Shown piece after piece: positions 1 through 64,000 of a stretch of 64,000 nt of DNA (the first letter of the stretch is position 1; each line of letters begins with the position of its first letter). A program made the translations under genes and the position numbers. Source of the DNA: Sedimenticola selenatireducens DSM 17993 (GTDB taxonomy: Bacteria > Pseudomonadota > Gammaproteobacteria > Chromatiales > Chromatiaceae); assembly GCF_000428045.1 (NCBI RefSeq), contig NZ_ATZE01000012.1, positions 122,410-186,409 on the forward strand. The letters run 5' to 3'. Under the pieces are notes generated by a model. The model was not told the DNA's origin, ran no database searches, and was given only the letters and a program-made list of their open reading frames with translations.

Positions 1-293
1 GATTCGATATCCGGTTTCTGAACAGGATTCTGCAGCGGGAGTTGCTTTGCCATTTGAAACATCCATGGTTAGATACCATGCTACTCTATCTGGTTCATAC
101 CGGCCGGGTTGGACACTACACACTGGAAGAGGTCGCCGACTACGCGAAAGTAGAGGTACAGGGAAGGCACACTGCGCGGGGTGACGCCATCACCACCGCC
201 GAAGTATTCAGAAGAATCGCAGCAGTATTGACGGAATACAACAATCCGGTGGACAAGTTGATTCACCGGCAATATGAATTGGGACATTTTTAA
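1..293 (+). CDS. DnaQ-like 3'-5' exonuclease, C-terminal part (5' end outside window)
   Basis: The reading frame is open from base 3 and runs off the left edge, so only about 96 C-terminal residues are present. It begins with FDIRFLNR, which resembles the 'HNxxFDxxFLN' segment of DEDD exonucleases, and carries GRHTARGDAITTAEVF, close to the 'H(x)ALxDAxxTAxVF' segment that supplies the last catalytic His/Asp. This supports a DnaQ/epsilon-type 3'-5' exonuclease that removes nucleotides from DNA or RNA ends. In many gammaproteobacteria such a gene sits next to a CBS/DUF294 protein and acs; here acs follows 120 bases downstream on the same strand. Whether it is a stand-alone exonuclease or a fused protein cannot be told from this piece. 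Confidence 0.75.
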   Translation, partial: FDIRFLNRILQRELLCHLKHPWLDTMLLYLVHTGRVGHYTLEEVADYAKVEVQGRHTARGDAITTAEVFRRIAAVLTEYNNPVDKLIHRQYELGHF

Positions 294-367
294 TATTTCC
301 GATAACCGGATGATCCATGGATCATCCCAAGCAGTTCAGCAGAGCAACTACACTAAATGAGAGAAGC

Positions 368-383
368 GACCGAACCGTCGGTC
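368..383. repeat. Short inverted repeat in the acs leader
   Basis: GACCGA and TCGGTC form two perfect 6-base arms separated by ACCG, ending 14 bases before the acs Shine-Dalgarno stretch. It could be a small leader hairpin or a protein-binding site upstream of acs. No regulator is implied by the sequence itself. Confidence 0.4.
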
Positions 384-412
384 AATGTAATTTAAAGAAA
401 AGGAGACAAGCC

Positions 413-2353
<1,941 letters not shown>

Positions 2354-2377
2354 TTCCGGCGCGCATGACCGAGACAG

Positions 2378-2407
2378 GGCGGCCCCGGCAACGGGGCCGC
2401 CTTTTTT
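2378..2407 (+). terminator. Rho-independent terminator after acs
   Basis: A perfect 10-bp GC-rich stem (GGCGGCCCCG / CGGGGCCGCC) with a GCAA tetraloop is followed directly by six T residues, 24 bases after the acs stop codon. Confidence 0.95.
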
Positions 2408-2660
2408 GGGTTTCAGCCAGTCAACAAAGAGCCATAAGGCGCCCCGTGGTCGCCGGGGATCGTTTCACCGACCACCCTGGTCAACCGGGACCGGGCTTGT
2501 TCGATCAAACCTTTCTCTCCTCCCCCATTAGCGCACTCCCTCCGCCACGACAGCAGACACGGCACTCATCAAGGCCTATACTTTTTGCTATAAAACAATC
2601 GGGAGAGTCAGCCTTGAGCGGTATCACTTTGTTTACAGGAACTCAGCGGCCAAGGCATCC

Positions 2661-5018
2661 GTGTCAGGGGGGACCGGTTTGACGGATCGGCAGGACGAAG
2701 TAAAAATCAATATCTCCACCTACCAATGGTCGGTGCGCATCTTTTCCACCATCAAGCGGCTGTTAAGCGTCAATATCAAGATGCATCACGACCGGGGGCA
2801 GGTGGCCGAGGGCGAGATCTTTCTGTTCAATCACTTCGCCCGATTTGAAACCTTCATCCCCCAGTATCTGATCTATCAGGAAACCGGAGCCTATTGCCGC
2901 GCAATTGCTTCCAGCGAGTTTTTCGCCGGGGATGACACGCTGGCCAACTATCTGCTCAACGTGGGCGCCGTACCACACAACCATCCGCGGCTGATACCCT
3001 ATCTGGCGGAAGAGATCCTGCGCGGGTACAAGGTGATTATTTTCCCCGAAGGCGGCATGGTAAAGGACCGACGATCCCAGGATAAACGGGGCGGTTACAG
3101 CATCTATTCGCGCACCGCCCTGGAACGCAGAAAACACCATACCGGCGCAGCGGTATTGTCACTGGCGGTGGATATTCTTAAACAGTCGATACAGCTCGCC
3201 TTTGAACAGGACAATCAGTCACTCATCAGCCACTGGATGAACAAGCTGGAGTTTGCGACACCAGAGGCTCTGCAGTCGGCGGTAGAGCGGCCCTCCACCA
3301 TTGTGCCGGCAAACATCACATTCTATCCGATGCGGGTCAGCGACAATCTGCTGCACAGCGGATTTGAACTGATCAATCGCGGCATCAGTCGCCGCCTCTC
3401 GGAAGAACTGCTGATCGAAGGCAACATACTGCTGAAAAACACCGACATGGATATCCACCTGGGGGATATGCTGTACAGCCGGGATTACTGGAGCTGGTGG
3501 GTCCGGCCGATCGTTAAACAGTTAGCCCCGAACATGGAATCGCTGGATGAACTGCTGAGCCGTGAGGCATCCCAGCGGACGTTGAAACATCGCCTGCTCA
3601 CCAGTCGTCTGCGCCAGAATGCCCTGCGCCTGCGCAACGACTACATGAAAGCGATCTACAGCGAGGTGACCATCAACCTGAGTCATCTGGCGGCACTGAT
3701 CATCTACCGGCTGCTGGAGCAGGGACAGCAGGCGGTTGATGTGAACCTGTTCCATCGTATGCTCTATCTGGCCGTCAAGTCCGTGCAGAGGCTGCCCCGG
3801 ATCAATCTGCAGCGCAGTCTCAAAAACCCCGACTGTTATAGCGAGCTGATGATGGGCCAGTGTGCCGGCCTCGATCAGTTCTTCCTTACGGCCGCACAAC
3901 TGGAGTTGATCGAGCAGGAAGGCGGCCACTACCTGTTTATGCCCAAGTTGTGCCAGGAGCATGAATTCGATCAGATCCGGCTTGAGAACATGATCGAGGT
4001 CTATGCCAACGAAGCGCGCCCGGTTGCCGGCATGAACGAGGCGATCGACAGGGTAATCAGCCGCGCGGAAACGACCGGTCCGGTGCAGCTTGCCGAGCTC
4101 TATTTTGATGATGAGCGAATGGCCTATCAATGGGATAAAGCCAGCTTTTCCAAGCCGCGGCACCAGGAGGTGAACAGCCGGGAGACGGCCACCCGGAGCG
4201 CCGATCCATTCCTGATTCTGCCGGAAAAGCCCAACCGCCTGGGTGTTGTACTGGTACACGGGTTCCTTGCCTCACCGGCCGAGGTCAGGCTGTTTGCCGA
4301 AAAGCTGGGACATCTGGGATTCGCCGTCATAGGTCCACGGCTGAAGGGGCACGGCACCTCACCCTGGGATCTGCGCGAACGCAGCTGGGAAGATTGGCTC
4401 ACTTCGGTACAGCGGGCCTACCGCATCATGCAGAGCTATTGTGACGATATCTGTCTAGTCGGCTTCTCCACCGGCGGTGCCCTTGCACTGCTGCAGGCGG
4501 CCGAACAGCCGGACGGACTGGCCGGTGTGGTGGCCATCTCCACACCGGTCAAGTTCCGCAACAAAAATATGATATTCGTGCCACTGGTGCATCATGCCAA
4601 CAAGCTGGTGAGCTGGCTGCGCGCCTATGAAGGGATCATGCCGTTTCGTCCAAACGACACCGAACACCCGGACATCAACTACAGCACCATGCCAGTACAC
4701 TCCCTGTTCGAGTTGCGCCTGATGGTCAACCAGCTGGTAAAGCGCCTGCAGGATGTACACTGCCCTGCCCTGATCATCCAGGGTGACGAGGACCCCGTGG
4801 TGGTACCAGACAGTGCAAACCGGGTTTATGACAAAATCAGCAGCAAGCTGAAACGGCTAGAGTTCGTGCACTCACAGCGGCACGGCATTCTTAACGAGAA
4901 TATTGACAATACCCAGGGAGTCGTTATCCAGTATCTGAAAATTCTGGAAGAGAGTCTGGTCAGCGCATCCACAGAACAGGAGGCATTGCCGGCGATTGAG
5001 CCGCCCCTGACCATTTGA
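2661..5018 (+). CDS. PlsC-like acyltransferase fused to an alpha/beta hydrolase
   Basis: This 785-residue protein joins two lipid-active domains. The N-terminal third resembles glycerolipid acyltransferases: NHFARFE (His58-x4-Glu63, where the family usually has HxxxxD) and FPEGG near residue 130. The C-terminal part from about residue 525 is an alpha/beta hydrolase with VHGFLASP (oxyanion loop), the nucleophile elbow GFSTGG (Ser603), an acid in DEDPVV and a His near residue 740. It may transfer acyl groups to, and release them from, membrane lipids; the substrates are not evident. No signal peptide is visible. Start is uncertain: GTG 2661 opens the longest frame, but TTG 2679 has a good ribosome site (AGGGGGGA at 2666-2673). 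It sits alone between the acs terminator and the NYN gene. Confidence 0.8.
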   Translation: MSGGTGLTDRQDEVKINISTYQWSVRIFSTIKRLLSVNIKMHHDRGQVAEGEIFLFNHFARFETFIPQYLIYQETGAYCRAIASSEFFAGDDTLANYLLNVGAVPHNHPRLIPYLAEEILRGYKVIIFPEGGMVKDRRSQDKRGGYSIYSRTALERRKHHTGAAVLSLAVDILKQSIQLAFEQDNQSLISHWMNKLEFATPEALQSAVERPSTIVPANITFYPMRVSDNLLHSGFELINRGISRRLSEELLIEGNILLKNTDMDIHLGDMLYSRDYWSWWVRPIVKQLAPNMESLDELLSREASQRTLKHRLLTSRLRQNALRLRNDYMKAIYSEVTINLSHLAALIIYRLLEQGQQAVDVNLFHRMLYLAVKSVQRLPRINLQRSLKNPDCYSELMMGQCAGLDQFFLTAAQLELIEQEGGHYLFMPKLCQEHEFDQIRLENMIEVYANEARPVAGMNEAIDRVISRAETTGPVQLAELYFDDERMAYQWDKASFSKPRHQEVNSRETATRSADPFLILPEKPNRLGVVLVHGFLASPAEVRLFAEKLGHLGFAVIGPRLKGHGTSPWDLRERSWEDWLTSVQRAYRIMQSYCDDICLVGFSTGGALALLQAAEQPDGLAGVVAISTPVKFRNKNMIFVPLVHHANKLVSWLRAYEGIMPFRPNDTEHPDINYSTMPVHSLFELRLMVNQLVKRLQDVHCPALIIQGDEDPVVVPDSANRVYDKISSKLKRLEFVHSQRHGILNENIDNTQGVVIQYLKILEESLVSASTEQEALPAIEPPLTI

Positions 5019-5148
5019 TGTATTATGGGTTTCCCTCGAGAATGGATGATCTTGGTGCGTAGAGTGGGCACGTCGTCTATGCACACCCTGGTTGCTTGTC
5101 GAAGACCGAATCGTTACTCCCAAAAAAATAAAACAATGGATTCAAGAG

Positions 5149-5967
5149 ATGCTTAAAGTTGGTGTTTTTGTCGACGCGGAAAACGTCAAGTTCAACGGCG
5201 GCTACCAGCTGCGTTACGACATCCTGCGTCGTTTCGCGGCGCGCGATAACGGTACCCTGCTACGCCTGAACACCTACCTCGCGTTTGACCAGGAGCGCGC
5301 CAGGGACGACAACGAATACGCAAAAAAATCCAATATTTATCAGCAGATGGTGCGCGACTACGGCTGGAAAATTATTGTCAAGCACGTTAAGCGCTACACC
5401 GACGAAGAGGGCAATATCACCACCAAGGCCAATGCCGACCTGGATCTGGCGGTGGACGCCATGCTGCAGGCGGAGAACCTGGACCTGATTCTGCTGGTGA
5501 CCGGCGACGGAGACTTTCTCCAGGTGGTCACCGCTCTACAGAATCGCGGCTGTCGGGTGGAACTGCTGGGCTTCAATAACGTCTCCAAGCAGCTACAGCG
5601 TCAGGCCGACGCCTTCTATCGCGGCTATCTGATACCGGATCTGCTGCCGTTCTCTCATGAGCCGCGGAATGAATGGGGCAAACCCGGCTCCTGCGTGCGC
5701 GGTGTCTGCACCAAATGGTTTCAGGACAAGGGGTACGGCTTCCTGCGCTTTATCCGTGAAATATCTCCCAACCTCTGGATCACCGATCCACGCGCCTCGG
5801 AGTCTCCCTACGAGAGTGTCTTCTGTCATATCAATGAACTGGCGGACGAAGTCACCGCGGAACTACTGATGAACCGGGAGACCATTGTCGAGTTCTATCT
5901 CAAGGAGAGTGATGTGGATGAAGGCCTGATCGCCACCAACGTGCGGCTGGTCTACGCGCCTACCTGA
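5149..5967 (+). CDS. NYN/PIN-like nuclease domain fused to a cold-shock-like domain
   Basis: The 272-residue protein has an N-terminal NYN (LabA/DUF88, PIN-like) domain: GVFVDAENV at residues 5-13, an acidic DLDLAVDAM near 97-105 and VTGDGDF near 117-123, the acidic residues expected to hold a metal for RNA cleavage. From about residue 185 it has a cold-shock-like fold: TKWFQDKGYGFLRF matches the RNP1 region (KWFxxxKGYGFI) and VFCHINEL the RNP2 region (VFVHxSxx). This suggests an RNase with its own single-stranded nucleic acid binding module. The start ATG 5149 was preferred over an upstream in-frame start at 5092 because family members begin at this VGVFVDAEN strand. It converges with the Nudix gene, leaving 6 bases between stops. 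Confidence 0.8.
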   Translation: MLKVGVFVDAENVKFNGGYQLRYDILRRFAARDNGTLLRLNTYLAFDQERARDDNEYAKKSNIYQQMVRDYGWKIIVKHVKRYTDEEGNITTKANADLDLAVDAMLQAENLDLILLVTGDGDFLQVVTALQNRGCRVELLGFNNVSKQLQRQADAFYRGYLIPDLLPFSHEPRNEWGKPGSCVRGVCTKWFQDKGYGFLRFIREISPNLWITDPRASESPYESVFCHINELADEVTAELLMNRETIVEFYLKESDVDEGLIATNVRLVYAPT

Positions 5968-5973
5968 TTTTGA

Positions 5974-6546
5974 CTATTCGTGCAGGGTGGTGCGGTAGCG
6001 CCGCTGCTCGCCAGGCAGACGTTCTATCACCCCGGAGCGCAGACGGAAAACCCCGCTGCGCTGGTCCATGAAGTAGTACTTGAGGGTCTCCACCATCACT
6101 TGAAACGCCAGCTCTTCCCAGGGGATCTCGGCCTCCCCGAACAGCCGCACCTCCAGGCTCTCGTCGCCGGGTGAAAAATCCAGATCTAGCAATGGCCCGC
6201 GAAACAGCATATAGACCTGACTGATACTCGGCAGGCTGAACAAAGTATAGAGCGGCCCGACCGCGACCCGGGCATTGGCCTCTTCCAGGGTCTCACGCAG
6301 CGCCCCCTGCTGGGTCGACTCACCGTTTTCCAGAAATCCGGCCGGCAGGGTCCAGTAACCCTTACGCGGTTCAATCGCGCGCCGGCAGAGCAGCACCTTA
6401 CCCTCCCACTCGGGAATACAACCGGTCACCACATTGGGGTTCTGGTAATGGATCACCCCGCAACTGCTGCAGACATGACGCTCCCGGCTGTCGCCTTCAG
6501 GTATCCTGATTTCGATGCTGTTGCCGCACTGGCTGCAATAATTCAT
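5974..6546 (-). CDS. Nudix hydrolase with N-terminal zinc ribbon
   Basis: This 190-residue protein starts with a zinc ribbon (CSQC at residues 4-7 and CSSC near 26-29), followed by a Nudix domain. The Nudix box reads GFLENGE then RETLEEANA: all metal-binding glutamates are kept, but the usual Gly after EEx is Asn. Such proteins hydrolyse nucleoside diphosphates linked to another group, NADH-type pyrophosphatases being the closest architectural analogue, although this one lacks the longer N-terminal domain of NudC. No clear ribosome-binding site precedes the ATG. Substrate unknown. Confidence 0.85.
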   Translation of the reverse strand: MNYCSQCGNSIEIRIPEGDSRERHVCSSCGVIHYQNPNVVTGCIPEWEGKVLLCRRAIEPRKGYWTLPAGFLENGESTQQGALRETLEEANARVAVGPLYTLFSLPSISQVYMLFRGPLLDLDFSPGDESLEVRLFGEAEIPWEELAFQVMVETLKYYFMDQRSGVFRLRSGVIERLPGEQRRYRTTLHE

Positions 6547-6712
6547 GCTGTTATCCGTATAACCAAGGGGTCATGACTACATGTTATAAATATACACTGA
6601 CAATACAGTGACAAATGCCCCCGACAAACAGGTGCCATATCATGAAAAACCAGTGTAGTCTTATATTTTAACCTGTTTTCTCTGTTCAACCGGACTGACC
6701 GACCCAGCAGAT

Positions 6713-7225
6713 ATGAAAATTATCTTCATCAGACACGCCATCGCCGAAGACCGGACCGCGTTTGCCAAAATCAGTAAGAATGATGGACTCCGACCGCTGA
6801 CGGAAAAAGGCATCAAGCGTATTGAACAGTCACGTCAGGGACTCAAGCGGGTCGAACCCATCGCCGATTATATCTTCAGCAGCACGCTTGTTCGGGCCAT
6901 TCAGACCGCCGATCTCATCGGTGAACTCTACCCGGAGGCCACCCGCAAGGCGATTACCCAACTGAACCCGGGATCAGATCCCGCCAAGCTGAACAGCTTG
7001 CTGGCGGATCTGCCTCCGCAGAGTACGGCGCTGCTGATCGGCCATGAGCCGGACCTGTCCGAACTCATCTCCTGGTATACCAACGGATCCCATTTCAACT
7101 TCCTGCAACTCAAGCGTGGCGCGGCCTGTCTGCTGCAGTTCAAGGACACCCCCAAACCCGCTTCGGCTGAAATGATCTGGCTGCTGCCCCCCAGACAACT
7201 GCGTAGTCTGGGGCAGAAAAAATGA
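6713..7225 (+). CDS. sixA: SixA-type phosphohistidine phosphatase
   Basis: The protein has 170 residues and the histidine phosphatase hallmark RHA at residues 7-9 (IIFIRHAIAEDR), a second catalytic region SSTLVRAIQTA and GHEPDL, where the second active-site His lies. SixA removes phosphate from histidine on phosphotransfer proteins (in E. coli, ArcB and the nitrogen-PTS protein). The length is close to the E. coli protein. The ATG at 6713 opens directly into the first beta strand, so the start is well supported. ppx follows 150 bases downstream on the same strand, and the two are often neighbours. Confidence 0.9.
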   Translation: MKIIFIRHAIAEDRTAFAKISKNDGLRPLTEKGIKRIEQSRQGLKRVEPIADYIFSSTLVRAIQTADLIGELYPEATRKAITQLNPGSDPAKLNSLLADLPPQSTALLIGHEPDLSELISWYTNGSHFNFLQLKRGAACLLQFKDTPKPASAEMIWLLPPRQLRSLGQKK

Positions 7226-7377
7226 TCCGGCCGATCCGCAGGCCTGCCAAACCCAGGCACAGCGAGGCTCCAGCAGACAGGCCCGACAGGCAGTGCAGCG
7301 GCAATCAATACCGCGGTTTCAATCGACTAGATCCGGTGGTAGCATGCCGGTCCCGTTTGTCATAAAGCTCCAATCCC

Positions 7378-8898
7378 ATGCTGCGTTATATTGCCAACAT
7401 CGCCAACTTGTCAGACACCGTTGCGGCGGTGGATCTCGGCTCCAACAGCTTTCATATGATTGTGGCCAAGGTGGACAACGGTAACTTCCAGGTAATCGAC
7501 CGGCTGCGGGAAATGGTACGCCTGGGGGCCGGTCTGCAGGAGAACAAGGAGCTGACCCCGGAGACCGAAGCGCGCGCCCTGGACTGCCTGGAACGTTTTG
7601 GCCAGCGCCTCAAATCACTCCCCCACGGCAGTGTCCGGGCGGTCGGCACCAGTGCCCTGCGCCAGGTACGTAACTCCACCCGCTTTCTGGCAGAAGCCGA
7701 AGCGGTCCTGGGCCATCCAATCGAGATCATTGCCGGACGTGAGGAGGCGCGTCTGGTCTACCTGGGCGTGGCCCACGGGCTGGCCGCCGGCAACGAACGC
7801 CGGCTGGTCATCGATATCGGCGGCGGCAGTACCGAACTGATTGTCGGTGACGGCTTCCAGCCACGCCGCACGGAAAGTATCCACATGGGCTGCGTCAACA
7901 TGACCCGCTGGCACTTCAGCGACGGCAATATCAGCGCCGAGGCCATGCGCTCGGCCGAATTGAACGGTGCGCTGGAGATGCTGCCGGTGAAGAACGAATA
8001 CCGCAGCGCCGGCTGGGAAGTGGCGGTCGGCGCCTCCGGCACCATCCGGGCCATTAACAAAGTAGTCCAGGCCGCCGGATGGGCCGGTGAGCAGGAAGGT
8101 ATTACCTATCAGGCGCTGAAAAAACTGCGCAACGTGCTGATTGAAACGGGCCATGTGGACAATATCCAGCTGGAGGGTCTGAGCGGTGAGCGCAAGGCGG
8201 TATTTGCCGGCGGCGTCGCGGTATTGCGCGCCGTGTTCAAGGCGCTGAACATCAGCCAGCTCAAGGTTTCCGACAAGGCACTGCGAGAGGGCCTGATCTA
8301 TGAAATGCTGGGCCGCACCCAGTACGAGGATGTGCGGGAAAGCACCGTGCGCGCCCTGTGCCGCCGCTATGACGTGGATATGGAACACGCCAACCGCGTC
8401 GAATCCACCGCCCAGTCCCTGTTCAACCAGGCGGCAGATGCCTGGCAACTGCGTGAAGGCGAATATATCGATATGCTCTGCTGGGCCACCCGCCTGCATG
8501 AGATCGGCCTGACCGTGTCGCACAGTCAGTACCACAAACACGGCGCCTACCTGATTGCCAACTCCGACATGCAAGGCTTCTCACGCCAGGAACAGCGGGT
8601 GCTGTCGGCCCTGATCCGCGGCCACCGTCGCAAATTCCCCTTCGATGTCTTTAATGAACTGCCGCAGGATATCTCCCTCACCACCCTGCGCCTCTGCATC
8701 CTGTTACGCCTTTCCGTACTGCTGCACCGGGCACGCTCTGCCGCCACCCTGGTTAAGGTGGCAATCGAGGTCGCCGACAACCACCTGAAGCTGACTTTTC
8801 CCCATCACTGGCTCACCACCCATACCCTGCCCCGTGCCGAGCTGGAACAGGAGGCGAGGCAGCTGATGGGACGCGGTTTCGAATTGCAGTTCAGCTGA
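7378..8898 (+). CDS. ppx: Exopolyphosphatase (Ppx/GppA family)
   Basis: The 506-residue protein belongs to the ASKHA phosphatases. The first phosphate loop AAVDLGSNSFHMIVAKV lies at about residues 19-35 and the second, VIDIGGGSTEL, near 145. The C-terminal half has an HD-like helical domain (ATRLHEIGLTVSHS). It cleaves the terminal phosphate from polyphosphate and possibly pppGpp. Length fits Ppx (about 510) rather than GppA (about 495), but the two cannot be fully separated by eye. The N-terminal extension before AAVDLGSNS is typical of Ppx. Gene order sixA-ppx suggests common phosphate or signal-related regulation. Confidence 0.9.
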   Translation: MLRYIANIANLSDTVAAVDLGSNSFHMIVAKVDNGNFQVIDRLREMVRLGAGLQENKELTPETEARALDCLERFGQRLKSLPHGSVRAVGTSALRQVRNSTRFLAEAEAVLGHPIEIIAGREEARLVYLGVAHGLAAGNERRLVIDIGGGSTELIVGDGFQPRRTESIHMGCVNMTRWHFSDGNISAEAMRSAELNGALEMLPVKNEYRSAGWEVAVGASGTIRAINKVVQAAGWAGEQEGITYQALKKLRNVLIETGHVDNIQLEGLSGERKAVFAGGVAVLRAVFKALNISQLKVSDKALREGLIYEMLGRTQYEDVRESTVRALCRRYDVDMEHANRVESTAQSLFNQAADAWQLREGEYIDMLCWATRLHEIGLTVSHSQYHKHGAYLIANSDMQGFSRQEQRVLSALIRGHRRKFPFDVFNELPQDISLTTLRLCILLRLSVLLHRARSAATLVKVAIEVADNHLKLTFPHHWLTTHTLPRAELEQEARQLMGRGFELQFS

Positions 8899-8920
8899 TT
8901 ACCGGCACGCACGCACACCC

Positions 8921-8950
8921 GCGAATTCCGCCCGGGGCGGGCCTCCTACA
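8921..8950. repeat. REP-like palindromic fragment
   Basis: The stretch GCGAATTCCGCCCGGGGCGG followed by GCCTCCTACA is almost the same as the right half of the longer palindrome at 42850-42898. It lies just behind the ppx stop codon, a usual place for REP-type extragenic repeats. Confidence 0.65.
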
Positions 8951-9076
8951 GGGACCGTGCAGCGTTAAACCGCCCCCCAAAAGAAAAATTTGAAATCCCG
9001 TCGGCGAGCACGCACACTGGAATCAGTCACCGGTTACACCGGATAGAACAAGATAACAAACAGGATCACGGGCGCG

Positions 9077-9619
9077 ATGGAAATCATGCTGTTGCTGCTG
9101 TTGCCCCTCGTTGTCTGGGCAATCATCATCTACAACAAACTGGTCAGGGATAAAAACCGGGTACTGGCGTCCTGGAGCGATATCGACGTACAGTTGAAAC
9201 GGCGCCACGACCTGATCCCCAAGCTGGTGGACGCGGTGCAAGCCTACAGTCACTACGAGCAGTCCACCCTTGATCATATCACCCATCTGCGCAGTGCGGC
9301 CGCGGCCACCACCACGCCGGGCGAACGGGAACGCCTGGAGGGCGGCCTCAGTGAACAGGTCCACTCCCTGCTGCTGATTGCCGAGGCCTATCCCGATCTC
9401 AAGGCCGGCGATCAATACCTGGATCTGCTACGGCAACTCAGCGACGTGGAAAACCACATCCAGTATGCACGCCGTTACTACAACGGTGCGGTGCGCAATC
9501 TGAACGTGCGCATCGACTCCTTCCCTGACCTGCTGATAGCCCGCTTTTTCCGCTTCCATCCTGCCGCCTTTTTTGAGTTGGAGAGTACCGTGGAAGTCGA
9601 CCCACCGGAGGTACGTTAG
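9077..9619 (+). CDS. LemA family membrane protein
   Basis: 180 residues with one N-terminal membrane anchor (residues 1-20, [18 protein letters not shown]) followed by the helical LemA domain, recognisable by [21 protein letters not shown] and the later [21 protein letters not shown]. LemA proteins are membrane-tethered coiled helical bundles of poorly known role. The stop overlaps the GTG start of the next gene by one base (TAGTG), which argues for translational coupling to the DUF2207 protein; this LemA-DUF2207 pairing is common in bacteria. Confidence 0.92.
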
Positions 9620-11538
9620 TGGCCAGGATCATCCTGCGATTGTGCCTGCCGTTGCTGCTGGCCCTGTCCAACCCTGGTATGGCTCGGGAACGCATACTCG
9701 ACTACTTCAGTGACATTCAGGTACAGCGCGACGGCAGCATGGTGGTGGAAGAGGCCATCGAGGTGCGCGCCGAGGGCAACAAGATCCGACGCGGTATCTT
9801 TCGTGATTTTCCCACCGACTACAAAGACCGGCTGGGCAAGCGTTACCGGGTCGGCTTCGAACTGCTGGAGGTACGGCGTGACGGTCACACCGAGCCCTAC
9901 CACACGGAAGCCCAAAGCAATGGTATCCGCATCTACATCGGCAACAAGAACGTCATCCTGAAACCGGGTGTCTATCGCTATACCCTGCGCTACCGCACCA
10001 ACCGGCAACTCGGCTTCTTCGATGACCATGACGAACTCTACTGGAACGTCACCGGCAACGGCTGGGACTTCCCCATCGAGCGGGCCGCCGCCCGGGTCAC
10101 CCTGCCGCCGGGTATACCTGTCGATGCTATTCAGGTGGAGGGTTATACCGGCGCCAAGGGCGACCGGGGCAAACAGTATAGTGCCCGGGTGGACGGAAAC
10201 GGGGATGCCCTGTTCGAGACCACTACCCCCCTGCCCGTGCACCATGGCCTGACCCTGGTCACCAGCTGGCCCAAAGGCCATGTGATTGAGCCGGACACAC
10301 AACAGCGCCTGACCTGGTTTCTCTCCGACAACCAGGGCTTTCTGATCACGGGTGGCGGCATTCTGTTACTGCTGGGCTACTTCACGGCAATCTGGTACCG
10401 GGTCGGGCGCGACCCGGATATCGGCGTCATCATCCCACTCTACACCCCACCCAAAGGCTACTCTCCCGCCGCCATGCGCTACATAAAGCAGATGGGCTAT
10501 GACCACCAGGCCTTCGGTGCGGCCGTGGTCAACATGGCGGTCAGCGGTTACCTGAGAATCAAGGAAGACAAGGCGGGAAAATTCACCCTGGAGAAGACCG
10601 GCAAGACGCCGACCCTGGCCCCCGGTGAGGGTGCCATTGCCAGCGCCCTGTTTGGCGGCGGCAACCACAAGATCAGACTGCACCACACCAATCACCAGAA
10701 AATGTCCAAGGCGCTGGAGGCCCACAAGACCTCACTGAAGCGGGACTACGAAAAGACCTACTTCGTCACCAACAGCGGTTTTATCGTACCGGGCCTGCTG
10801 ATCACCCTGGCCCTGCTCGGCGCCGGATTGTGGAACGTCGGGTCGGAAGAGAAGCTGATCATGGGCGCCTTCATGATGGTCTGGCTCTCGATCTGGAGCG
10901 TGGCGGTGTTCAAGATGGCGGTGGGCATCTACCAGTCCTGGCGCGATGCGCGCAGTTCCGGTATCGGCAGCTATGCCAAGGCGATTGGCAGCACCCTGTT
11001 TGCCCTTCCCTTCTTTGCCGGTGAAGTGTTCGGCATCGGCATGCTCACCTTCGCCATCTCACTCCCCTTCACCCTGATGCTGCTGCTCGCCATCGCCATC
11101 AATGTGCTGTTCTATGAATGGCTCAAGGCCCCGACCCGGGCCGGCCAGCAACTGCTGCAGAAGGTGGAAGGGTTCAAGCAGTATCTTGGCGTTGCCGAAC
11201 GGGACGAACTGAATTTCAAACATCCGCCGGACAAGACACCGGCGCTGTTCGAGGCGTATCTGCCCTATGCCCTGGCACTGGGAGTCGAGCAGCAGTGGGC
11301 GGAGCGCTTCAGTCAGGTGCTGGCCGCCGCCGGACAGGATGGTCACGCTTATCATCCAGCCTGGTACAGCGGCAAAAGCTGGAACAGCCACAACCTGACC
11401 GGCTTCAGCGGTGCCGTGGGCAGCGCCATGAGCTCGGCCATCTCATCATCCTCCCACGCGCCAGGCTCATCATCCGGCAGTGGCGGCGGTGGCTCCTCCG
11501 GCGGCGGCGGAGGCGGTGGCGGTGGTGGCGGCTGGTAG
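9619..11538 (+). CDS. DUF2207 membrane protein with glycine-rich tail
   Basis: 639 residues, starting at a GTG coupled to the lemA stop. Residues 1-22 form a signal peptide ([17 protein letters not shown]). An extracytoplasmic beta-rich domain follows ([22 protein letters not shown], typical of DUF2207). Then comes one membrane span near residue 240 and further hydrophobic spans near 390-500. The end is a low-complexity Ser/Gly tail with 11 glycines in a row before a final Trp. Function is unknown; the family is thought to work with LemA at the cell envelope. The glycine tail is common in this family and not a sign of decay. Confidence 0.88.
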
Positions 11539-11596
11539 TCACTCCAGATCCGGAATATAGGGGTCCCGACTTATTTGATCAAAGGAGAGGTTCACA

Positions 11597-13072
11597 GTGG
11601 AACAGATGATCTACGTGGGTTGCAGTGATAAAGATGTCGGGCTGCTGCCGAAAATGGCCAACCGTCACGGCCTGATTGCCGGCGCCACCGGCACCGGCAA
11701 GACCGTCACCCTGCAGGGGCTGGCCGAATCCTTCAGCCGCATCGGAGTGCCGGTATTCCTGGCCGATGTGAAGGGCGACCTGTCCGGTCTCAGCCAGCCA
11801 GGCAAACCCCATCCCAAGGTCCAGGAGCGGCTTGATCGCATGCCGCTGGATGACTTCACTTTCAAAGGCTTCCCGGTCACCTTCTGGGATATCTACGGCA
11901 AACAGGGCCACCCGGTACGCACCACCATCTCGGAGATGGGCCCACTGCTGCTGGCGCGTCTGCTCAATCTCAACGATACCCAGCAGGGGGTGCTGGCGCT
12001 GGTGTTCCGGGTCGCCGACGAGAACGGCTGGCTGCTGCTGGACATCAAGGACCTGCGTGCCATCCTGCAGTTCGTGGCCGAGAACGCCGCAGAATTTCGC
12101 ACCCTCTACGGCAATGTATCCGCCGCCAGCGTCGGCGCCATCCAGCGTCGCCTGATCAGCCTGGAGGACCAGGGCGGCACCCTGCTGTTCGGAGAACCGG
12201 CACTCAATCTTCCGGACCTGCTGCAGACCGACGAGAACGGGCTGGGAGTGATCAATATCCTGGCCGCTGACCAGTTGATGAACGCCCCGCAACTCTACAG
12301 CACCTTCCTGTTCTGGCTGCTCTCGGAGCTGTTCGAACAGATGCCAGAGGTGGGCGACCCGGAAAAACCGAAACTGGTGCTGTTCTTCGACGAGGCCCAC
12401 CTGATGTTCGACGACGCCCCGGAGGCGCTGCTCGACAAGATCGAACAGGTGGTCCGGCTGATCCGTTCCAAGGGGGTCGGGGTCTACTTCGTCACCCAGA
12501 ATCCGCTGGACATCCCGGACAGCGTGCTCGGGCAACTCGGCAACCGCATCCAGCACGCCCTGCGTGCCTACACCGCCAAGGACCAGAAGGCGTTGCGCGC
12601 CGCCGCCCAGACCTTCCGCGACAACCCGGCGCTGGATACCGAACAGGTGATCAGTGAACTGGGACTGGGCGAAGCGCTGGTCTCCACCCTGGACGCCAAG
12701 GGCCGCCCGCAGATGGTCGAGCGCACCCTGATCAGGCCACCCGAGAGCCAGATCGGTCCCATCACCAAACCGCTGCGCCAGACCATCATGGCCGGCTCAC
12801 TGGTCGCCGGCATCTACGACAAGGGCGTGGATCGTCAGTCGGCCCATGAGATCCTCACCGAACGCGCCGCCAAACTGGCCGAAGAGCAGAAAGCCGCCGA
12901 CGTGGAACAGGCCCGCCAGAAAGAGCTTGCCAAGGAGAAAAAGAGCAGCGGCGGTCGCGGTCGACAGTCGGTGATGGAGTCCTTCTTCAAAAGCGCCGCC
13001 CGCGCCGTGGGCAGCAGCATCGGCCGGCAGATCATTCGCGGGGTACTGGGGTCGATCATGGGGAAGCGATAA
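11597..13072 (+). CDS. HerA/YjgR-type ATPase (DUF853)
   Basis: A 491-residue P-loop ATPase of the HerA/FtsK superfamily. Walker A is GATGTGKT near residues 29-36 and Walker B is VLFFDEAH near 259-266; VYFVTQNPLDIPDSVLGQLGNR holds the sensor/arginine region. E. coli YjgR is the closest named relative and has a similar length (about 500). The GTG start at 11597 is supported by AAAGGAGAGG at 11581-11590. The C-terminus is rich in Lys/Arg/Ala and may be disordered. It follows the lemA-DUF2207 pair in the same direction. DNA translocation is inferred from the family, not shown here. Confidence 0.9.
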   Translation: MEQMIYVGCSDKDVGLLPKMANRHGLIAGATGTGKTVTLQGLAESFSRIGVPVFLADVKGDLSGLSQPGKPHPKVQERLDRMPLDDFTFKGFPVTFWDIYGKQGHPVRTTISEMGPLLLARLLNLNDTQQGVLALVFRVADENGWLLLDIKDLRAILQFVAENAAEFRTLYGNVSAASVGAIQRRLISLEDQGGTLLFGEPALNLPDLLQTDENGLGVINILAADQLMNAPQLYSTFLFWLLSELFEQMPEVGDPEKPKLVLFFDEAHLMFDDAPEALLDKIEQVVRLIRSKGVGVYFVTQNPLDIPDSVLGQLGNRIQHALRAYTAKDQKALRAAAQTFRDNPALDTEQVISELGLGEALVSTLDAKGRPQMVERTLIRPPESQIGPITKPLRQTIMAGSLVAGIYDKGVDRQSAHEILTERAAKLAEEQKAADVEQARQKELAKEKKSSGGRGRQSVMESFFKSAARAVGSSIGRQIIRGVLGSIMGKR

Positions 13073-13181
13073 CGGGCAGACAGCAACAAGTGATCGATTG
13101 ATATGACCGATTGGAGATTCGGGTTAAAAACGAATCCCAACACCCTGATAACGGCTACTGCGAGAACTGTAACTGCAAACC

Positions 13182-13212
13182 GTTGGGGTTCGCAGGCTCA
13201 CTCCAACCTACG
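13182..13212. repeat. Extragenic repeat copy (GTTGGGG...CCAACCTA type)
   Basis: In the 290-base gap before the DUF533 gene, GTTGGGGTTCGCAGGCTCAC followed by TCCAACCTACG has GTTGG/CCAAC ends. The second half recurs, slightly changed, at 16021-16040 (CAGGCTCGCCCCAACCTATA). It looks like a degenerate extragenic palindrome. The rest of the gap holds no gene I can support. Confidence 0.45.
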
Positions 13213-13362
13213 GACCTACGAATTCGACTCACCAAAAACACCGCGGCGAATCCACGAAATCCTTACCGCCCCGCATGATCCACCAGGGATAAAAATTCAG
13301 CTTCAGTTCAGTCGTTCGAGTAATAATTGGTCATTTCAACCTATCCCTGTAAGGAGTTAAAC

Positions 13363-13995
13363 ATGGATACCCGAGGTTTGCTTGATCAACTGCTTGGTGC
13401 CGGAAAGTCGTTTCTCAACGATTCCGGAATAACCACATCGCAAGGAGGTATCACGGACTATGGCAAGGGCGCAGCCACCGGCGGTCTGGTCGGTCTGCTG
13501 TTGGGCAGCGAGACCGGCCGCAAGCTGGCGACATACGGCGGCCTGGCTGCGCTGGGAGTCATGGCATGGCGCGCCTACAACCAGAATAACTCCGCAGCAT
13601 CCGACAGTAGCCCACCGGCGCCCGTGGCAAACGCGGCCACCGAGAGCCGCGTCGTACTGCGCGCCGTGCTGGCCGCGGCGCGGGTTGACGGTCATATTGA
13701 CGAACGTGAACGCGCCCTGATCGATCAGGAGATCGCACGCCACGGCGGCGAAGGGTCACTACGCACCTGGGTGGAGGCGGAACTGCACACCCCGCTCGAT
13801 CCACAGGCGATCGCCGCGGAAGTCGCGGGTGACAAACTGCTGGCCAGCGAGGTCTATCTCGCCAGCGCACTGGTGATTGGCGAAAGCGGGTTTCTCGAAC
13901 GGACCTATCTCGACCATCTGGCCGAACATCTTGGCCTGGATACCGAGCTGAAACAGCGCCTGGAGCGGGAGGCGTTGGGCAATCCATCGAATTGA
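13363..13995 (+). CDS. DUF533 / YebE-like inner membrane protein with TerB-like domain
   Basis: 210 residues from ATG 13363, which follows the ribosome site TAAGGAG; an earlier in-frame start at 13327 would skip that site. The N-terminus (MDTRGLLDQLLGAGKSF) and the glycine-rich GAATGGLVGLLLGS segment with a hydrophobic stretch near residues 55-70 match DUF533 proteins such as E. coli YebE. The C-terminal half, with ARVDGHIDERERALIDQEI, is the TerB-like helical domain that has an acidic metal-binding loop in tellurite-resistance proteins. Function is unknown. Confidence 0.88.
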   Translation: MDTRGLLDQLLGAGKSFLNDSGITTSQGGITDYGKGAATGGLVGLLLGSETGRKLATYGGLAALGVMAWRAYNQNNSAASDSSPPAPVANAATESRVVLRAVLAAARVDGHIDERERALIDQEIARHGGEGSLRTWVEAELHTPLDPQAIAAEVAGDKLLASEVYLASALVIGESGFLERTYLDHLAEHLGLDTELKQRLEREALGNPSN

Positions 13996-14058
13996 ACCGC
14001 AGAATTAGAGTACGTTGGGCAACGCGACAGCCAGGGTCGATGAGCCCAGGCTGGATTT

Positions 14059-14097
14059 CGGGGTCGTTCACCCAAACGTCAAGAACGACCGACCCCG
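14059..14097. repeat. Inverted repeat between DUF533 gene and AEC carrier
   Basis: CGGGGTCGTTC and GAACGACCGACCCCG form a GC-rich stem with two unpaired bases and a 13-base loop. No T-tract follows on either strand, so it is not a typical Rho-independent terminator. It may be an extragenic repeat or a weak terminator for the DUF533 gene. Confidence 0.4.
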
Positions 14098-14222
14098 TTG
14101 CATAAAATATCGTTAAAGAATGGACCAGCCGGATACAGTATAGCCTCTCTGCCAACTGGACGACCCGACTAATAACCGGAATAATCCCACCCCTGGCGTA
14201 ACCAACGAGTGACGATGGCCCG

Positions 14223-15140
14223 ATGAGCGATATCGCAATGGCCCTGGCCCCTATCCTGGTTCTGATTCTGATCGGATACAGCCTGAAGCGGAGCCATTTT
14301 TTACCCGACGACGCCTGGTCCGGGATGGAGAAGCTGACCTACTTCGTCCTCTTCCCCGCACTGCTTGTCCGCACCCTGGGCAATCAGAGCCTCGCGGGAG
14401 CCCCTTGGTCGGCCATGCTGCTGGTGGTAGTGGGGACTCTGCTATTGGCCGCGGCACTGCTCATCGCCTGGCGGCAATTTGGCGCGGCGGTGGATGGCGC
14501 AACCTTCACGTCGATCTTCCAGGGCGGTGTCCGCTTCAACACCTATATCGCGCTGGCGGTGGCCCAGGCCTTTTTTGGTGTGGACGGGCTGGCGATGGGT
14601 GCGGTGACGGCCGGATTCATGATCGTTCTGATCAACCTGCTTTGCATCTCCGCCTTTGCCGTCTGGGGCACGCGCTCACGCAAGGGGTGGAAACTCATCA
14701 TTCGTGACGTAATAGGAAACCCTTTAATCCTTGCCTGTGCGTTGGGTTGGCTCCTGAGCCTGAGCGGTATCGGGGTGCCCGGTATAGCAGAAGATATCCT
14801 GGAGATCATCGGCCGGGCTGCCCTGCCCTTCGGCCTGCTCGCGGTGGGCGCCGCCCTGAAACCGGAAGCAGTACGCGGACATATCGGCCCTATCCTGGTT
14901 TCCTCAATTATCCAGTTCGGATTGAAACCCACCGCGACGGCGTTGCTCATTGTTGTCACAGAACTCTCTGGCGTACCCGCTGGTGCCCTGGTTATCTGTT
15001 TCATGGTACCGACCGCCCCATCGGCCTATATTCTGGCTCGGCAATTGGGCGGAGATACCGCTACCATGGCATCCATAATCACTTTTCAGACACTTCTGGC
15101 CTTCCTGGTCATGCCGTTTATTGCGCGGCTACTACTGTGA
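14223..15140 (+). CDS. AEC-family (auxin efflux carrier-like) transporter
   Basis: 305 residues, almost entirely hydrophobic, with about ten membrane segments in two halves. The start (MALAPILVLILIGYSLKRSHFL) and the second-half motif FMVPTAPSAYILARQLGGD are typical of the AEC/MdcF family. These carriers move organic anions such as malonate or malate across the inner membrane; the substrate here is unknown. The gene stands alone; a small hairpin lies 44 bases after its stop. Confidence 0.88.
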   Translation: MSDIAMALAPILVLILIGYSLKRSHFLPDDAWSGMEKLTYFVLFPALLVRTLGNQSLAGAPWSAMLLVVVGTLLLAAALLIAWRQFGAAVDGATFTSIFQGGVRFNTYIALAVAQAFFGVDGLAMGAVTAGFMIVLINLLCISAFAVWGTRSRKGWKLIIRDVIGNPLILACALGWLLSLSGIGVPGIAEDILEIIGRAALPFGLLAVGAALKPEAVRGHIGPILVSSIIQFGLKPTATALLIVVTELSGVPAGALVICFMVPTAPSAYILARQLGGDTATMASIITFQTLLAFLVMPFIARLLL

Positions 15141-15183
15141 TCAGTCCCGGTCATCCCATTCACAGAGCTAGACTGTATTGAGT

Positions 15184-15203
15184 CTACACCTGGTAAGGTG
15201 TAG
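15184..15203 (+). terminator. Possible terminator hairpin after the AEC carrier
   Basis: CTACACCT and AGGTGTAG form a perfect 8-bp stem with a GGTA loop, followed shortly by TGCATTTTG. The short T-run makes it a weak Rho-independent terminator at best. Confidence 0.4.
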
Positions 15204-15392
15204 TGCATTTTGAAACAGGCTTGTCGTGGCCATGCACATGACTGAAGTTGTAGATGAATGGAATATATTCTATAAACCGGCATCAAACTTAAAAATATTT
15301 TAAGTACGACATATACAATTAAGACAGACGCCCACATCTCAAGCTGTTTTTTAGGACGTTACAAAGCCAACCAATTGTAGGAGCCTGATGAG

Positions 15393-15998
15393 ATGTCAAA
15401 AACAGAGACTTCTGAAGCGGACAGCGACCCGAAAACACCACAATCCTCAGCACTACTCATCACAATCCTACTGGTTATAAGCATTGTCTTATCGCTCCTG
15501 TTCATTGCCTTTGCCGTGGGCTCCATTCTGTTATCAGCAGGGACAGTCGGCTTGTGGCCTCTGGTTAAGGACTGGGTTGAAAACCCCATCATCAAACTGG
15601 GAATAGCTTTGTCGTTCCTGTCATTCGGCGTCGTACTTTTTCATATCAAATCCGGCTACCCAAGGTTTTTTATATTCCTGGAAATTGTGTTTGCCGTCAC
15701 TTTGGCATGGGTCGCCTTGGGTGAGTCAGATGCAAGCCGACTGACCGTGAGCCTGGCAATCGCCGCCACAGCCTTTGCCACCGCAGACATAGTCAAAGGA
15801 TTACAATCGCTGGGAGGCTCCAGTACTGAAACCACATCTTTCAATCCGAGTTTTGGTTTTGACCGGAACAATATCCGTGTATACCAGGGAGAAAAACTTA
15901 TTTGTACCATCCCAAAAGGCATTAACAATGCTGCATATAAAATTGACCTGGAAAAACTTCAACAGCGCATTAAAGTCCTCGAGGATCGTCCCGGTTAA
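15393..15998 (+). CDS. Four-helix membrane protein of unknown function
   Basis: 201 residues, not assigned to a family. A polar N-terminus (about 18 residues) is followed by four hydrophobic segments near residues 20-52, 68-86, 90-108 and 114-132. The C-terminal soluble part (residues about 140-201) ends in a charged, probably helical stretch (AAYKIDLEKLQQRIKVLED). TAGGAG at 15378-15383 supports the ATG. Base composition is lower in GC than the neighbouring genes, and it stands at the start of a run of unfamiliar genes. A cytoplasmic tail on a small membrane anchor is all that can be inferred. Confidence 0.7.
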   Translation: MSKTETSEADSDPKTPQSSALLITILLVISIVLSLLFIAFAVGSILLSAGTVGLWPLVKDWVENPIIKLGIALSFLSFGVVLFHIKSGYPRFFIFLEIVFAVTLAWVALGESDASRLTVSLAIAATAFATADIVKGLQSLGGSSTETTSFNPSFGFDRNNIRVYQGEKLICTIPKGINNAAYKIDLEKLQQRIKVLEDRPG

Positions 15999-16009
15999 AC
16001 TGGCAAGCC

Positions 16010-16040
16010 GCCTGGTTTCCCAGGCTCGCCCCAACCTATA
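16010..16040. repeat. Hairpin joined to an extragenic repeat half
   Basis: GCCTGG-TTTC-CCAGGC is a perfect 6-bp hairpin starting 12 bases after the preceding stop codon. Its right side runs into CAGGCTCGCCCCAACCTATA, related to the repeat at 13182-13212. There is no T-tract. Confidence 0.4.
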
Positions 16041-16057
16041 GGCTGAAAGCAACTAAG

Positions 16058-16127
16058 GGGTTGGTCAGGGAATGAAAAAGGCACACTGAACAGTAATTTT
16101 TTCACTATTCCTGTTGACCATCACCCG
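16058..16127. repeat. Imperfect 70-base inverted repeat
   Basis: The segment begins GGTTGGTCAGGGAATGAAAAA and ends TTTTTTCACTATTCCTGTTGACCATCACC when read with small gaps; the ends pair through GGTCA/TGACC, GGAAT/ATTCC and an A-run/T-run. It lies in the 390-base gap before the PRC-barrel gene, which otherwise shows no gene. It could be a folded transcript end or a miniature element; nothing in it codes for a protein. Confidence 0.35.
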
Positions 16128-16390
16128 TTAGATATGCCCCAACGCCGGGTTAAATCCCCCACTGTATTGATAGCGCGCGCATAATTTCCCCATAGTCGGT
16201 CATCTTCCTGTTCTGATCTGGTCCGCCTGAATTCCCCACCATTACCCCGTACTTAGAGTATGGAATGACCAAGCCAAAAAAAATGGCATCTGAATTGCTC
16301 ACTTCAAAATATCAGTAAAATGTCACACGGTATTGATCCGGGTGCCATATCTTGAACCACATCGAAACAGGGAAACCACGGAGAAGACAG

Positions 16391-17077
16391 ATGAAAACAT
16401 CTTTTCGAAAACAGTTGATCTTTGCGGCAGTTTCACTGGTATTGAGCTCAGGGGTTCTTGCCGCCGGTAATGATACCCCGGAAGCAAGTGCGCTCGATCG
16501 GCGTGAGCCGGATAAAATCATGGACTATACCCGCCCGGTGGTAAGCGGTGCGCTGTTGAATCGACAGGTTGGCCAACTGAAAGGCATGGATCTGTATAAC
16601 ATGAAGGGCGAGGAGATCGGCGAAGTGAATAAAGTCGTGCTGGACTCAAAGACGAACAAGTTATACGCCATCATTTCAGTGGGCGGTCTGTTTGGAATTG
16701 GTGACACACTGACTCCGGTAGCGTTGGATCGAGTGGATTATCGCGACGATAAACTGTACATCGCGACATCGATGAACGAATACGACCCCCAAAATGCCAA
16801 GCCCTACAATGATGCGAAATACCTGGATCTGGAAGATGACCAGTTGCTGAGCGATCTGGATATCCGCTCGGACAATTTTGCCCTGCTGGATGAAAACATG
16901 GATGGAGCCATCACCAAGGATGAGGCGCTGAAATACAATGAACCCATGATTAAAGATTGGGAGAATCTCGATACTGATGGCGATCATCGGCTCAGCCGTT
17001 CAGAGTTCAGTGCCTTTGAGCAGATGGAGGATAATAAGCCGACTGAGCATCAGGAACAGAAGGACAAGGCTTATTGA
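16391..17077 (+). CDS. Exported PRC-barrel protein with two EF-hands
   Basis: 228 residues from ATG 16391, behind GGAGAAGACAG. Residues 1-25 are a signal peptide ending in VLAAG. A PRC-barrel domain follows (GMDLYNMKGEEIGEVNKVVLD, then IISVGGLFGIGDTLTPVALD). The C-terminus has two EF-hand calcium loops: DENMDGAITKDE and DTDGDHRLSRSE, each with the acidic residues at the expected positions. A periplasmic, calcium-binding, possibly stress-related structural protein is likely; PRC-barrel proteins of this kind are common in Proteobacteria but have no fixed function. An upstream in-frame ATG at 16352 is less likely because it would place a charged stretch before the signal peptide. Confidence 0.85.
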   Translation: MKTSFRKQLIFAAVSLVLSSGVLAAGNDTPEASALDRREPDKIMDYTRPVVSGALLNRQVGQLKGMDLYNMKGEEIGEVNKVVLDSKTNKLYAIISVGGLFGIGDTLTPVALDRVDYRDDKLYIATSMNEYDPQNAKPYNDAKYLDLEDDQLLSDLDIRSDNFALLDENMDGAITKDEALKYNEPMIKDWENLDTDGDHRLSRSEFSAFEQMEDNKPTEHQEQKDKAY

Positions 17078-17201
17078 GTTGATATTCCCACAACTCTGCA
17101 AGCGGTCCGGCACACCCTTGCATAGCCTTTGTTATCGCGAAAACTGATCCTGTGTTGACAGGGGGAGACTTGCGGTCTGGAGCATTTAAGTGAGGTATGC
17201 C

Positions 17202-17435
17202 ATGTATAAACTTGGTCTGGTTATTTTATTAGCAGTGTCGACCCTCTCTCTTGGACCAACAGCGTGCTCAACGAGAGAGGTGGCAGCTGGTGCGATTGTC
17301 GGTGGTGCCGCCTACGAATACTCCAACAAACGCGCCATGGATTCACTGCGGGAAGATTATCGTGAAGGTCGCATAAACGAGTAGGAATATGAACGACGCA
17401 AACAGGAAATCGAGGATCGTTCCCTGGTTTATTAA
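17202..17435 (+). pseudogene. Small lipoprotein-like gene split by an in-frame amber codon
   Basis: The frame opens at ATG 17202 behind GAGG and encodes a signal sequence with a Cys (TACSTREVAAGAIVGGAAYEY), then a helical part ending REGRINE at TAG 17382-17384. The same frame goes on past the TAG for 16 more codons, EYERRKQEIEDRSLVY, to TAA 17433. The joined sequence REGRINE-x-EYERRKQEIEDRS has the look of a continuous conserved C-terminal helix ('GRIsreEYERRKxEIExRSL'), so one base change (CAG, GAG or AAG to TAG) probably truncated the protein by 17 residues. It may be a young pseudogene, a working shorter protein, or a readthrough product. I do not know the family's function. Confidence 0.65.
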
Positions 17436-17666
17436 GTCATTGTGATTACCGGCGGTTGTTGCCCGGGCGTGACACGGAGGGCCGCCTGAGGTAGCACCAC
17501 CGGTAGCCATGGCAACCGGAACCGGCAGGCTTTCATCAATGGTGGTGGCACAGTCATTCCTCTCGCCAGCCGAAAAACGCTTGCAATGCCATTTCCGTAC
17601 AAAGTGATTTTTATATCTATAATGACGGAATGTGGTAGAAATTCTTCAAGGTTGAAGAGGCGTTCG

Positions 17667-19190
17667 ATGTATATAAGATCAAAAACCTGTGCAATCACCA
17701 TCGCTTTATTGTTCATGCCAACCACTAATGCGGGCACCATCAATATGGGGACACCCGAGTCGGGGGTCGAGTTGGGTCTGGGCTGGGACTCACAACGCGC
17801 CGAGATCATTCCCAACCGCTGCATCCGATTTGCCCCGGTCAAGGAAGAGGGTCAAACCATTCGCATGCAATTAAAAGAGGTATCCGACACATCTGAACTG
17901 ATGGAGCAGCTTAGTGTTTCGGCGGGCATGTCGATCAAGTCTGCTGTTGGCTCCGCCAGCGCGCAGGGAAAATTTGCCTCAAACACCAAAGTGACCAGCT
18001 CCTCCAATACTCTGCTGATTCATGCGACCGTGGATAATGGGGTATTGTTTGTCGGACCATCGCAGCCGTTGGATCCGGTCCGGTCAGCCTTCCCATTGCA
18101 CGGAAACAGCAGCACCAAGGCGCCCTGGTGGGTGAATAGCAGTGAGGTGTCTCCCGTAATTCACCTCACCGAAGAGGCACGGGATATTCTGGGTGACGGC
18201 AGTGCCAGGAATATTCGAGAATTTGAACGTCTCTGCGGTGACTCCTTCGTATCGGCGATATACAGCGGTGCGGAATTGATTGCTGTCATGACCGTGAAGT
18301 CGAAGAGCCGATCCAAGGCCCAGTCGGCGCAAGGCTGCGTGAAAGCAAAGTTATCTGCATGGGGTGCCAAGGGGGAGACCAGCGCCTGTGCTACTGCGGC
18401 GACAGACCAGAAAAATGGCTCAACCGAAGTGGCCGTGGATTTTACCCAGATCGGTGGAGCCGGAGGCAAGATACCCATGAATCAGGAGGGGTTTCTCAAC
18501 AAGCTCAATGAACTCCCCTCTGAAGCACAAGCCGGTCCCCAGTTTCACAGCATGAACCTGACTGCTTACAGCGATCTGCCTCACTGGCCTCACGCCATTG
18601 CCATGAATACCGCGGATGATCCGGAAGACGCCCTGCTGGTCAATTTCTATTACACCCTCACATCCGTTCAGCACACCCTTCAGGACGCACTCGATAATCC
18701 GGACCAATATGTGGGTGAAGATGAAGAGCAGCTGAAAACGCTACAAGATCAGGTGATTCAGTACCGCCGGGACATTTTTGGCACCCTGCAGGATATTCAG
18801 CGCCTGGCTGGCATACCAACCGAAGTGCCTGTTTTCTTCGGACTGATTTCCAGAACTGATCCTGACGCCGTGCATCAGAAAGAGCAACTGGAGGCCATGG
18901 TGCAGGAGCAAAAAAAACGTCTTATCAGTTTCAATGGCGGCAGCGAAAATCCTAACCTGATCAAGTTAAAACTACCCTTTCCCTGTGTTGCGGTTGAGAA
19001 TTGCACCCAGGTCAACTGTGACATAACCGGCAAGGATATTGTCGAATACTATGTGGGTCGCCAATCCCGGCGCACCTGCCAGACTGACTCCGCCTCAATG
19101 GAGTGCCTGAATAATATGCAGCTGGACAGTTTGGCCGAAAGCCTGGACTCAATATCCGCAAAACAAGACGAGTGCAATAGCGAAACCTGA
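17667..19190 (+). CDS. Secreted MACPF-like protein
   Basis: 507 residues from ATG 17667, preceded by GAAGAGG; the start at 17586 would put 27 polar residues before the signal peptide. Residues 1-22 form a signal peptide (SKTCAITIALLFMPTTNA). The segment FERLCGDSFVSAIYSGAEL resembles the MACPF/CDC signature 'Y/CGTHFVxxxxxGG', and the preceding part alternates Ser/Thr-rich amphipathic strands (SVSAGMSIKSAVGSASAQ, KVTSSSNTLLIHA), as in pore-forming folds. The C-terminal part is helical, then ends in a cysteine-rich region with at least seven Cys (from CVAVENCTQVNC onward), probably disulphide-bonded. Membrane insertion or carbohydrate binding is inference. An rof-like gene follows 62 bases downstream. 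Confidence 0.6.
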   Translation: MYIRSKTCAITIALLFMPTTNAGTINMGTPESGVELGLGWDSQRAEIIPNRCIRFAPVKEEGQTIRMQLKEVSDTSELMEQLSVSAGMSIKSAVGSASAQGKFASNTKVTSSSNTLLIHATVDNGVLFVGPSQPLDPVRSAFPLHGNSSTKAPWWVNSSEVSPVIHLTEEARDILGDGSARNIREFERLCGDSFVSAIYSGAELIAVMTVKSKSRSKAQSAQGCVKAKLSAWGAKGETSACATAATDQKNGSTEVAVDFTQIGGAGGKIPMNQEGFLNKLNELPSEAQAGPQFHSMNLTAYSDLPHWPHAIAMNTADDPEDALLVNFYYTLTSVQHTLQDALDNPDQYVGEDEEQLKTLQDQVIQYRRDIFGTLQDIQRLAGIPTEVPVFFGLISRTDPDAVHQKEQLEAMVQEQKKRLISFNGGSENPNLIKLKLPFPCVAVENCTQVNCDITGKDIVEYYVGRQSRRTCQTDSASMECLNNMQLDSLAESLDSISAKQDECNSET

Positions 19191-19251
19191 CCGCAATCAG
19201 TTCCATCACGAAAAGGGATATTTAAAGCTGAAGTAAAAAAGGTAATCTCAA

Positions 19252-19506
19252 ATGATTTCTTGTGCCCAACATGATTATGTTGAAATTGCTTGTATGTACA
19301 AGTTGCCAGTGATCCTGACGCTGAGTTCGGGTGAAGAACTGGCTGGTGTAGCTATAGATACAGTGAGCAATCAGGATCGAGCGGAGTGCCTCAAACTCAA
19401 AACAGGAAACAATGAGCAACTGGTGGTTTTGGACCAGATACTCCGCATGGTCGCCACTAAGCCCAATTCGCATTTCGAGAAGGTGGATTTTGATAAACGG
19501 CTTTAA
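19252..19506 (+). CDS. rof: Rof/YaeO-like Rho-binding antiterminator
   Basis: 84 residues. The pattern CAQHDYVEIACMYKLPVILTL, followed by a short Sm-like beta fold with GEELAGVAIDTV and ending in QLVVLDQILRM, matches Rof (YaeO), a small protein that binds Rho hexamers and blocks termination. In E. coli the equivalent segment is CDDYDNLELAC. The ribosome site is weak (AAAAAGGTAATC upstream). Identification rests on pattern and length only. Confidence 0.75.
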   Translation: MISCAQHDYVEIACMYKLPVILTLSSGEELAGVAIDTVSNQDRAECLKLKTGNNEQLVVLDQILRMVATKPNSHFEKVDFDKRL

Positions 19507-19832
19507 GCCTTATAAAAAGGCGACTGTCACTATCTGTAATGGCGGGTTTTTCACAGACTCGCTAGCCACTAAATGCAATTCTCTATTTGCAAACACTCCC
19601 TGATTGGTGTGATTTTTTGCCATGATTGATTTCAAATACGACAAGAACTACTAAACCCTCTTCAATTTAACAAGCGTGGGATTAATTTTATTGCTGTACG
19701 GCAGCTATCGGATAATCCTGATATGTTGGAAAATCCGATATGGAGCATAGCACCTGTGTCATTCGGGTCAGAATCCCTGAACAATAGCGGACAGCATGTG
19801 ACAAAGGGGATGGAAGGAATAATAATTACCCA
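19507..19832. other. AT-rich gap without a gene
   Basis: I see no coding region here. It holds a small GCCTT/AAGGC hairpin directly after the rof stop codon and the TATCGGAT/ATCCGATA inverted repeat listed separately. Confidence 0.6.
19706..19740. repeat. Inverted repeat upstream of nudF
   Basis: TATCGGAT and ATCCGATA are perfect 8-base arms with a 19-base spacer, ending 93 bases before the nudF start. The spacing would suit two half-sites of a dimeric regulator or a weak hairpin. Confidence 0.45.
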
Positions 19833-20438
19833 ATGGCAGACAAAAAACTAAAGGCAAATATTCTCGACACCCGCGCAGCCTACACGGGTTTTTTTGAATT
19901 GCGCCGTCTTACCATAGTGCATGACCGCTTTGACGGCGGCACCATCGGTCCGTTGGTGCGTGAAGTGCTGCATCGGGGTGACGTGGTCGCCGCCCTGCTC
20001 TACGATCCGTCCGCCGACAAGGTTGTGTTGGTGGAGCAGTATCGTGCGGGCGCACACGTCGCCGGTGTTTCCCCCTGGCTGATCGACATCGTGGCCGGGC
20101 GCATCGAGCCCGGACAGACACCACTCGAGGCGATAACACGCGAAATCACCGAAGAGTCCGGGTTGACGCCCGACTCGATTGAATTGATCGGCACCTATCT
20201 CACGGCTCCGCATTTGTCGAGCGAGCAAGTATATATCTATTGCGCCACAGTAGATGCGTCATCGGCTGCCGGATTTCATGGGTTAGGGCATGAGGGGGAA
20301 GATATACGTCCACTGGCACTGGACCGAACAGAGGCGCTCGACTTGCCACAGACACATCCACTTTCCCTGTGGGCCGGCCTGGCGCTTGGGTGGCTGAGTA
20401 ATACTCATATCGATCAGATGAAAGGAAACCCCTCCTGA
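19833..20438 (+). CDS. nudF: ADP-ribose pyrophosphatase
   Basis: 201 residues with a full Nudix box (GRIEPGQTPLE followed by REITEESGL) and the upstream VVLVEQYRAGAH strand typical of ADP-ribose pyrophosphatases. It splits ADP-ribose into AMP and ribose 5-phosphate. Length is near E. coli NudF (209). The ATG 19833 follows GGGATGGAAGGAATAA. It stands apart from neighbours. Confidence 0.9.
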   Translation: MADKKLKANILDTRAAYTGFFELRRLTIVHDRFDGGTIGPLVREVLHRGDVVAALLYDPSADKVVLVEQYRAGAHVAGVSPWLIDIVAGRIEPGQTPLEAITREITEESGLTPDSIELIGTYLTAPHLSSEQVYIYCATVDASSAAGFHGLGHEGEDIRPLALDRTEALDLPQTHPLSLWAGLALGWLSNTHIDQMKGNPS

Positions 20439-20599
20439 TAATTTCTTTACAACGGCATGTCTGCCTCACGCAGTCCCCTGAACAAACCAGGTAGCCGGTT
20501 CGTAACATCACAGCCTGTAAAACAGGGCGGCGTTCCCTGCCTTGCGCATGCCGCACATCATAACCGCTGCATACGGGGCACGCCCACTTGAGCATCTGC

Positions 20600-21004
20600 T
20601 CAGTCTGGCTTGAGCGCGATGCGCCCGCTGCCCAAAAAGAGCACCGCCAGCGCAGCAAACAGAAACATGCCTTGCAGCTCCAGTTGCCAGCCTCCGTTCT
20701 CCGTGAGCATAAAAACTTCACCGGTATGGACCAGGAGAAATGCGACCAGCATATTGCCCGCCATCAGCAGGCCGGCCAGGCGGGTATGCCAGCCGATGAT
20801 GGCCATCAGGGGGGCGATAACCTCGCCAATGAGCACGCCATAGGCCAGAAACGCCGGAAGACCATAGCCGGCAATCATGTCACTAATCCAACCCAGGGAG
20901 CCCGGGTTCAGCAGCTTCGAGACACCATGAAACAGTATCAGGACCGCGACAGACAGGCGCAGGATTAACTTGCCGAGGGCATCGTTATGCAGTGCTCGAA
21001 ACAT
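20600..21004 (-). CDS. DoxX-family membrane protein
   Basis: 134 residues with four membrane segments. The N-terminal LILRLSVAVLILFHGVSKL and GYGLPAFLAYGVLIGEVIAPL are typical of DoxX proteins. The start at 21004 (MFRALHND) is chosen over a longer frame from 21100 because AAAGAGGAAAAACCG lies just upstream and family members begin here. DoxX proteins are membrane proteins linked to quinone or sulfur redox work in some species; the role here is open. Confidence 0.85.
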   Translation of the reverse strand: MFRALHNDALGKLILRLSVAVLILFHGVSKLLNPGSLGWISDMIAGYGLPAFLAYGVLIGEVIAPLMAIIGWHTRLAGLLMAGNMLVAFLLVHTGEVFMLTENGGWQLELQGMFLFAALAVLFLGSGRIALKPD

Positions 21005-21143
21005 CGGTTTTTCCTCTTTGCAGGGGGTACATGATGACGTAGTACCTTTTTCTTCCCAAGTAAAGGAATAGTAGCTCAAAGTGAAACAATGGTGAGTCAA
21101 TCAAAACCGGCGCAAACGCCCACCAGCCCAGTAGGCGTTTAGA

Positions 21144-21656
21144 TCAGCGAAAGAACCTCTCTTCAGGATCATAGATCAGCAACTCCCGCCGGTGGCGTTC
21201 CCGGTCAGGGTCGTCCAGCGCCGGAATCGCCTCCAGTTGCGCGATGTAGTCATCAGGCAGTCCATGCTCATAGGCACCTTGCAGCACGTGGGTCTTGTAC
21301 CAGAGAAAAGGTAATGCGGAGGCATCTATCTGTGTCGCCTGATAGGTGAAGGCCTGTACGAACTCGCCTGAACGGAGCATCAGCCGCACATTGATCACCT
21401 CATACCCGGCCCCTACCCCTTCAATCCGGTCGAGCAGTGGCCGCTCCTCCGGCGCCATTTCGTACAGCACTCCCATCACCGCAAGGGCGTCATCACCGGC
21501 ATGGGCGGCATCGCACTTGCCTGAACCATCCCGCCCCTGCTTGTGCCAGCACAAACGGTGCCTCGGCAGGGTCGCGACCGATACCGGGCGGGCCGTACTG
21601 AGCCGTTGCTTCAACCGTCGGGTCGACATGTTGGATCCATAGGCGAAGTAGTACAT
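21144..21656 (-). CDS. Gamma-glutamylcyclotransferase-like protein
   Basis: 170 residues. The start MYYFAYGSNM is the substrate-binding loop of the gamma-glutamylcyclotransferase fold, followed by LYEMAPEERPLLDRIEGVGAGY, which carries the catalytic Glu region. The family removes gamma-linked glutamyl groups as 5-oxoproline, or cleaves related amides. The start sits five bases behind the LysE gene's stop, so the two may be cotranscribed. Confidence 0.88.
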   Translation of the reverse strand: MYYFAYGSNMSTRRLKQRLSTARPVSVATLPRHRLCWHKQGRDGSGKCDAAHAGDDALAVMGVLYEMAPEERPLLDRIEGVGAGYEVINVRLMLRSGEFVQAFTYQATQIDASALPFLWYKTHVLQGAYEHGLPDDYIAQLEAIPALDDPDRERHRRELLIYDPEERFFR

Positions 21657-21661
21657 GTTAA

Positions 21662-22276
21662 CTACCGTTCAGCCATCGCCAGTCGGGCCCCCAGGGCGGC
21701 AAAGGCCACGGCGAAGCTGCGCTGCAGGTGGTTGAGAATACGGGGAGAGTTAATGACATAATCCCGAACCGTTCCGGCAAACAGACCATAGAGCAGGAAC
21801 ACACCCAGGGTGATGAGCATAAAGATGCCACTCAACAGGATCAGGTGAAGTACTGGCGAAACCGAACCGACCGGCACGAACTGCGGCAGAAAAGCGATAA
21901 AGAACATGGAGAGCTTGGGATTGAGAATATTGATCAGAAAACCCTTGACGGCAATCGCCCGCATACCCCGTTGGCAGCGCTTTTCCTCGATGTTCAGACG
22001 ACCGGTGTCCCGCCACATGGTCCAAGCGACATAGAGCAGATAGGCCGCGCCCAGATACTTTAGCACCACAAACGCCTGCGCACTCAAATGGAGAATCGCC
22101 GACAATCCCAGAATGCTCACCAGCAGATGCGGGATGCTGCCAAAGGTGCAACCCACTGCGGCCGCAGTGCTGGCGCGTCGGCCAACAAACAGACCGGTAG
22201 AGATGGTGTAAATAACCCCGGTGCCCGGCAGCATGACGATAATCAGTGAAGTGATGAGAAATTCCGTTGTGAACAT
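21662..22276 (-). CDS. LysE/RhtB-family amino acid exporter
   Basis: 204 residues with about six membrane segments. MLPGTGVIYTISTGLFVGRRAS is the LysE family N-terminal signature (usually 'PGPxxxxxxxxGxxxGxxxG'); here PGT replaces PGP. NILNPKLSMFFIAFLPQFV is the conserved central segment. It exports amino acids or derivatives. The start 22276 (MFTTEFLI) is preferred over a longer frame from 22360 with a polar extension. It lies upstream of the gamma-glutamylcyclotransferase gene in the same direction. Confidence 0.9.
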   Translation of the reverse strand: MFTTEFLITSLIIVMLPGTGVIYTISTGLFVGRRASTAAAVGCTFGSIPHLLVSILGLSAILHLSAQAFVVLKYLGAAYLLYVAWTMWRDTGRLNIEEKRCQRGMRAIAVKGFLINILNPKLSMFFIAFLPQFVPVGSVSPVLHLILLSGIFMLITLGVFLLYGLFAGTVRDYVINSPRILNHLQRSFAVAFAALGARLAMAER

Positions 22277-22395
22277 GGTGACTCCATCCGATTCGTGCTG
22301 AGTTCTGCATCTACCATCCTGAGTGTAACAGAGCTTATTGGATCGGCTTTTTGTGCCCAACCTTTTTGACTATGGCTTGTCCGTGGAAAACAGGC

Positions 22396-22427
22396 AAAAA
22401 AAAAGCCCCGCCATCCGGCGGGGCTTT
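22396..22427 (-). terminator. Rho-independent terminator after the cold-shock gene
   Basis: AGCCCCGCC and GGCGGGGCT form a perfect 9-bp stem with a four-base loop. On the minus strand it is followed by a run of nine T residues, 30 bases beyond the cold-shock stop codon. Confidence 0.93.
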
Positions 22428-22456
22428 TCAAGGATGCCAGGCATCCTGATCCCGTT

Positions 22457-22660
22457 TTACTGGGCGACGACGTTGGTCGCGCTGGGGCCTTTCTGACCCT
22501 GCTCGACGTCGAAGGAGACGGTCTGGCCTTCAGCCAGTGACTTGAAGCCACCGCCCTGAATGGCGCTGTGATGAACAAATACGTCCTTGGAGCCATCGGT
22601 CGGGGTAATGAATCCGAAGCCTTTTTCGTCGCTGAACCACTTAACTGTGCCTGTAGCCAT
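22457..22660 (-). CDS. CspA-family cold-shock protein
   Basis: 67 residues, the standard length. [12 protein letters not shown] (RNP1) and DVFVHHSAI (RNP2) are intact. It binds single-stranded RNA or DNA and loosens structure. The ATG follows AGAGG at a suitable distance. A leader of about 160 bases is predicted from a perfect -10 box far upstream, and a strong terminator closes the unit, so it is a single-gene transcript. Which csp paralogue it is cannot be stated. Confidence 0.95.
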
Positions 22661-22827
22661 GTTGCTAAACCTCTGTAAAAATTAATCGTTGATATGCAGA
22701 CGCTTGCCAAGCGCTTACGGAAGAATCTGCCACGAACTGCGAGAGGATAACTGCCGAAAAACTACAAGTACACTGCAATGTAGCGCACTCTATTGAAAAC
22801 TCAATAAAAAAACAAGCGACTTTTTCT

Positions 22828-22833
22828 ATTATA
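22828..22833 (-). promoter_or_regulatory. Candidate -10 box for the cold-shock gene
   Basis: On the minus strand this reads TATAAT exactly. No good -35 lies 16-18 bases away (GCGATT is nearest). Start of transcription near 22821 would give a leader of about 160 bases, similar in size to known cold-shock leaders. Confidence 0.4.
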
Positions 22834-22957
22834 GGACAACCGGGACCAATAATCGCCCTTGCGACGGAATTGGGCAGTCGGCGCCCGCAAGCATCATCCT
22901 TTAGTAGATCAGCGCTGACCGGGTGTGAGGCAGGGCATCCCCTGGAGCCGACTGACC

Positions 22958-23953
22958 TCAATCTTTCTCAGAATCGATCGATGCCATCAACTGGGCGTTA
23001 TAGCGCGCACCCTTGACGGTCCGGTCATTGATCAGCCCATCCAGCCGCTCCACCACTGCTGGCTCCAGGCGGATATCCCCCGCGGCGGCATTCTCCCGCA
23101 TGTACTCGATATGCTTGGTACCGGGAATCGGAACCAGCGTCCCATCCTCACGCGCCAGCACCCAGGCAATGGCAAGCTGGGCCATGCTGCAGCCCTGCTC
23201 CCGGGCAATCTCGCCAAAGGGTTCCAGCAACTGCTGATTGGCGGCGAAGTTTTCCGGCTCAAAACGTGGACGGGCCACATTGGTGCGAATATCCCCCTCT
23301 TCCAGATTGGTCACATCCCGGGCGCAACCGGTCAGAAAACCGCGGCCGAGCGGAGAAAAGGGGACAAAACTGACCCCCAACTCCCGGCAGGTCGCCAGCA
23401 TCCGGCGTTCCGGGGTTCTGACCCAGAGAGAGTATTCCGACTGCACCGCGGTGATGGGGTGCACCGCATGGGCCCGGCACAGGGTCTCGCTGGAGACTTC
23501 GGAGAGTCCAAGGCTGCGCACCTTGCCCTCGGCCACCAGTTCCGCCAGTGCCCCGACGCTCTCCTCTACCGGCACCCTGGGGTCCAGTCGATGCAGATAA
23601 TAGAGGTCGATCACGTCGGTCTGCAGCAGTTGCAGACTTTTTTCACAGGTCTGTTTGAGTATTTCCGGCCGGCCGTCCACACTGAGGTTACCGTCTTCGC
23701 CCCGGGCGATACCGCATTTGCTGGCCAGGACAAACTCGTCGCGCCGATGGCTGAGGGTACGACCGATCAGTGCTTCATTGTGTCCCATGCCGTACATAGC
23801 GGCCGTATCCAGGAAGGAATAGCCCGCATCCAGCGCCTCCTGCAGCAGCTGTTCAGAGGTAACATCGTCGGCTGCGCCGTAGCCCCAGGACATGCTCATG
23901 CAGCCAAGTCCGACGGCTGAGACCGTGAAAGGCCCCAGTTTTCTTGTGTGCAT
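22958..23953 (-). CDS. Aldo/keto reductase
   Basis: 331 residues with the (beta/alpha)8 reductase pattern: VGLGCMSMSWGYG at the start, the catalytic Asp and Tyr in FLDTAAMYGMGHNE (near residues 49-54), Lys in ASKCG and His in YYLHRLD. It reduces aldehydes or ketones with NADPH. The sequence type resembles AKR13-like members (MGCMSMS and LHRLDPRVPVEE). GGGAGGCGAC precedes the start. Substrate unknown; no operon partner. Confidence 0.92.
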   Translation of the reverse strand: MHTRKLGPFTVSAVGLGCMSMSWGYGAADDVTSEQLLQEALDAGYSFLDTAAMYGMGHNEALIGRTLSHRRDEFVLASKCGIARGEDGNLSVDGRPEILKQTCEKSLQLLQTDVIDLYYLHRLDPRVPVEESVGALAELVAEGKVRSLGLSEVSSETLCRAHAVHPITAVQSEYSLWVRTPERRMLATCRELGVSFVPFSPLGRGFLTGCARDVTNLEEGDIRTNVARPRFEPENFAANQQLLEPFGEIAREQGCSMAQLAIAWVLAREDGTLVPIPGTKHIEYMRENAAAGDIRLEPAVVERLDGLINDRTVKGARYNAQLMASIDSEKD

Positions 23954-24178
23954 ATTGTCGCCTCCCTGTAGGCATCGTGCTGCTAATATCCGGGACTATA
24001 CCAGATAGCTCCGGTAGCAAGATCAGGTCGCCTGAACGATAAATAAACTAACTGATTGTCAATCTGACCGGGCTGTATATGGAAAAAGCATGGAAGCGAA
24101 AGATGGGTCGTGGCAACTGCCTCAACAGGGCGGCCGGCCTGCATCGACACCTCGGCGATGCCCCGGTTACCGGTTGAA

Positions 24179-27100
24179 TCAGATTACCGGCTGGTAACGG
24201 GAAAGCAGTTTCAACGCCCCCGGCCGTCCGATACAAAAACCCTGGGCATAATCCACTTCCAGCCTGCGCAGCGCGTTCAATATCGCCTCGGTATGGACAA
24301 ATTCGGCCACTACCAGTTTGCCCATGTGATGGGCAACCTCGGTGATCGATTTCACCATGGCATAGCTCACCTCATCCTCGTGAATATCCTTGACGAAGAT
24401 ACCGTCAATCTTCACCACATCCACCGGAAACTCCTTGAGATAGGAGTAGGACGCATAGCCGGTACCGAAATCATCCAGAAAGAATTGACATCCCAGTGCC
24501 CTGATCTCCTGCATCAGCGCCCTCACCTGCCCCATCTGGCTGACCATGGCCGTCTCGGTAATCTCGAAAGCCAGTTTTTCGGGAGGGATGGAGGAATGCT
24601 GTACCTGTTCCTTCAGGAACGGGATAAAGCTCTCATCCGCCATGGACTGTCCGGAGAGATTGATACTGAAGCCGCCCAGCTCGGTGGCGCTGCCTCTGGC
24701 CAGTTCGCTGTTGGCCCAGTTGAAAAAGCGCTGTACCACCCAGCGGTCAACCGCCTGCATCCGTTCATAGCGTTCCGCAGCCTCGATAAACTGATCCGGA
24801 CTGGCCGGTTGATTCTGTTCATCCATCCGCCGCAGCAGCACTTCATGGTGGTCCGACAGGCCATCGCCGACAAACACCGGCTGGATCAACTGCGCGAACA
24901 GCTCCAGTTGATCATTTTCCAGCGCCTTCTCTATCAGGGGGACCGACTGCACCAGAAGCTTTTTCTGCGCATACACCTCGCCCTCATGCTGATAGCAGCG
25001 GCAGCGGTTCCTGCCTTCGTGCTTGGCTTCCTCACAAGCCGACTGGGCGGCCTGGCCCAGCTCATCGGCCGGCCCGCTGTCACTATTGATCTCGGCCAGA
25101 CCGACACTGACCGTGACCGAAATCCGCTCGCCACTCCACTGAAAATGGTAATGCTGAATCGTCTTGCGCAGGTTTTCCGCGAAGCTGAACCCCTCATCCA
25201 GACGACACTGTTTCAGAAGGACACTGAACTCGTTGTCACCGGTACGGGAAAGCGTGCTGTCCCCACTCAGGAAGTTTTGACAGATACCCGCAAGATTCGC
25301 CAGGAACTGATCACCGCCATCGGTACCACAGAGCTCGTTCACCAGGGTGAACTTGTCCACATCGAAACAGATCAGGGTGTGGCGGTTTTTTGTCTGACGG
25401 CTGTTTTTCAACAACCGCTCCAGTGCCCGCCTGAAGGCCCGGCGATTCATCAGGCCGGTGACAGGGTCCAGGTCGCTCTGTTCACGCAACTGATCAAAAC
25501 TCTGCCTGAGCGCCCGCTCCACCGCCCGCTCCACCATTGGCAGCCCTGCATTCTCCACCAGCGAAAGCTGTCCCGACTGGAGTCGGCGCAGCAACTCCGG
25601 CGAGTTGCAATCCAGTGCCTTGACGCCAAAACTGTCAACAAACAGATAGCGTCCGTCGGACGCCTCATGCAACGCCAGGTTGAGCATGCGCACATGCCCC
25701 TGCAGCCGCTGCTCGGCAATCCAGTCACCTACCCGAATTTGCTCCAACTGACGCACCGATTGCGGATCCAACACTATCGTCTGGTCGGCTGTAGCATCGG
25801 TTTGGGCGGTAACCGGCAACAACTGATCAAAATAGTCGTCATCAATCTCAATACGACGTTCGTTGTACAGACTGTAACTTTCGCTGCCCTTTTCAAGGCA
25901 CTCGCCAAACTGTGTTATCAGCGCATGGGATTGTTCACGATAGAGCGGATAGGCCTCAAAACCCTTGTTCAGCACCCGACTCACATCACGCCACTTTTCC
26001 GTCTTCAGATAGGCGTTTCGTGAACCCGGCTGCAAAGCCTGATTAAGCAGCATCAGGACACTCTTGTAGCTCTGCAGATGCTTGGCCCTTTTCTCCCCCT
26101 CGGTCGCGGTCTGGATCAATAGCCCGACCCACCCCAGGTGCAGCAACTGGTCCACCAGCACCGAGATTGACCCGGTCAACTCCTGTTGCAGAAACTCTCT
26201 GATCTGTTGGCTGATTGCCGCCGTTTTTTGCTCCTGGGCACAGGCCGTCAACACCTGTTCAAGATTGGCGCTGAAGGCCGACTTTTGCTCGGTCAAAAGC
26301 TCTGCCACCTTCCGCGATACGGCGTCCAGGTCGGCCTTTCCACCCGCCACCTCCAGCGACCCCAATACCGATTCCAGACGCTCGTTGACACCCCTGGAGA
26401 TTGCAGAATCACCACTCGAGGGCGTGAACAGCGCCAGTTGGTCAAGGTCATTCAGCAACTGGTGTGCGGGATGAGATGCATCATTCAGAACGGCCGGATC
26501 ATCAATCGCCGCCCGGGCCAGCGGTAGCTGTACCTGACGCAGAATCCGCCGCATGGTGCTGTTATGGCGCGGGTCCTGCTGCGCCATCCGCAGAAGCTGT
26601 TCCGTGGCATCTATAATCTGTCGGCTCTCAAGTGACAACTCCACCCCGCCACCCGCACCGGTATGACCACCCAGTGACTGTTCGACCCTATCCGCAAGGT
26701 TGCGCTGATCACCCTGGACCATGTCATCCAGGGCATGAGCGACCGCCGTTTTGCTGGAGACTCTGTGAGCAACCGTCGCCGATTCATCGGGTGCTTTTTT
26801 TCTGCCGATATAGGACGACAGTGTCTCGATCAGGGAGCGAGGTTTCGGTCGAGTCTGCCGGCCCGCTGATTCTTGCTCAGCCGCTTCCGGCAGCGCCGGT
26901 GACTGTGGATGCAGTTTTTCATTGCGCGTGAAACCGTGCTGTTCAAGCAATTGATAGATCTGGTGATAGAGCGGATCCAGTGTCGCCAGTATCTGTTCCG
27001 CAAATACCCGGTAGGCGGTACGCCTGGCAGGCACACTCAACTGCATTTCATCCTGCGCTTTTTTGAATGCCCAGAGCAGGCAATAGGGGGAGAGGGGATT

Positions 27101-27898
27101 GTTTTCATTATTGACCGGCGACTTGATCATATAAGCGATCGCCTGGGAAAGACTGAACAGGGTTTGCGACAACCGGCCCTCCAGGCGCCGGGCGGTAGCC
27201 ACCACGGCGGCCCACTCGTCAAACTCGTCCTGATCCACCAACTCCAGACTCTGGTTGTCAGTCATTGGCAGATTCGTGCCGACATCCGCATATTCAAGCT
27301 GCTGCCAGTTGCCGGCAACCTCGGCGATGAAACGCTGCCGCAGCCCAGTCGCATCCGTCTCCATGGCCTGTCGCCCATGGCGCAGATCGGGCTGCTCCTG
27401 TTGCGACGCCTGGTCCTCCAGTTCCAGAAAAGTCTCCGTCAGAATTTTGATGAAACCGTCATAGCGGTTGATCAGGGCTTGCTGCAGCAGCGACTGGATC
27501 TGCCGCAGTATCCTGAATGAAGCAGGATCGGTTGAACGATGTCCTTCGGCCAGAGAGGTCCGCGACAGATAACCGAGTACCCGTTGATCCGGTCGCATGA
27601 AGACGGCACCGACACCCTGGTCCGAAGCGAATACGATACGCACCGGTATCCGGTGCTCCTCGGTACCCTGATCCGACCTCAACAGCACCTCGGCGTCCAC
27701 CGCATGCGATGCATCGAGCCGGCCTTCACGTCTGACGGCACGCAGCAACTCGCTATCGATGGCGAGCGAGAGCCCACCCCGGGAAAAATTGTTAATCAGG
27801 CAGTCGGTGACTGCTGAGCCATGGAATATCAGCTGCGCGGGGTGGCTGGTTTTGAAGCGTGGATATTTACGTCGATCCTGAGTCAAAAGGCGCTCCAT
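24179..27898 (-). CDS. PilZ-DUF1631-GGDEF-EAL protein (c-di-GMP related)
   Basis: 1239 residues. The N-terminus (residues about 8-125) is a PilZ-type c-di-GMP receptor: DRRKYPRF supplies the RxxxR element and INNFSRGGLSL the (D/N)xSxxG element. A long helical DUF1631-like region follows. The GGDEF domain (about 808-965) has a spoiled active site, reading RTGDNEF, so cyclase activity is unlikely. The EAL domain (about 985-1235) reads EVLLR instead of EALLR but keeps Asn (INLSGQS), Glu (FEITETA), DDFGTGY, Lys (VVKIDG) and the later Glu, so phosphodiesterase activity remains possible. No membrane segment or signal peptide is seen. The gene is monocistronic. It probably senses c-di-GMP and either degrades it or relays it. 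Confidence 0.88.
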   Translation of the reverse strand: MERLLTQDRRKYPRFKTSHPAQLIFHGSAVTDCLINNFSRGGLSLAIDSELLRAVRREGRLDASHAVDAEVLLRSDQGTEEHRIPVRIVFASDQGVGAVFMRPDQRVLGYLSRTSLAEGHRSTDPASFRILRQIQSLLQQALINRYDGFIKILTETFLELEDQASQQEQPDLRHGRQAMETDATGLRQRFIAEVAGNWQQLEYADVGTNLPMTDNQSLELVDQDEFDEWAAVVATARRLEGRLSQTLFSLSQAIAYMIKSPVNNENNPLSPYCLLWAFKKAQDEMQLSVPARRTAYRVFAEQILATLDPLYHQIYQLLEQHGFTRNEKLHPQSPALPEAAEQESAGRQTRPKPRSLIETLSSYIGRKKAPDESATVAHRVSSKTAVAHALDDMVQGDQRNLADRVEQSLGGHTGAGGGVELSLESRQIIDATEQLLRMAQQDPRHNSTMRRILRQVQLPLARAAIDDPAVLNDASHPAHQLLNDLDQLALFTPSSGDSAISRGVNERLESVLGSLEVAGGKADLDAVSRKVAELLTEQKSAFSANLEQVLTACAQEQKTAAISQQIREFLQQELTGSISVLVDQLLHLGWVGLLIQTATEGEKRAKHLQSYKSVLMLLNQALQPGSRNAYLKTEKWRDVSRVLNKGFEAYPLYREQSHALITQFGECLEKGSESYSLYNERRIEIDDDYFDQLLPVTAQTDATADQTIVLDPQSVRQLEQIRVGDWIAEQRLQGHVRMLNLALHEASDGRYLFVDSFGVKALDCNSPELLRRLQSGQLSLVENAGLPMVERAVERALRQSFDQLREQSDLDPVTGLMNRRAFRRALERLLKNSRQTKNRHTLICFDVDKFTLVNELCGTDGGDQFLANLAGICQNFLSGDSTLSRTGDNEFSVLLKQCRLDEGFSFAENLRKTIQHYHFQWSGERISVTVSVGLAEINSDSGPADELGQAAQSACEEAKHEGRNRCRCYQHEGEVYAQKKLLVQSVPLIEKALENDQLELFAQLIQPVFVGDGLSDHHEVLLRRMDEQNQPASPDQFIEAAERYERMQAVDRWVVQRFFNWANSELARGSATELGGFSINLSGQSMADESFIPFLKEQVQHSSIPPEKLAFEITETAMVSQMGQVRALMQEIRALGCQFFLDDFGTGYASYSYLKEFPVDVVKIDGIFVKDIHEDEVSYAMVKSITEVAHHMGKLVVAEFVHTEAILNALRRLEVDYAQGFCIGRPGALKLLSRYQPVI

Positions 27899-28011
27899 TG
27901 CAGGTTTTTTTTATTCCGGATCAGGGAGAAGCCGTGGCTAACTGTCCCGGTGATCTAAAACAAGCGGGATAGAAAAATTTGCTTGTCTAGCAGAATATCA
28001 CAAAACCATGC

Positions 28012-28040
28012 CGGGTCACCCACCTGCAACCGGTGACCCG
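28012..28040. repeat. Inverted repeat between two minus-strand units
   Basis: CGGGTCACC and GGTGACCCG are perfect 9-bp arms around an 11-base loop, about 100 bases beyond the membrane-anchor gene's stop. T-tracts are short on both sides (TTT on plus, a TTTT seven bases out on minus), so termination of the molybdoenzyme operon here is possible but weak. Confidence 0.45.
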
Positions 28041-28140
28041 TTTACAGCCTGACATCTATATTTTTGTCACAGACGGGGTGTAGCGGAGCGGTGAAATTCA
28101 CCCGAAGCGCGCTGTGTCCACCGATACGGCCACCGGGCCA

Positions 28141-29016
28141 TCAGGCGACCCGCTTACGCACCGCGGCATTGGCTGACGGCTGACCACGCACCGGCAAATG
28201 CTGCATAGTAAAGCCCTGGGTAAAGGCCGCTCTGGTGATCAGGATGTATTTCATCCAGGCACCGGTCAGCAGCACGATGGCCCCGGCAACCGTTGCCACT
28301 ACCGGCACAACCAGCGCAAGACCAAGCAGCAGCCCCGGCAGCAGATGGCCACCCCAGAAAAAACCTGTGTCGATGGCCGCCAGTCTTTTCTGGCTGGCGA
28401 GCGGCGCCTTCGCCTCGGCCAGTCCGTCGCGGTAGTGACGCCAGGCAAAGGCACGCAGAGCCAGCAGAATCAGCAGCGCACCCCAGGCCAGGGGCTGCGG
28501 TTGATCAAACAGCGGCAGCAGCAACACCAGCAGGCCGGCTCCTTCGGTGAGGCCGGTCACCACCACCAACAGTCCTGCCCGTGGATGACGCCAGGCGGGT
28601 ATGCCCTTGTCGGCGCGCAGGATACGCGACTGACTGTAGAGAAACGCCCCCGCCAGCAAGGCGGTCGGCCAGAGCAACAACGGAGTGAATAACCAAGCGG
28701 CCAGACCAGAGAGAAACAGCAGCGGAGCAACCCAGGCCTCGCGTGACATCCAGGAGCTGGAGACGTGCTTGAGCACATTGAGCGCGCGCCAGGGGCGGCC
28801 AATCTCCAGCCAGACGCAGAACAGGCCGCCGGCCACCAAGGCCAGGCCGGTCACTAACAATGGGATGACATCATAGCCCAGCGGGCTCAATAGCGCGGCC
28901 CATAGGATCAAGCCGCTGCCGCTGCCACCCCCGACGAAATTACCGGCGGCGCGCCAGTCCCAGTTGCGTTGTACACGGGAGGAGATCGGATTCGTTGAGG
29001 TGATGCCGTTCATCAT
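28141..29016 (-). CDS. DmsC/NrfD-type membrane anchor subunit of the molybdoenzyme
   Basis: 291 residues, about eight membrane segments. The first loop (NFVGGGSGSGLILWAALLSPLGY) and LEIGRPWRALNVLKHVSSSWMSREAW are typical of DmsC/PhsC-like quinone-binding anchors. It should pass electrons between the quinone pool and the iron-sulfur subunit. Its start overlaps the iron-sulfur gene's stop by four bases (ATGA), indicating translational coupling. It is the last gene of the fdhD operon. Confidence 0.85.
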   Translation of the reverse strand: MMNGITSTNPISSRVQRNWDWRAAGNFVGGGSGSGLILWAALLSPLGYDVIPLLVTGLALVAGGLFCVWLEIGRPWRALNVLKHVSSSWMSREAWVAPLLFLSGLAAWLFTPLLLWPTALLAGAFLYSQSRILRADKGIPAWRHPRAGLLVVVTGLTEGAGLLVLLLPLFDQPQPLAWGALLILLALRAFAWRHYRDGLAEAKAPLASQKRLAAIDTGFFWGGHLLPGLLLGLALVVPVVATVAGAIVLLTGAWMKYILITRAAFTQGFTMQHLPVRGQPSANAAVRKRVA

Positions 29017-29660
29017 GCTTTATCCCATAGGTAGTAGACGCCGGGTCCGGTGCCCAGTTCTTCGTTCTGAAGGAAGCTTTTGGTCTCCTTGAGCAGCCGC
29101 GACAGGTTGCTGTCGGGATCGTCCAGATCACCAAACACCATTGCCCCGGAGATACAGGAGTTTACGCAGGCCGGGGTCACCTCATGATCCACACCCGGGA
29201 TCTGGCCGGTCTCTGCTGCCAGATCGATACGCTCGATACAGAAGGTGCACTTGGTCGCCACATTGATACGTTCCGGATCAAACATCGCCTGTTCATTCGC
29301 CATCGGTTGGTCGCCATAGGCGAAGCGCGCCTCATGCACGATGGAACGCGCCTCATAGGGACAGGCCATGATGCAGTTGGCGCAGCCGATACAGAGATCG
29401 TACTTGATCTCCACCAGGCCATCCGCACGCTTGCGGGTGGCCGTGGTCGGGCACACCTCTTCGCAGGGTGGCTCATCGCAATGCATACAGGCGACCGGCA
29501 TGAAGCTGCGCCGCACGTCGGGAAATTCACCGCTCTCCACGTCCAGCACCCGGCGCCATTGCACACCGGGTGGAGTGGCATTTTTCTGCTTGCAGGCTGC
29601 GGTACAGGTCTGGCAGCCGACACAGCGGCGCAGGTCCACGGCCATGGCATAACGGGTCAT
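29013..29660 (-). CDS. Four-cluster ferredoxin subunit of the molybdoenzyme
   Basis: 215 residues from ATG 29660, behind GGAGGTG; the frame is open further upstream but that part lies inside the catalytic gene. Sixteen cysteines make four [4Fe-4S] motifs: CVGCQTCTAAC, CMHCDEPPCEEVC, CIGCANCIMAC and a CTFC ... CVNSC pair. This is the DmsB/PsrB/PhsB type of electron-transfer subunit. It overlaps the catalytic gene by four bases at its start and the anchor gene by four at its end. No Tat signal is present, in keeping with a cytoplasmic enzyme. Confidence 0.92.
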   Translation of the reverse strand: MTRYAMAVDLRRCVGCQTCTAACKQKNATPPGVQWRRVLDVESGEFPDVRRSFMPVACMHCDEPPCEEVCPTTATRKRADGLVEIKYDLCIGCANCIMACPYEARSIVHEARFAYGDQPMANEQAMFDPERINVATKCTFCIERIDLAAETGQIPGVDHEVTPACVNSCISGAMVFGDLDDPDSNLSRLLKETKSFLQNEELGTGPGVYYLWDKA

Positions 29661-32419
29661 TGGACACCTCCGGCAACCTTGCTGATGCTGACGCGGACAA
29701 TGTCGGCCCCGGAGCCGGTGGCGTCGGTCAGCTCCAGCGACATCGGGGCGATGGTGTTGAGACTGGGCATCTCCAGCCCCTTGGCATAGGGGGTGGCCCA
29801 GTGGTCGAACTGGCCGACGATCACCAGGGTATCGGGGCGTACCCCGGCCACCAGTTCGGCGCGTCCATAGGTGACACCGATATGAGAACGGATGGCGACC
29901 CGGTCGCCATCGGCGATACCCAGTTTCCCGGCACTGCGGTTGTTCATGATCACCCCGGTATGGCCACGCACGTTCTGTGACACCTCGCGCATCAGCTGGA
30001 TGCTGACGTTGGCGCCGGTATGGTACTGCATGCTCTTGGTCGCCAGCAGCCAGAACGGGTAGTCGGCCGGATCGGCGCCTTCGTTGATCAGCGCCCGCTC
30101 CCAGCGGCCGGGAATATCGTGCCACTCCGGCAAGGCCGAGTACTCGGAGAGCTGGGCGTCCCACCAGGCGATCTGTTTCTCATGCAGCCGGTTGCCCAGC
30201 TCCTTGCCGATGCGCAGCAGGCGCTCCTGGTAGGGCATCTCGAAACGCAGGCCCTGGGCTCTCAAGGTCGGATAGAGATACCAACTCTTTTGCGATGTCT
30301 CTTTCAGGTAGAGGCCGTTCTGTCTGAACCACTCCAGGTCCTTCACATCCCGGCTGTCGCTGAGCTGGGCGCTGGCCGCCTTGCAGACCGCATCCCAGAT
30401 CTGCTCCGGTGGATTGACCGTCTCCGTATCCAGGGAGAAGTCATAGCCGTCGCCCTTCAGCGGTGCCACCCCGCCGGCACCGCGATTGATTGCGCTGTTG
30501 TACTTCTCCAGCAGACCGGTGCGACACGCCAGTTCGGTGGATATCCAGGTGAAGTCCCTCGCCTCGCCCTGGGGCTCGACCACCTTTTGGCGCAGCAGCG
30601 CTCCCTGGTGTTTCCAGAACTGCTCCACAAATTTGGTACCACCCACCGGGATCAGCTGGGTCGCCTCCAGGTCGGTCGCCTCCGGCAACAGCAGGTCGGC
30701 CATCCAGTTGGTCTCGTCCACCGTGTAGGCAAAACAGACGGTGTAGGGGAACTGGGCGATCGAGTCATTCAGACTGCGGGTATCCCAAAACGAAATCGCC
30801 GGGTTGGAACGGAACACGAACCAGATATCCGGCAGGGTCGGCTGCGGCAGGTTGAAATTTTCCGGCTGTTCGCGCTGGAACATCCAGGCCAGCTGGGTCG
30901 GCCCCAGCGCCTGACTCCAGGCGGAGCTGCCGACAATCGGCACCAGGGTACGATGGGCATTGCGCCCGGTTGGCTCGGCCACCCAGTTGGCCTTGTCGGT
31001 GGGGTTCAGCTTCTGCGCCATGAAGCCATCCTCACCCGGTTTCACGCTCTGATGCCGATCCTCATGCGGACGATTCAGCCGGATGGTGGTGCCGAGCGTG
31101 CCGCCCGGCACCTCCAGCGCACCCACCAGCACCGCCATCAGGGTGCGCGCCCAGCAGCACTCGTAGGCACCCCAGCCATTGTTCACCGACTTGCCCAGGG
31201 TCACCGCCACCGGGCGGTAGGGTAAAGTGTCACCATCCACCTCGATGGTCTCGCCGACACAGGCATTGTCCAGATACTCCCCGGCGATACGACGGATGGT
31301 TTCGGCCGGGATATCACACACCTCGGCTGCCCACTCCGGGGTATAACCGGCGACATGCGCCACCAGTTTACTGAAGGCGGTGATGCCCTCCACATTCTGT
31401 AATTCACTGCGCTGATCATCGGCGTCGATGCTGATTGCCTGTGCAACCTTGAATTTACCCTCCAGCGCCGGCACGACGCCTGGTGTGTCGAACGCCACCG
31501 CCTGCTGCCCCTGCTCATCCCACACCAGGGGTTTGCCGGAATCGGCATCGCGCAGATAGAGTCCATCCGGCCCCACCAGGTAAGGTGATGAGGTGACATC
31601 ACGCAGGAACGGCCGGTCCAACCGATCATTTGCATGCTCATGCAGCAGACAGTGGATCAGGGCGAACAGGAAGGCGGCGTCGGTCTTGGGCCGGATCGGC
31701 ACCCACTCGGATGACGTGGACCCGGTGATGGACTGGTGCGGCTCCACCTGAATCCGCTTGTAGCCGCGCACCCGGGCATCGGCATGGCGGGCGACGGCGC
31801 AGGGACCGCCGGTGGCATCCACATTGCTGCCGATGGAGAGCACGAAGCGGGTATTCGGGGTATCCGCCGCGACGGTAAAGGCGCGATGCCAGAACTCCCC
31901 ATAGAGATGCTCGGAGTGAACACATTTGACGCCCTGACCGGAACCGAAACTGAAGTCAATCGGTCCGCCCCAGGAGGCGAGAAAGGCCGGAAAGGTCCCC
32001 ATGTAGTAAGCCGGCGTACCGCCATGACCGAAGGTAGCGGCTACCCGGGGCATTCCGGCCTGATCAACCAGGCCCCGCTCACGAATGCCATTGAGCTTGT
32101 CACTCAACAGCGTCAGCGCCTCATCCCAGGAGATCGGCTCAAACCCTGGATCCTCCTTCATCCCTTTTTTGGGATTGGTACGCTTCATCGGCTGCAGGAT
32201 ACGGTTGGGGTTGTAGGTCTTCTGCACCAGGCCATATGCCTTGACGCAGGGGCGGCCACGACCGGGGTGGGTCTGTTCTGCATCGAAGTTGGGCATCACC
32301 TGGGTAGCCACCCCGTCCACCACCTCAACCCGCATGGGATCGGGACCGGAGACGCAGTTATAACAGTAGGTCGGCACCGTTGTTTTTTCGGCGCTGTTTT
32401 GCTTTATCGGGTTATCCAT
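29657..32419 (-). CDS. DMSO reductase-family molybdopterin oxidoreductase, catalytic subunit
   Basis: 920 residues. Domains in order: an N-terminal cluster-binding segment, then the Mo-bis-MGD domains (FELISWDEAL-like PISWDEALTLL near 95-105; GSNVDATGGP) and a C-terminal dinucleotide-binding domain. Cys166 in GVKCVHSEH is the likely Mo ligand, as in the polysulfide/thiosulfate reductase branch. The N-terminal cluster has C19, C22 and C58, but the usual third Cys is missing; the segment reads CYNCVSGPDPM with Asp27 nearby. There is no Tat signal. Its start overlaps the fdhD stop by one base (TAATG). The cytoplasmic three-subunit plan and the neighbouring 4-hydroxybenzoyl-CoA reductase fit a phenylacetyl-CoA:acceptor oxidoreductase (PadBCD). 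Other substrates (sulfur oxyanions, formate) are not ruled out. Confidence 0.85.
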   Translation of the reverse strand: MDNPIKQNSAEKTTVPTYCYNCVSGPDPMRVEVVDGVATQVMPNFDAEQTHPGRGRPCVKAYGLVQKTYNPNRILQPMKRTNPKKGMKEDPGFEPISWDEALTLLSDKLNGIRERGLVDQAGMPRVAATFGHGGTPAYYMGTFPAFLASWGGPIDFSFGSGQGVKCVHSEHLYGEFWHRAFTVAADTPNTRFVLSIGSNVDATGGPCAVARHADARVRGYKRIQVEPHQSITGSTSSEWVPIRPKTDAAFLFALIHCLLHEHANDRLDRPFLRDVTSSPYLVGPDGLYLRDADSGKPLVWDEQGQQAVAFDTPGVVPALEGKFKVAQAISIDADDQRSELQNVEGITAFSKLVAHVAGYTPEWAAEVCDIPAETIRRIAGEYLDNACVGETIEVDGDTLPYRPVAVTLGKSVNNGWGAYECCWARTLMAVLVGALEVPGGTLGTTIRLNRPHEDRHQSVKPGEDGFMAQKLNPTDKANWVAEPTGRNAHRTLVPIVGSSAWSQALGPTQLAWMFQREQPENFNLPQPTLPDIWFVFRSNPAISFWDTRSLNDSIAQFPYTVCFAYTVDETNWMADLLLPEATDLEATQLIPVGGTKFVEQFWKHQGALLRQKVVEPQGEARDFTWISTELACRTGLLEKYNSAINRGAGGVAPLKGDGYDFSLDTETVNPPEQIWDAVCKAASAQLSDSRDVKDLEWFRQNGLYLKETSQKSWYLYPTLRAQGLRFEMPYQERLLRIGKELGNRLHEKQIAWWDAQLSEYSALPEWHDIPGRWERALINEGADPADYPFWLLATKSMQYHTGANVSIQLMREVSQNVRGHTGVIMNNRSAGKLGIADGDRVAIRSHIGVTYGRAELVAGVRPDTLVIVGQFDHWATPYAKGLEMPSLNTIAPMSLELTDATGSGADIVRVSISKVAGGVQ

Positions 32420-33237
32420 TAAATGATCCGCTCGGGGTGGGAGTAGACACAGAGACTGGCATTGCGGGCGAAGCCGATCAGGGTGATCCCCTGCTCTTCC
32501 GCCAGACGGATAGCCATACCGGTAGGGCCGGAGACCGCGGCCACCACTGAGATACCGCAGGCGGCGGCCTTCTGGACGATTTCATAACTGGCCCGGCTGG
32601 TCATGATCAGCATGCCGTCACGCAGTGTGTGGCCACCCACCAGACAGTGGCCCACCAGTTTATCGAGGGCGTTATGGCGACCCACATCCTCACGCAGGGC
32701 AATAATATTGCCCTCCGGGTCGCACCAGGCGGCGGCATGCACCGAACCGGTCTTGTTGAACAGGTGCTGCTGGCTGTTGATGTGATCCAGCGCCAGCCGT
32801 AATGCCGTGCTACTGATCTGCTGGCCGTTCTGCAGGGGATCGAGGGTACAGGCCATCTGTGCCAGACTCTCCTTGCCACAGATTCCGCAACCGGTGCGCC
32901 CGGCCAGGGCGCGGCGTTGTGCTTTCAGCGCCCAGAAACGGGACTGGGCAATCTCCAGTTCAACCTGGATACCCTCGTCCAGCTCCGTCACCTCGATGTC
33001 ATAGATTTCATGGGGTTGTTCGACAATACATTCGGTGAGGGTGAAGCCACGGGCAAAATCCTCCAGATGCTGCGGGCTGCACATCATCACCACATGGGAA
33101 AGGCCATTATAAACCAGTGCCACGGGGACCTCTTCGGCTACCCAATCATCGGAAACCGCCACCGCACCGGCATGCCACCGGTTGACCTGGTACTGCTTCA
33201 TCGCATCGGCCATTACGGCCATTTTCTGCATCAGCAC
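32419..33237 (-). CDS. fdhD: FdhD-like sulfurtransferase for molybdoenzyme maturation
   Basis: 272 residues. It has the FdhD Cys pair in GRTGCGICGKES (near residue 115), the VGRHNALDKLVG segment and TSRASYEIVQKAAACG. FdhD carries sulfur from IscS to the Mo-bis-MGD cofactor; it was first known from formate dehydrogenases. As the first gene of a four-gene operon it very probably serves the catalytic subunit immediately downstream. The start is not certain; Met codons at residues 1, 3, 6, 9 and 13 all lie in frame, and GGAGGCGGGTG precedes the first. Confidence 0.93.
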   Translation of the reverse strand: MLMQKMAVMADAMKQYQVNRWHAGAVAVSDDWVAEEVPVALVYNGLSHVVMMCSPQHLEDFARGFTLTECIVEQPHEIYDIEVTELDEGIQVELEIAQSRFWALKAQRRALAGRTGCGICGKESLAQMACTLDPLQNGQQISSTALRLALDHINSQQHLFNKTGSVHAAAWCDPEGNIIALREDVGRHNALDKLVGHCLVGGHTLRDGMLIMTSRASYEIVQKAAACGISVVAAVSGPTGMAIRLAEEQGITLIGFARNASLCVYSHPERII

Positions 33238-33402
33238 ACCCGCCTCCTTCTGCCTATGTATGGGTTAAACCGAGATTCACCCAACTATAATAATGTTTAT
33301 ATTGATACATAATCTGACTATCTATTCAATATCTACGTATCGTTTTTTATGAGTATTTCCTGAATGAATCATTTTAGTTTCAAAAGATTCTATTAATATC
33401 AG

Positions 33403-33418
33403 TAAGTAACATTACTTA
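33403..33418. repeat. Palindromic operator candidate
   Basis: TAAGTAA and TTACTTA are perfect 7-base arms with a CA spacer. The two-fold symmetry and position between divergent operons suit a dimeric transcription factor site. Confidence 0.45.
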
Positions 33419-33687
33419 ATGTTTTTATTGTTTTTTATGATTTTTTTAAATAATTAAAAAAAGCCATTAGTAAACAATGAAACTATTATCTAAAGACCGG
33501 TAAAATCTGATAAATGTCATTTTTAATATCGTAATGATACGTATATGTAATATTTAAATAGACTATTTCGCATAGATAAAAGACCGCTAACAAGCCGCCA
33601 CTCCCCTTCCCCTCTCCCGCCTAACTATCCTGAAAAGCTGTATTCCCGCCCGCGCATTCCCAGCATTTATGGTTTTCAACAAATTGT

Positions 33688-33715
33688 TTGATATCCATTT
33701 GTTTTGTGTTAAATA
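33688..33715 (+). promoter_or_regulatory. Candidate sigma70-type promoter for hcrC
   Basis: TTGATA (33688-33693) and TAAATA (33710-33715) with 16 bases between resemble -35 and -10 boxes. Transcription would start about 75 bases before the hcrC ATG. AACAA-A-TTGTT overlaps the left end. Confidence 0.35.
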
Positions 33716-33795
33716 TACGCCCCAGCAACTGGATCGATACCACACGGCATTGCTCCAGCGATGAATCAGAGAGGCAGACAAGGGGTGCAACAGGC

Positions 33796-34275
33796 ATGAA
33801 AAAACAGCTGATATCGCTCAGGGTGAACGGGCGCGACAGAGAGGATGCGGTGGCCGACAATATGCTATTGGTCGACTACCTGCGCGACCAATTGGGTCTG
33901 ACCGGCACCAAGCAGGGCTGTGACGGCGGCGAGTGCGGCGCCTGCACGGTACTGGTGGATGGACGGCCCCGCCTCGCCTGCTGCACCCTGGTACAGAGTG
34001 TGGATGGTTGCAGCGTGGAGACTGTTGAATCCCTCAGCCATAACGGTCGTCTCAGCGCCCTGCAGCAGGCATTCCACGAAAAGCTCGGCACCCAGTGCGG
34101 CTTCTGCACGCCCGGCATGCTGATGGCTTCCGAGGCACTGCTGCGCCAGAATCCGGATCCGGACGTGGACGCCATCAAGGGTGCCCTGGCGGGCAATCTC
34201 TGCCGCTGTACCGGCTATGTAAAGATTATCGAATCGGTACAGAGTGCCGCGACCAACCGGGAGATCGCGCCATGA
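33796..34275 (+). CDS. hcrC: 4-hydroxybenzoyl-CoA reductase, [2Fe-2S] gamma subunit
   Basis: 159 residues with the two-cluster fold of xanthine oxidase-family small subunits: [21 protein letters not shown] for the plant-type cluster and CGFCTPG ... CRCTGY for the second. It moves electrons between the Mo subunit and the flavin subunit. The frame opens upstream at 33688, but ATG 33796 fits the family start ([12 protein letters not shown]). It overlaps hcrA by four bases (ATGA). The family assignment as HcrC follows from the gene order and from the HcrB subunit downstream; alone it would only be called xanthine dehydrogenase-like. Confidence 0.87.
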
Positions 34276-36584
34276 ACGCACCGCTTCCCAGACTCACCAA
34301 GGGTCCGGTGGGGGTCCGCACCCCGCTGGTGGACGGTATCGACAAGGTCACTGGCAAGGCCCGATACACAGCCGATATCCCCCGGGTGGACGCCCTGGCC
34401 GGGCGTATTCTGCGCAGCCCAATCGCCCATGGACGCATCCTCTCCATCGACACATCCGCCGCCGAGGCACTTGAGGGTGTGATTGCCATCTGTACCGGGG
34501 ATGACTGCAAGGTTCCCTTCGGCGTGCTGCCGATCGCCGAGAACGAATTCCCCCTGGCCCGGGACAAGGTACGCTATCGGGGCGAGCCGGTGGCCGCCGT
34601 GGCCGCCATCGACGAGGCCACCGCCGAACAGGCCATGGCCCTGATTAAGGTCGAATATGAACCACTGAAAGCCTACACCGAGGCGCGCAAGGCGATGGCC
34701 GAGGGCGCCGAGGTGATTCATGACGACAAACCGAACAACGTGCTGCGCAAGGTGCACCAGGAGTTCGGCGATGTGGACGCCGGTTTTGCCCGGGCCGACC
34801 TGATCCAGGAGCGCACCTACCGCTTCGCCGAGGTCAATCATGTGCATATCGAGCTGAACGCCACCCTGGCTGAATATGATCCGGAACGGGAGTGGTTGAC
34901 CCTGAATACCACCACCCAGGTGCCCTACTACGTGCACCTCAAGGTGGCCCACTGCCTGGAAATGGACGAGTCCCGGGTGCGGGTTATCAAGCCGTTTCTC
35001 GGCGGCGGTTTCGGTGCCCGCACCGAGGCGCTGCATTTCGAGATTATCGCCGCCCTGCTGGCGCGCAAGGCGCGCGGCACAGTGCGCCTGACCCAGACAC
35101 GGGAGGAGACTTTCATCGCCCATCGGGGTCGTCCCGATACCGAGATCAAGATCCGCATGGGCATGACCCGGGACGGACGCATCACCGCGGTACACAACGA
35201 GGTGATCCAGCGCGGCGGTGCCTATGCCGGTTACGGCATCATCACCATTCTCTACACCGGCGCCCTGATGCACGGCATCTACAACCTGCCGGCTATCCGC
35301 CACGACGGCTGGCGCGTCTACACCAACACCCCGCCCTGCGGCGCCATGCGCGGCCACGGCACGGTGGACCCGCGTGCCGCATTCGAGGCACTGATGAACG
35401 AGATGGCCGAACAACTGGCACTCGATCCTTTTCAGGTACGGCACGTCAACCTGCTGCAGGCCCCCTGCACCACCCTGTACGCCCAGAAGGTACTCAGCTA
35501 CGGACTGCCCGAGTGTCTGGATAAGGTGTTGAAGGCCTCCGGGTGGGCCGAGCGGCGCGGCCAACTGCCGAAAGGACGCGGACTGGGCATGGCCTGTTCC
35601 CATTTCGTTTCCGGCACGTCTACACCGAAACACTGGACCGGGGAGCCTCACGCCACGGTCAACCTGAAACTCGATTTTGACGGCGGCATCACCATCCTCA
35701 CCGGGGCCGCAGATATCGGCCAGGGCTCTAACACCATGGTCACCCAGGTGGTGGGCGAGGTACTGGGGGTGGAGATGGGACGGCTGCGGGTGATCTCTGC
35801 CGACAGTGCCCTGACCCCCAAGGATAACGGCAGCTACTCCTCCCGGGTCACCCTGATGGTCGGCAACGCCGCCAAGCACGCGGCGGAGCAACTGCGGGAT
35901 ATTCTGATCGAGGCCGCGGCCCGCAAACTGGAGGTGGCACCCAACCGGATCGAGTGCGGGCATGAGTGTTTCCGCATCAGCGGTGAAGCGGACAAGACAC
36001 TGGACTTCGCCGAGACGGTGCGAGCCGCCATGGTGGACAGCGGCACCGTCACCGTCAAGGGCACCTTTACCTGTCCACCCGAATTCCAGGGTGACAAGCA
36101 GATTCGCGGCAGCGCCATCGGCGCCACCATGGGCTTCTGTTACGCCGCCCAGGTGGTGGAAGCCTCGGTGGACGAGGTCACTGGAAAAGTAACCGCCCAC
36201 AAGGTATGGGTGGCAGTGGACGTGGGGCGCGCACTCAACCCGCTGGCGGTGGAAGGCCAGATCCAGGGCGGTGTCTGGATGGGTATGGGCCAGACCGTCT
36301 CGGAGGAGACCCGCTTCGACCGGGAACGCATGATCCACGGCAACCTGCTGGATTATCGGGTACCAACCATTGTCGAGAGTCCCGACATCGAGGTGCATAT
36401 CGTCGAGAGCATCGATCCCAACGGACCCTTCGGCGCCAAGGAGGCCAGCGAGGGGATGCTGGCCGGTTTCCTGCCGGCCCTGATGGACGCGGTACATGAC
36501 GCCACCGGACTGCGCCCCGACGCCCTGCCCCTTACACCAGAACGTATGAGTGACTGGCTGGAAGCCCAGGAGAACGCATCATGA
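34272..36584 (+). CDS. hcrA: 4-hydroxybenzoyl-CoA reductase, molybdenum alpha subunit
   Basis: 770 residues, the usual size for HcrA. The N-terminal aldehyde oxidase/xanthine dehydrogenase hammerhead ([15 protein letters not shown]) is followed by Mo-binding segments: [32 protein letters not shown] and the catalytic Glu727 in FGAKEASEG. The enzyme removes the para-hydroxyl of 4-hydroxybenzoyl-CoA to give benzoyl-CoA, using reduced ferredoxin. Start ATG 34272 lies in the hcrC stop (ATGA), and the stop overlaps hcrB by the same four-base pattern. The family also includes hydroxylating enzymes; the cluster insert in HcrB is what makes the reductase call firm. Confidence 0.87.
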
Positions 36585-37558
36585 GCCTGCTTAACGAATT
36601 CCGCTTTATCCGTCCCGAGACCACCGCACAAGCGGTCACCGCCCTGGCAGGCAGCACCGACACCCGAGTCCTGTGCGGCGGCACCGATCTGCTGCCCAAC
36701 CTGCGCCGAGGGCTGGTCAGCCCGGGAGCGCTGGTTGACGTTTCGCGCCTCGAGTCCCTGCAACAGATCAGCTGGGAGGATGACCGACTGACGCTGGGTG
36801 CCGCCATCACCCTGGAGGAACTGGCCAACGAACCTCGACTTAATCGACACTTCCCGGCCCTGGTCAAGGCGATTCTCTCTGTGGCCGGTCCCAGTCATCG
36901 GGCTGCCGCCAGCCTGGGGGGCAACCTGTGCCAGGACACCCGCTGTATCTTCTATAACCAGAGTGACTGGTGGCGGCGCAGCAACGACTACTGCCTCAAG
37001 TACCGCGGCGAACTCTGCCATGTGATGCCGAAGGGGGATCGCTGCTACGCCACCTATCACGGTGATATCGCCCCGGTGCTGATGGCGCTCGGCGCGCAGA
37101 TCGACATCATCGGTCCCGGCGGCAGCCGTCGACTGCCCCTGGACGGGCTTTACCAGGAGAACGGCAGCCATCACCTTAGCCTGGAGCCCGGAGAGCTGGT
37201 CAGCACCATCATCCTGCCACGGCATGTCCAGTGGCACAGCGGCTATGAGAAGGTACGGGTGCGGGATGCCATCGACTTCCCGTTGGCCGGTGTGGCCGCC
37301 GCGCTAAGGCGCGAAGGCGACACCCTGGCACAACTGAGACTGGTGGTGACCGGCACCAACTCCATTCCGATCCGGGTCGATCTGAGCCAGTTGGAGGGCG
37401 GGACCTGGAGCGACGAAGCGGCCGAGGAGATGGCCAAGGCGATCCGCAAGGCGGTCAATGTGTTGAAAACCACGGTGACCGGTCCCAAGTACCGTCGCCG
37501 GGTAGTGATGGCCATGGCAAAACGGCTGGTATCCCAGCTCTGGCAACAGGCCGCCTGA
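36581..37558 (+). CDS. hcrB: 4-hydroxybenzoyl-CoA reductase, FAD beta subunit with extra [4Fe-4S] insert
   Basis: 325 residues of the FAD-binding CoxM/HcrB type: [13 protein letters not shown] near 30-42 and [14 protein letters not shown] near 102-115 bind FAD. Between about residues 117 and 155 lies an insert with Cys117, Cys122, Cys138, Cys146 and Cys155. Such an insert with four Cys ligands for a [4Fe-4S] cluster is the hallmark of 4-hydroxybenzoyl-CoA reductase and is absent from ordinary xanthine dehydrogenase flavin subunits. The cluster lets ferredoxin electrons run in the reductive direction. It is coupled to hcrA by ATGA. Confidence 0.9.
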
Positions 37559-37568
37559 GGCAACAGTC

Positions 37569-38600
37569 ATGCAACCACTGACCGCAACCACTCCCTGGGG
37601 TCCCGAACTTGAACAGCTGACCGAGTGGCTGGAGTGCGGGGAACGCACAGCCCTGGCCACGGTGGTCGCCACCTGGGGCTCCTCACCCCGGGCGGTGGGC
37701 AGCCACATGGTGATCCGCGCGGACCAGCAGTTTGCCGGCTCGGTCTCCGGTGGCTGTATTGAGGGTGAGGTGATCCGTGTCGGCTTGTCGGTGATCGATT
37801 CTGGCGAGCCCCGACTGCTGCGGTTCCAGGTCGCCAATGACCGGGCCTGGGAGATGGGTCTCTCCTGCGGCGGCCAGGTGGAGGTGCTGGTGGAGGCGGT
37901 TGATCAGGATCATCCCGTGATCCGGCAGATGCAGGAGCCCCCCCCCGCCGGGCCAGTCTGGCGGCTGCTCGCACTCGACACCGGGCGGCAGTGGTTGATC
38001 GAGGCAGACCTGCCGATAACTGGCGAGCCCATTCCAGCCTCAATAATTGAGCCGCTCAACGACGCCATGCAACAAGGTCATTCCCTGCGGTTGGATGATG
38101 ACTACTTCCTGCAAGCCTACGCAACACCGGCCCGGCTGTTCATCGTCGGCGCAGTCCACACCGCCCAGCACCTGGCCGCCATGGCCGGACGCTGTGGACT
38201 GGCACCACTGGTAATTGATCCGCGCCGTGGCTTTGCCCGGGCTGACCGCTTTCCCGATACAGCGCTGGTGCGACAGTGGCCGGACCGGCTGTTCAAGGAA
38301 CAGCCGCTCGGGGCCAACAGCGCTCTGGTGACCCTGAGCCACGACCCCAAGATCGATGACCCGGCGCTCTGCGCCGCTCTCGACAGCAAGGCGTTCTACA
38401 TCGGCGCCCTGGGCAGTCGCAAGACCCACAGGGAACGACTGCAACGACTGACTGAGAAGGGTTATGGCGACCGGCTGCAACGCATCCACGGCCCCGTTGG
38501 GCTGCACCTGGGCGGCCGCGCCCCTGCCGAGATCGCCATCGCCATCCTCGCCCAACTGATCCAGGCCCGTTACCGGAGGGAACAAAATGCAGCGGCTTGA
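37569..38600 (+). CDS. XdhC/CoxI-family molybdenum insertion protein
   Basis: 343 residues. The N-terminal XdhC/CoxI domain has ALATVVATWGSSPRAVGSHM and SGGCIEGEV; the C-terminal Rossmann-like domain has LFIVGAVHTAQHLA and ALGSRKTHRERL. XdhC proteins bind molybdenum cofactor, protect it and help insert it into xanthine dehydrogenase-family enzymes. Ten bases separate it from hcrB, so it is in the hcr operon and presumably serves HcrA. Its end overlaps the next gene by 14 bases. Confidence 0.9.
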   Translation: MQPLTATTPWGPELEQLTEWLECGERTALATVVATWGSSPRAVGSHMVIRADQQFAGSVSGGCIEGEVIRVGLSVIDSGEPRLLRFQVANDRAWEMGLSCGGQVEVLVEAVDQDHPVIRQMQEPPPAGPVWRLLALDTGRQWLIEADLPITGEPIPASIIEPLNDAMQQGHSLRLDDDYFLQAYATPARLFIVGAVHTAQHLAAMAGRCGLAPLVIDPRRGFARADRFPDTALVRQWPDRLFKEQPLGANSALVTLSHDPKIDDPALCAALDSKAFYIGALGSRKTHRERLQRLTEKGYGDRLQRIHGPVGLHLGGRAPAEIAIAILAQLIQARYRREQNAAA

Positions 38601-40227
38601 ACTGTCCACCCGGCAAGCACTGGGCCACTATCTGGCCCACACCTTGCGCACCCCCAGCGGCGTCATCGGCAAGGGGCGAGCACTGCAACAGCGGGATATC
38701 GACCGCCTGCAGCGTGCCGGTATCGAGCGGCTGCAGGTAATCCGCCTGGACAACGCTGATCTGCACGAGGACGCCGCCGCCACACAACTGGCAACCCGGC
38801 TTTTGGGAAGCGGGCTGGCACTGGCCCGGGCCGAGGCCGGACGCTGCAACCTGATTGCCACCCACCGGGGTCTGCTACAGCTGAATGAGGTACAGATTCA
38901 CGCCCTCAATGAGCTGCACGAGTCTATCACCCTGGCCACCCTGCCACCCTGGTCCATGGTGGAGCGGGGCCAGGTGGTGGCAAGTCTCAAAATCATCCCC
39001 TTCGCCATCCCACGGGATCTCATCGGGCAATGGCTGGGACAGCTCGCCCCACGGGCAACACCCATCAGGATGCGCCGACTCAAAGCCCTGCCGGTGGCCC
39101 TGCTACGCAGCTACAGCGGGGATAGCGCGCCGGAGCGGGGTGATCGTTTCGAACAACTTACCGCCCGTCGCCTCGCCTACTACGGCTGTGTGATGAGCGA
39201 GGTGCGCCACTGCACACATGACGCGGAGGCCATGGCCCAACAGCTGGCCGAGATGAAATCCCGCTGCCGGCTGATTCTGGTGGCCGGCAGTTCCGTCACT
39301 ATGGATCGACAGGATGTGGTGCCGACGGCACTTGACCAGGCGGGCGGCGAGACCCTTCACTTTGGCCTGCCGGCGGAGCCGGGCAACATGCTGCTGTATG
39401 GCACCCTGGATGATACCCGACTGATCAGCCTGCCCGGCTGCGCCAAATCGGCGGCACTGAATGGACTGGACCTGCTGCTGCCACGACTGGCCGCCGGCCT
39501 CCCGCTAGAGCGTAGCGACCTGACCCGGCTCGGCGTCGGCGGCCTGCTGCGCAACCAGCAGCGGGAGTTCAGCCAGCAGAGCCTGCGACCGGTCGCCAAA
39601 ACGGCGGCAGTGGGAGCGACCACCAGCACTGCACCAGTCACCGCACTGGTGCTGGCGGCCGGCAGTTCGCGACGAATGGGATGCAACAAGCTGCTGCTGC
39701 CGCTGGATGGACGCCCGATGATCCAGCACACCCTGGACGCCCTGCAAGGCAGTGGCGTGGTCGGGATCACTTTGGTGAGCGGCCACCAGTCGCTGCTGCT
39801 GCGGAATACCTTGCACAACCACCCGTTGTCAGAACAGCTTCACATTATCAACAATCCCGGCCATGCCAGTGGGCTGGCCAGTTCGCTGCGCCACGGCCTG
39901 ACCCATTTGCCGCCCGGCCACGGCGGACTGCTACTGATGCTCGGCGACATGCCCCTGCTCACTCCGGCACTGATCGATAAACTGCTGACCCGCTTCCACG
40001 AACTGGATGGCGAGAAGATCGTCATCCCCTGCTACCGGGGCAAGCGGGGCCATCCGCGGATCTGGCCTGCCGCGCTGGTGCCCATGATGGCACTGGCCAG
40101 CGGTGATCGCGGCGCCGATTTTCTGATCCGCCAGAACCCCGCCTGGGTGGAAGAGCTGGAGCTGGACGACCCGGCGGTAATCCGCGACTTCGACACACCG
40201 GAGGCACTCTCCCAATGGCAACCGTAA
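38587..40227 (+). CDS. Molybdopterin-binding domain fused to MocA-like nucleotidyltransferase
   Basis: 546 residues. Residues 1 to about 335 resemble the molybdopterin-binding MoeA/MogA-like fold (LILVAGSSVTMDRQDVVPTAL and LPGCAKSAALNGLDLLLPRL). From about 352 on there is a MobA/MocA-type nucleotidyltransferase with ALVLAAGSSRRMGCNKLLLPL (nucleotide binding) and MLGDMPLL (metal-binding Asp). The protein probably makes the CMP-linked cofactor (MCD) used by xanthine dehydrogenase-family enzymes, combining Mo insertion or binding with nucleotide addition. GGAGGG precedes the ATG. It overlaps XdhC by 14 bases and the scaffold gene by 13. Confidence 0.85.
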   Translation: MQRLELSTRQALGHYLAHTLRTPSGVIGKGRALQQRDIDRLQRAGIERLQVIRLDNADLHEDAAATQLATRLLGSGLALARAEAGRCNLIATHRGLLQLNEVQIHALNELHESITLATLPPWSMVERGQVVASLKIIPFAIPRDLIGQWLGQLAPRATPIRMRRLKALPVALLRSYSGDSAPERGDRFEQLTARRLAYYGCVMSEVRHCTHDAEAMAQQLAEMKSRCRLILVAGSSVTMDRQDVVPTALDQAGGETLHFGLPAEPGNMLLYGTLDDTRLISLPGCAKSAALNGLDLLLPRLAAGLPLERSDLTRLGVGGLLRNQQREFSQQSLRPVAKTAAVGATTSTAPVTALVLAAGSSRRMGCNKLLLPLDGRPMIQHTLDALQGSGVVGITLVSGHQSLLLRNTLHNHPLSEQLHIINNPGHASGLASSLRHGLTHLPPGHGGLLLMLGDMPLLTPALIDKLLTRFHELDGEKIVIPCYRGKRGHPRIWPAALVPMMALASGDRGADFLIRQNPAWVEELELDDPAVIRDFDTPEALSQWQP

Positions 40228-40682
40228 CGGCACAACCGGCCCAGGCCGACTTCTACAACAGCCGCATCAAGGCACTGGCGGCAACGGCCAGGCAAACGGG
40301 CCTGCCAGACAGGGACTCGCTGTTGGACGGGGTTGAACGGCGCCGCGCCAGCATTGACAACCCGCTTTGCGGCGACCAGATCGAGGTTGATATCTGGAGC
40401 CGGAACGGTCGCATCATCGAGCTCGGTTTTGATATCCGCGGCTGCCTGCTGGCCGAGGCCTCCACCGCTGTAATGCGGCAACTGGCCATCGGCCAGACCT
40501 ATGCCGAACTGGATCAGCGCATTGAACAGCTGGAGGCGTTCCTGGACGGCGAACAACCGCTCCCCCCCGCCTGGGCAACTGCGCTCGACTGTTTCACCCC
40601 GGTGCAGGCCCACCCGGGCCGTCACGACTGTCTGCTATTACCGTTTCTGGCGATACAGATGGCACGCGCAGCACAGACATGA
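40215..40682 (+). CDS. IscU/NifU-like iron-sulfur scaffold in the hcr operon
   Basis: 155 residues. NPLCGDQIEV matches the NPxCGD motif of IscU, a second Cys lies in IRGCLLAEAS and a third in GRHDCLLLPF, giving the three-Cys scaffold site. It is a SufU/IscU-like variant and not one of the housekeeping proteins, since no iscS or hscBA lie nearby. Placed last in the hcr operon with a 13-base overlap, it could build the clusters of HcrB and HcrC. A helper in cofactor handling is an alternative. Confidence 0.8.
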   Translation: MATVTAQPAQADFYNSRIKALAATARQTGLPDRDSLLDGVERRRASIDNPLCGDQIEVDIWSRNGRIIELGFDIRGCLLAEASTAVMRQLAIGQTYAELDQRIEQLEAFLDGEQPLPPAWATALDCFTPVQAHPGRHDCLLLPFLAIQMARAAQT

Positions 40683-40882
40683 GTTGCGACAGGTCATATC
40701 ACCCTCATTCAATACTGTCGCATCCGCCTACACACCTTCCTCCCCCATATAAACAGTCGTACACTCATTCTGCGGGTAAGGCATTCGCCATTAATCCGGG
40801 AGCTACGTAACTGGTGAACCTCCCAGCGGAATTCGGTCAGAAGGGTTACCAGATATTGTTCACCGCCGATGAGGCATCCGTC

Positions 40883-42715
40883 ATGACAAAACCGTCCGAC
40901 ACCACAAGCCCAACCGTCACAGCCGATGAAAAGCCGGCCTATCAGAAGCAATCCGCACCCGCAGACATTGACCCGGTCACTCCGGAACCATCCACTGTTC
41001 ATGACCTCGCGGTAACCCTGGATAAGGCATTCAAGGCCAACCTGGCACGAATGACGGCGGGTATCAGTCCCGCTGGACTGGCCAAGGTCTATTTCGATTG
41101 GCTTTCACACCTTGCGCTCTCTCCCGGTAAACAGTTGGAACTTGCCGACAAGAGCCTTCGCAAACTGACAAGGTTTGCCCGTTACGCAACCCAGTCCACG
41201 ATCAATCACGAGACACCTCCCACCATTGAGCCACTGCCACAGGACCGGCGCTTTTCCAACAGCGCATGGCGGAGCTGGCCTTACAATCTCTACTATCAGT
41301 ATTTTCTGCTCAACCAGCAGTGGTGGCACAATGCCACCACGGGAATCGATGGCATGTCATCCGGCAGCGAACGCGTGGTCTCGTTCATCACACGCCAAAT
41401 GCTGGATCACTGGTCTCCCTCCAACATACCCTGGCTGAATCCCGAGATCAGCCAGGCGACCCTGGCCAGTGGTGGCACGAATCTCACCCGGGGCTGGCAG
41501 AACCTGGTGGAAGATCTGCAGCGAATCGCCACGGGCAGGCCGCCGGTTGGCGCCGAAGCCTACCGGCCCGGTGAAAATCTCGCCCTCACCCCCGGCAAGG
41601 TGGTCTACCGCAACCACTTGATCGAGCTGATTCAATACAGCCCGACAACGGAACAGGTGTATGCCGAGCCGGTGCTGATCATGCCAGCCTGGATCATGAA
41701 GTACTACATACTGGACCTGGAGCCGGAGAATTCGCTAACCAGGTACCTGGTCAACCAGGGCCATACAGTGTTCATGATCTCCTGGCGCAACCCGGATACG
41801 GAAGACCGCGACCTTGGCATGGAGGCATACCGAAAACTGGGCCCGATGGCTGCGCTGGACGCCATTTCGGCCATTGTGCCGGAACAAAAGATTCATGCAG
41901 TCGGCTACTGTCTCGGTGGCACCCTGATGTCCATTGCCGCCGCCGCCATGGCCCGGGATGGTGACCAACGCCTCGCCTCCCTGACCACCCTCGCCACCCA
42001 GGTCGACTTCTCCGAGGCGGGTGAACTGATGCTGTTCATCGGCGAGAGCGAGGTGGACTACCTGGAGAGCATGATGTGGAAACAGGGCTACCTGGATGGA
42101 TACCAGATGGCCGGGGCCTTTCAGATCCTGCGCTCCAACGACCTGATCTGGTCGCACATGATCCATGCCTATCTGCTGGGGGAACGCCAGCCGATGAACA
42201 GCCTGATGGCCTGGAATGCGGATCTGACCCGCATGCCCTATCGCATGCACTCGGAATACCTGCGCCAGCTGTTCCTGGACAACGACCTGGCCAGCGGACG
42301 CTACCAGGTGGACGGCCATCCTGTGGTCATCAACGACATCCGGGCACCGATGTTTATCGTCAGTACCCTGAAGGATCACGTCGCGCCCTGGCAGTCGGTG
42401 TACAAGATCCACCTACTGGCCGATACCGACGAGGTCACCTTCCTGCTCACCAGCGGCGGTCACAACGCCGGTATCGTCAGCGAACCCGGCCATCCCCACA
42501 GACGCTACCAGATGCGTACCCACCGGGAGGGTGAGTGTTACATCAATCCCGACGTCTGGCAGCAGACCACCCCCGTTTCCGAGGGCTCCTGGTGGCCCGC
42601 CTGGCAGGCGTGGCTGGCCGGTTATTCATCGGACAAGGCGAACCCGCCCAGCATGGGAAACGCAGCGTACCCACCCCTGTGTGATGCACCCGGTGAATAT
42701 GTGCAGATGAAGTAG
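40883..42715 (+). CDS. phaC: Class I poly(3-hydroxyalkanoate) synthase
   Basis: 610 residues from ATG 40883 (GATGAGG lies upstream); a GTG at 40814 would add 23 residues. It joins 3-hydroxyacyl-CoA units into polyester storage granules. The PhaC N-terminal domain is recognisable (YNLYYQYFLLNQQWW, RVVSFITRQMLDHWSPSN). The lipase-like box GYCLGG gives the catalytic Cys; Asp in STLKDHVAPW and His in GGHNAGIV complete the triad. Length and WMKYYILDLEPENSL fit class I or a close relative, with no phaE partner. phaA, phaB and phasin genes are not next to it. Confidence 0.93.
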   Translation: MTKPSDTTSPTVTADEKPAYQKQSAPADIDPVTPEPSTVHDLAVTLDKAFKANLARMTAGISPAGLAKVYFDWLSHLALSPGKQLELADKSLRKLTRFARYATQSTINHETPPTIEPLPQDRRFSNSAWRSWPYNLYYQYFLLNQQWWHNATTGIDGMSSGSERVVSFITRQMLDHWSPSNIPWLNPEISQATLASGGTNLTRGWQNLVEDLQRIATGRPPVGAEAYRPGENLALTPGKVVYRNHLIELIQYSPTTEQVYAEPVLIMPAWIMKYYILDLEPENSLTRYLVNQGHTVFMISWRNPDTEDRDLGMEAYRKLGPMAALDAISAIVPEQKIHAVGYCLGGTLMSIAAAAMARDGDQRLASLTTLATQVDFSEAGELMLFIGESEVDYLESMMWKQGYLDGYQMAGAFQILRSNDLIWSHMIHAYLLGERQPMNSLMAWNADLTRMPYRMHSEYLRQLFLDNDLASGRYQVDGHPVVINDIRAPMFIVSTLKDHVAPWQSVYKIHLLADTDEVTFLLTSGGHNAGIVSEPGHPHRRYQMRTHREGECYINPDVWQQTTPVSEGSWWPAWQAWLAGYSSDKANPPSMGNAAYPPLCDAPGEYVQMK

Positions 42716-42721
42716 ATGAAC

Positions 42722-42791
42722 GGTTGAAGTAAGGGGGGCTTCAAAACAGCCCTTCACTTCAACCTGGGCAGATACCCTGGTCCGGTTTTTT
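42722..42791 (+). terminator. Likely transcription stop after phaC
   Basis: GGTTGAAGT ... ACTTCAACC form a long imperfect stem closed by GGGCT/AGCCC-type pairing, and a T-run follows at 42785-42791 after a second weak hairpin. The T-run is 20 bases from the main stem, so the exact mode is uncertain. Confidence 0.5.
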
Positions 42792-42849
42792 TGGGCTCTG
42801 CCCCAATTATGTGTTGGTGGTGTTTTTGCTTAGCTTGGCGATTCGGCCG

Positions 42850-42898
42850 GTAGGAGCGGCGCCTCGCCGCGAATTCGGCCCGGGGGCGGGCCTCCTAC
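42850..42898. repeat. REP-like extragenic palindrome
   Basis: Outer arms GTAGGAG/CTCCTAC enclose GCGGCG-CCT-CGCCGC and GCCCG-GGG-CGGGC sub-hairpins. The right half recurs at 8921-8950, and a worn half copy (GGCAGGAGTGGCTTCAGCCA) lies at 42932-42951. The pattern 'GTAGGAGCGGC..' is typical of extragenic repeats in this part of the Gammaproteobacteria. Confidence 0.75.
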
Positions 42899-43158
42899 AG
42901 GCCAAACCCCTCTCCGGCGGCCATGCGTAGCGGCAGGAGTGGCTTCAGCCACCCCAGCAGACCCGGCCACTGAATTGGCTCGCTTCGCCGTATAACAGTA
43001 AAGGTGCGCCGGATCATCTGATTACAGGGTACGCAACGATATAATTACCCTGCTGAGAAAAGACAGCCCATCATACCCTTCGGGTTATGCAAAAAAGTAA
43101 AAATCAGCTCAATGACACATTTTCCAATCTGTTTCATTCAGGTCCGGAGCCTCCCGCC

Positions 43159-44148
43159 ATGCGCGATACAGCATTAAACAAAATCTTTATCACACTCATC
43201 GTCGTAGCCCTGGCCGGCGGGGCTGGCTGGTATCTCTGGACGACCAACTACGCCTCCCGGTTACCGGAGAACGTAGCCTTCGGGAATGGTCGTATCGAGG
43301 CGACCGAGTACGACATCGCCACCAAGTATGCGGGCCGGGTCCTGACCGTATCGGTACAGGAGGGCGACATGGTGGAAGCAGGTCAGGTGCTGGCCACCAT
43401 GGACACCGTGGACCTGCAGGCACAACTGCGTGAGGCAGAGGCGTTGCTGCGCGAGGCACGCGAATCACGCGAATACGCAGCGGCCATCGTGCTGCAGCGG
43501 GAGTCGGAACTGACCTTCGCCCAGGCGGAACTGAATCGTTCGTTGAAGCTGATTGATCAGGGACACGTTTCACAGGAGCGGGTGGACCAGCAACGCACAG
43601 CGCTGCGCTCTGCCCAGGCCGCACTGAAGGCGGCCAAGATCCAGGTGGTACAGGCTGAAGCCGGTATCGAGGCGGCCGAGGCGCGGGTTGAACGGCTGCA
43701 AGGCAATATTGCGGACAGCCAACTGGCAACCCCGATCAGCGGGCGGGTACTGTACCGACTCACCGAGCCGGGCGAGGTGCTGGCGGCCGGCGGCAAGGTG
43801 CTGTCGGTACTGGATCTGACCGATGTGTACATGACCATCTTCCTGCCCACCGCGGAAGTGGGCAACCTGATCGTCGGCTCGGAGGCGCGTATCATTCTGG
43901 ACGCCATTCCCCAGTACACCATCCCGGCAACAATCTCTTTCGTGGCACCCCAGGCACAGTTCACCCCGAAGGCGGTGGAGACCCGTTCCGAACGGGAGAA
44001 ACTGATGTTCCGGGTGAAAGTAAAAATCGATTCCAAACTACTCAAACAGCACGTGGAGAAGGTAAAGACCGGCGTGCCGGGGATCGCCTACGTGCTGTTG
44101 AAACCGGATGCGGAATGGCCCGCTGAACTGCAGGTCAGGCTGCCCTGA
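43159..44148 (+). CDS. yhiI: HlyD-family membrane fusion protein (YhiI-like)
   Basis: 329 residues from ATG 43159; a longer frame from 43087 lacks a ribosome site. Residues about 10-28 anchor it in the inner membrane. The lipoyl-like half motif [21 protein letters not shown], a coiled-coil hairpin (about residues 80-190, rich in Glu/Ala/Gln) and [20 protein letters not shown] are typical of periplasmic adaptors. With the next two genes it matches the E. coli order yhiI-rbbA-yhhJ. It should link the ABC unit to an outer-membrane channel, not encoded here. Confidence 0.88.
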
Positions 44149-44150
44149 CC

Positions 44151-46889
44151 ATGTCCGTCGATTCTGCCACTGTTGTCAGCATTAGCGGGCTGACTCACCG
44201 TTACGGCGGCAACCCCGTGTTGAGCCATATTGACCTGAGTTTTCCCGCTGGTCAGATGGTGGGATTGATCGGCCCGGACGGCGTCGGCAAGTCAACCCTG
44301 CTGGCGCTGATCGCCGGTGCCCGAACGCTGCAGGAGGGCCGACTGGAGGTATTGGACGGCGAGATGGGCAATAGGCGCTTCCGGGCTTCCGCCTCGCCGC
44401 GCATCGCCTATATGCCCCAGGGCCTCGGTAAAAACCTCTATCCCACCCTGTCGGTATATGAAAATGTCGACTTCTTTGGCCGCCTGTTCGGACAGGATCG
44501 CCAGGAACGCCGACAGCGTATTCATGATCTGTTGCAAAGCACCGGCCTGGCACCGTTTGCCGACCGCCCGGCAGCCAAGCTCTCCGGTGGCATGAAGCAG
44601 AAACTGGGCCTCTGTTGCGCGCTGATCCATGATCCCGAACTACTGATCCTGGATGAACCGACCACCGGTGTCGACCCGCTCTCCCGGCGCCAGTTCTGGG
44701 AGCTGATTGAACGTATCCGCAGCCGCCAGAGCAGCATGAGCGTGCTGGTCGCCACGGCGTATATGGAAGAGGCGGAAAACTTTGACTGGCTGGTGGCCAT
44801 GGATGACGGCCAGGTACTCGGCAGTGGCACGCCCTCCGAACTGAAACAGGCGACCGGGCAAGAGACCCTTAACGAGGTATTTATCGCCCTGCTGCCCGAA
44901 CAGAAAAGGCAACAGCATCAGCGGCTGGTGGTTCCACCACGGCAACCGGTTAAAGGCGAACCCGCAATCAGCGCCAGCGGACTGACCAAGCGCTTTGGCG
45001 ATTTCACCGCGGTGGATCATGTCAGCCTGGAGATCGAGCGCGGAGAGATTTTCGGCTTTCTCGGCTCCAACGGCTGCGGCAAGACCACCACTATGAAGAT
45101 GCTGACCGGTCTGTTGCCCCCCACCGAAGGCGAGGGAAAGCTGTTCGGTCGCCAGGTGGATGCGCGCGACATGGCGACCCGGAACCGGGTCGGCTATATG
45201 TCCCAGGCGTTTTCACTTTACAGCGAACTGACGGTGCAGCAGAACCTGGAGCTGCATGCACGGCTGTTTCATCTGCCCGAAGGCGGAATCAAGTCCCGTA
45301 TTGATGAACTGACCCAACGCTTCAAGCTGGAGAACTACCGCCACAATCTGCCGGGAGACCTGCCGCTGGGAATCCGCCAGCGCCTGTCACTGGCGGTCGC
45401 CGTGGTGCATCGTCCGGAGATGCTGATCCTGGATGAACCCACTTCCGGGGTCGACCCGGTAGCGCGGGACGGCTTCTGGCAATTGCTGGTCCAATTATCA
45501 CGGGAGGAGGCGGTCACCATCTTCATCTCCACCCATTTCATGGATGAAGCGACCCGCTGCGACCGCATCTCCCTGATGCATGCAGGCCGGGTGCTGGCCA
45601 GCGACACACCCGCAGGACTGTGTCGGGCGCGAGGAGTCGATTCGCTGGAGCAGGCATTCATCGGCTACCTGGAAGAGGCAACCGCGTCGTCATCGGCCAA
45701 CACCAGACAGGCACCGGTTAGTGCCACCAATACTGACAGGCGCCCTCTCCAGCCACCCAGCCGGTTCAGTCTGCAACGCCTGTTCGCCTATGCCCATCGC
45801 GAAACGCTGGAGTTACTGCGCGATCCAATCCGCCTCACCTTCGCCCTGCTGGGTTCGGTGATTCTGATGTTCATCCTCGGCTATGGCATCACGCTGGATG
45901 TGGAGGACTTGAGGTTTGCCTCGCTGGACCTGGATCAGACCCCGCAAAGCCGGGACTATATTGAGCATATTGCCGGTTCACGCTATTTCATCCGGCAACC
46001 GGATATAACCGACACCGCAGCCCTGGAACGGCGCATGGCCAATGGTGAATTGAGTCTCGCTATTGAAATACCGCCCGGATTCGGACGACAACTGAAGCGT
46101 AATCGAAATCCGGATATCGCCGTGTGGATCGACGGTGCCATGCCGTTTCGGGCCGAGACCATCTACGGTTATATTCAGGGCAGCCACCTGGCATACCTGA
46201 CCGACCTGTCACTGCGCACCTATGGCATCACACCCAGCCTGCTGCCGGCGGATATCGAGTCCCGTTATCGCTACAACCAGGATTTCAAAAGTCTGGATGC
46301 CATGGTGCCCGCGGTTATTCCCCTGCTGCTGGTGTTCATCCCGGCCATCCTGATGGCCCTGGGCGTGGTACGCGAAAAAGAGCTGGGATCGATCACTAAC
46401 CTGTATGTCACACCGGTCACCCGGCTTGAGTTTCTGATCGGCAAACAGCTTCCCTATATCCTGGTCAGCATGATCAGTTTCATCGGGCTGGTCGGTTTGG
46501 CGGTATTCGTACTGGGGGTTCCACTGAAAGGAAGTCTGGCGGCCCTTAGCCTGGCCGCGCTGCTGTATGTGACAGCCACCACCGGTCTCGGGCTGCTGAT
46601 GTCCGCGTTTACCCAAACCCAGATCGCGGCATTGGCCGGCACCTCGGTGTTGACCCTGATGATTGCCATAAATTTCTGCGGTCTGATCCATCCGGTCAGC
46701 TCCATGGAAGGCGCCGGGGCGATCATCGGCCAGCTGTTCCCGACCACCTATTTTCTGGAAGCAAGTCGTGGTGCCTTCACCAAGGCGCTCGGTTTTTCCA
46801 GCCTGTCACAACATCTGCTGCCACTGGCCGCCTTTATTCCGGTACTGACCATCGCCAGCGTGCTCTCTCTGCGTAAACAGGACCGGTAA
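44151..46889 (+). CDS. rbbA: RbbA-like ABC transporter: two ATPase domains fused to a permease
   Basis: 912 residues, like E. coli RbbA (911). The first ABC domain has GPDGVGKST (Walker A, about residue 43), LSGGMKQKL (signature) and [11 protein letters not shown]. The second has GSNGCGKTT (about 305-313), a degenerate signature LPLGIRQRL and [12 protein letters not shown]. The C-terminal half from about residue 550 is an ABC-2 permease with six membrane segments. RbbA was described as ribosome-associated in E. coli, but in this context with an adaptor and second permease an export role is more natural. It starts two bases after yhiI and ends one base before yhhJ. Confidence 0.9.
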
Positions 46890-46890
46890 G

Positions 46891-48012
46891 ATGGGATTCG
46901 GCGACAACATTTTTCAATTGGGCATCAAGGAGCTGCGCAGCCTGTGGCATGACAAGGTACTGTTGGTTTTTGTCCTGTTCGCCTTCAGCGGCATGATCTA
47001 CAGCGTTTCATCCAGCACCTCCATGGAGCTCCACAACGCCCCAATCGCCGTGGTCGATGAAGACCAATCGCCCATCTCCAAACGCATCATCCAGGCCTTC
47101 TATGGCCCCTACTTCAAGGCACCGGATCTGATCTCACAACGGGATATGGACCGAAGCATGGACAGCGGACAATACACCTTTGTCATCTACATACCACATC
47201 GCTTCCAGCGCGACCTGCTGGCCGGCAAGCAACCCGGTATCCAGATCAATATTGATGCCACCCGTATGGGCCAGGCCTTTATCGGTGACAACTACATCCA
47301 GTACATCATCAGCGGCGAGATCAACGAAGCTATCAAGGGTTACCGCTCCGAGTACCAGTTGCCCATCACCCTGACCACCCATATCAAATTCAATCCAAAC
47401 CTGACCAGCGCCTGGTTCGGCAGCGTGATGGAGTTAATGAATGTCATCACCATGATCTCGATCATCCTGACCGGTGCGGCGGTAATCCGGGAACGGGAAC
47501 ACGGCACCCTGGAGCATCTGCTGGTGATGCCGATCACACCGCTGCAGATCGTCAGCGCCAAGATCTGGGCAAACGGCGTGGTGATACTCTTAGCCACCAT
47601 CCTCTCCCTGCTGCTGGTGATCCAGGGTCTGCTCCAGGTACCGATACATGGCTCAATCGCACTGTTCCTGTTTGGCGTGACGGTCCACCTGTTCGCCACT
47701 ACCTCACTGGGTATTTTTCTTGGCACACTGGCGCGGACCATGCCGCAGCTGGGGCTGCTGATGATCCTGATTCTGCTGCCGCTGGAGATGCTGTCGGGAG
47801 GAATCACACCGCGTGAAAGTATGCCCGTCCTGGTACAGGATATTATGCAGCTGGCACCCACCACCCACTTTGTGAGTTTTGCCCAGTCCATTCTTTATCG
47901 GGGTGCCGGTTGGGATGCGGTCTGGCCGCAGTTCCTCGCCCTGCTGGGTATGGGCGTGGTGTTTTTTCTGGTTGCCCTGGCACGTTTCCGGAAATCGGTC
48001 GCCCTCGGCTGA
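46891..48012 (+). CDS. yhhJ: ABC-2 type permease (YhhJ-like)
   Basis: 373 residues, same size as E. coli YhhJ. One N-terminal membrane segment (KVLLVFVLFAFSGMIYSVS), a large extracytoplasmic loop (about 45-180) and five C-terminal segments with REREHGTLEHLLVMPITPLQIVSAKI, the cytoplasmic coupling region of ABC-2 permeases. With the permease half of RbbA it should form the channel. The family also covers drug exporters (YbhFSR type). A MarR-type gene converges from downstream and may regulate the operon. Confidence 0.9.
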   Translation: MGFGDNIFQLGIKELRSLWHDKVLLVFVLFAFSGMIYSVSSSTSMELHNAPIAVVDEDQSPISKRIIQAFYGPYFKAPDLISQRDMDRSMDSGQYTFVIYIPHRFQRDLLAGKQPGIQINIDATRMGQAFIGDNYIQYIISGEINEAIKGYRSEYQLPITLTTHIKFNPNLTSAWFGSVMELMNVITMISIILTGAAVIREREHGTLEHLLVMPITPLQIVSAKIWANGVVILLATILSLLLVIQGLLQVPIHGSIALFLFGVTVHLFATTSLGIFLGTLARTMPQLGLLMILILLPLEMLSGGITPRESMPVLVQDIMQLAPTTHFVSFAQSILYRGAGWDAVWPQFLALLGMGVVFFLVALARFRKSVALG

Positions 48013-48057
48013 TCCCATCCCTGATGTCGCCTTGAACCGGAGCAACAGAAAGCAGGG

Positions 48058-48522
48058 CTAACGGGTTTCCGGCAGAATCTTGCCCAGCAGCTTGATCAGG
48101 GTGGCGTGCTCACGTTCAGAGAGGTTGCCGGACAGACGCGCCTCATGAGCTTCCACCAGCGGCGTCAGTTCACTCAGCAACTCGCGCCCCGCATCGGTCA
48201 GGGCCAGCGCATTGGTGCGCCGATCGCCCTCGACTCGCTGGCGCACCACCAGTTTCTGTTTTTCCAGTTTGTCGATCACCGACACCACCGAGGAGCGATC
48301 CAGACGCACCGCCTTGGCCAGTTCGGTCTGTTTCAGCCCAGGATTGGCATCGATAATCACCAGCACCGCATATAGACTCGGGGTGATCTGCGCCTCCCCG
48401 ACTGATTCGGCAAAATCCCTGAATACAGCAAGCTGGGTCAGACGCAAATGGTATCCCAGAAACCCCGGCAACAGGCTGTTGTTGATTTTCTTTAGGTCGG
48501 TTTTCTTTTTGCTTTTGGGCAT
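48058..48522 (-). CDS. MarR-family transcriptional regulator
   Basis: 154 residues from the Met at 48522 (MPKSKKKTDLKK); the upstream frame to 48810 overlaps ald and is not plausible. The winged helix is clear: LKQTELAKAVRLDRSSVVSVIDKLEKQKLVVRQ is the recognition part, followed by the wing EGDRRTNALALTDAGREL. It binds DNA as a dimer and usually responds to small phenolic or toxic compounds. It converges with the yhiI-rbbA-yhhJ operon (45 bases between ends); regulation of that exporter is a fair guess. Confidence 0.9.
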   Translation of the reverse strand: MPKSKKKTDLKKINNSLLPGFLGYHLRLTQLAVFRDFAESVGEAQITPSLYAVLVIIDANPGLKQTELAKAVRLDRSSVVSVIDKLEKQKLVVRQRVEGDRRTNALALTDAGRELLSELTPLVEAHEARLSGNLSEREHATLIKLLGKILPETR

Positions 48523-48649
48523 GATCTTGTGAACAAGCGCTGATTTGAGATCGAACCATTGTAAACCAAATGATTGCCGTGAAAAGAAAAAGCCTCTATT
48601 CAACCGGCAAACCCGGCACCCCCGTTCATCAACGGCTTCTCTATCGGAT

Positions 48650-49768
48650 TCAGAGCGCCAGCGCCTCCCGGGCGGGCAGATAGTCATATCCGAGGGCACT
48701 GGCCACCGCTTCATAGGTGACACGACCCTTGTGTAGATTGAGCCCCTCCAGCAGACAGGGATCATCCGCCAGGGCCCGGGGGAAGCCCTTGTCGGCCAAC
48801 GCCAGGGCAAACGGCAGGGTTGCGTTATTCAGAGCAAAAGTGGAAGTGCGCGCCACGGCACCGGGCATGTTGGCCACGCAATAGTGCACTATATTGTCCA
48901 CGATGTAGGTGGGATCGGCATGGGTGGTGGCATGGGAGGTTTCGAAACAGCCCCCCTGATCAATCGCCACATCCACCAGCACCGAGCCGGGGCGCATGCG
49001 ACCCAGCATCTCTCGGGTCACCAGTTTGGGTGTCGCCGCCCCCGGCACCAGTACCGCACCGATCACCAGGTCGGCGTCCAGCACGTACTCCTCCAGCGCC
49101 TCCTTGGTGGAGTAGATGGTATTAAGCCGGCCGCCGAACTGCAGATCCAGTTCCGCCAACCGCTCCAGGGAGCGATCCAGTACCGTCACACGGGCCTCCA
49201 GCCCCATGGCCATACGGATGGCGTTGGTCCCCACCACCCCCCCACCGATCACCAGCACATTGGCAGGTGCTACGCCGGGCACACCGCCCAGCAGCAAACC
49301 CGCACCCCCGTGGGACTTCTCCAGGCACATGGCACCCGCCTGGATCGACATGCGCCCAGCCACCTCGGACATGGGCACCAGCAGCGGCAGCCCGCCGTGC
49401 CTGTCGGTCACCGTCTCATAAGCGATCGCGGTGACACCGGCATTCAGCAGCAGTTCGGTCTGGTTGGGATCGGGGGCCAGGTGCAGATAGGTAAACAGCA
49501 GTTGCCCCTCCCGCAGCAGGCGGCATTCGGTGGGCTGTGGCTCTTTCACCTTCACCACCATCTCGGCCTTTTCAAAAACCGCCCTGGCATCACCCACGAT
49601 TTCCGCGCCAACCGCCCGATAGGCGTCATCGTCCATGCCGATGCCGATACCGGCCTCACTCTCTACCACGACCTGATGCCCGTGAAGGATCAGCTCACGC
49701 ACACTTGCCGGAATCAGACCCACCCGGTACTCGTTATTTTTAATCTCTTTTGGTACTCCAATCAGCAT
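48650..49768 (-). CDS. ald: Alanine dehydrogenase
   Basis: 372 residues, the usual length (about 371). It converts L-alanine, NAD+ and water to pyruvate, ammonia and NADH, or the reverse. Start [18 protein letters not shown] is the AlaDH/PNT N-terminal signature with the pyruvate-binding Arg; Lys in VVKVKEPQ and His in YLHLAPD are active-site residues. The NAD-binding loop [11 protein letters not shown] follows near 172. The ATG follows GGGAGACACGAGT. No partner gene nearby. Confidence 0.95.
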
Positions 49769-50116
49769 ACTCGTGTCTCCCGGCTGTCTGGTTCCACTAG
49801 AATTCGTGAATAAAAATCGCTTCTCTGCACAGTTAAAATCCGGCCTATTTTTCTACTGTCATTTTTCATTCTTCCTGACGCCACCAAGGCGACCCGGTGC
49901 TGAAGGACTCCACAAGACTATGATCCACTCCCACCGCTGCCGGATACCGGGTAATCCCGTAGCAATGTTAAATAGCATACAATAACTGATCAGCACGAAC
50001 TCAGATCATACGGATTTCTGGAACAGTGCAACTTCAGACCCCCACAGATTAATTGAGCCACAAACCCGCCCATGGCCGATATGGGAAATTTACTCTGACA
50101 ACTAGAAGGGAAACCT
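49769..50116. other. Gap between ald and the DUF211 gene
   Basis: This divergent gap should contain promoters for ald (leftward) and the cation module (rightward). I see no gene and no riboswitch-like structure; AGAAGGGAAACC just before 50117 is the ribosome site of the next gene. Confidence 0.6.
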
Positions 50117-50386
50117 ATGATTCGCATTACTCATCTACTGCTAGATGTCCTCAAGCCCCTGCATCCTAACGTGATCGAATTCAGCAAGGCGCTGGCGAGA
50201 ATGGGCAATTACCAGATTCGATTGTCGGTTGTGGAGATGGATTCCAAAACCGAAACCCTGCAGATAGAGATTGAGGGCAGCAATATCGACTATGAGCAGA
50301 TACAGGCCGCCATCAGTGAAATGGGCGCCTCGCTCCACAGCATCGATGCCGTCGTGGTGGAAAACGATCCGACAGAGCTTGATTGA
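50117..50386 (+). CDS. DUF211 protein
   Basis: 89 residues. RITHLLLDVLKPLHPNVIEF, VVEMDSKTETLQIEIEGSNID and GASLHSIDAVVVE fit DUF211, a small ferredoxin-like alpha/beta fold best known from archaea. Its function is not known; the family is often found beside membrane transport genes. It heads a three-gene run with a VIT-like membrane protein (24 bases downstream) and a P-type ATPase. AGAAGGGAAACC precedes the start. Confidence 0.85.
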   Translation: MIRITHLLLDVLKPLHPNVIEFSKALARMGNYQIRLSVVEMDSKTETLQIEIEGSNIDYEQIQAAISEMGASLHSIDAVVVENDPTELD

Positions 50387-50410
50387 GGCTGACCGGGGCT
50401 TCACAACAAG

Positions 50411-50989
50411 ATGCTTTTGCAAAAACTGGAACTCTGGCTCCATCTGACAAAATCCCACGGCATCATCCGCCGCTATTTCGTGGTCAACGGCTTTGATGGT
50501 GCCCTCACCATGCTGGGACTAATCACCGGCTTTTATCTGAGTGACCAAGCGGCACTGGGCGTGGTCATCAGTGCTTGCCTGGGTGCTGCCATCGCCCTGG
50601 GCATCAGCGGATTCTCCAGTGCCTACCTGAGTGAGAGCGCAGAACGACGCAAAGCACTGGCGGAGCTGGAAAGCGCCATGGTTGATGATTTATCCAGCAG
50701 TGCTCATGCTTACGCGGCACGGGGAATTCCGCTGTTAATCGCCCTGGTTAATGGCAGCGCACCACTATTGATGTCGCTACTGATCATCACGCCCCTGGGC
50801 CTGGCCAAGAACGGCTTCGATCTGGTCATAAACCCCCTCTTGGCCGCCATCACCTGCGCATTTATCTGTATCTTTGGCCTGGGTGCATTCCTTGGCAATA
50901 TCGGCGGAACCAACTGGCTGATAAGCGGGATAAAGACCACCACCATCGCATTGGGCACGGTTGCCCTGATTCTGTTGATAGAACAGTGA
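50411..50989 (+). CDS. VIT/CCC1-like membrane protein (TIGR00267-type)
   Basis: 192 residues with five hydrophobic segments. GIIRRYFVVNGFDGALTMLGLITGFYLS matches the first helix of the VIT1/CCC1 family (there 'NDGLVTTLGLVxG'), and AYLSESAERRKALAELESAM is the charged membrane-proximal helix. Relatives move Fe2+ or Mn2+ out of the cytoplasm or into vacuoles. The DUF211-VIT pairing is the form seen in many archaea. The stop lies one base before the P-type ATPase start. Confidence 0.78.
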   Translation: MLLQKLELWLHLTKSHGIIRRYFVVNGFDGALTMLGLITGFYLSDQAALGVVISACLGAAIALGISGFSSAYLSESAERRKALAELESAMVDDLSSSAHAYAARGIPLLIALVNGSAPLLMSLLIITPLGLAKNGFDLVINPLLAAITCAFICIFGLGAFLGNIGGTNWLISGIKTTTIALGTVALILLIEQ

Positions 50990-50990
50990 C

Positions 50991-53648
50991 ATGAACAGAA
51001 TGAAGAGTGCTGAAGCCACTTGGTATCAGACATCTGCCGAGGCCGTGATCACACGACTGGAGAGTGACAGGCAGCAGGGACTAAACAATCAGGAGGTGGA
51101 ACAGCGACAGGCACAGTATGGCAAGAACCGCCTGCGCAAAGGAAAACGTAAATCCCTGGCCTATCTGGTGTTACATCAGTTCAGCGATTTTATGATCCTG
51201 GTATTGATGGCCGCCGCGATCATCTCGGGAGTTATCGGTGACATTGAAGACACTATCGCTATTTTGTTCATCCTGCAGCTTAACGGATTGATCGGGGCTG
51301 TACAGGCGTATCGCGCCGAGCGGGCCCTAGAGGCCCTGAGGGCCATGGATACTCCTCAGGTATCGGTGCTGCGTGATGGGAAAAAACGCCTAATCCCGGC
51401 GGTGGAACTGGTGCCGGGTGATATCGTTTCACTGCAAGCAGGTAATTTGGTAGCGGCGGATATGCGCCTGCTGAAAGCGATCGGACTGGAGAGTGACGAA
51501 TCCACTCTGACCGGTGAATCACAAACCGCCCACAAGTCTACCGAGACGATCGAAGCATCCGACTTGCCCCCGGGTGACCGAAACAACATGGTGTTCAGAG
51601 GCAGCCACATCACCCGGGGACGCGGCACAGGGATAGTGACGGCCATCGGCATGCAAACCGAGATCGGCCAAATCGCCAATCTGCTCAGCGTCCAGAAAGG
51701 CGTGCAGACACCGTTGCAGGTTCGTATGGCACGGTTCGGGCGCTTATTGGCTATCGCCATTCTGTTGATCTGTTCGTTGATTTTCATCACCGGCCTGTTG
51801 CAGGGACAGCCGCTGATATTGATGTTGCTGACTGCCATCAGTCTGGCGGTAGCAGCCATACCCGAAGCCCTGCCAGCTGTTATTACCATCTCCCTGGCGC
51901 TGGGCGCCCGGCGGCTGAGCCGGAACAACAGTCTGGTGCGCAACCTGCCAGCCGTTGAAACCCTCGGCTCAGTGACCTACATCTGCTCCGACAAGACCGG
52001 TACCCTGACGCAAAACCGCATGTCCGTAGAGACCTTCGTTATTGCCGGCCGGAGCTTTTCCCGTCTGGATCAGGCAGCGGACCTCCTCGCCGCACAACAG
52101 ATGGGCAAGGCACTGGCGCTCTGTAACGATGTCTCCCGACGGGGCCGGGAGCTGCATGGCGAACCCACAGAACTGGCGCTGTACCAGGCTGCGGAGGCGG
52201 CCGGCTACCAGAAGCAGGTGCTGGAACAGCGGTCCCCACGGCAGGCGGAAATCCCGTTCGACAGTAAACGCAAGCTGATGATGACGCTGCACCCTGATGC
52301 AGAGGGGAGCATCGCCTATGTAAAGGGGGCACCTGAGGTGGTTCTGACCCGCTGTCTCGACCAGTGTGGAACGCACGGTCCTGAAGCGCTGGATAGCGGG
52401 CACTGGCTGCACCAGGCAGAGGCTTTGGCTAACCGGGGATACCGGGTCATCGCCGTGGCGCAGCATCGGTTCGCCGGTTCGGTGGAGCAACTCACGGATG
52501 CCGACCAAGCCCTGACTCTGCTGGGACTGGTCGCCCTGATTGATCCACCGCGCCCCGAAGCCGAAGGCGCCGTCAGCGATTGCCGGGGCGCCGGTATCAC
52601 CCCGGTCATGATTACCGGTGACCACCCCGGCACGGCGAAGGCGATTGCCGTCAGACTGGGCATCGTGGATGAACAGGCCCCGGTATTGACCGGTCAGGAA
52701 ATCGAGCAACTAACAGAATCCGAGTTTCAGCACCGGGTCAAGGCGGTCAGGGTCTATGCCCGAGTCTCTCCCACACAAAAAATTCGCATTGTGCAGGCTC
52801 TGCAGCAGCAGGGGGAGTTTGTTGCCATGACCGGCGACGGTGTTAACGATGCCCCGGCGCTGAAACAGGCCGGCATTGGCGTGGCGATGGGCAAAAAAGG
52901 CACCGATGTGGCACGGCAGGCCGCTGACATGGTACTGCTGGATGATAACTTCGCCACCATTGTCCAGGCGGTGCGCGAGGGGCGACGCATCTTTGACAAC
53001 ATCCGCAAATTCATCAAGTACACCATGACCTCCAACTCAGGCGAGATATGGACCCTGTTTCTCGCCCCCTTCCTGGGTCTGCCAGTTCCACTGTTGCCAA
53101 TCCATATTCTCTGGATCAACCTGGTAACCGATGGCCTTCCAGGACTGGCCTTTACCTTGGAGAAGGAAGAGCCAGGGAGCATGCTGCGTCCGCCCAGACC
53201 ACCACGGGAGAGCATTTTCTCCCACGGCATGTGGCAACATATCCTCTGGGTGGGGTTATTTATCGGTGCCATCTCCATTGCCTCCCAGGCCTGGGCCATC
53301 GGCCAGGACAACGTTTACTGGCAGACCATTGTGTTTACCGTCCTGACCTTCTCCCAGCTGTTTCACGCACTGGCGGTACGCAGCGAACATCGCTCAATTT
53401 TCAGTCTGGGCGTGTTTAGTAATACGGCCATGTTGGGTGCGGTAATACTGACCTTTGGTCTGCAGATGGCGGTGATCTATATCCCCGGACTTAATCCGCT
53501 GTTCAATACCCAACCACTGCCACTGTCCGACCTGTTCATCTGCATTGGCCTCTCCTCTCTGACCCTGTTTGTAGTGGAGTGTGAAAAACTGCTGGTACGC
53601 AGGAGGTTGATCTACAACAGACCACCAAACCAGGTTCCGGAAGCATGA
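50991..53648 (+). CDS. P-type cation-transporting ATPase (P2 type, Ca2+/Mn2+-like)
   Basis: 885 residues. Actuator motif LTGES near residue 175, TM4 PEALPAVITI (the PEGLP-like ion site), phosphorylation site CSDKTGTLTQNR near 333, KGAPE in the nucleotide domain, and MTGDGVNDAPALK in the hinge. The N-terminal QGLNNQEVEQRQAQYGKNRL is the cation ATPase N-domain. It resembles PacL/PMR1-like pumps. The exact ion cannot be named; Ca2+ or Mn2+ is likely. Tight linkage to the VIT-like gene suggests a common metal export function. Confidence 0.9.
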   Translation: MNRMKSAEATWYQTSAEAVITRLESDRQQGLNNQEVEQRQAQYGKNRLRKGKRKSLAYLVLHQFSDFMILVLMAAAIISGVIGDIEDTIAILFILQLNGLIGAVQAYRAERALEALRAMDTPQVSVLRDGKKRLIPAVELVPGDIVSLQAGNLVAADMRLLKAIGLESDESTLTGESQTAHKSTETIEASDLPPGDRNNMVFRGSHITRGRGTGIVTAIGMQTEIGQIANLLSVQKGVQTPLQVRMARFGRLLAIAILLICSLIFITGLLQGQPLILMLLTAISLAVAAIPEALPAVITISLALGARRLSRNNSLVRNLPAVETLGSVTYICSDKTGTLTQNRMSVETFVIAGRSFSRLDQAADLLAAQQMGKALALCNDVSRRGRELHGEPTELALYQAAEAAGYQKQVLEQRSPRQAEIPFDSKRKLMMTLHPDAEGSIAYVKGAPEVVLTRCLDQCGTHGPEALDSGHWLHQAEALANRGYRVIAVAQHRFAGSVEQLTDADQALTLLGLVALIDPPRPEAEGAVSDCRGAGITPVMITGDHPGTAKAIAVRLGIVDEQAPVLTGQEIEQLTESEFQHRVKAVRVYARVSPTQKIRIVQALQQQGEFVAMTGDGVNDAPALKQAGIGVAMGKKGTDVARQAADMVLLDDNFATIVQAVREGRRIFDNIRKFIKYTMTSNSGEIWTLFLAPFLGLPVPLLPIHILWINLVTDGLPGLAFTLEKEEPGSMLRPPRPPRESIFSHGMWQHILWVGLFIGAISIASQAWAIGQDNVYWQTIVFTVLTFSQLFHALAVRSEHRSIFSLGVFSNTAMLGAVILTFGLQMAVIYIPGLNPLFNTQPLPLSDLFICIGLSSLTLFVVECEKLLVRRRLIYNRPPNQVPEA

Positions 53649-53707
53649 ACCACATCACATCGGGGCCCAATGGCATACAATAGCTGCTGAATTCCACAGG
53701 ACACTCC

Positions 53708-54595
53708 ATGAGTAGCATTCTGCAAGTCGACAATCTGGTAAAACATTTCAACGGGGTCCAGGCTGTGAACGGGGTCAGCTTCTCCATTGAGCGCGGCAGT
53801 TGCTTCGGCCTGCTGGGTCCCAATGGGGCTGGCAAGACCACCACGGTGGAGATGCTGGAGGGGATCATCACCCCGACCCGGGGGGATGTTCGTTACAAGG
53901 GCGAACCGACCGGTGTGGCGTTCCGACAGGAGGCCGGCATCATGTTTCAGGAGACCTCGCTGCAGGAGTTTATCCGGGTCGGTGAAACCCTGGAGCTGTT
54001 CAGCCGCTTTTACCCCCGTACCCGCCCGATAGATGAACTGATCGAGCGTTGTGCGTTGGGTGAGTTCCTGGACCGGGATGTGCGCCGCCTCTCCGGCGGC
54101 CAGCGCCAGCGACTGCTGCTCGCCATCGCGCTGATCAATGATCCACAGATTGTATTTCTGGATGAGCCCACCACCGGCCTTGATCCCCAGGCACGGCGCA
54201 ACTTCTGGCAACTGGTGAATGATATCAAACAGGAGCAGAAGACCCTGGTGCTCACCACTCACTACATGGAGGAGGCCTACGAACTGTGCGATGAGATCGC
54301 CATCATGGACCACGGCAAGATCATCGCCCAGGGCTCACCCCGGGCGTTGCTGAAGAAGCATTTCGACCACTCGGTGATCTGCCTGCCGGCCAATGAGGTG
54401 CCGGAATCCCTCGACCAGGATGCACAGTTAAAACTGCACAGGATTAACGGACAGGTGGAGATCCTGAGTGAGGATATCAATGCCAGTATCCAGCAATTGA
54501 TCGCCCAAAAGGTGCCGCTGACCCATCTGCAGATCCGCTCCCGCACCCTGGAAGATCTGTTTCTTGAACTGACCGGCCGCGAGCTGAGGAGCTGA
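53708..54595 (+). CDS. ABC transporter ATP-binding protein (DrrA/CcmA-like)
   Basis: 295 residues with GPNGAGKTT (Walker A, about residue 38), LSGGQRQRL (signature) and IVFLDEPTTGLDPQAR (Walker B), plus the His switch in TTHYMEEAYELCD. It powers the permease encoded four bases downstream. The C-terminal extension (about 215-295) is the small domain typical of DrrA-type exporters. Substrate unknown. Confidence 0.93.
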   Translation: MSSILQVDNLVKHFNGVQAVNGVSFSIERGSCFGLLGPNGAGKTTTVEMLEGIITPTRGDVRYKGEPTGVAFRQEAGIMFQETSLQEFIRVGETLELFSRFYPRTRPIDELIERCALGEFLDRDVRRLSGGQRQRLLLAIALINDPQIVFLDEPTTGLDPQARRNFWQLVNDIKQEQKTLVLTTHYMEEAYELCDEIAIMDHGKIIAQGSPRALLKKHFDHSVICLPANEVPESLDQDAQLKLHRINGQVEILSEDINASIQQLIAQKVPLTHLQIRSRTLEDLFLELTGRELRS

Positions 54596-54598
54596 GCG

Positions 54599-55603
54599 AT
54601 GAGATTGCGCCGTTTTTTCGCCGTATTCACGGCCCGTAATCTGGAATTTGTGCGCGACCGCAGCGCCCTCTCCTGGAACATCGTGCTGCCGGTTCTGATC
54701 GTGTTCGGCTTTGCCTTCGCCTTCTCCACCGGTGGCCAGACGCTGTTCAAGGTGGGCCTGTTCGAGCAGCATAAACAGGCCCCCGGTGTGGAGCGCTTCC
54801 TGCAGCTCAAACACATCCAGTTCATCCCGGTCGACAGCATCGAATCCGCTGTCACCAAGGTCGAGCGCCATCAACTGGATATGCTGCTGGACAGCGCCAG
54901 CGGCAGCTACTGGATCAACGACCAGTCGGCCAACGGCTATCTGCTGGAACAGCTGCTGAAGGGGGACGAAACACAGTTTACCCGGCAGACTGTCAGCGGC
55001 GAGGCGATCCGCTATGTGGACTGGCTGATCCCCGGGGTACTGGGGATGAACATCATGTTCAGCTCGCTGTTCGGTGTCGGCTACGTGATTGTCCGCTATC
55101 GCAAAAACGGGGTACTGAAACGGCTCAAGGCAACCCCCCTTACCGCCTTGGAATTTCTTTCCGCCCAGGTGATGTCCCGGCTCTGGCTGATTGTCACCGT
55201 TACCAGTCTGGTCTACGCCGGCACCAACCTGCTGGTGGGCTTTCGCATGTACGGCTCCTATCTCAGCCTGCTGCTGGTGCTGGTGATCGGCACCTTCAGC
55301 ATGATCTGCCTGAGCCTGATCATCGCCGCCCGCCTCTCCAACGAAGAGACCGCCAACGGCCTGCTGAATATGATCAGCTGGCCGATGATGATGCTCTCCG
55401 GGGTCTGGTTCTCCCTCGAGGGATCACCGGAGATTATTCAGCAGTCCGCGCAGATCTTCCCGTTGACCCACATGATCGAGGCCGCCCGCGCCATCATGAT
55501 CGACGGCGCCGGATTGGTGGATATTTTCCCGCATCTGCTGATCATGCTGGCCATGAGCATAGTGTTCATGGCCATCGGGGCGCGCAGTTTCCGGTGGGAG
55601 TAA
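54599..55603 (+). CDS. ABC-2 type permease
   Basis: 334 residues. One N-terminal membrane segment (LSWNIVLPVLIVFGFAFAF), an extracytoplasmic loop (about 50-135) and five C-terminal segments; YRKNGVLKRLKATPLTALEFLSAQ is the coupling helix of ABC-2 permeases. Pairs with the upstream ATPase to make an exporter for lipids, drugs or polysaccharide; which one is not evident. Confidence 0.92.
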   Translation: MRLRRFFAVFTARNLEFVRDRSALSWNIVLPVLIVFGFAFAFSTGGQTLFKVGLFEQHKQAPGVERFLQLKHIQFIPVDSIESAVTKVERHQLDMLLDSASGSYWINDQSANGYLLEQLLKGDETQFTRQTVSGEAIRYVDWLIPGVLGMNIMFSSLFGVGYVIVRYRKNGVLKRLKATPLTALEFLSAQVMSRLWLIVTVTSLVYAGTNLLVGFRMYGSYLSLLLVLVIGTFSMICLSLIIAARLSNEETANGLLNMISWPMMMLSGVWFSLEGSPEIIQQSAQIFPLTHMIEAARAIMIDGAGLVDIFPHLLIMLAMSIVFMAIGARSFRWE

Positions 55604-55626
55604 GCACAAACTTGGCAAGGCCCTAC

Positions 55627-56931
55627 TCAGTCAAGGCGCAACCGGTGATTTTTTCTTATCGCCGCCGAGAAATCCCTGGAGACACCCGCCCTTTCCGCAT
55701 ACTCCGGCCAGCGGGAAACCACCTCCAGAACAGTGTCGATTATATGCCGGGCCTCCTTCATAAAGGTTGTGGCGGGAAGCAGAAGGTCATCCAGCACAAA
55801 CTTGTCACGCTTGCCGTTCAGGGTCATCTGATGGCTACCGACCCAGGGAGAATCGGGTCGAAAGCTGTAAGCCAGATCAAACGCCGGGGCCAACTGCCAG
55901 TCCGCCCCCTGCCTGCGGATAAAGCCGATATTTTTCGGGTGATCATCCTGGTTGCGGGCAACGATATTAAATACCATGCGCCGGTACATCTCGAGGGCGG
56001 ATTGTCGGTCCAGACGAAGGGCGCGCATCAGGCTAAATAGCTGTTCATAGCTGTAGTGACCCGGTTTTTTGTAGTCCGCGTGATCCATGGCGCAGAGCGA
56101 CTGGTAGTGCACCTTCTCATTACCGATCCGATCGAACCGCCGGGTAATAAAGTGGGCCCGCCCGCCCTCTTCCAGCAGTTCGCTATGGGACATATTGATG
56201 CCCGCATCCCTGGCCATCAGATAGTAGGCATACTCCATGCGGCCATACCCTTGTGGGTCACCGAACGTCTGGTGTGTCTGATTACTGTCCACCACCCCAT
56301 CAAACTTCAGGATGAACTGTTCAAAGCCTTCAGGACAATCCACCTGGCCGCTACGCAGTTCAGTGCGCTGCCGGTTAATGGCGACCACGGCCTTGGCCCG
56401 GGCGCCACCAGCGGAGGTGCCCACCTGAAACATCGACTCCAGTCCATTGGTTCGCTCATGTTGCGCTATCGACAACTGCATGGCGGCGCGCCCACTGATC
56501 ACACTTTGCGCCATCTCAACCAGCGCATCGACCTGCAGTGGCGTCGCGCGGGTCAAGGTCCTGTCAAACTCCGGGTGATACTCCAAGGCACCCATTCCTC
56601 GCCGCCCGGTATAGAGGAGACGTTCCAGCGGGGAGAATGAATCTGCGTCCCGGCCCTGCTTAGCCAGCCAGGCATCGATTACCGCATTACCAAAATCATC
56701 GGGCAGGGTGTCGGCAAAGGCAGCCGGCAACCCTTTGTAGGTTGCGTAGGGAAGCTCGGTAAATTGATACTTTTGCCGGCCAAGTGGCAGCCGGATGGGT
56801 GAAATCTCTATCCCTTTGCGTATCCAGCCGGGAGCGTATTCAAAGGCGCTGAACCCGCTCTCTTCGTTGTAAGCCAGGGCTCCCACCAGATCACCCCAAA
56901 GCATTACCCTGGCAAGCTGGTGCGTCACCAT
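55627..56931 (-). CDS. hipA: HipA-family serine/threonine kinase toxin
   Basis: 434 residues, the length of HipA. The N-terminal subdomain (ALAYNEESGFSAFEYAPGWI) is followed by the kinase fold: SAGGARAKAVVA (nucleotide loop), the catalytic loop NIVARNQDDHPKNIGF near residues 320-335 and PAFDLAYSF (metal Asp). In E. coli HipA phosphorylates glutamyl-tRNA synthetase and causes persistence. Its start overlaps the antitoxin's stop by seven bases, so translation is coupled. All visible active-site parts are intact. Confidence 0.9.
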   Translation of the reverse strand: MVTHQLARVMLWGDLVGALAYNEESGFSAFEYAPGWIRKGIEISPIRLPLGRQKYQFTELPYATYKGLPAAFADTLPDDFGNAVIDAWLAKQGRDADSFSPLERLLYTGRRGMGALEYHPEFDRTLTRATPLQVDALVEMAQSVISGRAAMQLSIAQHERTNGLESMFQVGTSAGGARAKAVVAINRQRTELRSGQVDCPEGFEQFILKFDGVVDSNQTHQTFGDPQGYGRMEYAYYLMARDAGINMSHSELLEEGGRAHFITRRFDRIGNEKVHYQSLCAMDHADYKKPGHYSYEQLFSLMRALRLDRQSALEMYRRMVFNIVARNQDDHPKNIGFIRRQGADWQLAPAFDLAYSFRPDSPWVGSHQMTLNGKRDKFVLDDLLLPATTFMKEARHIIDTVLEVVSRWPEYAERAGVSRDFSAAIRKNHRLRLD

Positions 56932-57275
56932 CCCAGATCCTCCTCACCGGATGACTCTTTTTTCACAACCGTCAGCCCGGAGGCCCGCTGGCGCTGGCGC
57001 CCCCGCAATTCCAGCAATGCCATGGGGCTAAACGGCGTTTCCGGTATAAACCGATCTATCAGTTCCAGCTGCCCGAGAACCCGCAAGATACCAATCAGGG
57101 TTGCGAACTTTCCCTTTCCCTTGATCGTGGCCCGATAGGTCTTGGTGGTGATGCCCAGCTCTTCCGCGATGGATTCCTGAGTGATATCCGCCTCCAGTCG
57201 CATCTGCTCAATACGCCTGCCAACTTCAGCGGCGATGGCGTCATCGCTCATGATATAAATATCTTTAATAGGCAT
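56925..57275 (-). CDS. hipB: HipB-like XRE-family antitoxin and repressor
   Basis: 116 residues, longer than E. coli HipB (88). The helix-turn-helix is AEVGRRIEQMRLEADITQESIAEELGITTKTYRATIKG. It should neutralise HipA and bind the repeated motifs in its own promoter. The ATG 57275 follows TAGGTAAA; an in-frame ATG at 57251 lacks a good ribosome site. The C-terminus (from about 85) is basic and probably flexible, and it overlaps hipA by seven bases. Confidence 0.88.
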   Translation of the reverse strand: MPIKDIYIMSDDAIAAEVGRRIEQMRLEADITQESIAEELGITTKTYRATIKGKGKFATLIGILRVLGQLELIDRFIPETPFSPMALLELRGRQRQRASGLTVVKKESSGEEDLGW

Positions 57276-57278
57276 AAT

Positions 57279-57436
57279 TTTACCTATAAATAGCCATTAA
57301 TGACGATAATAAGTAATACTTTATCTATATTACTACATTAATCTGGCATAGAGCGTAAATTTTATTTAATAGGTATTTTTCTATCTATAAATACTGGTAT
57401 TAATTATTAATAGATATTTTTTTACCTTTATAAATC
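57279..57436. promoter_or_regulatory. Cluster of repeated operator-like motifs upstream of hipB
   Basis: A motif like TTTACCTATAAATA recurs in both directions: 57279-57292 (TTTACCTATAAATA, plus), 57362-57374 (TTATTTAATAGGT, its reverse form), 57380-57393 (TCTATCTATAAATA, plus), 57406-57419 (ATTAATAGATATTT, reverse) and 57421-57436 (TTTACCTTTATAAATC, plus). The region is very AT-rich. The multiple inverted copies suit cooperative autoregulation by HipB. The hipB start codon lies next to the first copy. Confidence 0.6.
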
Positions 57437-57705
57437 CGCACAAGGCTTTTCTTACCAACGTCCCGGGCCTTTAGGTGAACCAGTCGACGGGATAATAGAA
57501 ACACTGACGAAACAGGTGAGACAAACCCACTCTGATACTTCTGTCACACCCGCCTCAGCCTGGTCATGGACGAGACTTCGTTCTGCCATAGTAAGCTGTT
57601 ATGATGACTACAGTTTGTCGAGCATAAGATCAGGTCCGTTAAAGAGACCCCGGCAAACAACAGCATACCAATTATAAAAAATACAATTTACGCAGGGAGG
57701 AGCGC

Positions 57706-59442
57706 ATGTCCGCACAGAGGACGTCAAGGCGCATTATCGTCTATGGTTTTCTGTTGGTTATCACCGTTCTGGTAGCAATAACCGGTACTGGTCTTTATCG
57801 CATACAGAGCCTCTCATCAGGCCTCACCGAGATTGTCCAGGATCGCAATACACAAATCACAATGATGCACACCATGCGTCAGGTCGCCCGCGAACGCTCC
57901 ATCAGCCTGCAGTCGGCGATGATCACCAATGACCCATTTACAGTCGATGAATATGCCATGGAGATGAGCACTGCGGCATCTCGGTATGTTGCAGCACGGC
58001 AGAAGTTGCTTGCCTATGACATCCCCGCCGTAGAACGGCAACTGCTGGATCGTCAACACGCCCAGACGGTAAAAACCGCCTCTTCGCAAAATCGCGTCAT
58101 CCAGCACCTGCGTGACCAGGAGTACCAACTGGCAGACGATCTGCTGTTTCATACCACACTGCCCGGCCAGCGCAGAGCCATGGCTTTGATGGATGAGTTT
58201 ATTCTCCTGAAACAGCAACAAAACCTCGACAACCTGAAGAGCACCAGCCGTGAGATTGAGCAAACCTATAGCCTGATGATCTTTCTCAGCACCTTTGGGG
58301 TACTATTCAGCATCACTATCGCCTCTCTGATTCACCGACGCATCAGCAACGAAATCGCACGTCGCCATGAGTCGGAGAACGAACTGCGCCATAGCGAACT
58401 TCGGGAACGCACCATCCGCGAGAATATGATGGATGGCCTCCTCACCCTGAATGACCGGGGAATAATTATCTCATGCAACAAGGCCTGCAACTTGATATTC
58501 GGCTACGACCACAACATCCTGGTTGGCAAGAGCGCCCACACACTCATGCCCCAGGTCATTGCCGAAGACAGCAATGGTTATCTTATTCGTGATCTGGATG
58601 TATGGAAAAAACGCAAGCTCGGCATGAGCCGCGAGGTGACGGGTAGTCGCAGCAACGGCTCGACTTTTCCTGCGGAGATCGATATCTCCAAAATCGAGCT
58701 GGACGGTGAATCGGCCTATATTGTGGTGGTGCGTGATATTACCGAAAAAAAGGAGGTCCAACAGAGACTGCAACAGTTTAACCAGGAGTTGGAAAAATGC
58801 GTAGCGGAGCGTACCCGCGAACTGGCCCGCACGAATGACAAACTGCTTCACGAGATTCACGAACGGGTCAAGGCACAGCAGGAGTTAACGCACCTGGCTA
58901 CACATGACAATCTGACCGGCCTGCCCAACCGCTCCCTGTTCAATGAACATCTGGAAATTGCGATCCACAATGCACAACGACACGACCGTCAGTTAGCACT
59001 GCTATTTCTGGATCTGGACGGATTCAAGACAGTCAACGATAACTATGGCCACGAAGTTGGCGACCATTTGCTGCAAGCCATCAGCGCACGCATGAGGGAG
59101 TGTATACGAAAGGAGGATATCCTGGCCCGCATGGGCGGCGATGAGTTCACAATCCTGCTGGGCGACCTGGTACTGCCCGCAGATGCCTCACTGATTGCGC
59201 AAAAGTTGATAAGCGCCATCAATAAACCGGTCAATATCAATAGCCGCTTGTGTCAGGTTGGAGTCAGCATCGGCATAAGCCTGTTCCCGCAGTCGGCAAA
59301 GGATGCACGCACTCTACTGCGCCTTGCCGACGACGCCATGTATACCGCCAAGGCCGAAGGAAAGAACACCTTGAGCATCAGCATCACCAACACAGATCGA
59401 ATGGAGACAGGGGTATACGGTGAACCAGTAGACCCTGAGTAA
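57706..59442 (+). CDS. Membrane sensor diguanylate cyclase with PAS and GGDEF domains
   Basis: 578 residues. Two membrane segments (about 10-30 and 187-210) enclose a helical periplasmic domain of the four-helix-bundle sensor kind. A PAS domain (about 228-345, with GIIISCNKACNLIFGYD and VVVRDITEKKEVQ) and a coiled coil lead to GGDEF (about 405-565). The active site reads MGGDEF (477-481) and is intact; TGLPNRSLFNEHL marks the start. No EAL domain, and no RxxD inhibitory site is obvious before GGDEF. It should make c-di-GMP on an unknown periplasmic or redox cue. GGGAGGAG precedes the ATG. Confidence 0.93.
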   Translation: MSAQRTSRRIIVYGFLLVITVLVAITGTGLYRIQSLSSGLTEIVQDRNTQITMMHTMRQVARERSISLQSAMITNDPFTVDEYAMEMSTAASRYVAARQKLLAYDIPAVERQLLDRQHAQTVKTASSQNRVIQHLRDQEYQLADDLLFHTTLPGQRRAMALMDEFILLKQQQNLDNLKSTSREIEQTYSLMIFLSTFGVLFSITIASLIHRRISNEIARRHESENELRHSELRERTIRENMMDGLLTLNDRGIIISCNKACNLIFGYDHNILVGKSAHTLMPQVIAEDSNGYLIRDLDVWKKRKLGMSREVTGSRSNGSTFPAEIDISKIELDGESAYIVVVRDITEKKEVQQRLQQFNQELEKCVAERTRELARTNDKLLHEIHERVKAQQELTHLATHDNLTGLPNRSLFNEHLEIAIHNAQRHDRQLALLFLDLDGFKTVNDNYGHEVGDHLLQAISARMRECIRKEDILARMGGDEFTILLGDLVLPADASLIAQKLISAINKPVNINSRLCQVGVSIGISLFPQSAKDARTLLRLADDAMYTAKAEGKNTLSISITNTDRMETGVYGEPVDPE

Positions 59443-59614
59443 AAATCACTAAAACCAGATCACAACAAATCCATCACAACCTCTCAAAACGAGTCCTGCT
59501 AGAAAATAAACACGCCTCCGCTGCAGTTCAGGCAACCAACATGCCGCACAAAGCCCTGTTCATTCAGGATTTGGTATTCGCAGCAGCACCGGTGTCGCGA
59601 AGGGAATCTGGAGA

Positions 59615-60154
59615 TCAAGCACCCGACCGGGGCATTCCGGCTCCGGCTAGCGGATTGAGATGCGCGTGCGGATCAACGACCTGCAGCGAAACCAGTTTTG
59701 TGCCCCCGGATACCCTTTGTATTCCCACTTCCCTGAAGCCGAACCTGGCATGAAAGGCCCGGGAGGCTGGATTGGGCGGTTCCAGATTGAACTCGCAGGC
59801 AACAACCGAAATATCGCTGGCAGCTGCGAACTCGAGCAACGCCCGGTATAGGCTGCTGCCCACCCCTTGACCGGCAAACTCGGCACCCACCACAACGCGG
59901 TCGATATAGATAAACTGCGGATAGCGGGACTGGAACCAGAGGTAATTATCGCTTTGGTAGACAGTTCCCTCCCGCAGCGTGAGGAGAAATCCGGCCACCT
60001 GTCCGCCGATCGTCGCCACCTGGTGAAAACAGGCCAGGCTGTGCAGGAACCGAAGCCCGTCCAGATCCATGGGACTGGTCTGTTGTACCACGGCATCGTT
60101 CAGATGAAGAATGGCGGAAAAATCATTTTCATTGGCGTTGCGCAGTAAAACCAT
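59615..60154 (-). CDS. GNAT-family N-acetyltransferase
   Basis: 179 residues. Acetyl-CoA loop VVVGAEFAGQGVGSSLYRALLEFA matches motif A of GNAT enzymes (Q/RxxGxG/A), and FHARFGFREVG is motif B. It transfers acetyl groups to amines on small molecules or proteins; the target is unknown. It stands alone, converging with the GGDEF gene. Confidence 0.9.
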   Translation of the reverse strand: MVLLRNANENDFSAILHLNDAVVQQTSPMDLDGLRFLHSLACFHQVATIGGQVAGFLLTLREGTVYQSDNYLWFQSRYPQFIYIDRVVVGAEFAGQGVGSSLYRALLEFAAASDISVVACEFNLEPPNPASRAFHARFGFREVGIQRVSGGTKLVSLQVVDPHAHLNPLAGAGMPRSGA

Positions 60155-60260
60155 GTTGGGAACCTATAATCAGCAAGGAAGGTTGCATATGGTGACTTCC
60201 CGGTGACTGATCGGGTTGTTCCTGCACTTATCAGCCGTGAAAATTTTTCCGTTCGGGTCA

Positions 60261-62090
60261 TTATATGTCATACATCATGGGCAGCAGCCAGGAGAGCGCC
60301 AACCAGACAATCAAGGTCAACGGAATGCCGACACGGACGAAATCATTAAACTTGTATCCCCCGGCATTCATCACCAGCAGGTTGGTCTTGTAGGCCATGG
60401 GGGTGGCGTAGCTCATGTTGGCGCCGAACAGTACCGCCAGCACGAAGGGTTCCGCGGGCAGGCCCAGTTGCTGCGCGATACTGACGGCAATGGGCGTACC
60501 AATCACGGCGGCGGCATTATTGGAGACGATATTGGTCAGTACCGCCATGACCAGCATCAGACCACTGAGCATCACGGTGGGTGAACTGCCGGCACTCACG
60601 CTGACAAAGAGCTGCGCCAGGTAGTGTGCGCCACCCGTCTTGGACAGCGCCATTCCCAGGGCAAGGCTGGCCACCACGATCAGGATCACCTGGGTGCTAA
60701 GCGCCTGCGCCGCATCTCGCCAACTCAGGCAGCGGGTGATTATCATCAGCAGGACGCCACAGGTGGCACTGATGGCGATAGGCAGAATACCGAAAGCCGC
60801 CACCACCACGATTGCCGCCATGATCAGCAGTGCCAGGGGCGCCCGCTTTGTCGTGGGGAGGTCGCTGGTGGCGTCGAGCACCAGCAACTCACCACTGCGC
60901 TTCAACTCCGCGATCCGCTCACGGCTGCCCTGCACCAGCAGCACATCACCCACGTTCAGGCGAACACTCCCCACCTCCTCCCGCAGCGTGCGGACAGTGG
61001 CGCCCGCCCGGTGCAGCGCCAGTGTTACCAACTGGTAGTAATCGGAAAAACGCAGGCGTGACAAGGTTGTGCCATCCAGCGGCGAGCCCTGGGTGACCAC
61101 AATCTCCGCCAACTGCTGATCCTCATCATGCAGCGGATGCTCCTCATCCACCCGCTTGTCATCGGTGTAAAGCTTTGCCCCCAGCACAGTCTCCATCTCC
61201 TTGAGATTGTCCGGTGTGTCCTTCACACTCAACAGGTCACCCGGTTTGATGACGACATCGGGCAAAGGGGTCAACACAACCCCGCCATTCCGGTGAATCT
61301 GTATGATCTTCAACGTCCGACCAACTTCTTCATTCGCCTCGGCCAGGGTTTTGCCGGCTGCGAAACTCTCCTCGTCCACATGCAGTTGTGCGGTGAAAAC
61401 ACGCGGCGAGGTATCCTCCATCAGCGCCTCGCGCCTGGGCAGCATACGTGGTGCGAGCAGCCATAAAAACAGGATGGCCAGACCACCGGCAATCGCTGCC
61501 GGAATAAAGAAATGAAACATGCTGAAGCGCGGCAGCCCCATATCGGATGCCACGGAGACCACCAGCAGATTGGTGGAGGTGCCGATGGTGGTGCTCATAC
61601 CGCCGACCAGCGTGGCAAAACCCATGGGCATGAGAATGCTCGATGCCGGCTGGTTGTTGCGCAGGGAAACACTGACCAGGATGGGCAGCAGCAGTACGAC
61701 TATGGGCACATTGTTCACAAAGGCGCTCAACAATGCACCCACCAGCAGAGTAATCAGCAACGACAGCATGGGACTGATCGACCACAACCGTGCAAGCTGA
61801 CGCCCCACCGGTTCCAGTGCGCCGGTCCGCACCAGCGCCTGCCCGGCAATCATCAGGGCACAAACGGCTACCAGTGCTTCATGGCCAAATCCGGAGAAAA
61901 AATCGATGGCATGGAGCTGCTCTCCATCGGCCATGTAGGGAAAAAGCTCAAACCCGGCAGTCAGCAGCACCAGCACCGCCAGACTGGAGGTCTCCAGCGG
62001 AATCCGTTCGCGGGTAAACAGGGCCAGGGCGACCACTACCAGGAGAAGCACAGCGAGGCCGTGCGTATCGGGCAATGCGGGTAGTTCCAT
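60261..62090 (-). CDS. SLC13-type sodium/anion permease with two TrkA-C domains
   Basis: 609 residues. About 11 membrane segments in two halves frame two cytoplasmic RCK/TrkA-C domains (about residues 215-385; VDEESFAAGKTLAEANEEVGRT and TQGSPLDGTTLSRLRF). The family signature appears as SAFVNNVPIVVLLLP and GGMSTTIGTSTNLLV, repeated as TNIVSNNAAAVIGTPIA and NMSYATPMAYKTNLLV. Relatives carry sulfate, citrate or dicarboxylates. With no neighbours to narrow it, sulfate or a dicarboxylate is a guess. Confidence 0.9.
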   Translation of the reverse strand: MELPALPDTHGLAVLLLVVVALALFTRERIPLETSSLAVLVLLTAGFELFPYMADGEQLHAIDFFSGFGHEALVAVCALMIAGQALVRTGALEPVGRQLARLWSISPMLSLLITLLVGALLSAFVNNVPIVVLLLPILVSVSLRNNQPASSILMPMGFATLVGGMSTTIGTSTNLLVVSVASDMGLPRFSMFHFFIPAAIAGGLAILFLWLLAPRMLPRREALMEDTSPRVFTAQLHVDEESFAAGKTLAEANEEVGRTLKIIQIHRNGGVVLTPLPDVVIKPGDLLSVKDTPDNLKEMETVLGAKLYTDDKRVDEEHPLHDEDQQLAEIVVTQGSPLDGTTLSRLRFSDYYQLVTLALHRAGATVRTLREEVGSVRLNVGDVLLVQGSRERIAELKRSGELLVLDATSDLPTTKRAPLALLIMAAIVVVAAFGILPIAISATCGVLLMIITRCLSWRDAAQALSTQVILIVVASLALGMALSKTGGAHYLAQLFVSVSAGSSPTVMLSGLMLVMAVLTNIVSNNAAAVIGTPIAVSIAQQLGLPAEPFVLAVLFGANMSYATPMAYKTNLLVMNAGGYKFNDFVRVGIPLTLIVWLALSWLLPMMYDI

Positions 62091-62218
62091 GGTTTTCGAC
62101 TCCGATGATTATTTCCTAACCTGATTACCCACAATGCTCAGCCAGGTTCAAATACCGCTCATTCACGGCCAATATCTTCCCGATCGCACTGAATTTATCT
62201 CTTTATCTGGCTATGAGT

Positions 62219-62824
62219 TTAGGGTCGGACAAACTTCTTTCGCGCACGCGCCACCTTGTCCCTGATAACACAGGCCTCGACATGATCATTAATCAACCCC
62301 ATGGCCTGCATAAAGGCGTATACGGTGGTCGGGCCGACAAACTTCCAGCCCATCTTTTTCAACGCCTTGGATAAAGCGACCGATTCATCCGACGTCGATG
62401 CGGTTTGCGGCTCCGCCAATTTATCGGCCTCGGGTTCATAACGCCAGAAAAAGGTTGCCAGGGATCCCTCCTGCTCTACCAGCTCCCGGGCACGTTTTGC
62501 GTTATTGATCACCGCCTCGATCTTACCGCGATGACGCACAATACCCGCGTCCTGCAGCAGGCGCTCCACATCCCGTTCGGTAAAGCGGGCGACCTTGTTG
62601 AAATCAAACTGCTGGAAGGCCTTGCGGAAATTCTCCCGCTTGGCCAGGATGGTGCGCCAGCTAAGCCCCGACTGAAAACCCTCCAGGCACAACTTTTCAA
62701 ACAGGCGCCTATCCTCATCCACCGGATAGCCCCATTCGTGATCATGATAATCCAGGAACTCCGGTGCAGCGCCACACCACTGACAACGGGGTTTCTTATC
62801 CGCCGCGATAAAAGGTTCGCTCAT
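62219..62824 (-). CDS. tag: DNA-3-methyladenine glycosylase I
   Basis: 201 residues from the Met at 62824 (MSEPFIAAD); an earlier in-frame start at 62857 lacks family support. The zinc-binding CQWC begins the domain, and YHDHEWGYPV, LEGFQSGLSWRTILAKRE, QDAGIVRHRGKIEAVINNA and GWKFVGPTTVYAFMQAMGLINDH follow as in E. coli Tag. It cuts 3-methyladenine from alkylated DNA. The second zinc ligand pair near the C-terminus is partly changed (VEACVIRDKVARAR has one Cys). Confidence 0.94.
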   Translation of the reverse strand: MSEPFIAADKKPRCQWCGAAPEFLDYHDHEWGYPVDEDRRLFEKLCLEGFQSGLSWRTILAKRENFRKAFQQFDFNKVARFTERDVERLLQDAGIVRHRGKIEAVINNAKRARELVEQEGSLATFFWRYEPEADKLAEPQTASTSDESVALSKALKKMGWKFVGPTTVYAFMQAMGLINDHVEACVIRDKVARARKKFVRP

Positions 62825-62951
62825 CTCTAATCCCTCATGTGAAACCGGTTTTACCAACAGGATACCCAGGCATCAATCCACCTGAATCATGGACTAAAAA
62901 TATTAGCGAAAAAATCGCTTTTGTCATTATTTAACTTCACCCTGTGCCGAC

Positions 62952-63383
62952 TTAGGCCTTCGGCCAAAGAATCATCTGGGTACAGCGGAACAACGCGATC
63001 TTCCGGCCAGTCGACTCATCCGATACAACGGCATCCCATACCTGGGTATTTTTTCCCAGATGCTGGGAAGTTGCGTGACAAACAATGCTTCCCTCCTTGA
63101 CCGTACCAAGGTAATTACTCTTCAACTCTATAGTAGTGAAGGATTCCGCCCCATCCGGCAAGTGCGCGATGGTGGCATAGCCACAGGTGGTGTCGGCAAG
63201 CGCCACCACACTTGCCGCGTGCAAGAAATTGTTGGGCGCAAAGTGCAGCTTTTGCACCGGCATACGACTGTGGAGGTTGTTGGCCGTCAGTTTCACCATC
63301 TGGATACCGAGGTACCCGGGCAAATACTCCGTTCCACGCTGGTTCAGTAGCTCAATCGAAACATCTTCTCGCAGTTTGCTCAT
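62952..63383 (-). CDS. PaaI-type hotdog thioesterase
   Basis: 143 residues. The hotdog pattern HFAPNNFLHAASVVALADTTCGYAT contains the HGG-like turn (here LHAAS with the catalytic Asp in ALADT) and TTIELKSNYLGTVKEGSI follows. It hydrolyses acyl-CoA thioesters; PaaI relatives act on phenylacetyl-CoA or other aromatic thioesters, but there is no proof of that here. Confidence 0.85.
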   Translation of the reverse strand: MSKLREDVSIELLNQRGTEYLPGYLGIQMVKLTANNLHSRMPVQKLHFAPNNFLHAASVVALADTTCGYATIAHLPDGAESFTTIELKSNYLGTVKEGSIVCHATSQHLGKNTQVWDAVVSDESTGRKIALFRCTQMILWPKA

Positions 63384-63443
63384 GCTGGTATCCGTGTATC
63401 AGGTTTGTCGATAATGCAACCTTCATTGTGAAGGAGCACTGCC

Positions 63444-63530
63444 ATGCAGGGAAATTCAACTATACAGGGTGTGTACTATTCGTGGGTAACTCAGGAACCT
63501 CACGCTTTCAGAGCTGGCGATCCATTTTGA
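63444..63530 (+). CDS. Small open frame with good ribosome site (28 residues)
   Basis: ATG 63444 follows AAGGAGCACTGCC and encodes a 28-residue peptide that starts MQGNSTIQGVYYSW and ends at TGA 63528. No family is recognised. It may be the remaining 5' piece of a gene cut by the neighbouring cassette array, a short leader peptide, or chance. Confidence 0.25.
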   Translation: MQGNSTIQGVYYSWVTQEPHAFRAGDPF

Positions 63531-63669
63531 TGGACGGCTAGATGATCACATTGTGTTGTGAGGGTCGGATGACACAGAGTGTTGAACACCCTCATCATCC
63601 TTGATCGTTAGCGAAGTATAGAGCAGCCGTATAGCTGAACCTACATGTACGAGATTGAGTTTTTCATCT

Positions 63670-63707
63670 GACCCCAAACTTCAGACCCCAAACTTCCCAA
63701 ACTTCGT
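63670..63707. repeat. Tandem 14-base direct repeat
   Basis: TGACCCCAAACTTC is followed directly by AGACCCCAAACTTC and then a shortened CCAAACTTC. It lies just outside the attC site. Confidence 0.6.
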
Positions 63708-63738
63708 AGATCAAAATGGCTATGAGGTTGCTTTTCAT

Positions 63739-63822
63739 GGCTAACGCCGCCAGCACGCGCGGCTTTGCAGTGAAGGCGAAGCCGCAACGAAAAAGCCGTC
63801 GCCGTGCCTGGCCTTGTTAAGT
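63739..63822 (-). other. Integron attC recombination site
   Basis: On the minus strand the site begins ACTTAACAAGGCC and ends GGCGGCGTTAGCC. The outer TAAC/GTTA core pairs, then after three unpaired bases GCCA, GCACG, CG and CGGCTTT pair with the other arm. The left arm has three extra bases (a G within CCAGGCACG, a G and an A further in), the extrahelical bases that direct strand choice by the integrase. The loop is about 30 bases. The 84-base length and boundary sequences are typical for an attC. It begins at the stop codon of the HEPN gene, as expected for a gene cassette. Confidence 0.85.
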
Positions 63823-64000
63823 GCCAACTTGCTTGACCCAGTCTCTTATGAATATCCCCAAACGCTCGATATCACCCTTCTCTAGCACTCCGCTATGCAT
63901 AATGACATTTCTAGAGCGTTCTACAGCGTCAAATACGTTTGCAGCCCAATCAATCGACTGAATATGTGCCTCAAAATCATCCCAATTATTTCGCATAATA
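63817..64000 (-). CDS. HEPN-domain protein in an integron cassette (5' end outside window)
   Basis: The frame read leftward from the right edge ends at TAA 63817-63819, overlapping the attC. It encodes at least 59 residues from the ATG at 63996, but the frame stays open to the edge and the domain is incomplete at its start. The segment RNVIMHSG is the Rx4-6H motif of HEPN domains, followed by LEKGDIERLGIFIRDW, a usual last helix (compare Swt1/ApeA-like HEPN proteins). HEPN proteins with this motif are often RNases in toxin or defence systems. Whether an antitoxin partner is present lies outside the window. Confidence 0.7.
   Translation of the reverse strand, partial: IMRNNWDDFEAHIQSIDWAANVFDAVERSRNVIMHSGVLEKGDIERLGIFIRDWVKQVGT

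Follow-up and report, generated by a model that had tools for sequence, protein, structure and literature searches.

The right edge of the analysed stretch of Sedimenticola selenatireducens DSM 17993 DNA (the window; 64 kb, C3:122410-186409) carries a hairpin resembling an integron recombination site, which raises the question of what kind of cassette array it belongs to and where the corresponding integrase is encoded. The genome is assembled into 37 contigs (4.59 Mb), and contig C3 ends 1,744 bases past the window.

The site, designated attC1, is an 84-base hairpin (63739-63822, minus strand), which starts with ACTTAAC and finishes with GCGTTAGCC. In the 64-kb window it was matched by the covariance model R3 with 39.7 bits (E 5.7e-8), and the model found nothing else there at E values of up to 10. 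R3 was trained on 20 attC sites, attC1 excluded; however, part of these seeds was chosen via model R1, whose training contained attC1, which makes the test independent with respect to training but not entirely so with respect to the choice of seeds. Folding with DNA parameters placed three single-base bulges on one arm, as the initial annotation had proposed for the same 84 bases; in the lowest-energy fold the two outer cores are unpaired with each other. The stem is also visible as covariation among the 20 other sites: 82% of the cells are paired, compared with 66.8% after shuffling (equalled or exceeded in 0 of 500 shuffles) and 28.5-45.5% in slid-alignment controls. This region is an attC, i.e. 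a bulged hairpin with paired cores that matches the covariance model. Since a simple attC finder also picked up two attC-like sequences in a control segment of the window, we relied on the covariance model instead. At the genome level (150 of 1955 candidates scored), R3 gave at least eight matches at E≤0.5, including attC1 (E 4e-6), distributed over contigs C1, C3, C4, C20 and C34. Further attC sites were scored beyond position 64000. The initial annotation had named as evidence against itself the joint absence of an attC score, of other attCs and of an integrase within 20 kb to the right; attC sites are present, so this combination does not apply.

An open reading frame on the minus strand enters the window at 64000, and its TAA stop codon lies inside the first core of attC1 (ACTTAAC), as had been read from the letters. 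The window contains the 3′ end of this gene (63817..64000, minus strand; 60 of 194 codons), while the remainder is located beyond 64000 on the same contig, together with a DUF5343 gene. The full protein (194 aa) matches HEPN_Swt1 (1.7e-10). Its gene is the second of a two-gene cassette, overlapping by 4 bases the upstream gene, which encodes a 211-aa protein with a DUF5343 domain (4.2e-39). Both products match, over nearly their full length, the components of the PADLOC system PDC-M34: (i) M34A (DUF5343; 1.7e-78) and (ii) M34B (HEPN; 4.8e-79). The cassette therefore carries M34A and M34B together and encodes this candidate defence system. M34B was detected at E≤1e-20 in 6 of 369 genomes sampled from the class (our strain counted), and DUF5343 adjoins it in all six, the locus L038 being split over two pieces. 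HEPN ribonucleases have the motif R-x4-6-H; R-x4-H (R164, H169) is invariant in the six M34B proteins, our own included, and the protein is a predicted RNase. One of the five M34 loci of relatives (L041, genome G127) is flanked by an attC, located immediately before the two genes (E 8.2e-6), and by a TIR protein on the downstream side. The HEPN protein was found in 1 of 72,556 plasmid records, and the DUF5343 protein in none of 50,697 phage records. The expectation that the array may hold defence genes is thus upheld for a candidate system only, because HEPN plus DUF5343 match PDC-M34. In this pair the HEPN protein would act as the RNase effector, with DUF5343, encoded by the overlapping gene, either restraining or triggering it; the pair may protect against phages. 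PDC systems are presented, in the part of PMC12988326 that deals with them, as candidates from guilt-by-embedding, and are termed unvalidated. The literature searched contained no naming of PDC-M34.

On the window side of attC1, the array end is flanked by a thioesterase-family gene (4HBT; 62952..63383, minus strand; Pfam 5.7e-12), a methyladenine glycosylase (TagI-like) gene (62219..62857, minus strand; Pfam 4.3e-72) and a transporter-like gene (60261..62090, minus strand), presumably of the SLC13 type, which has orthologues in the genomes G002, G003 and G008 and served as a synteny anchor. Rfam, applied at gathering scores, returned a single match for the window, a cspA thermoregulator RNA (22398-22789).

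On the other side, a chromosomal cassette array does extend to the right of the window, as the initial annotation claimed: past the M34 pair, C3 contains a second attC, an HTH gene (HTH_3 8.1e-14) and a RelE-family toxin gene (TIGR02385 7.8e-11), and it terminates in a third attC core. A 668-bp stretch comprising an attC and the toxin-antitoxin cassette is identical at four contig ends, being terminal on C3 and C20, and initial on C4 and on the reverse of C1, so the continuation of the array had to be inferred. The simplest reading is that the genome contains two copies of this stretch, in which case C3 could run on into C4 or C1. Continuation into C4 would make the window array part of an ordinary chromosomal integron reaching the integrase beside mutY. 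C3 and C4 do overlap by exactly 668 bases in the right orientation, and C4 carries an integrase, an attI and attC sites; however, C20 and C1 also end in the same 668 bases, for which reason a simple unmerged join of C3 and C4 was rejected, and gene order in G003, G002 and G008 places C3 next to C1, and C20 next to C4. We regard the ordinary integron as improbable.

The synteny evidence is as follows. C1 contains two more attC sites, two cassette genes for which Pfam returned no match, and a copy of attI, followed by rhodanese and NarL genes; this copy shares 97.5% identity over 80 bases with the attI preceding the C4 integrase. In G003 (2 contigs), a single 20-kb stretch contains NarX-NarL-rhodanese genes, attC sites, an attI copy that adjoins rhodanese/NarL and, approximately 13 kb from this copy, the transporter orthologue (92% identity), while genes of our C20 are found beside the integrase array. 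The transporter and rhodanese genes are neighbours in G002 and G008. C1 is thus most likely the continuation of the window array, which would have no integrase, and C4 would pair with C20. A CALIN has two or more attC sites and no integrase nearby; with two attC sites on C3, two on C1 and an integrase only on C4, the array is a CALIN; given the C3-C1 join, it would not be a complete integron, in which an integrase heads the same array. In G002 the rhodanese-transporter junction is empty, and two attC matches lie on the opposite side of the transporter gene (C28; L090:121-1012).

The prediction of an integrase further to the right is therefore probably wrong. A search for intI did reveal one, located on C4 and probably not on the window array. 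It is the sole integron integrase found: two frames, meeting near model position 210, match TIGR02249 with 238.4 and 177.5 bits, compared with 84.7 bits or less elsewhere in the genome. This gene is split by a frameshift, and the enzyme may consequently be inactive. It adjoins mutY and yggX, a location shared by the integrases of G001, G002, G003 and G008; these four score above the family cut-off and have no internal stop. G006 contains attI arrays, yet no integrase match at E≤1e-40. A recombinase encoded on C29 was rejected as the missing integrase (75.7 and 55.7 bits, versus 238.4 and 177.5 for C4); we take this gene and its neighbours to be housekeeping genes. The integrases of the mutY locus have approximately 145 extra N-terminal residues before the SAM-like domain (L097:1755-3143 of S. 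hydrogenitrophicus SB48; L017:2148-3538 of our strain). Phage_int_SAM_4 (Pfam) matches such an integrase in two stretches, the best at 148-230, and of the 24 relatives in which an integrase was matched, 11 had open frames of 460-499 aa; no relevant report of an N-terminal extension of integron integrases was found in the literature searched.

We consider it likely that attC1 forms the distal end of a short chromosomal array that lacks an integrase and has its own attI-like landing site, and that this attI unit is dispersed in the genus. Read from its head, the array would comprise the rhodanese/NarL flank, the attI unit, a 91-aa gene, an attC, a 207-aa gene and an attC, followed on the distal side by the RelE-like toxin and HTH genes, an attC, the DUF5343 and HEPN genes, attC1, and the thioesterase, TagI and transporter genes.

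The dispersal of attI was evident from searches in which the C4 attI gave matches in five of six Sedimenticola genomes, and the G002 attI in G002, G008 and G003. The resulting set contains 27 copies from the six genomes, 5 integrase-linked and 22 integrase-less; it excludes the matches G001 C100 (E 0.029) and G006 C67 (28 bases). The C4 copy and its kin are attI sites, as they adjoin an integrase and cassettes are joined at their crossover core. The attI pattern was absent from viral contigs. Arrays are headed by integrase-less copies as well: 14 of the 22 have an attC match at E≤0.1, seven have none and one lies at a contig start. These 14 loci account for 28 attC matches, each of which has the expected strand and lies on the cassette side, from which the stretches were mostly fetched. 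When the model seeds (six of the 28 matches, plus one copy of a seed) are excluded, 12 of the 22 loci remain, several of them weak (E 0.01-0.1).

These data also bear on whether the 80-bp element might not be attI, but another small dispersed repeat that lies beside the integrase and the arrays by chance. The element is indeed repetitive and has a conserved tail, which is also found with a degenerate core or with none. Against this stand the copies located upstream of the integrase in G000 (our strain), G001, G002, G003 and G008, the array-side similarity, which stops at the AAC core, the joining point of the cassettes, and the uniform strand of the 28 attC matches. We judge a chance association to be very improbable.

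Several attI loci had further features. The third copy of our strain (G000 C34; L060:14842-18520) heads a TIR-domain gene (3.5e-10) and a gene whose 393-aa product resembles a PADLOC TIR effector (5e-7). The locus has two weak attC matches (E 0.014 and 0.11), and its genes are possibly further defence cassettes. Beside two G003 copies we found a 2,468-bp block (99.96% identical), whose interpretation as a cassette exchange was rejected, as its ORFs encode a tyrosine recombinase and a transposase. We take it to be IS91-like. This element lies at the crossover core of both attI copies (L042:11597-13638 and L065:15932-17973), and the core may be a favoured target. A 410-bp block common to the integrase array of G001 and an integrase-less array of G006 stops short of the first attC and was left unused.

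Integrase-less attI copies differ from the integrase-linked ones in what follows the core. A tail of approximately 135 bp is present in 15 of the 22, of types A and B, and absent from all five integrase-linked copies and from the short-form integrase loci of G002 and G008. For the tail consensus, seven of the 22 copies were excluded in advance, as their tails gave poor alignments, and five units found by the tail alone were added. A search with the tail identified 14 places in five of the six genomes and none in G003; six tail-found loci yielded one attC match (G008 C110, E 0.037), and G002 C24 yielded none. At G000:C10:123072-123178 the tail is present but no attI core can be recognised, which indicates that the tail and the core can part. 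The possibility that the tail is a leftover of short-form integrases was rejected, since the stretches upstream of these in G002 and G008 match no units. The tail sits where a cassette promoter is expected and may be one, a prediction made from the sequence; a promoter scan of the C1 unit gave one weak site against 0.4 expected. Rfam found nothing at the three attI-unit loci analysed (E≤0.1).

The tail is also relevant to the idea that integrase-less attI sites are dead relics, i.e. duplications of whole integrons that lost their integrase, with nothing now acting on the copies. The split integrase of our strain, G006 without an integrase match and the seven of 22 copies without an attC match are what would be expected of relics, and they weigh against the array having a functional landing site; moreover, the AAC crossover bases are missing from some cores. 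However, independent integrase losses would not yield one tail common to 15 copies and missing from the five integrase-linked ones, and the short-form integrase loci are likewise tail-less. The identical 668-bp cassette stretch, which occurs in two array contexts, also speaks against relics. We find this explanation rather unlikely, and prefer the reading in which the window array has a landing site of its own. The integrase encoded beside mutY-yggX would then recombine cassettes into the dispersed attI copies in trans, and integrase-less attI arrays would, judging from their sequences, be capture platforms served in this way.

Among the attI cores we distinguish type A (G000, G001, G003 and G006), type B (G002, G008 and three G003 copies) and type C (at the integrase-linked attI of G008, and also at G000 C35 and at G006 C55). 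Mean attI identity is higher within than between genomes in six of six cases, uncorrected for kinship and narrowly so in G003 (65.1 vs 61.8). Two cases suggest that the core may be replaced at a fixed locus: (i) the G003 copy 1432586 shares 94.9% identity with the integrase-linked attI of its own genome versus 62.0% with its G006 orthologue (orthology by flank), and (ii) the locus G001 C81 (strain SB48)/G006 C55 (strain SN1189), 92.1% identical over 1,228 bases, has a type-A core in one strain and a type-C core in the other, with a common tail and flank. Homogenisation within genomes would be harder to reconcile with the G003 copy 3767582 (87.3% to its G000 orthologue vs 81.0% to its own integrase-linked attI); the dispersed copies of G008, which differ in core type from its integrase-linked attI, likewise count against it. 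A Sedimenticola multi-site integron, in which units of attI core and tail are spread over the genome, each with its own array, one integrase acts in trans and cores are replaceable at a fixed locus to suit different integrases, is a proposal on which we are evenly divided.

If attI is dispersed in this manner, a captured cassette could be placed at the front of the array at several loci, and some CALINs would be landing sites, not debris. The dispersed copies form a natural family of attI variants outside class 1, which helps in learning what the integrase recognises. According to the sections of PMC9024848 concerned, attI sites outside class 1 are poorly described and undetected by IntegronFinder, and integrons typically have a single attI adjoining the integrase. 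Our literature search, covering titles and abstracts, with subscription papers mostly outside its scope, returned no report of dispersed attI copies.

Among known systems, the sedentary chromosomal integron corresponds to the mutY-yggX locus, where integrase, attI and array occupy a fixed position in five genomes of the genus, including our own; the window array differs in that it would lie, by the inferred join, at another locus and without an integrase. The CALIN, defined in the relevant passages of PMC9024848 and PMC12444791 as a cluster of attC sites lacking an integron integrase, and described in those of the latter as mobilisable in trans, resembles the window array in being a chromosomal attC array without an integrase; here, however, the array is headed by an attI-like site, one of several dispersed genomic copies. 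The attG sites (Loot et al. 2024, as cited in PMC12444791) are, in the account given there, genomic cassette insertion sites that are neither attC nor attI. They are alike in placing cassettes away from the main array, whereas the sites described in this study are near-copies of the integrase-linked attI. PDC-M34 is matched here in both components over nearly their full length, with the difference that it is housed inside one integron cassette; the relevant part of PMC12409362 already portrays integrons as stores of defence cassettes, and the M34 cassette is one more candidate beside the defence genes reported there. CALINs and defence cassettes are thus already known, and the new aspect is that of integrase-less arrays headed by dispersed copies of attI.
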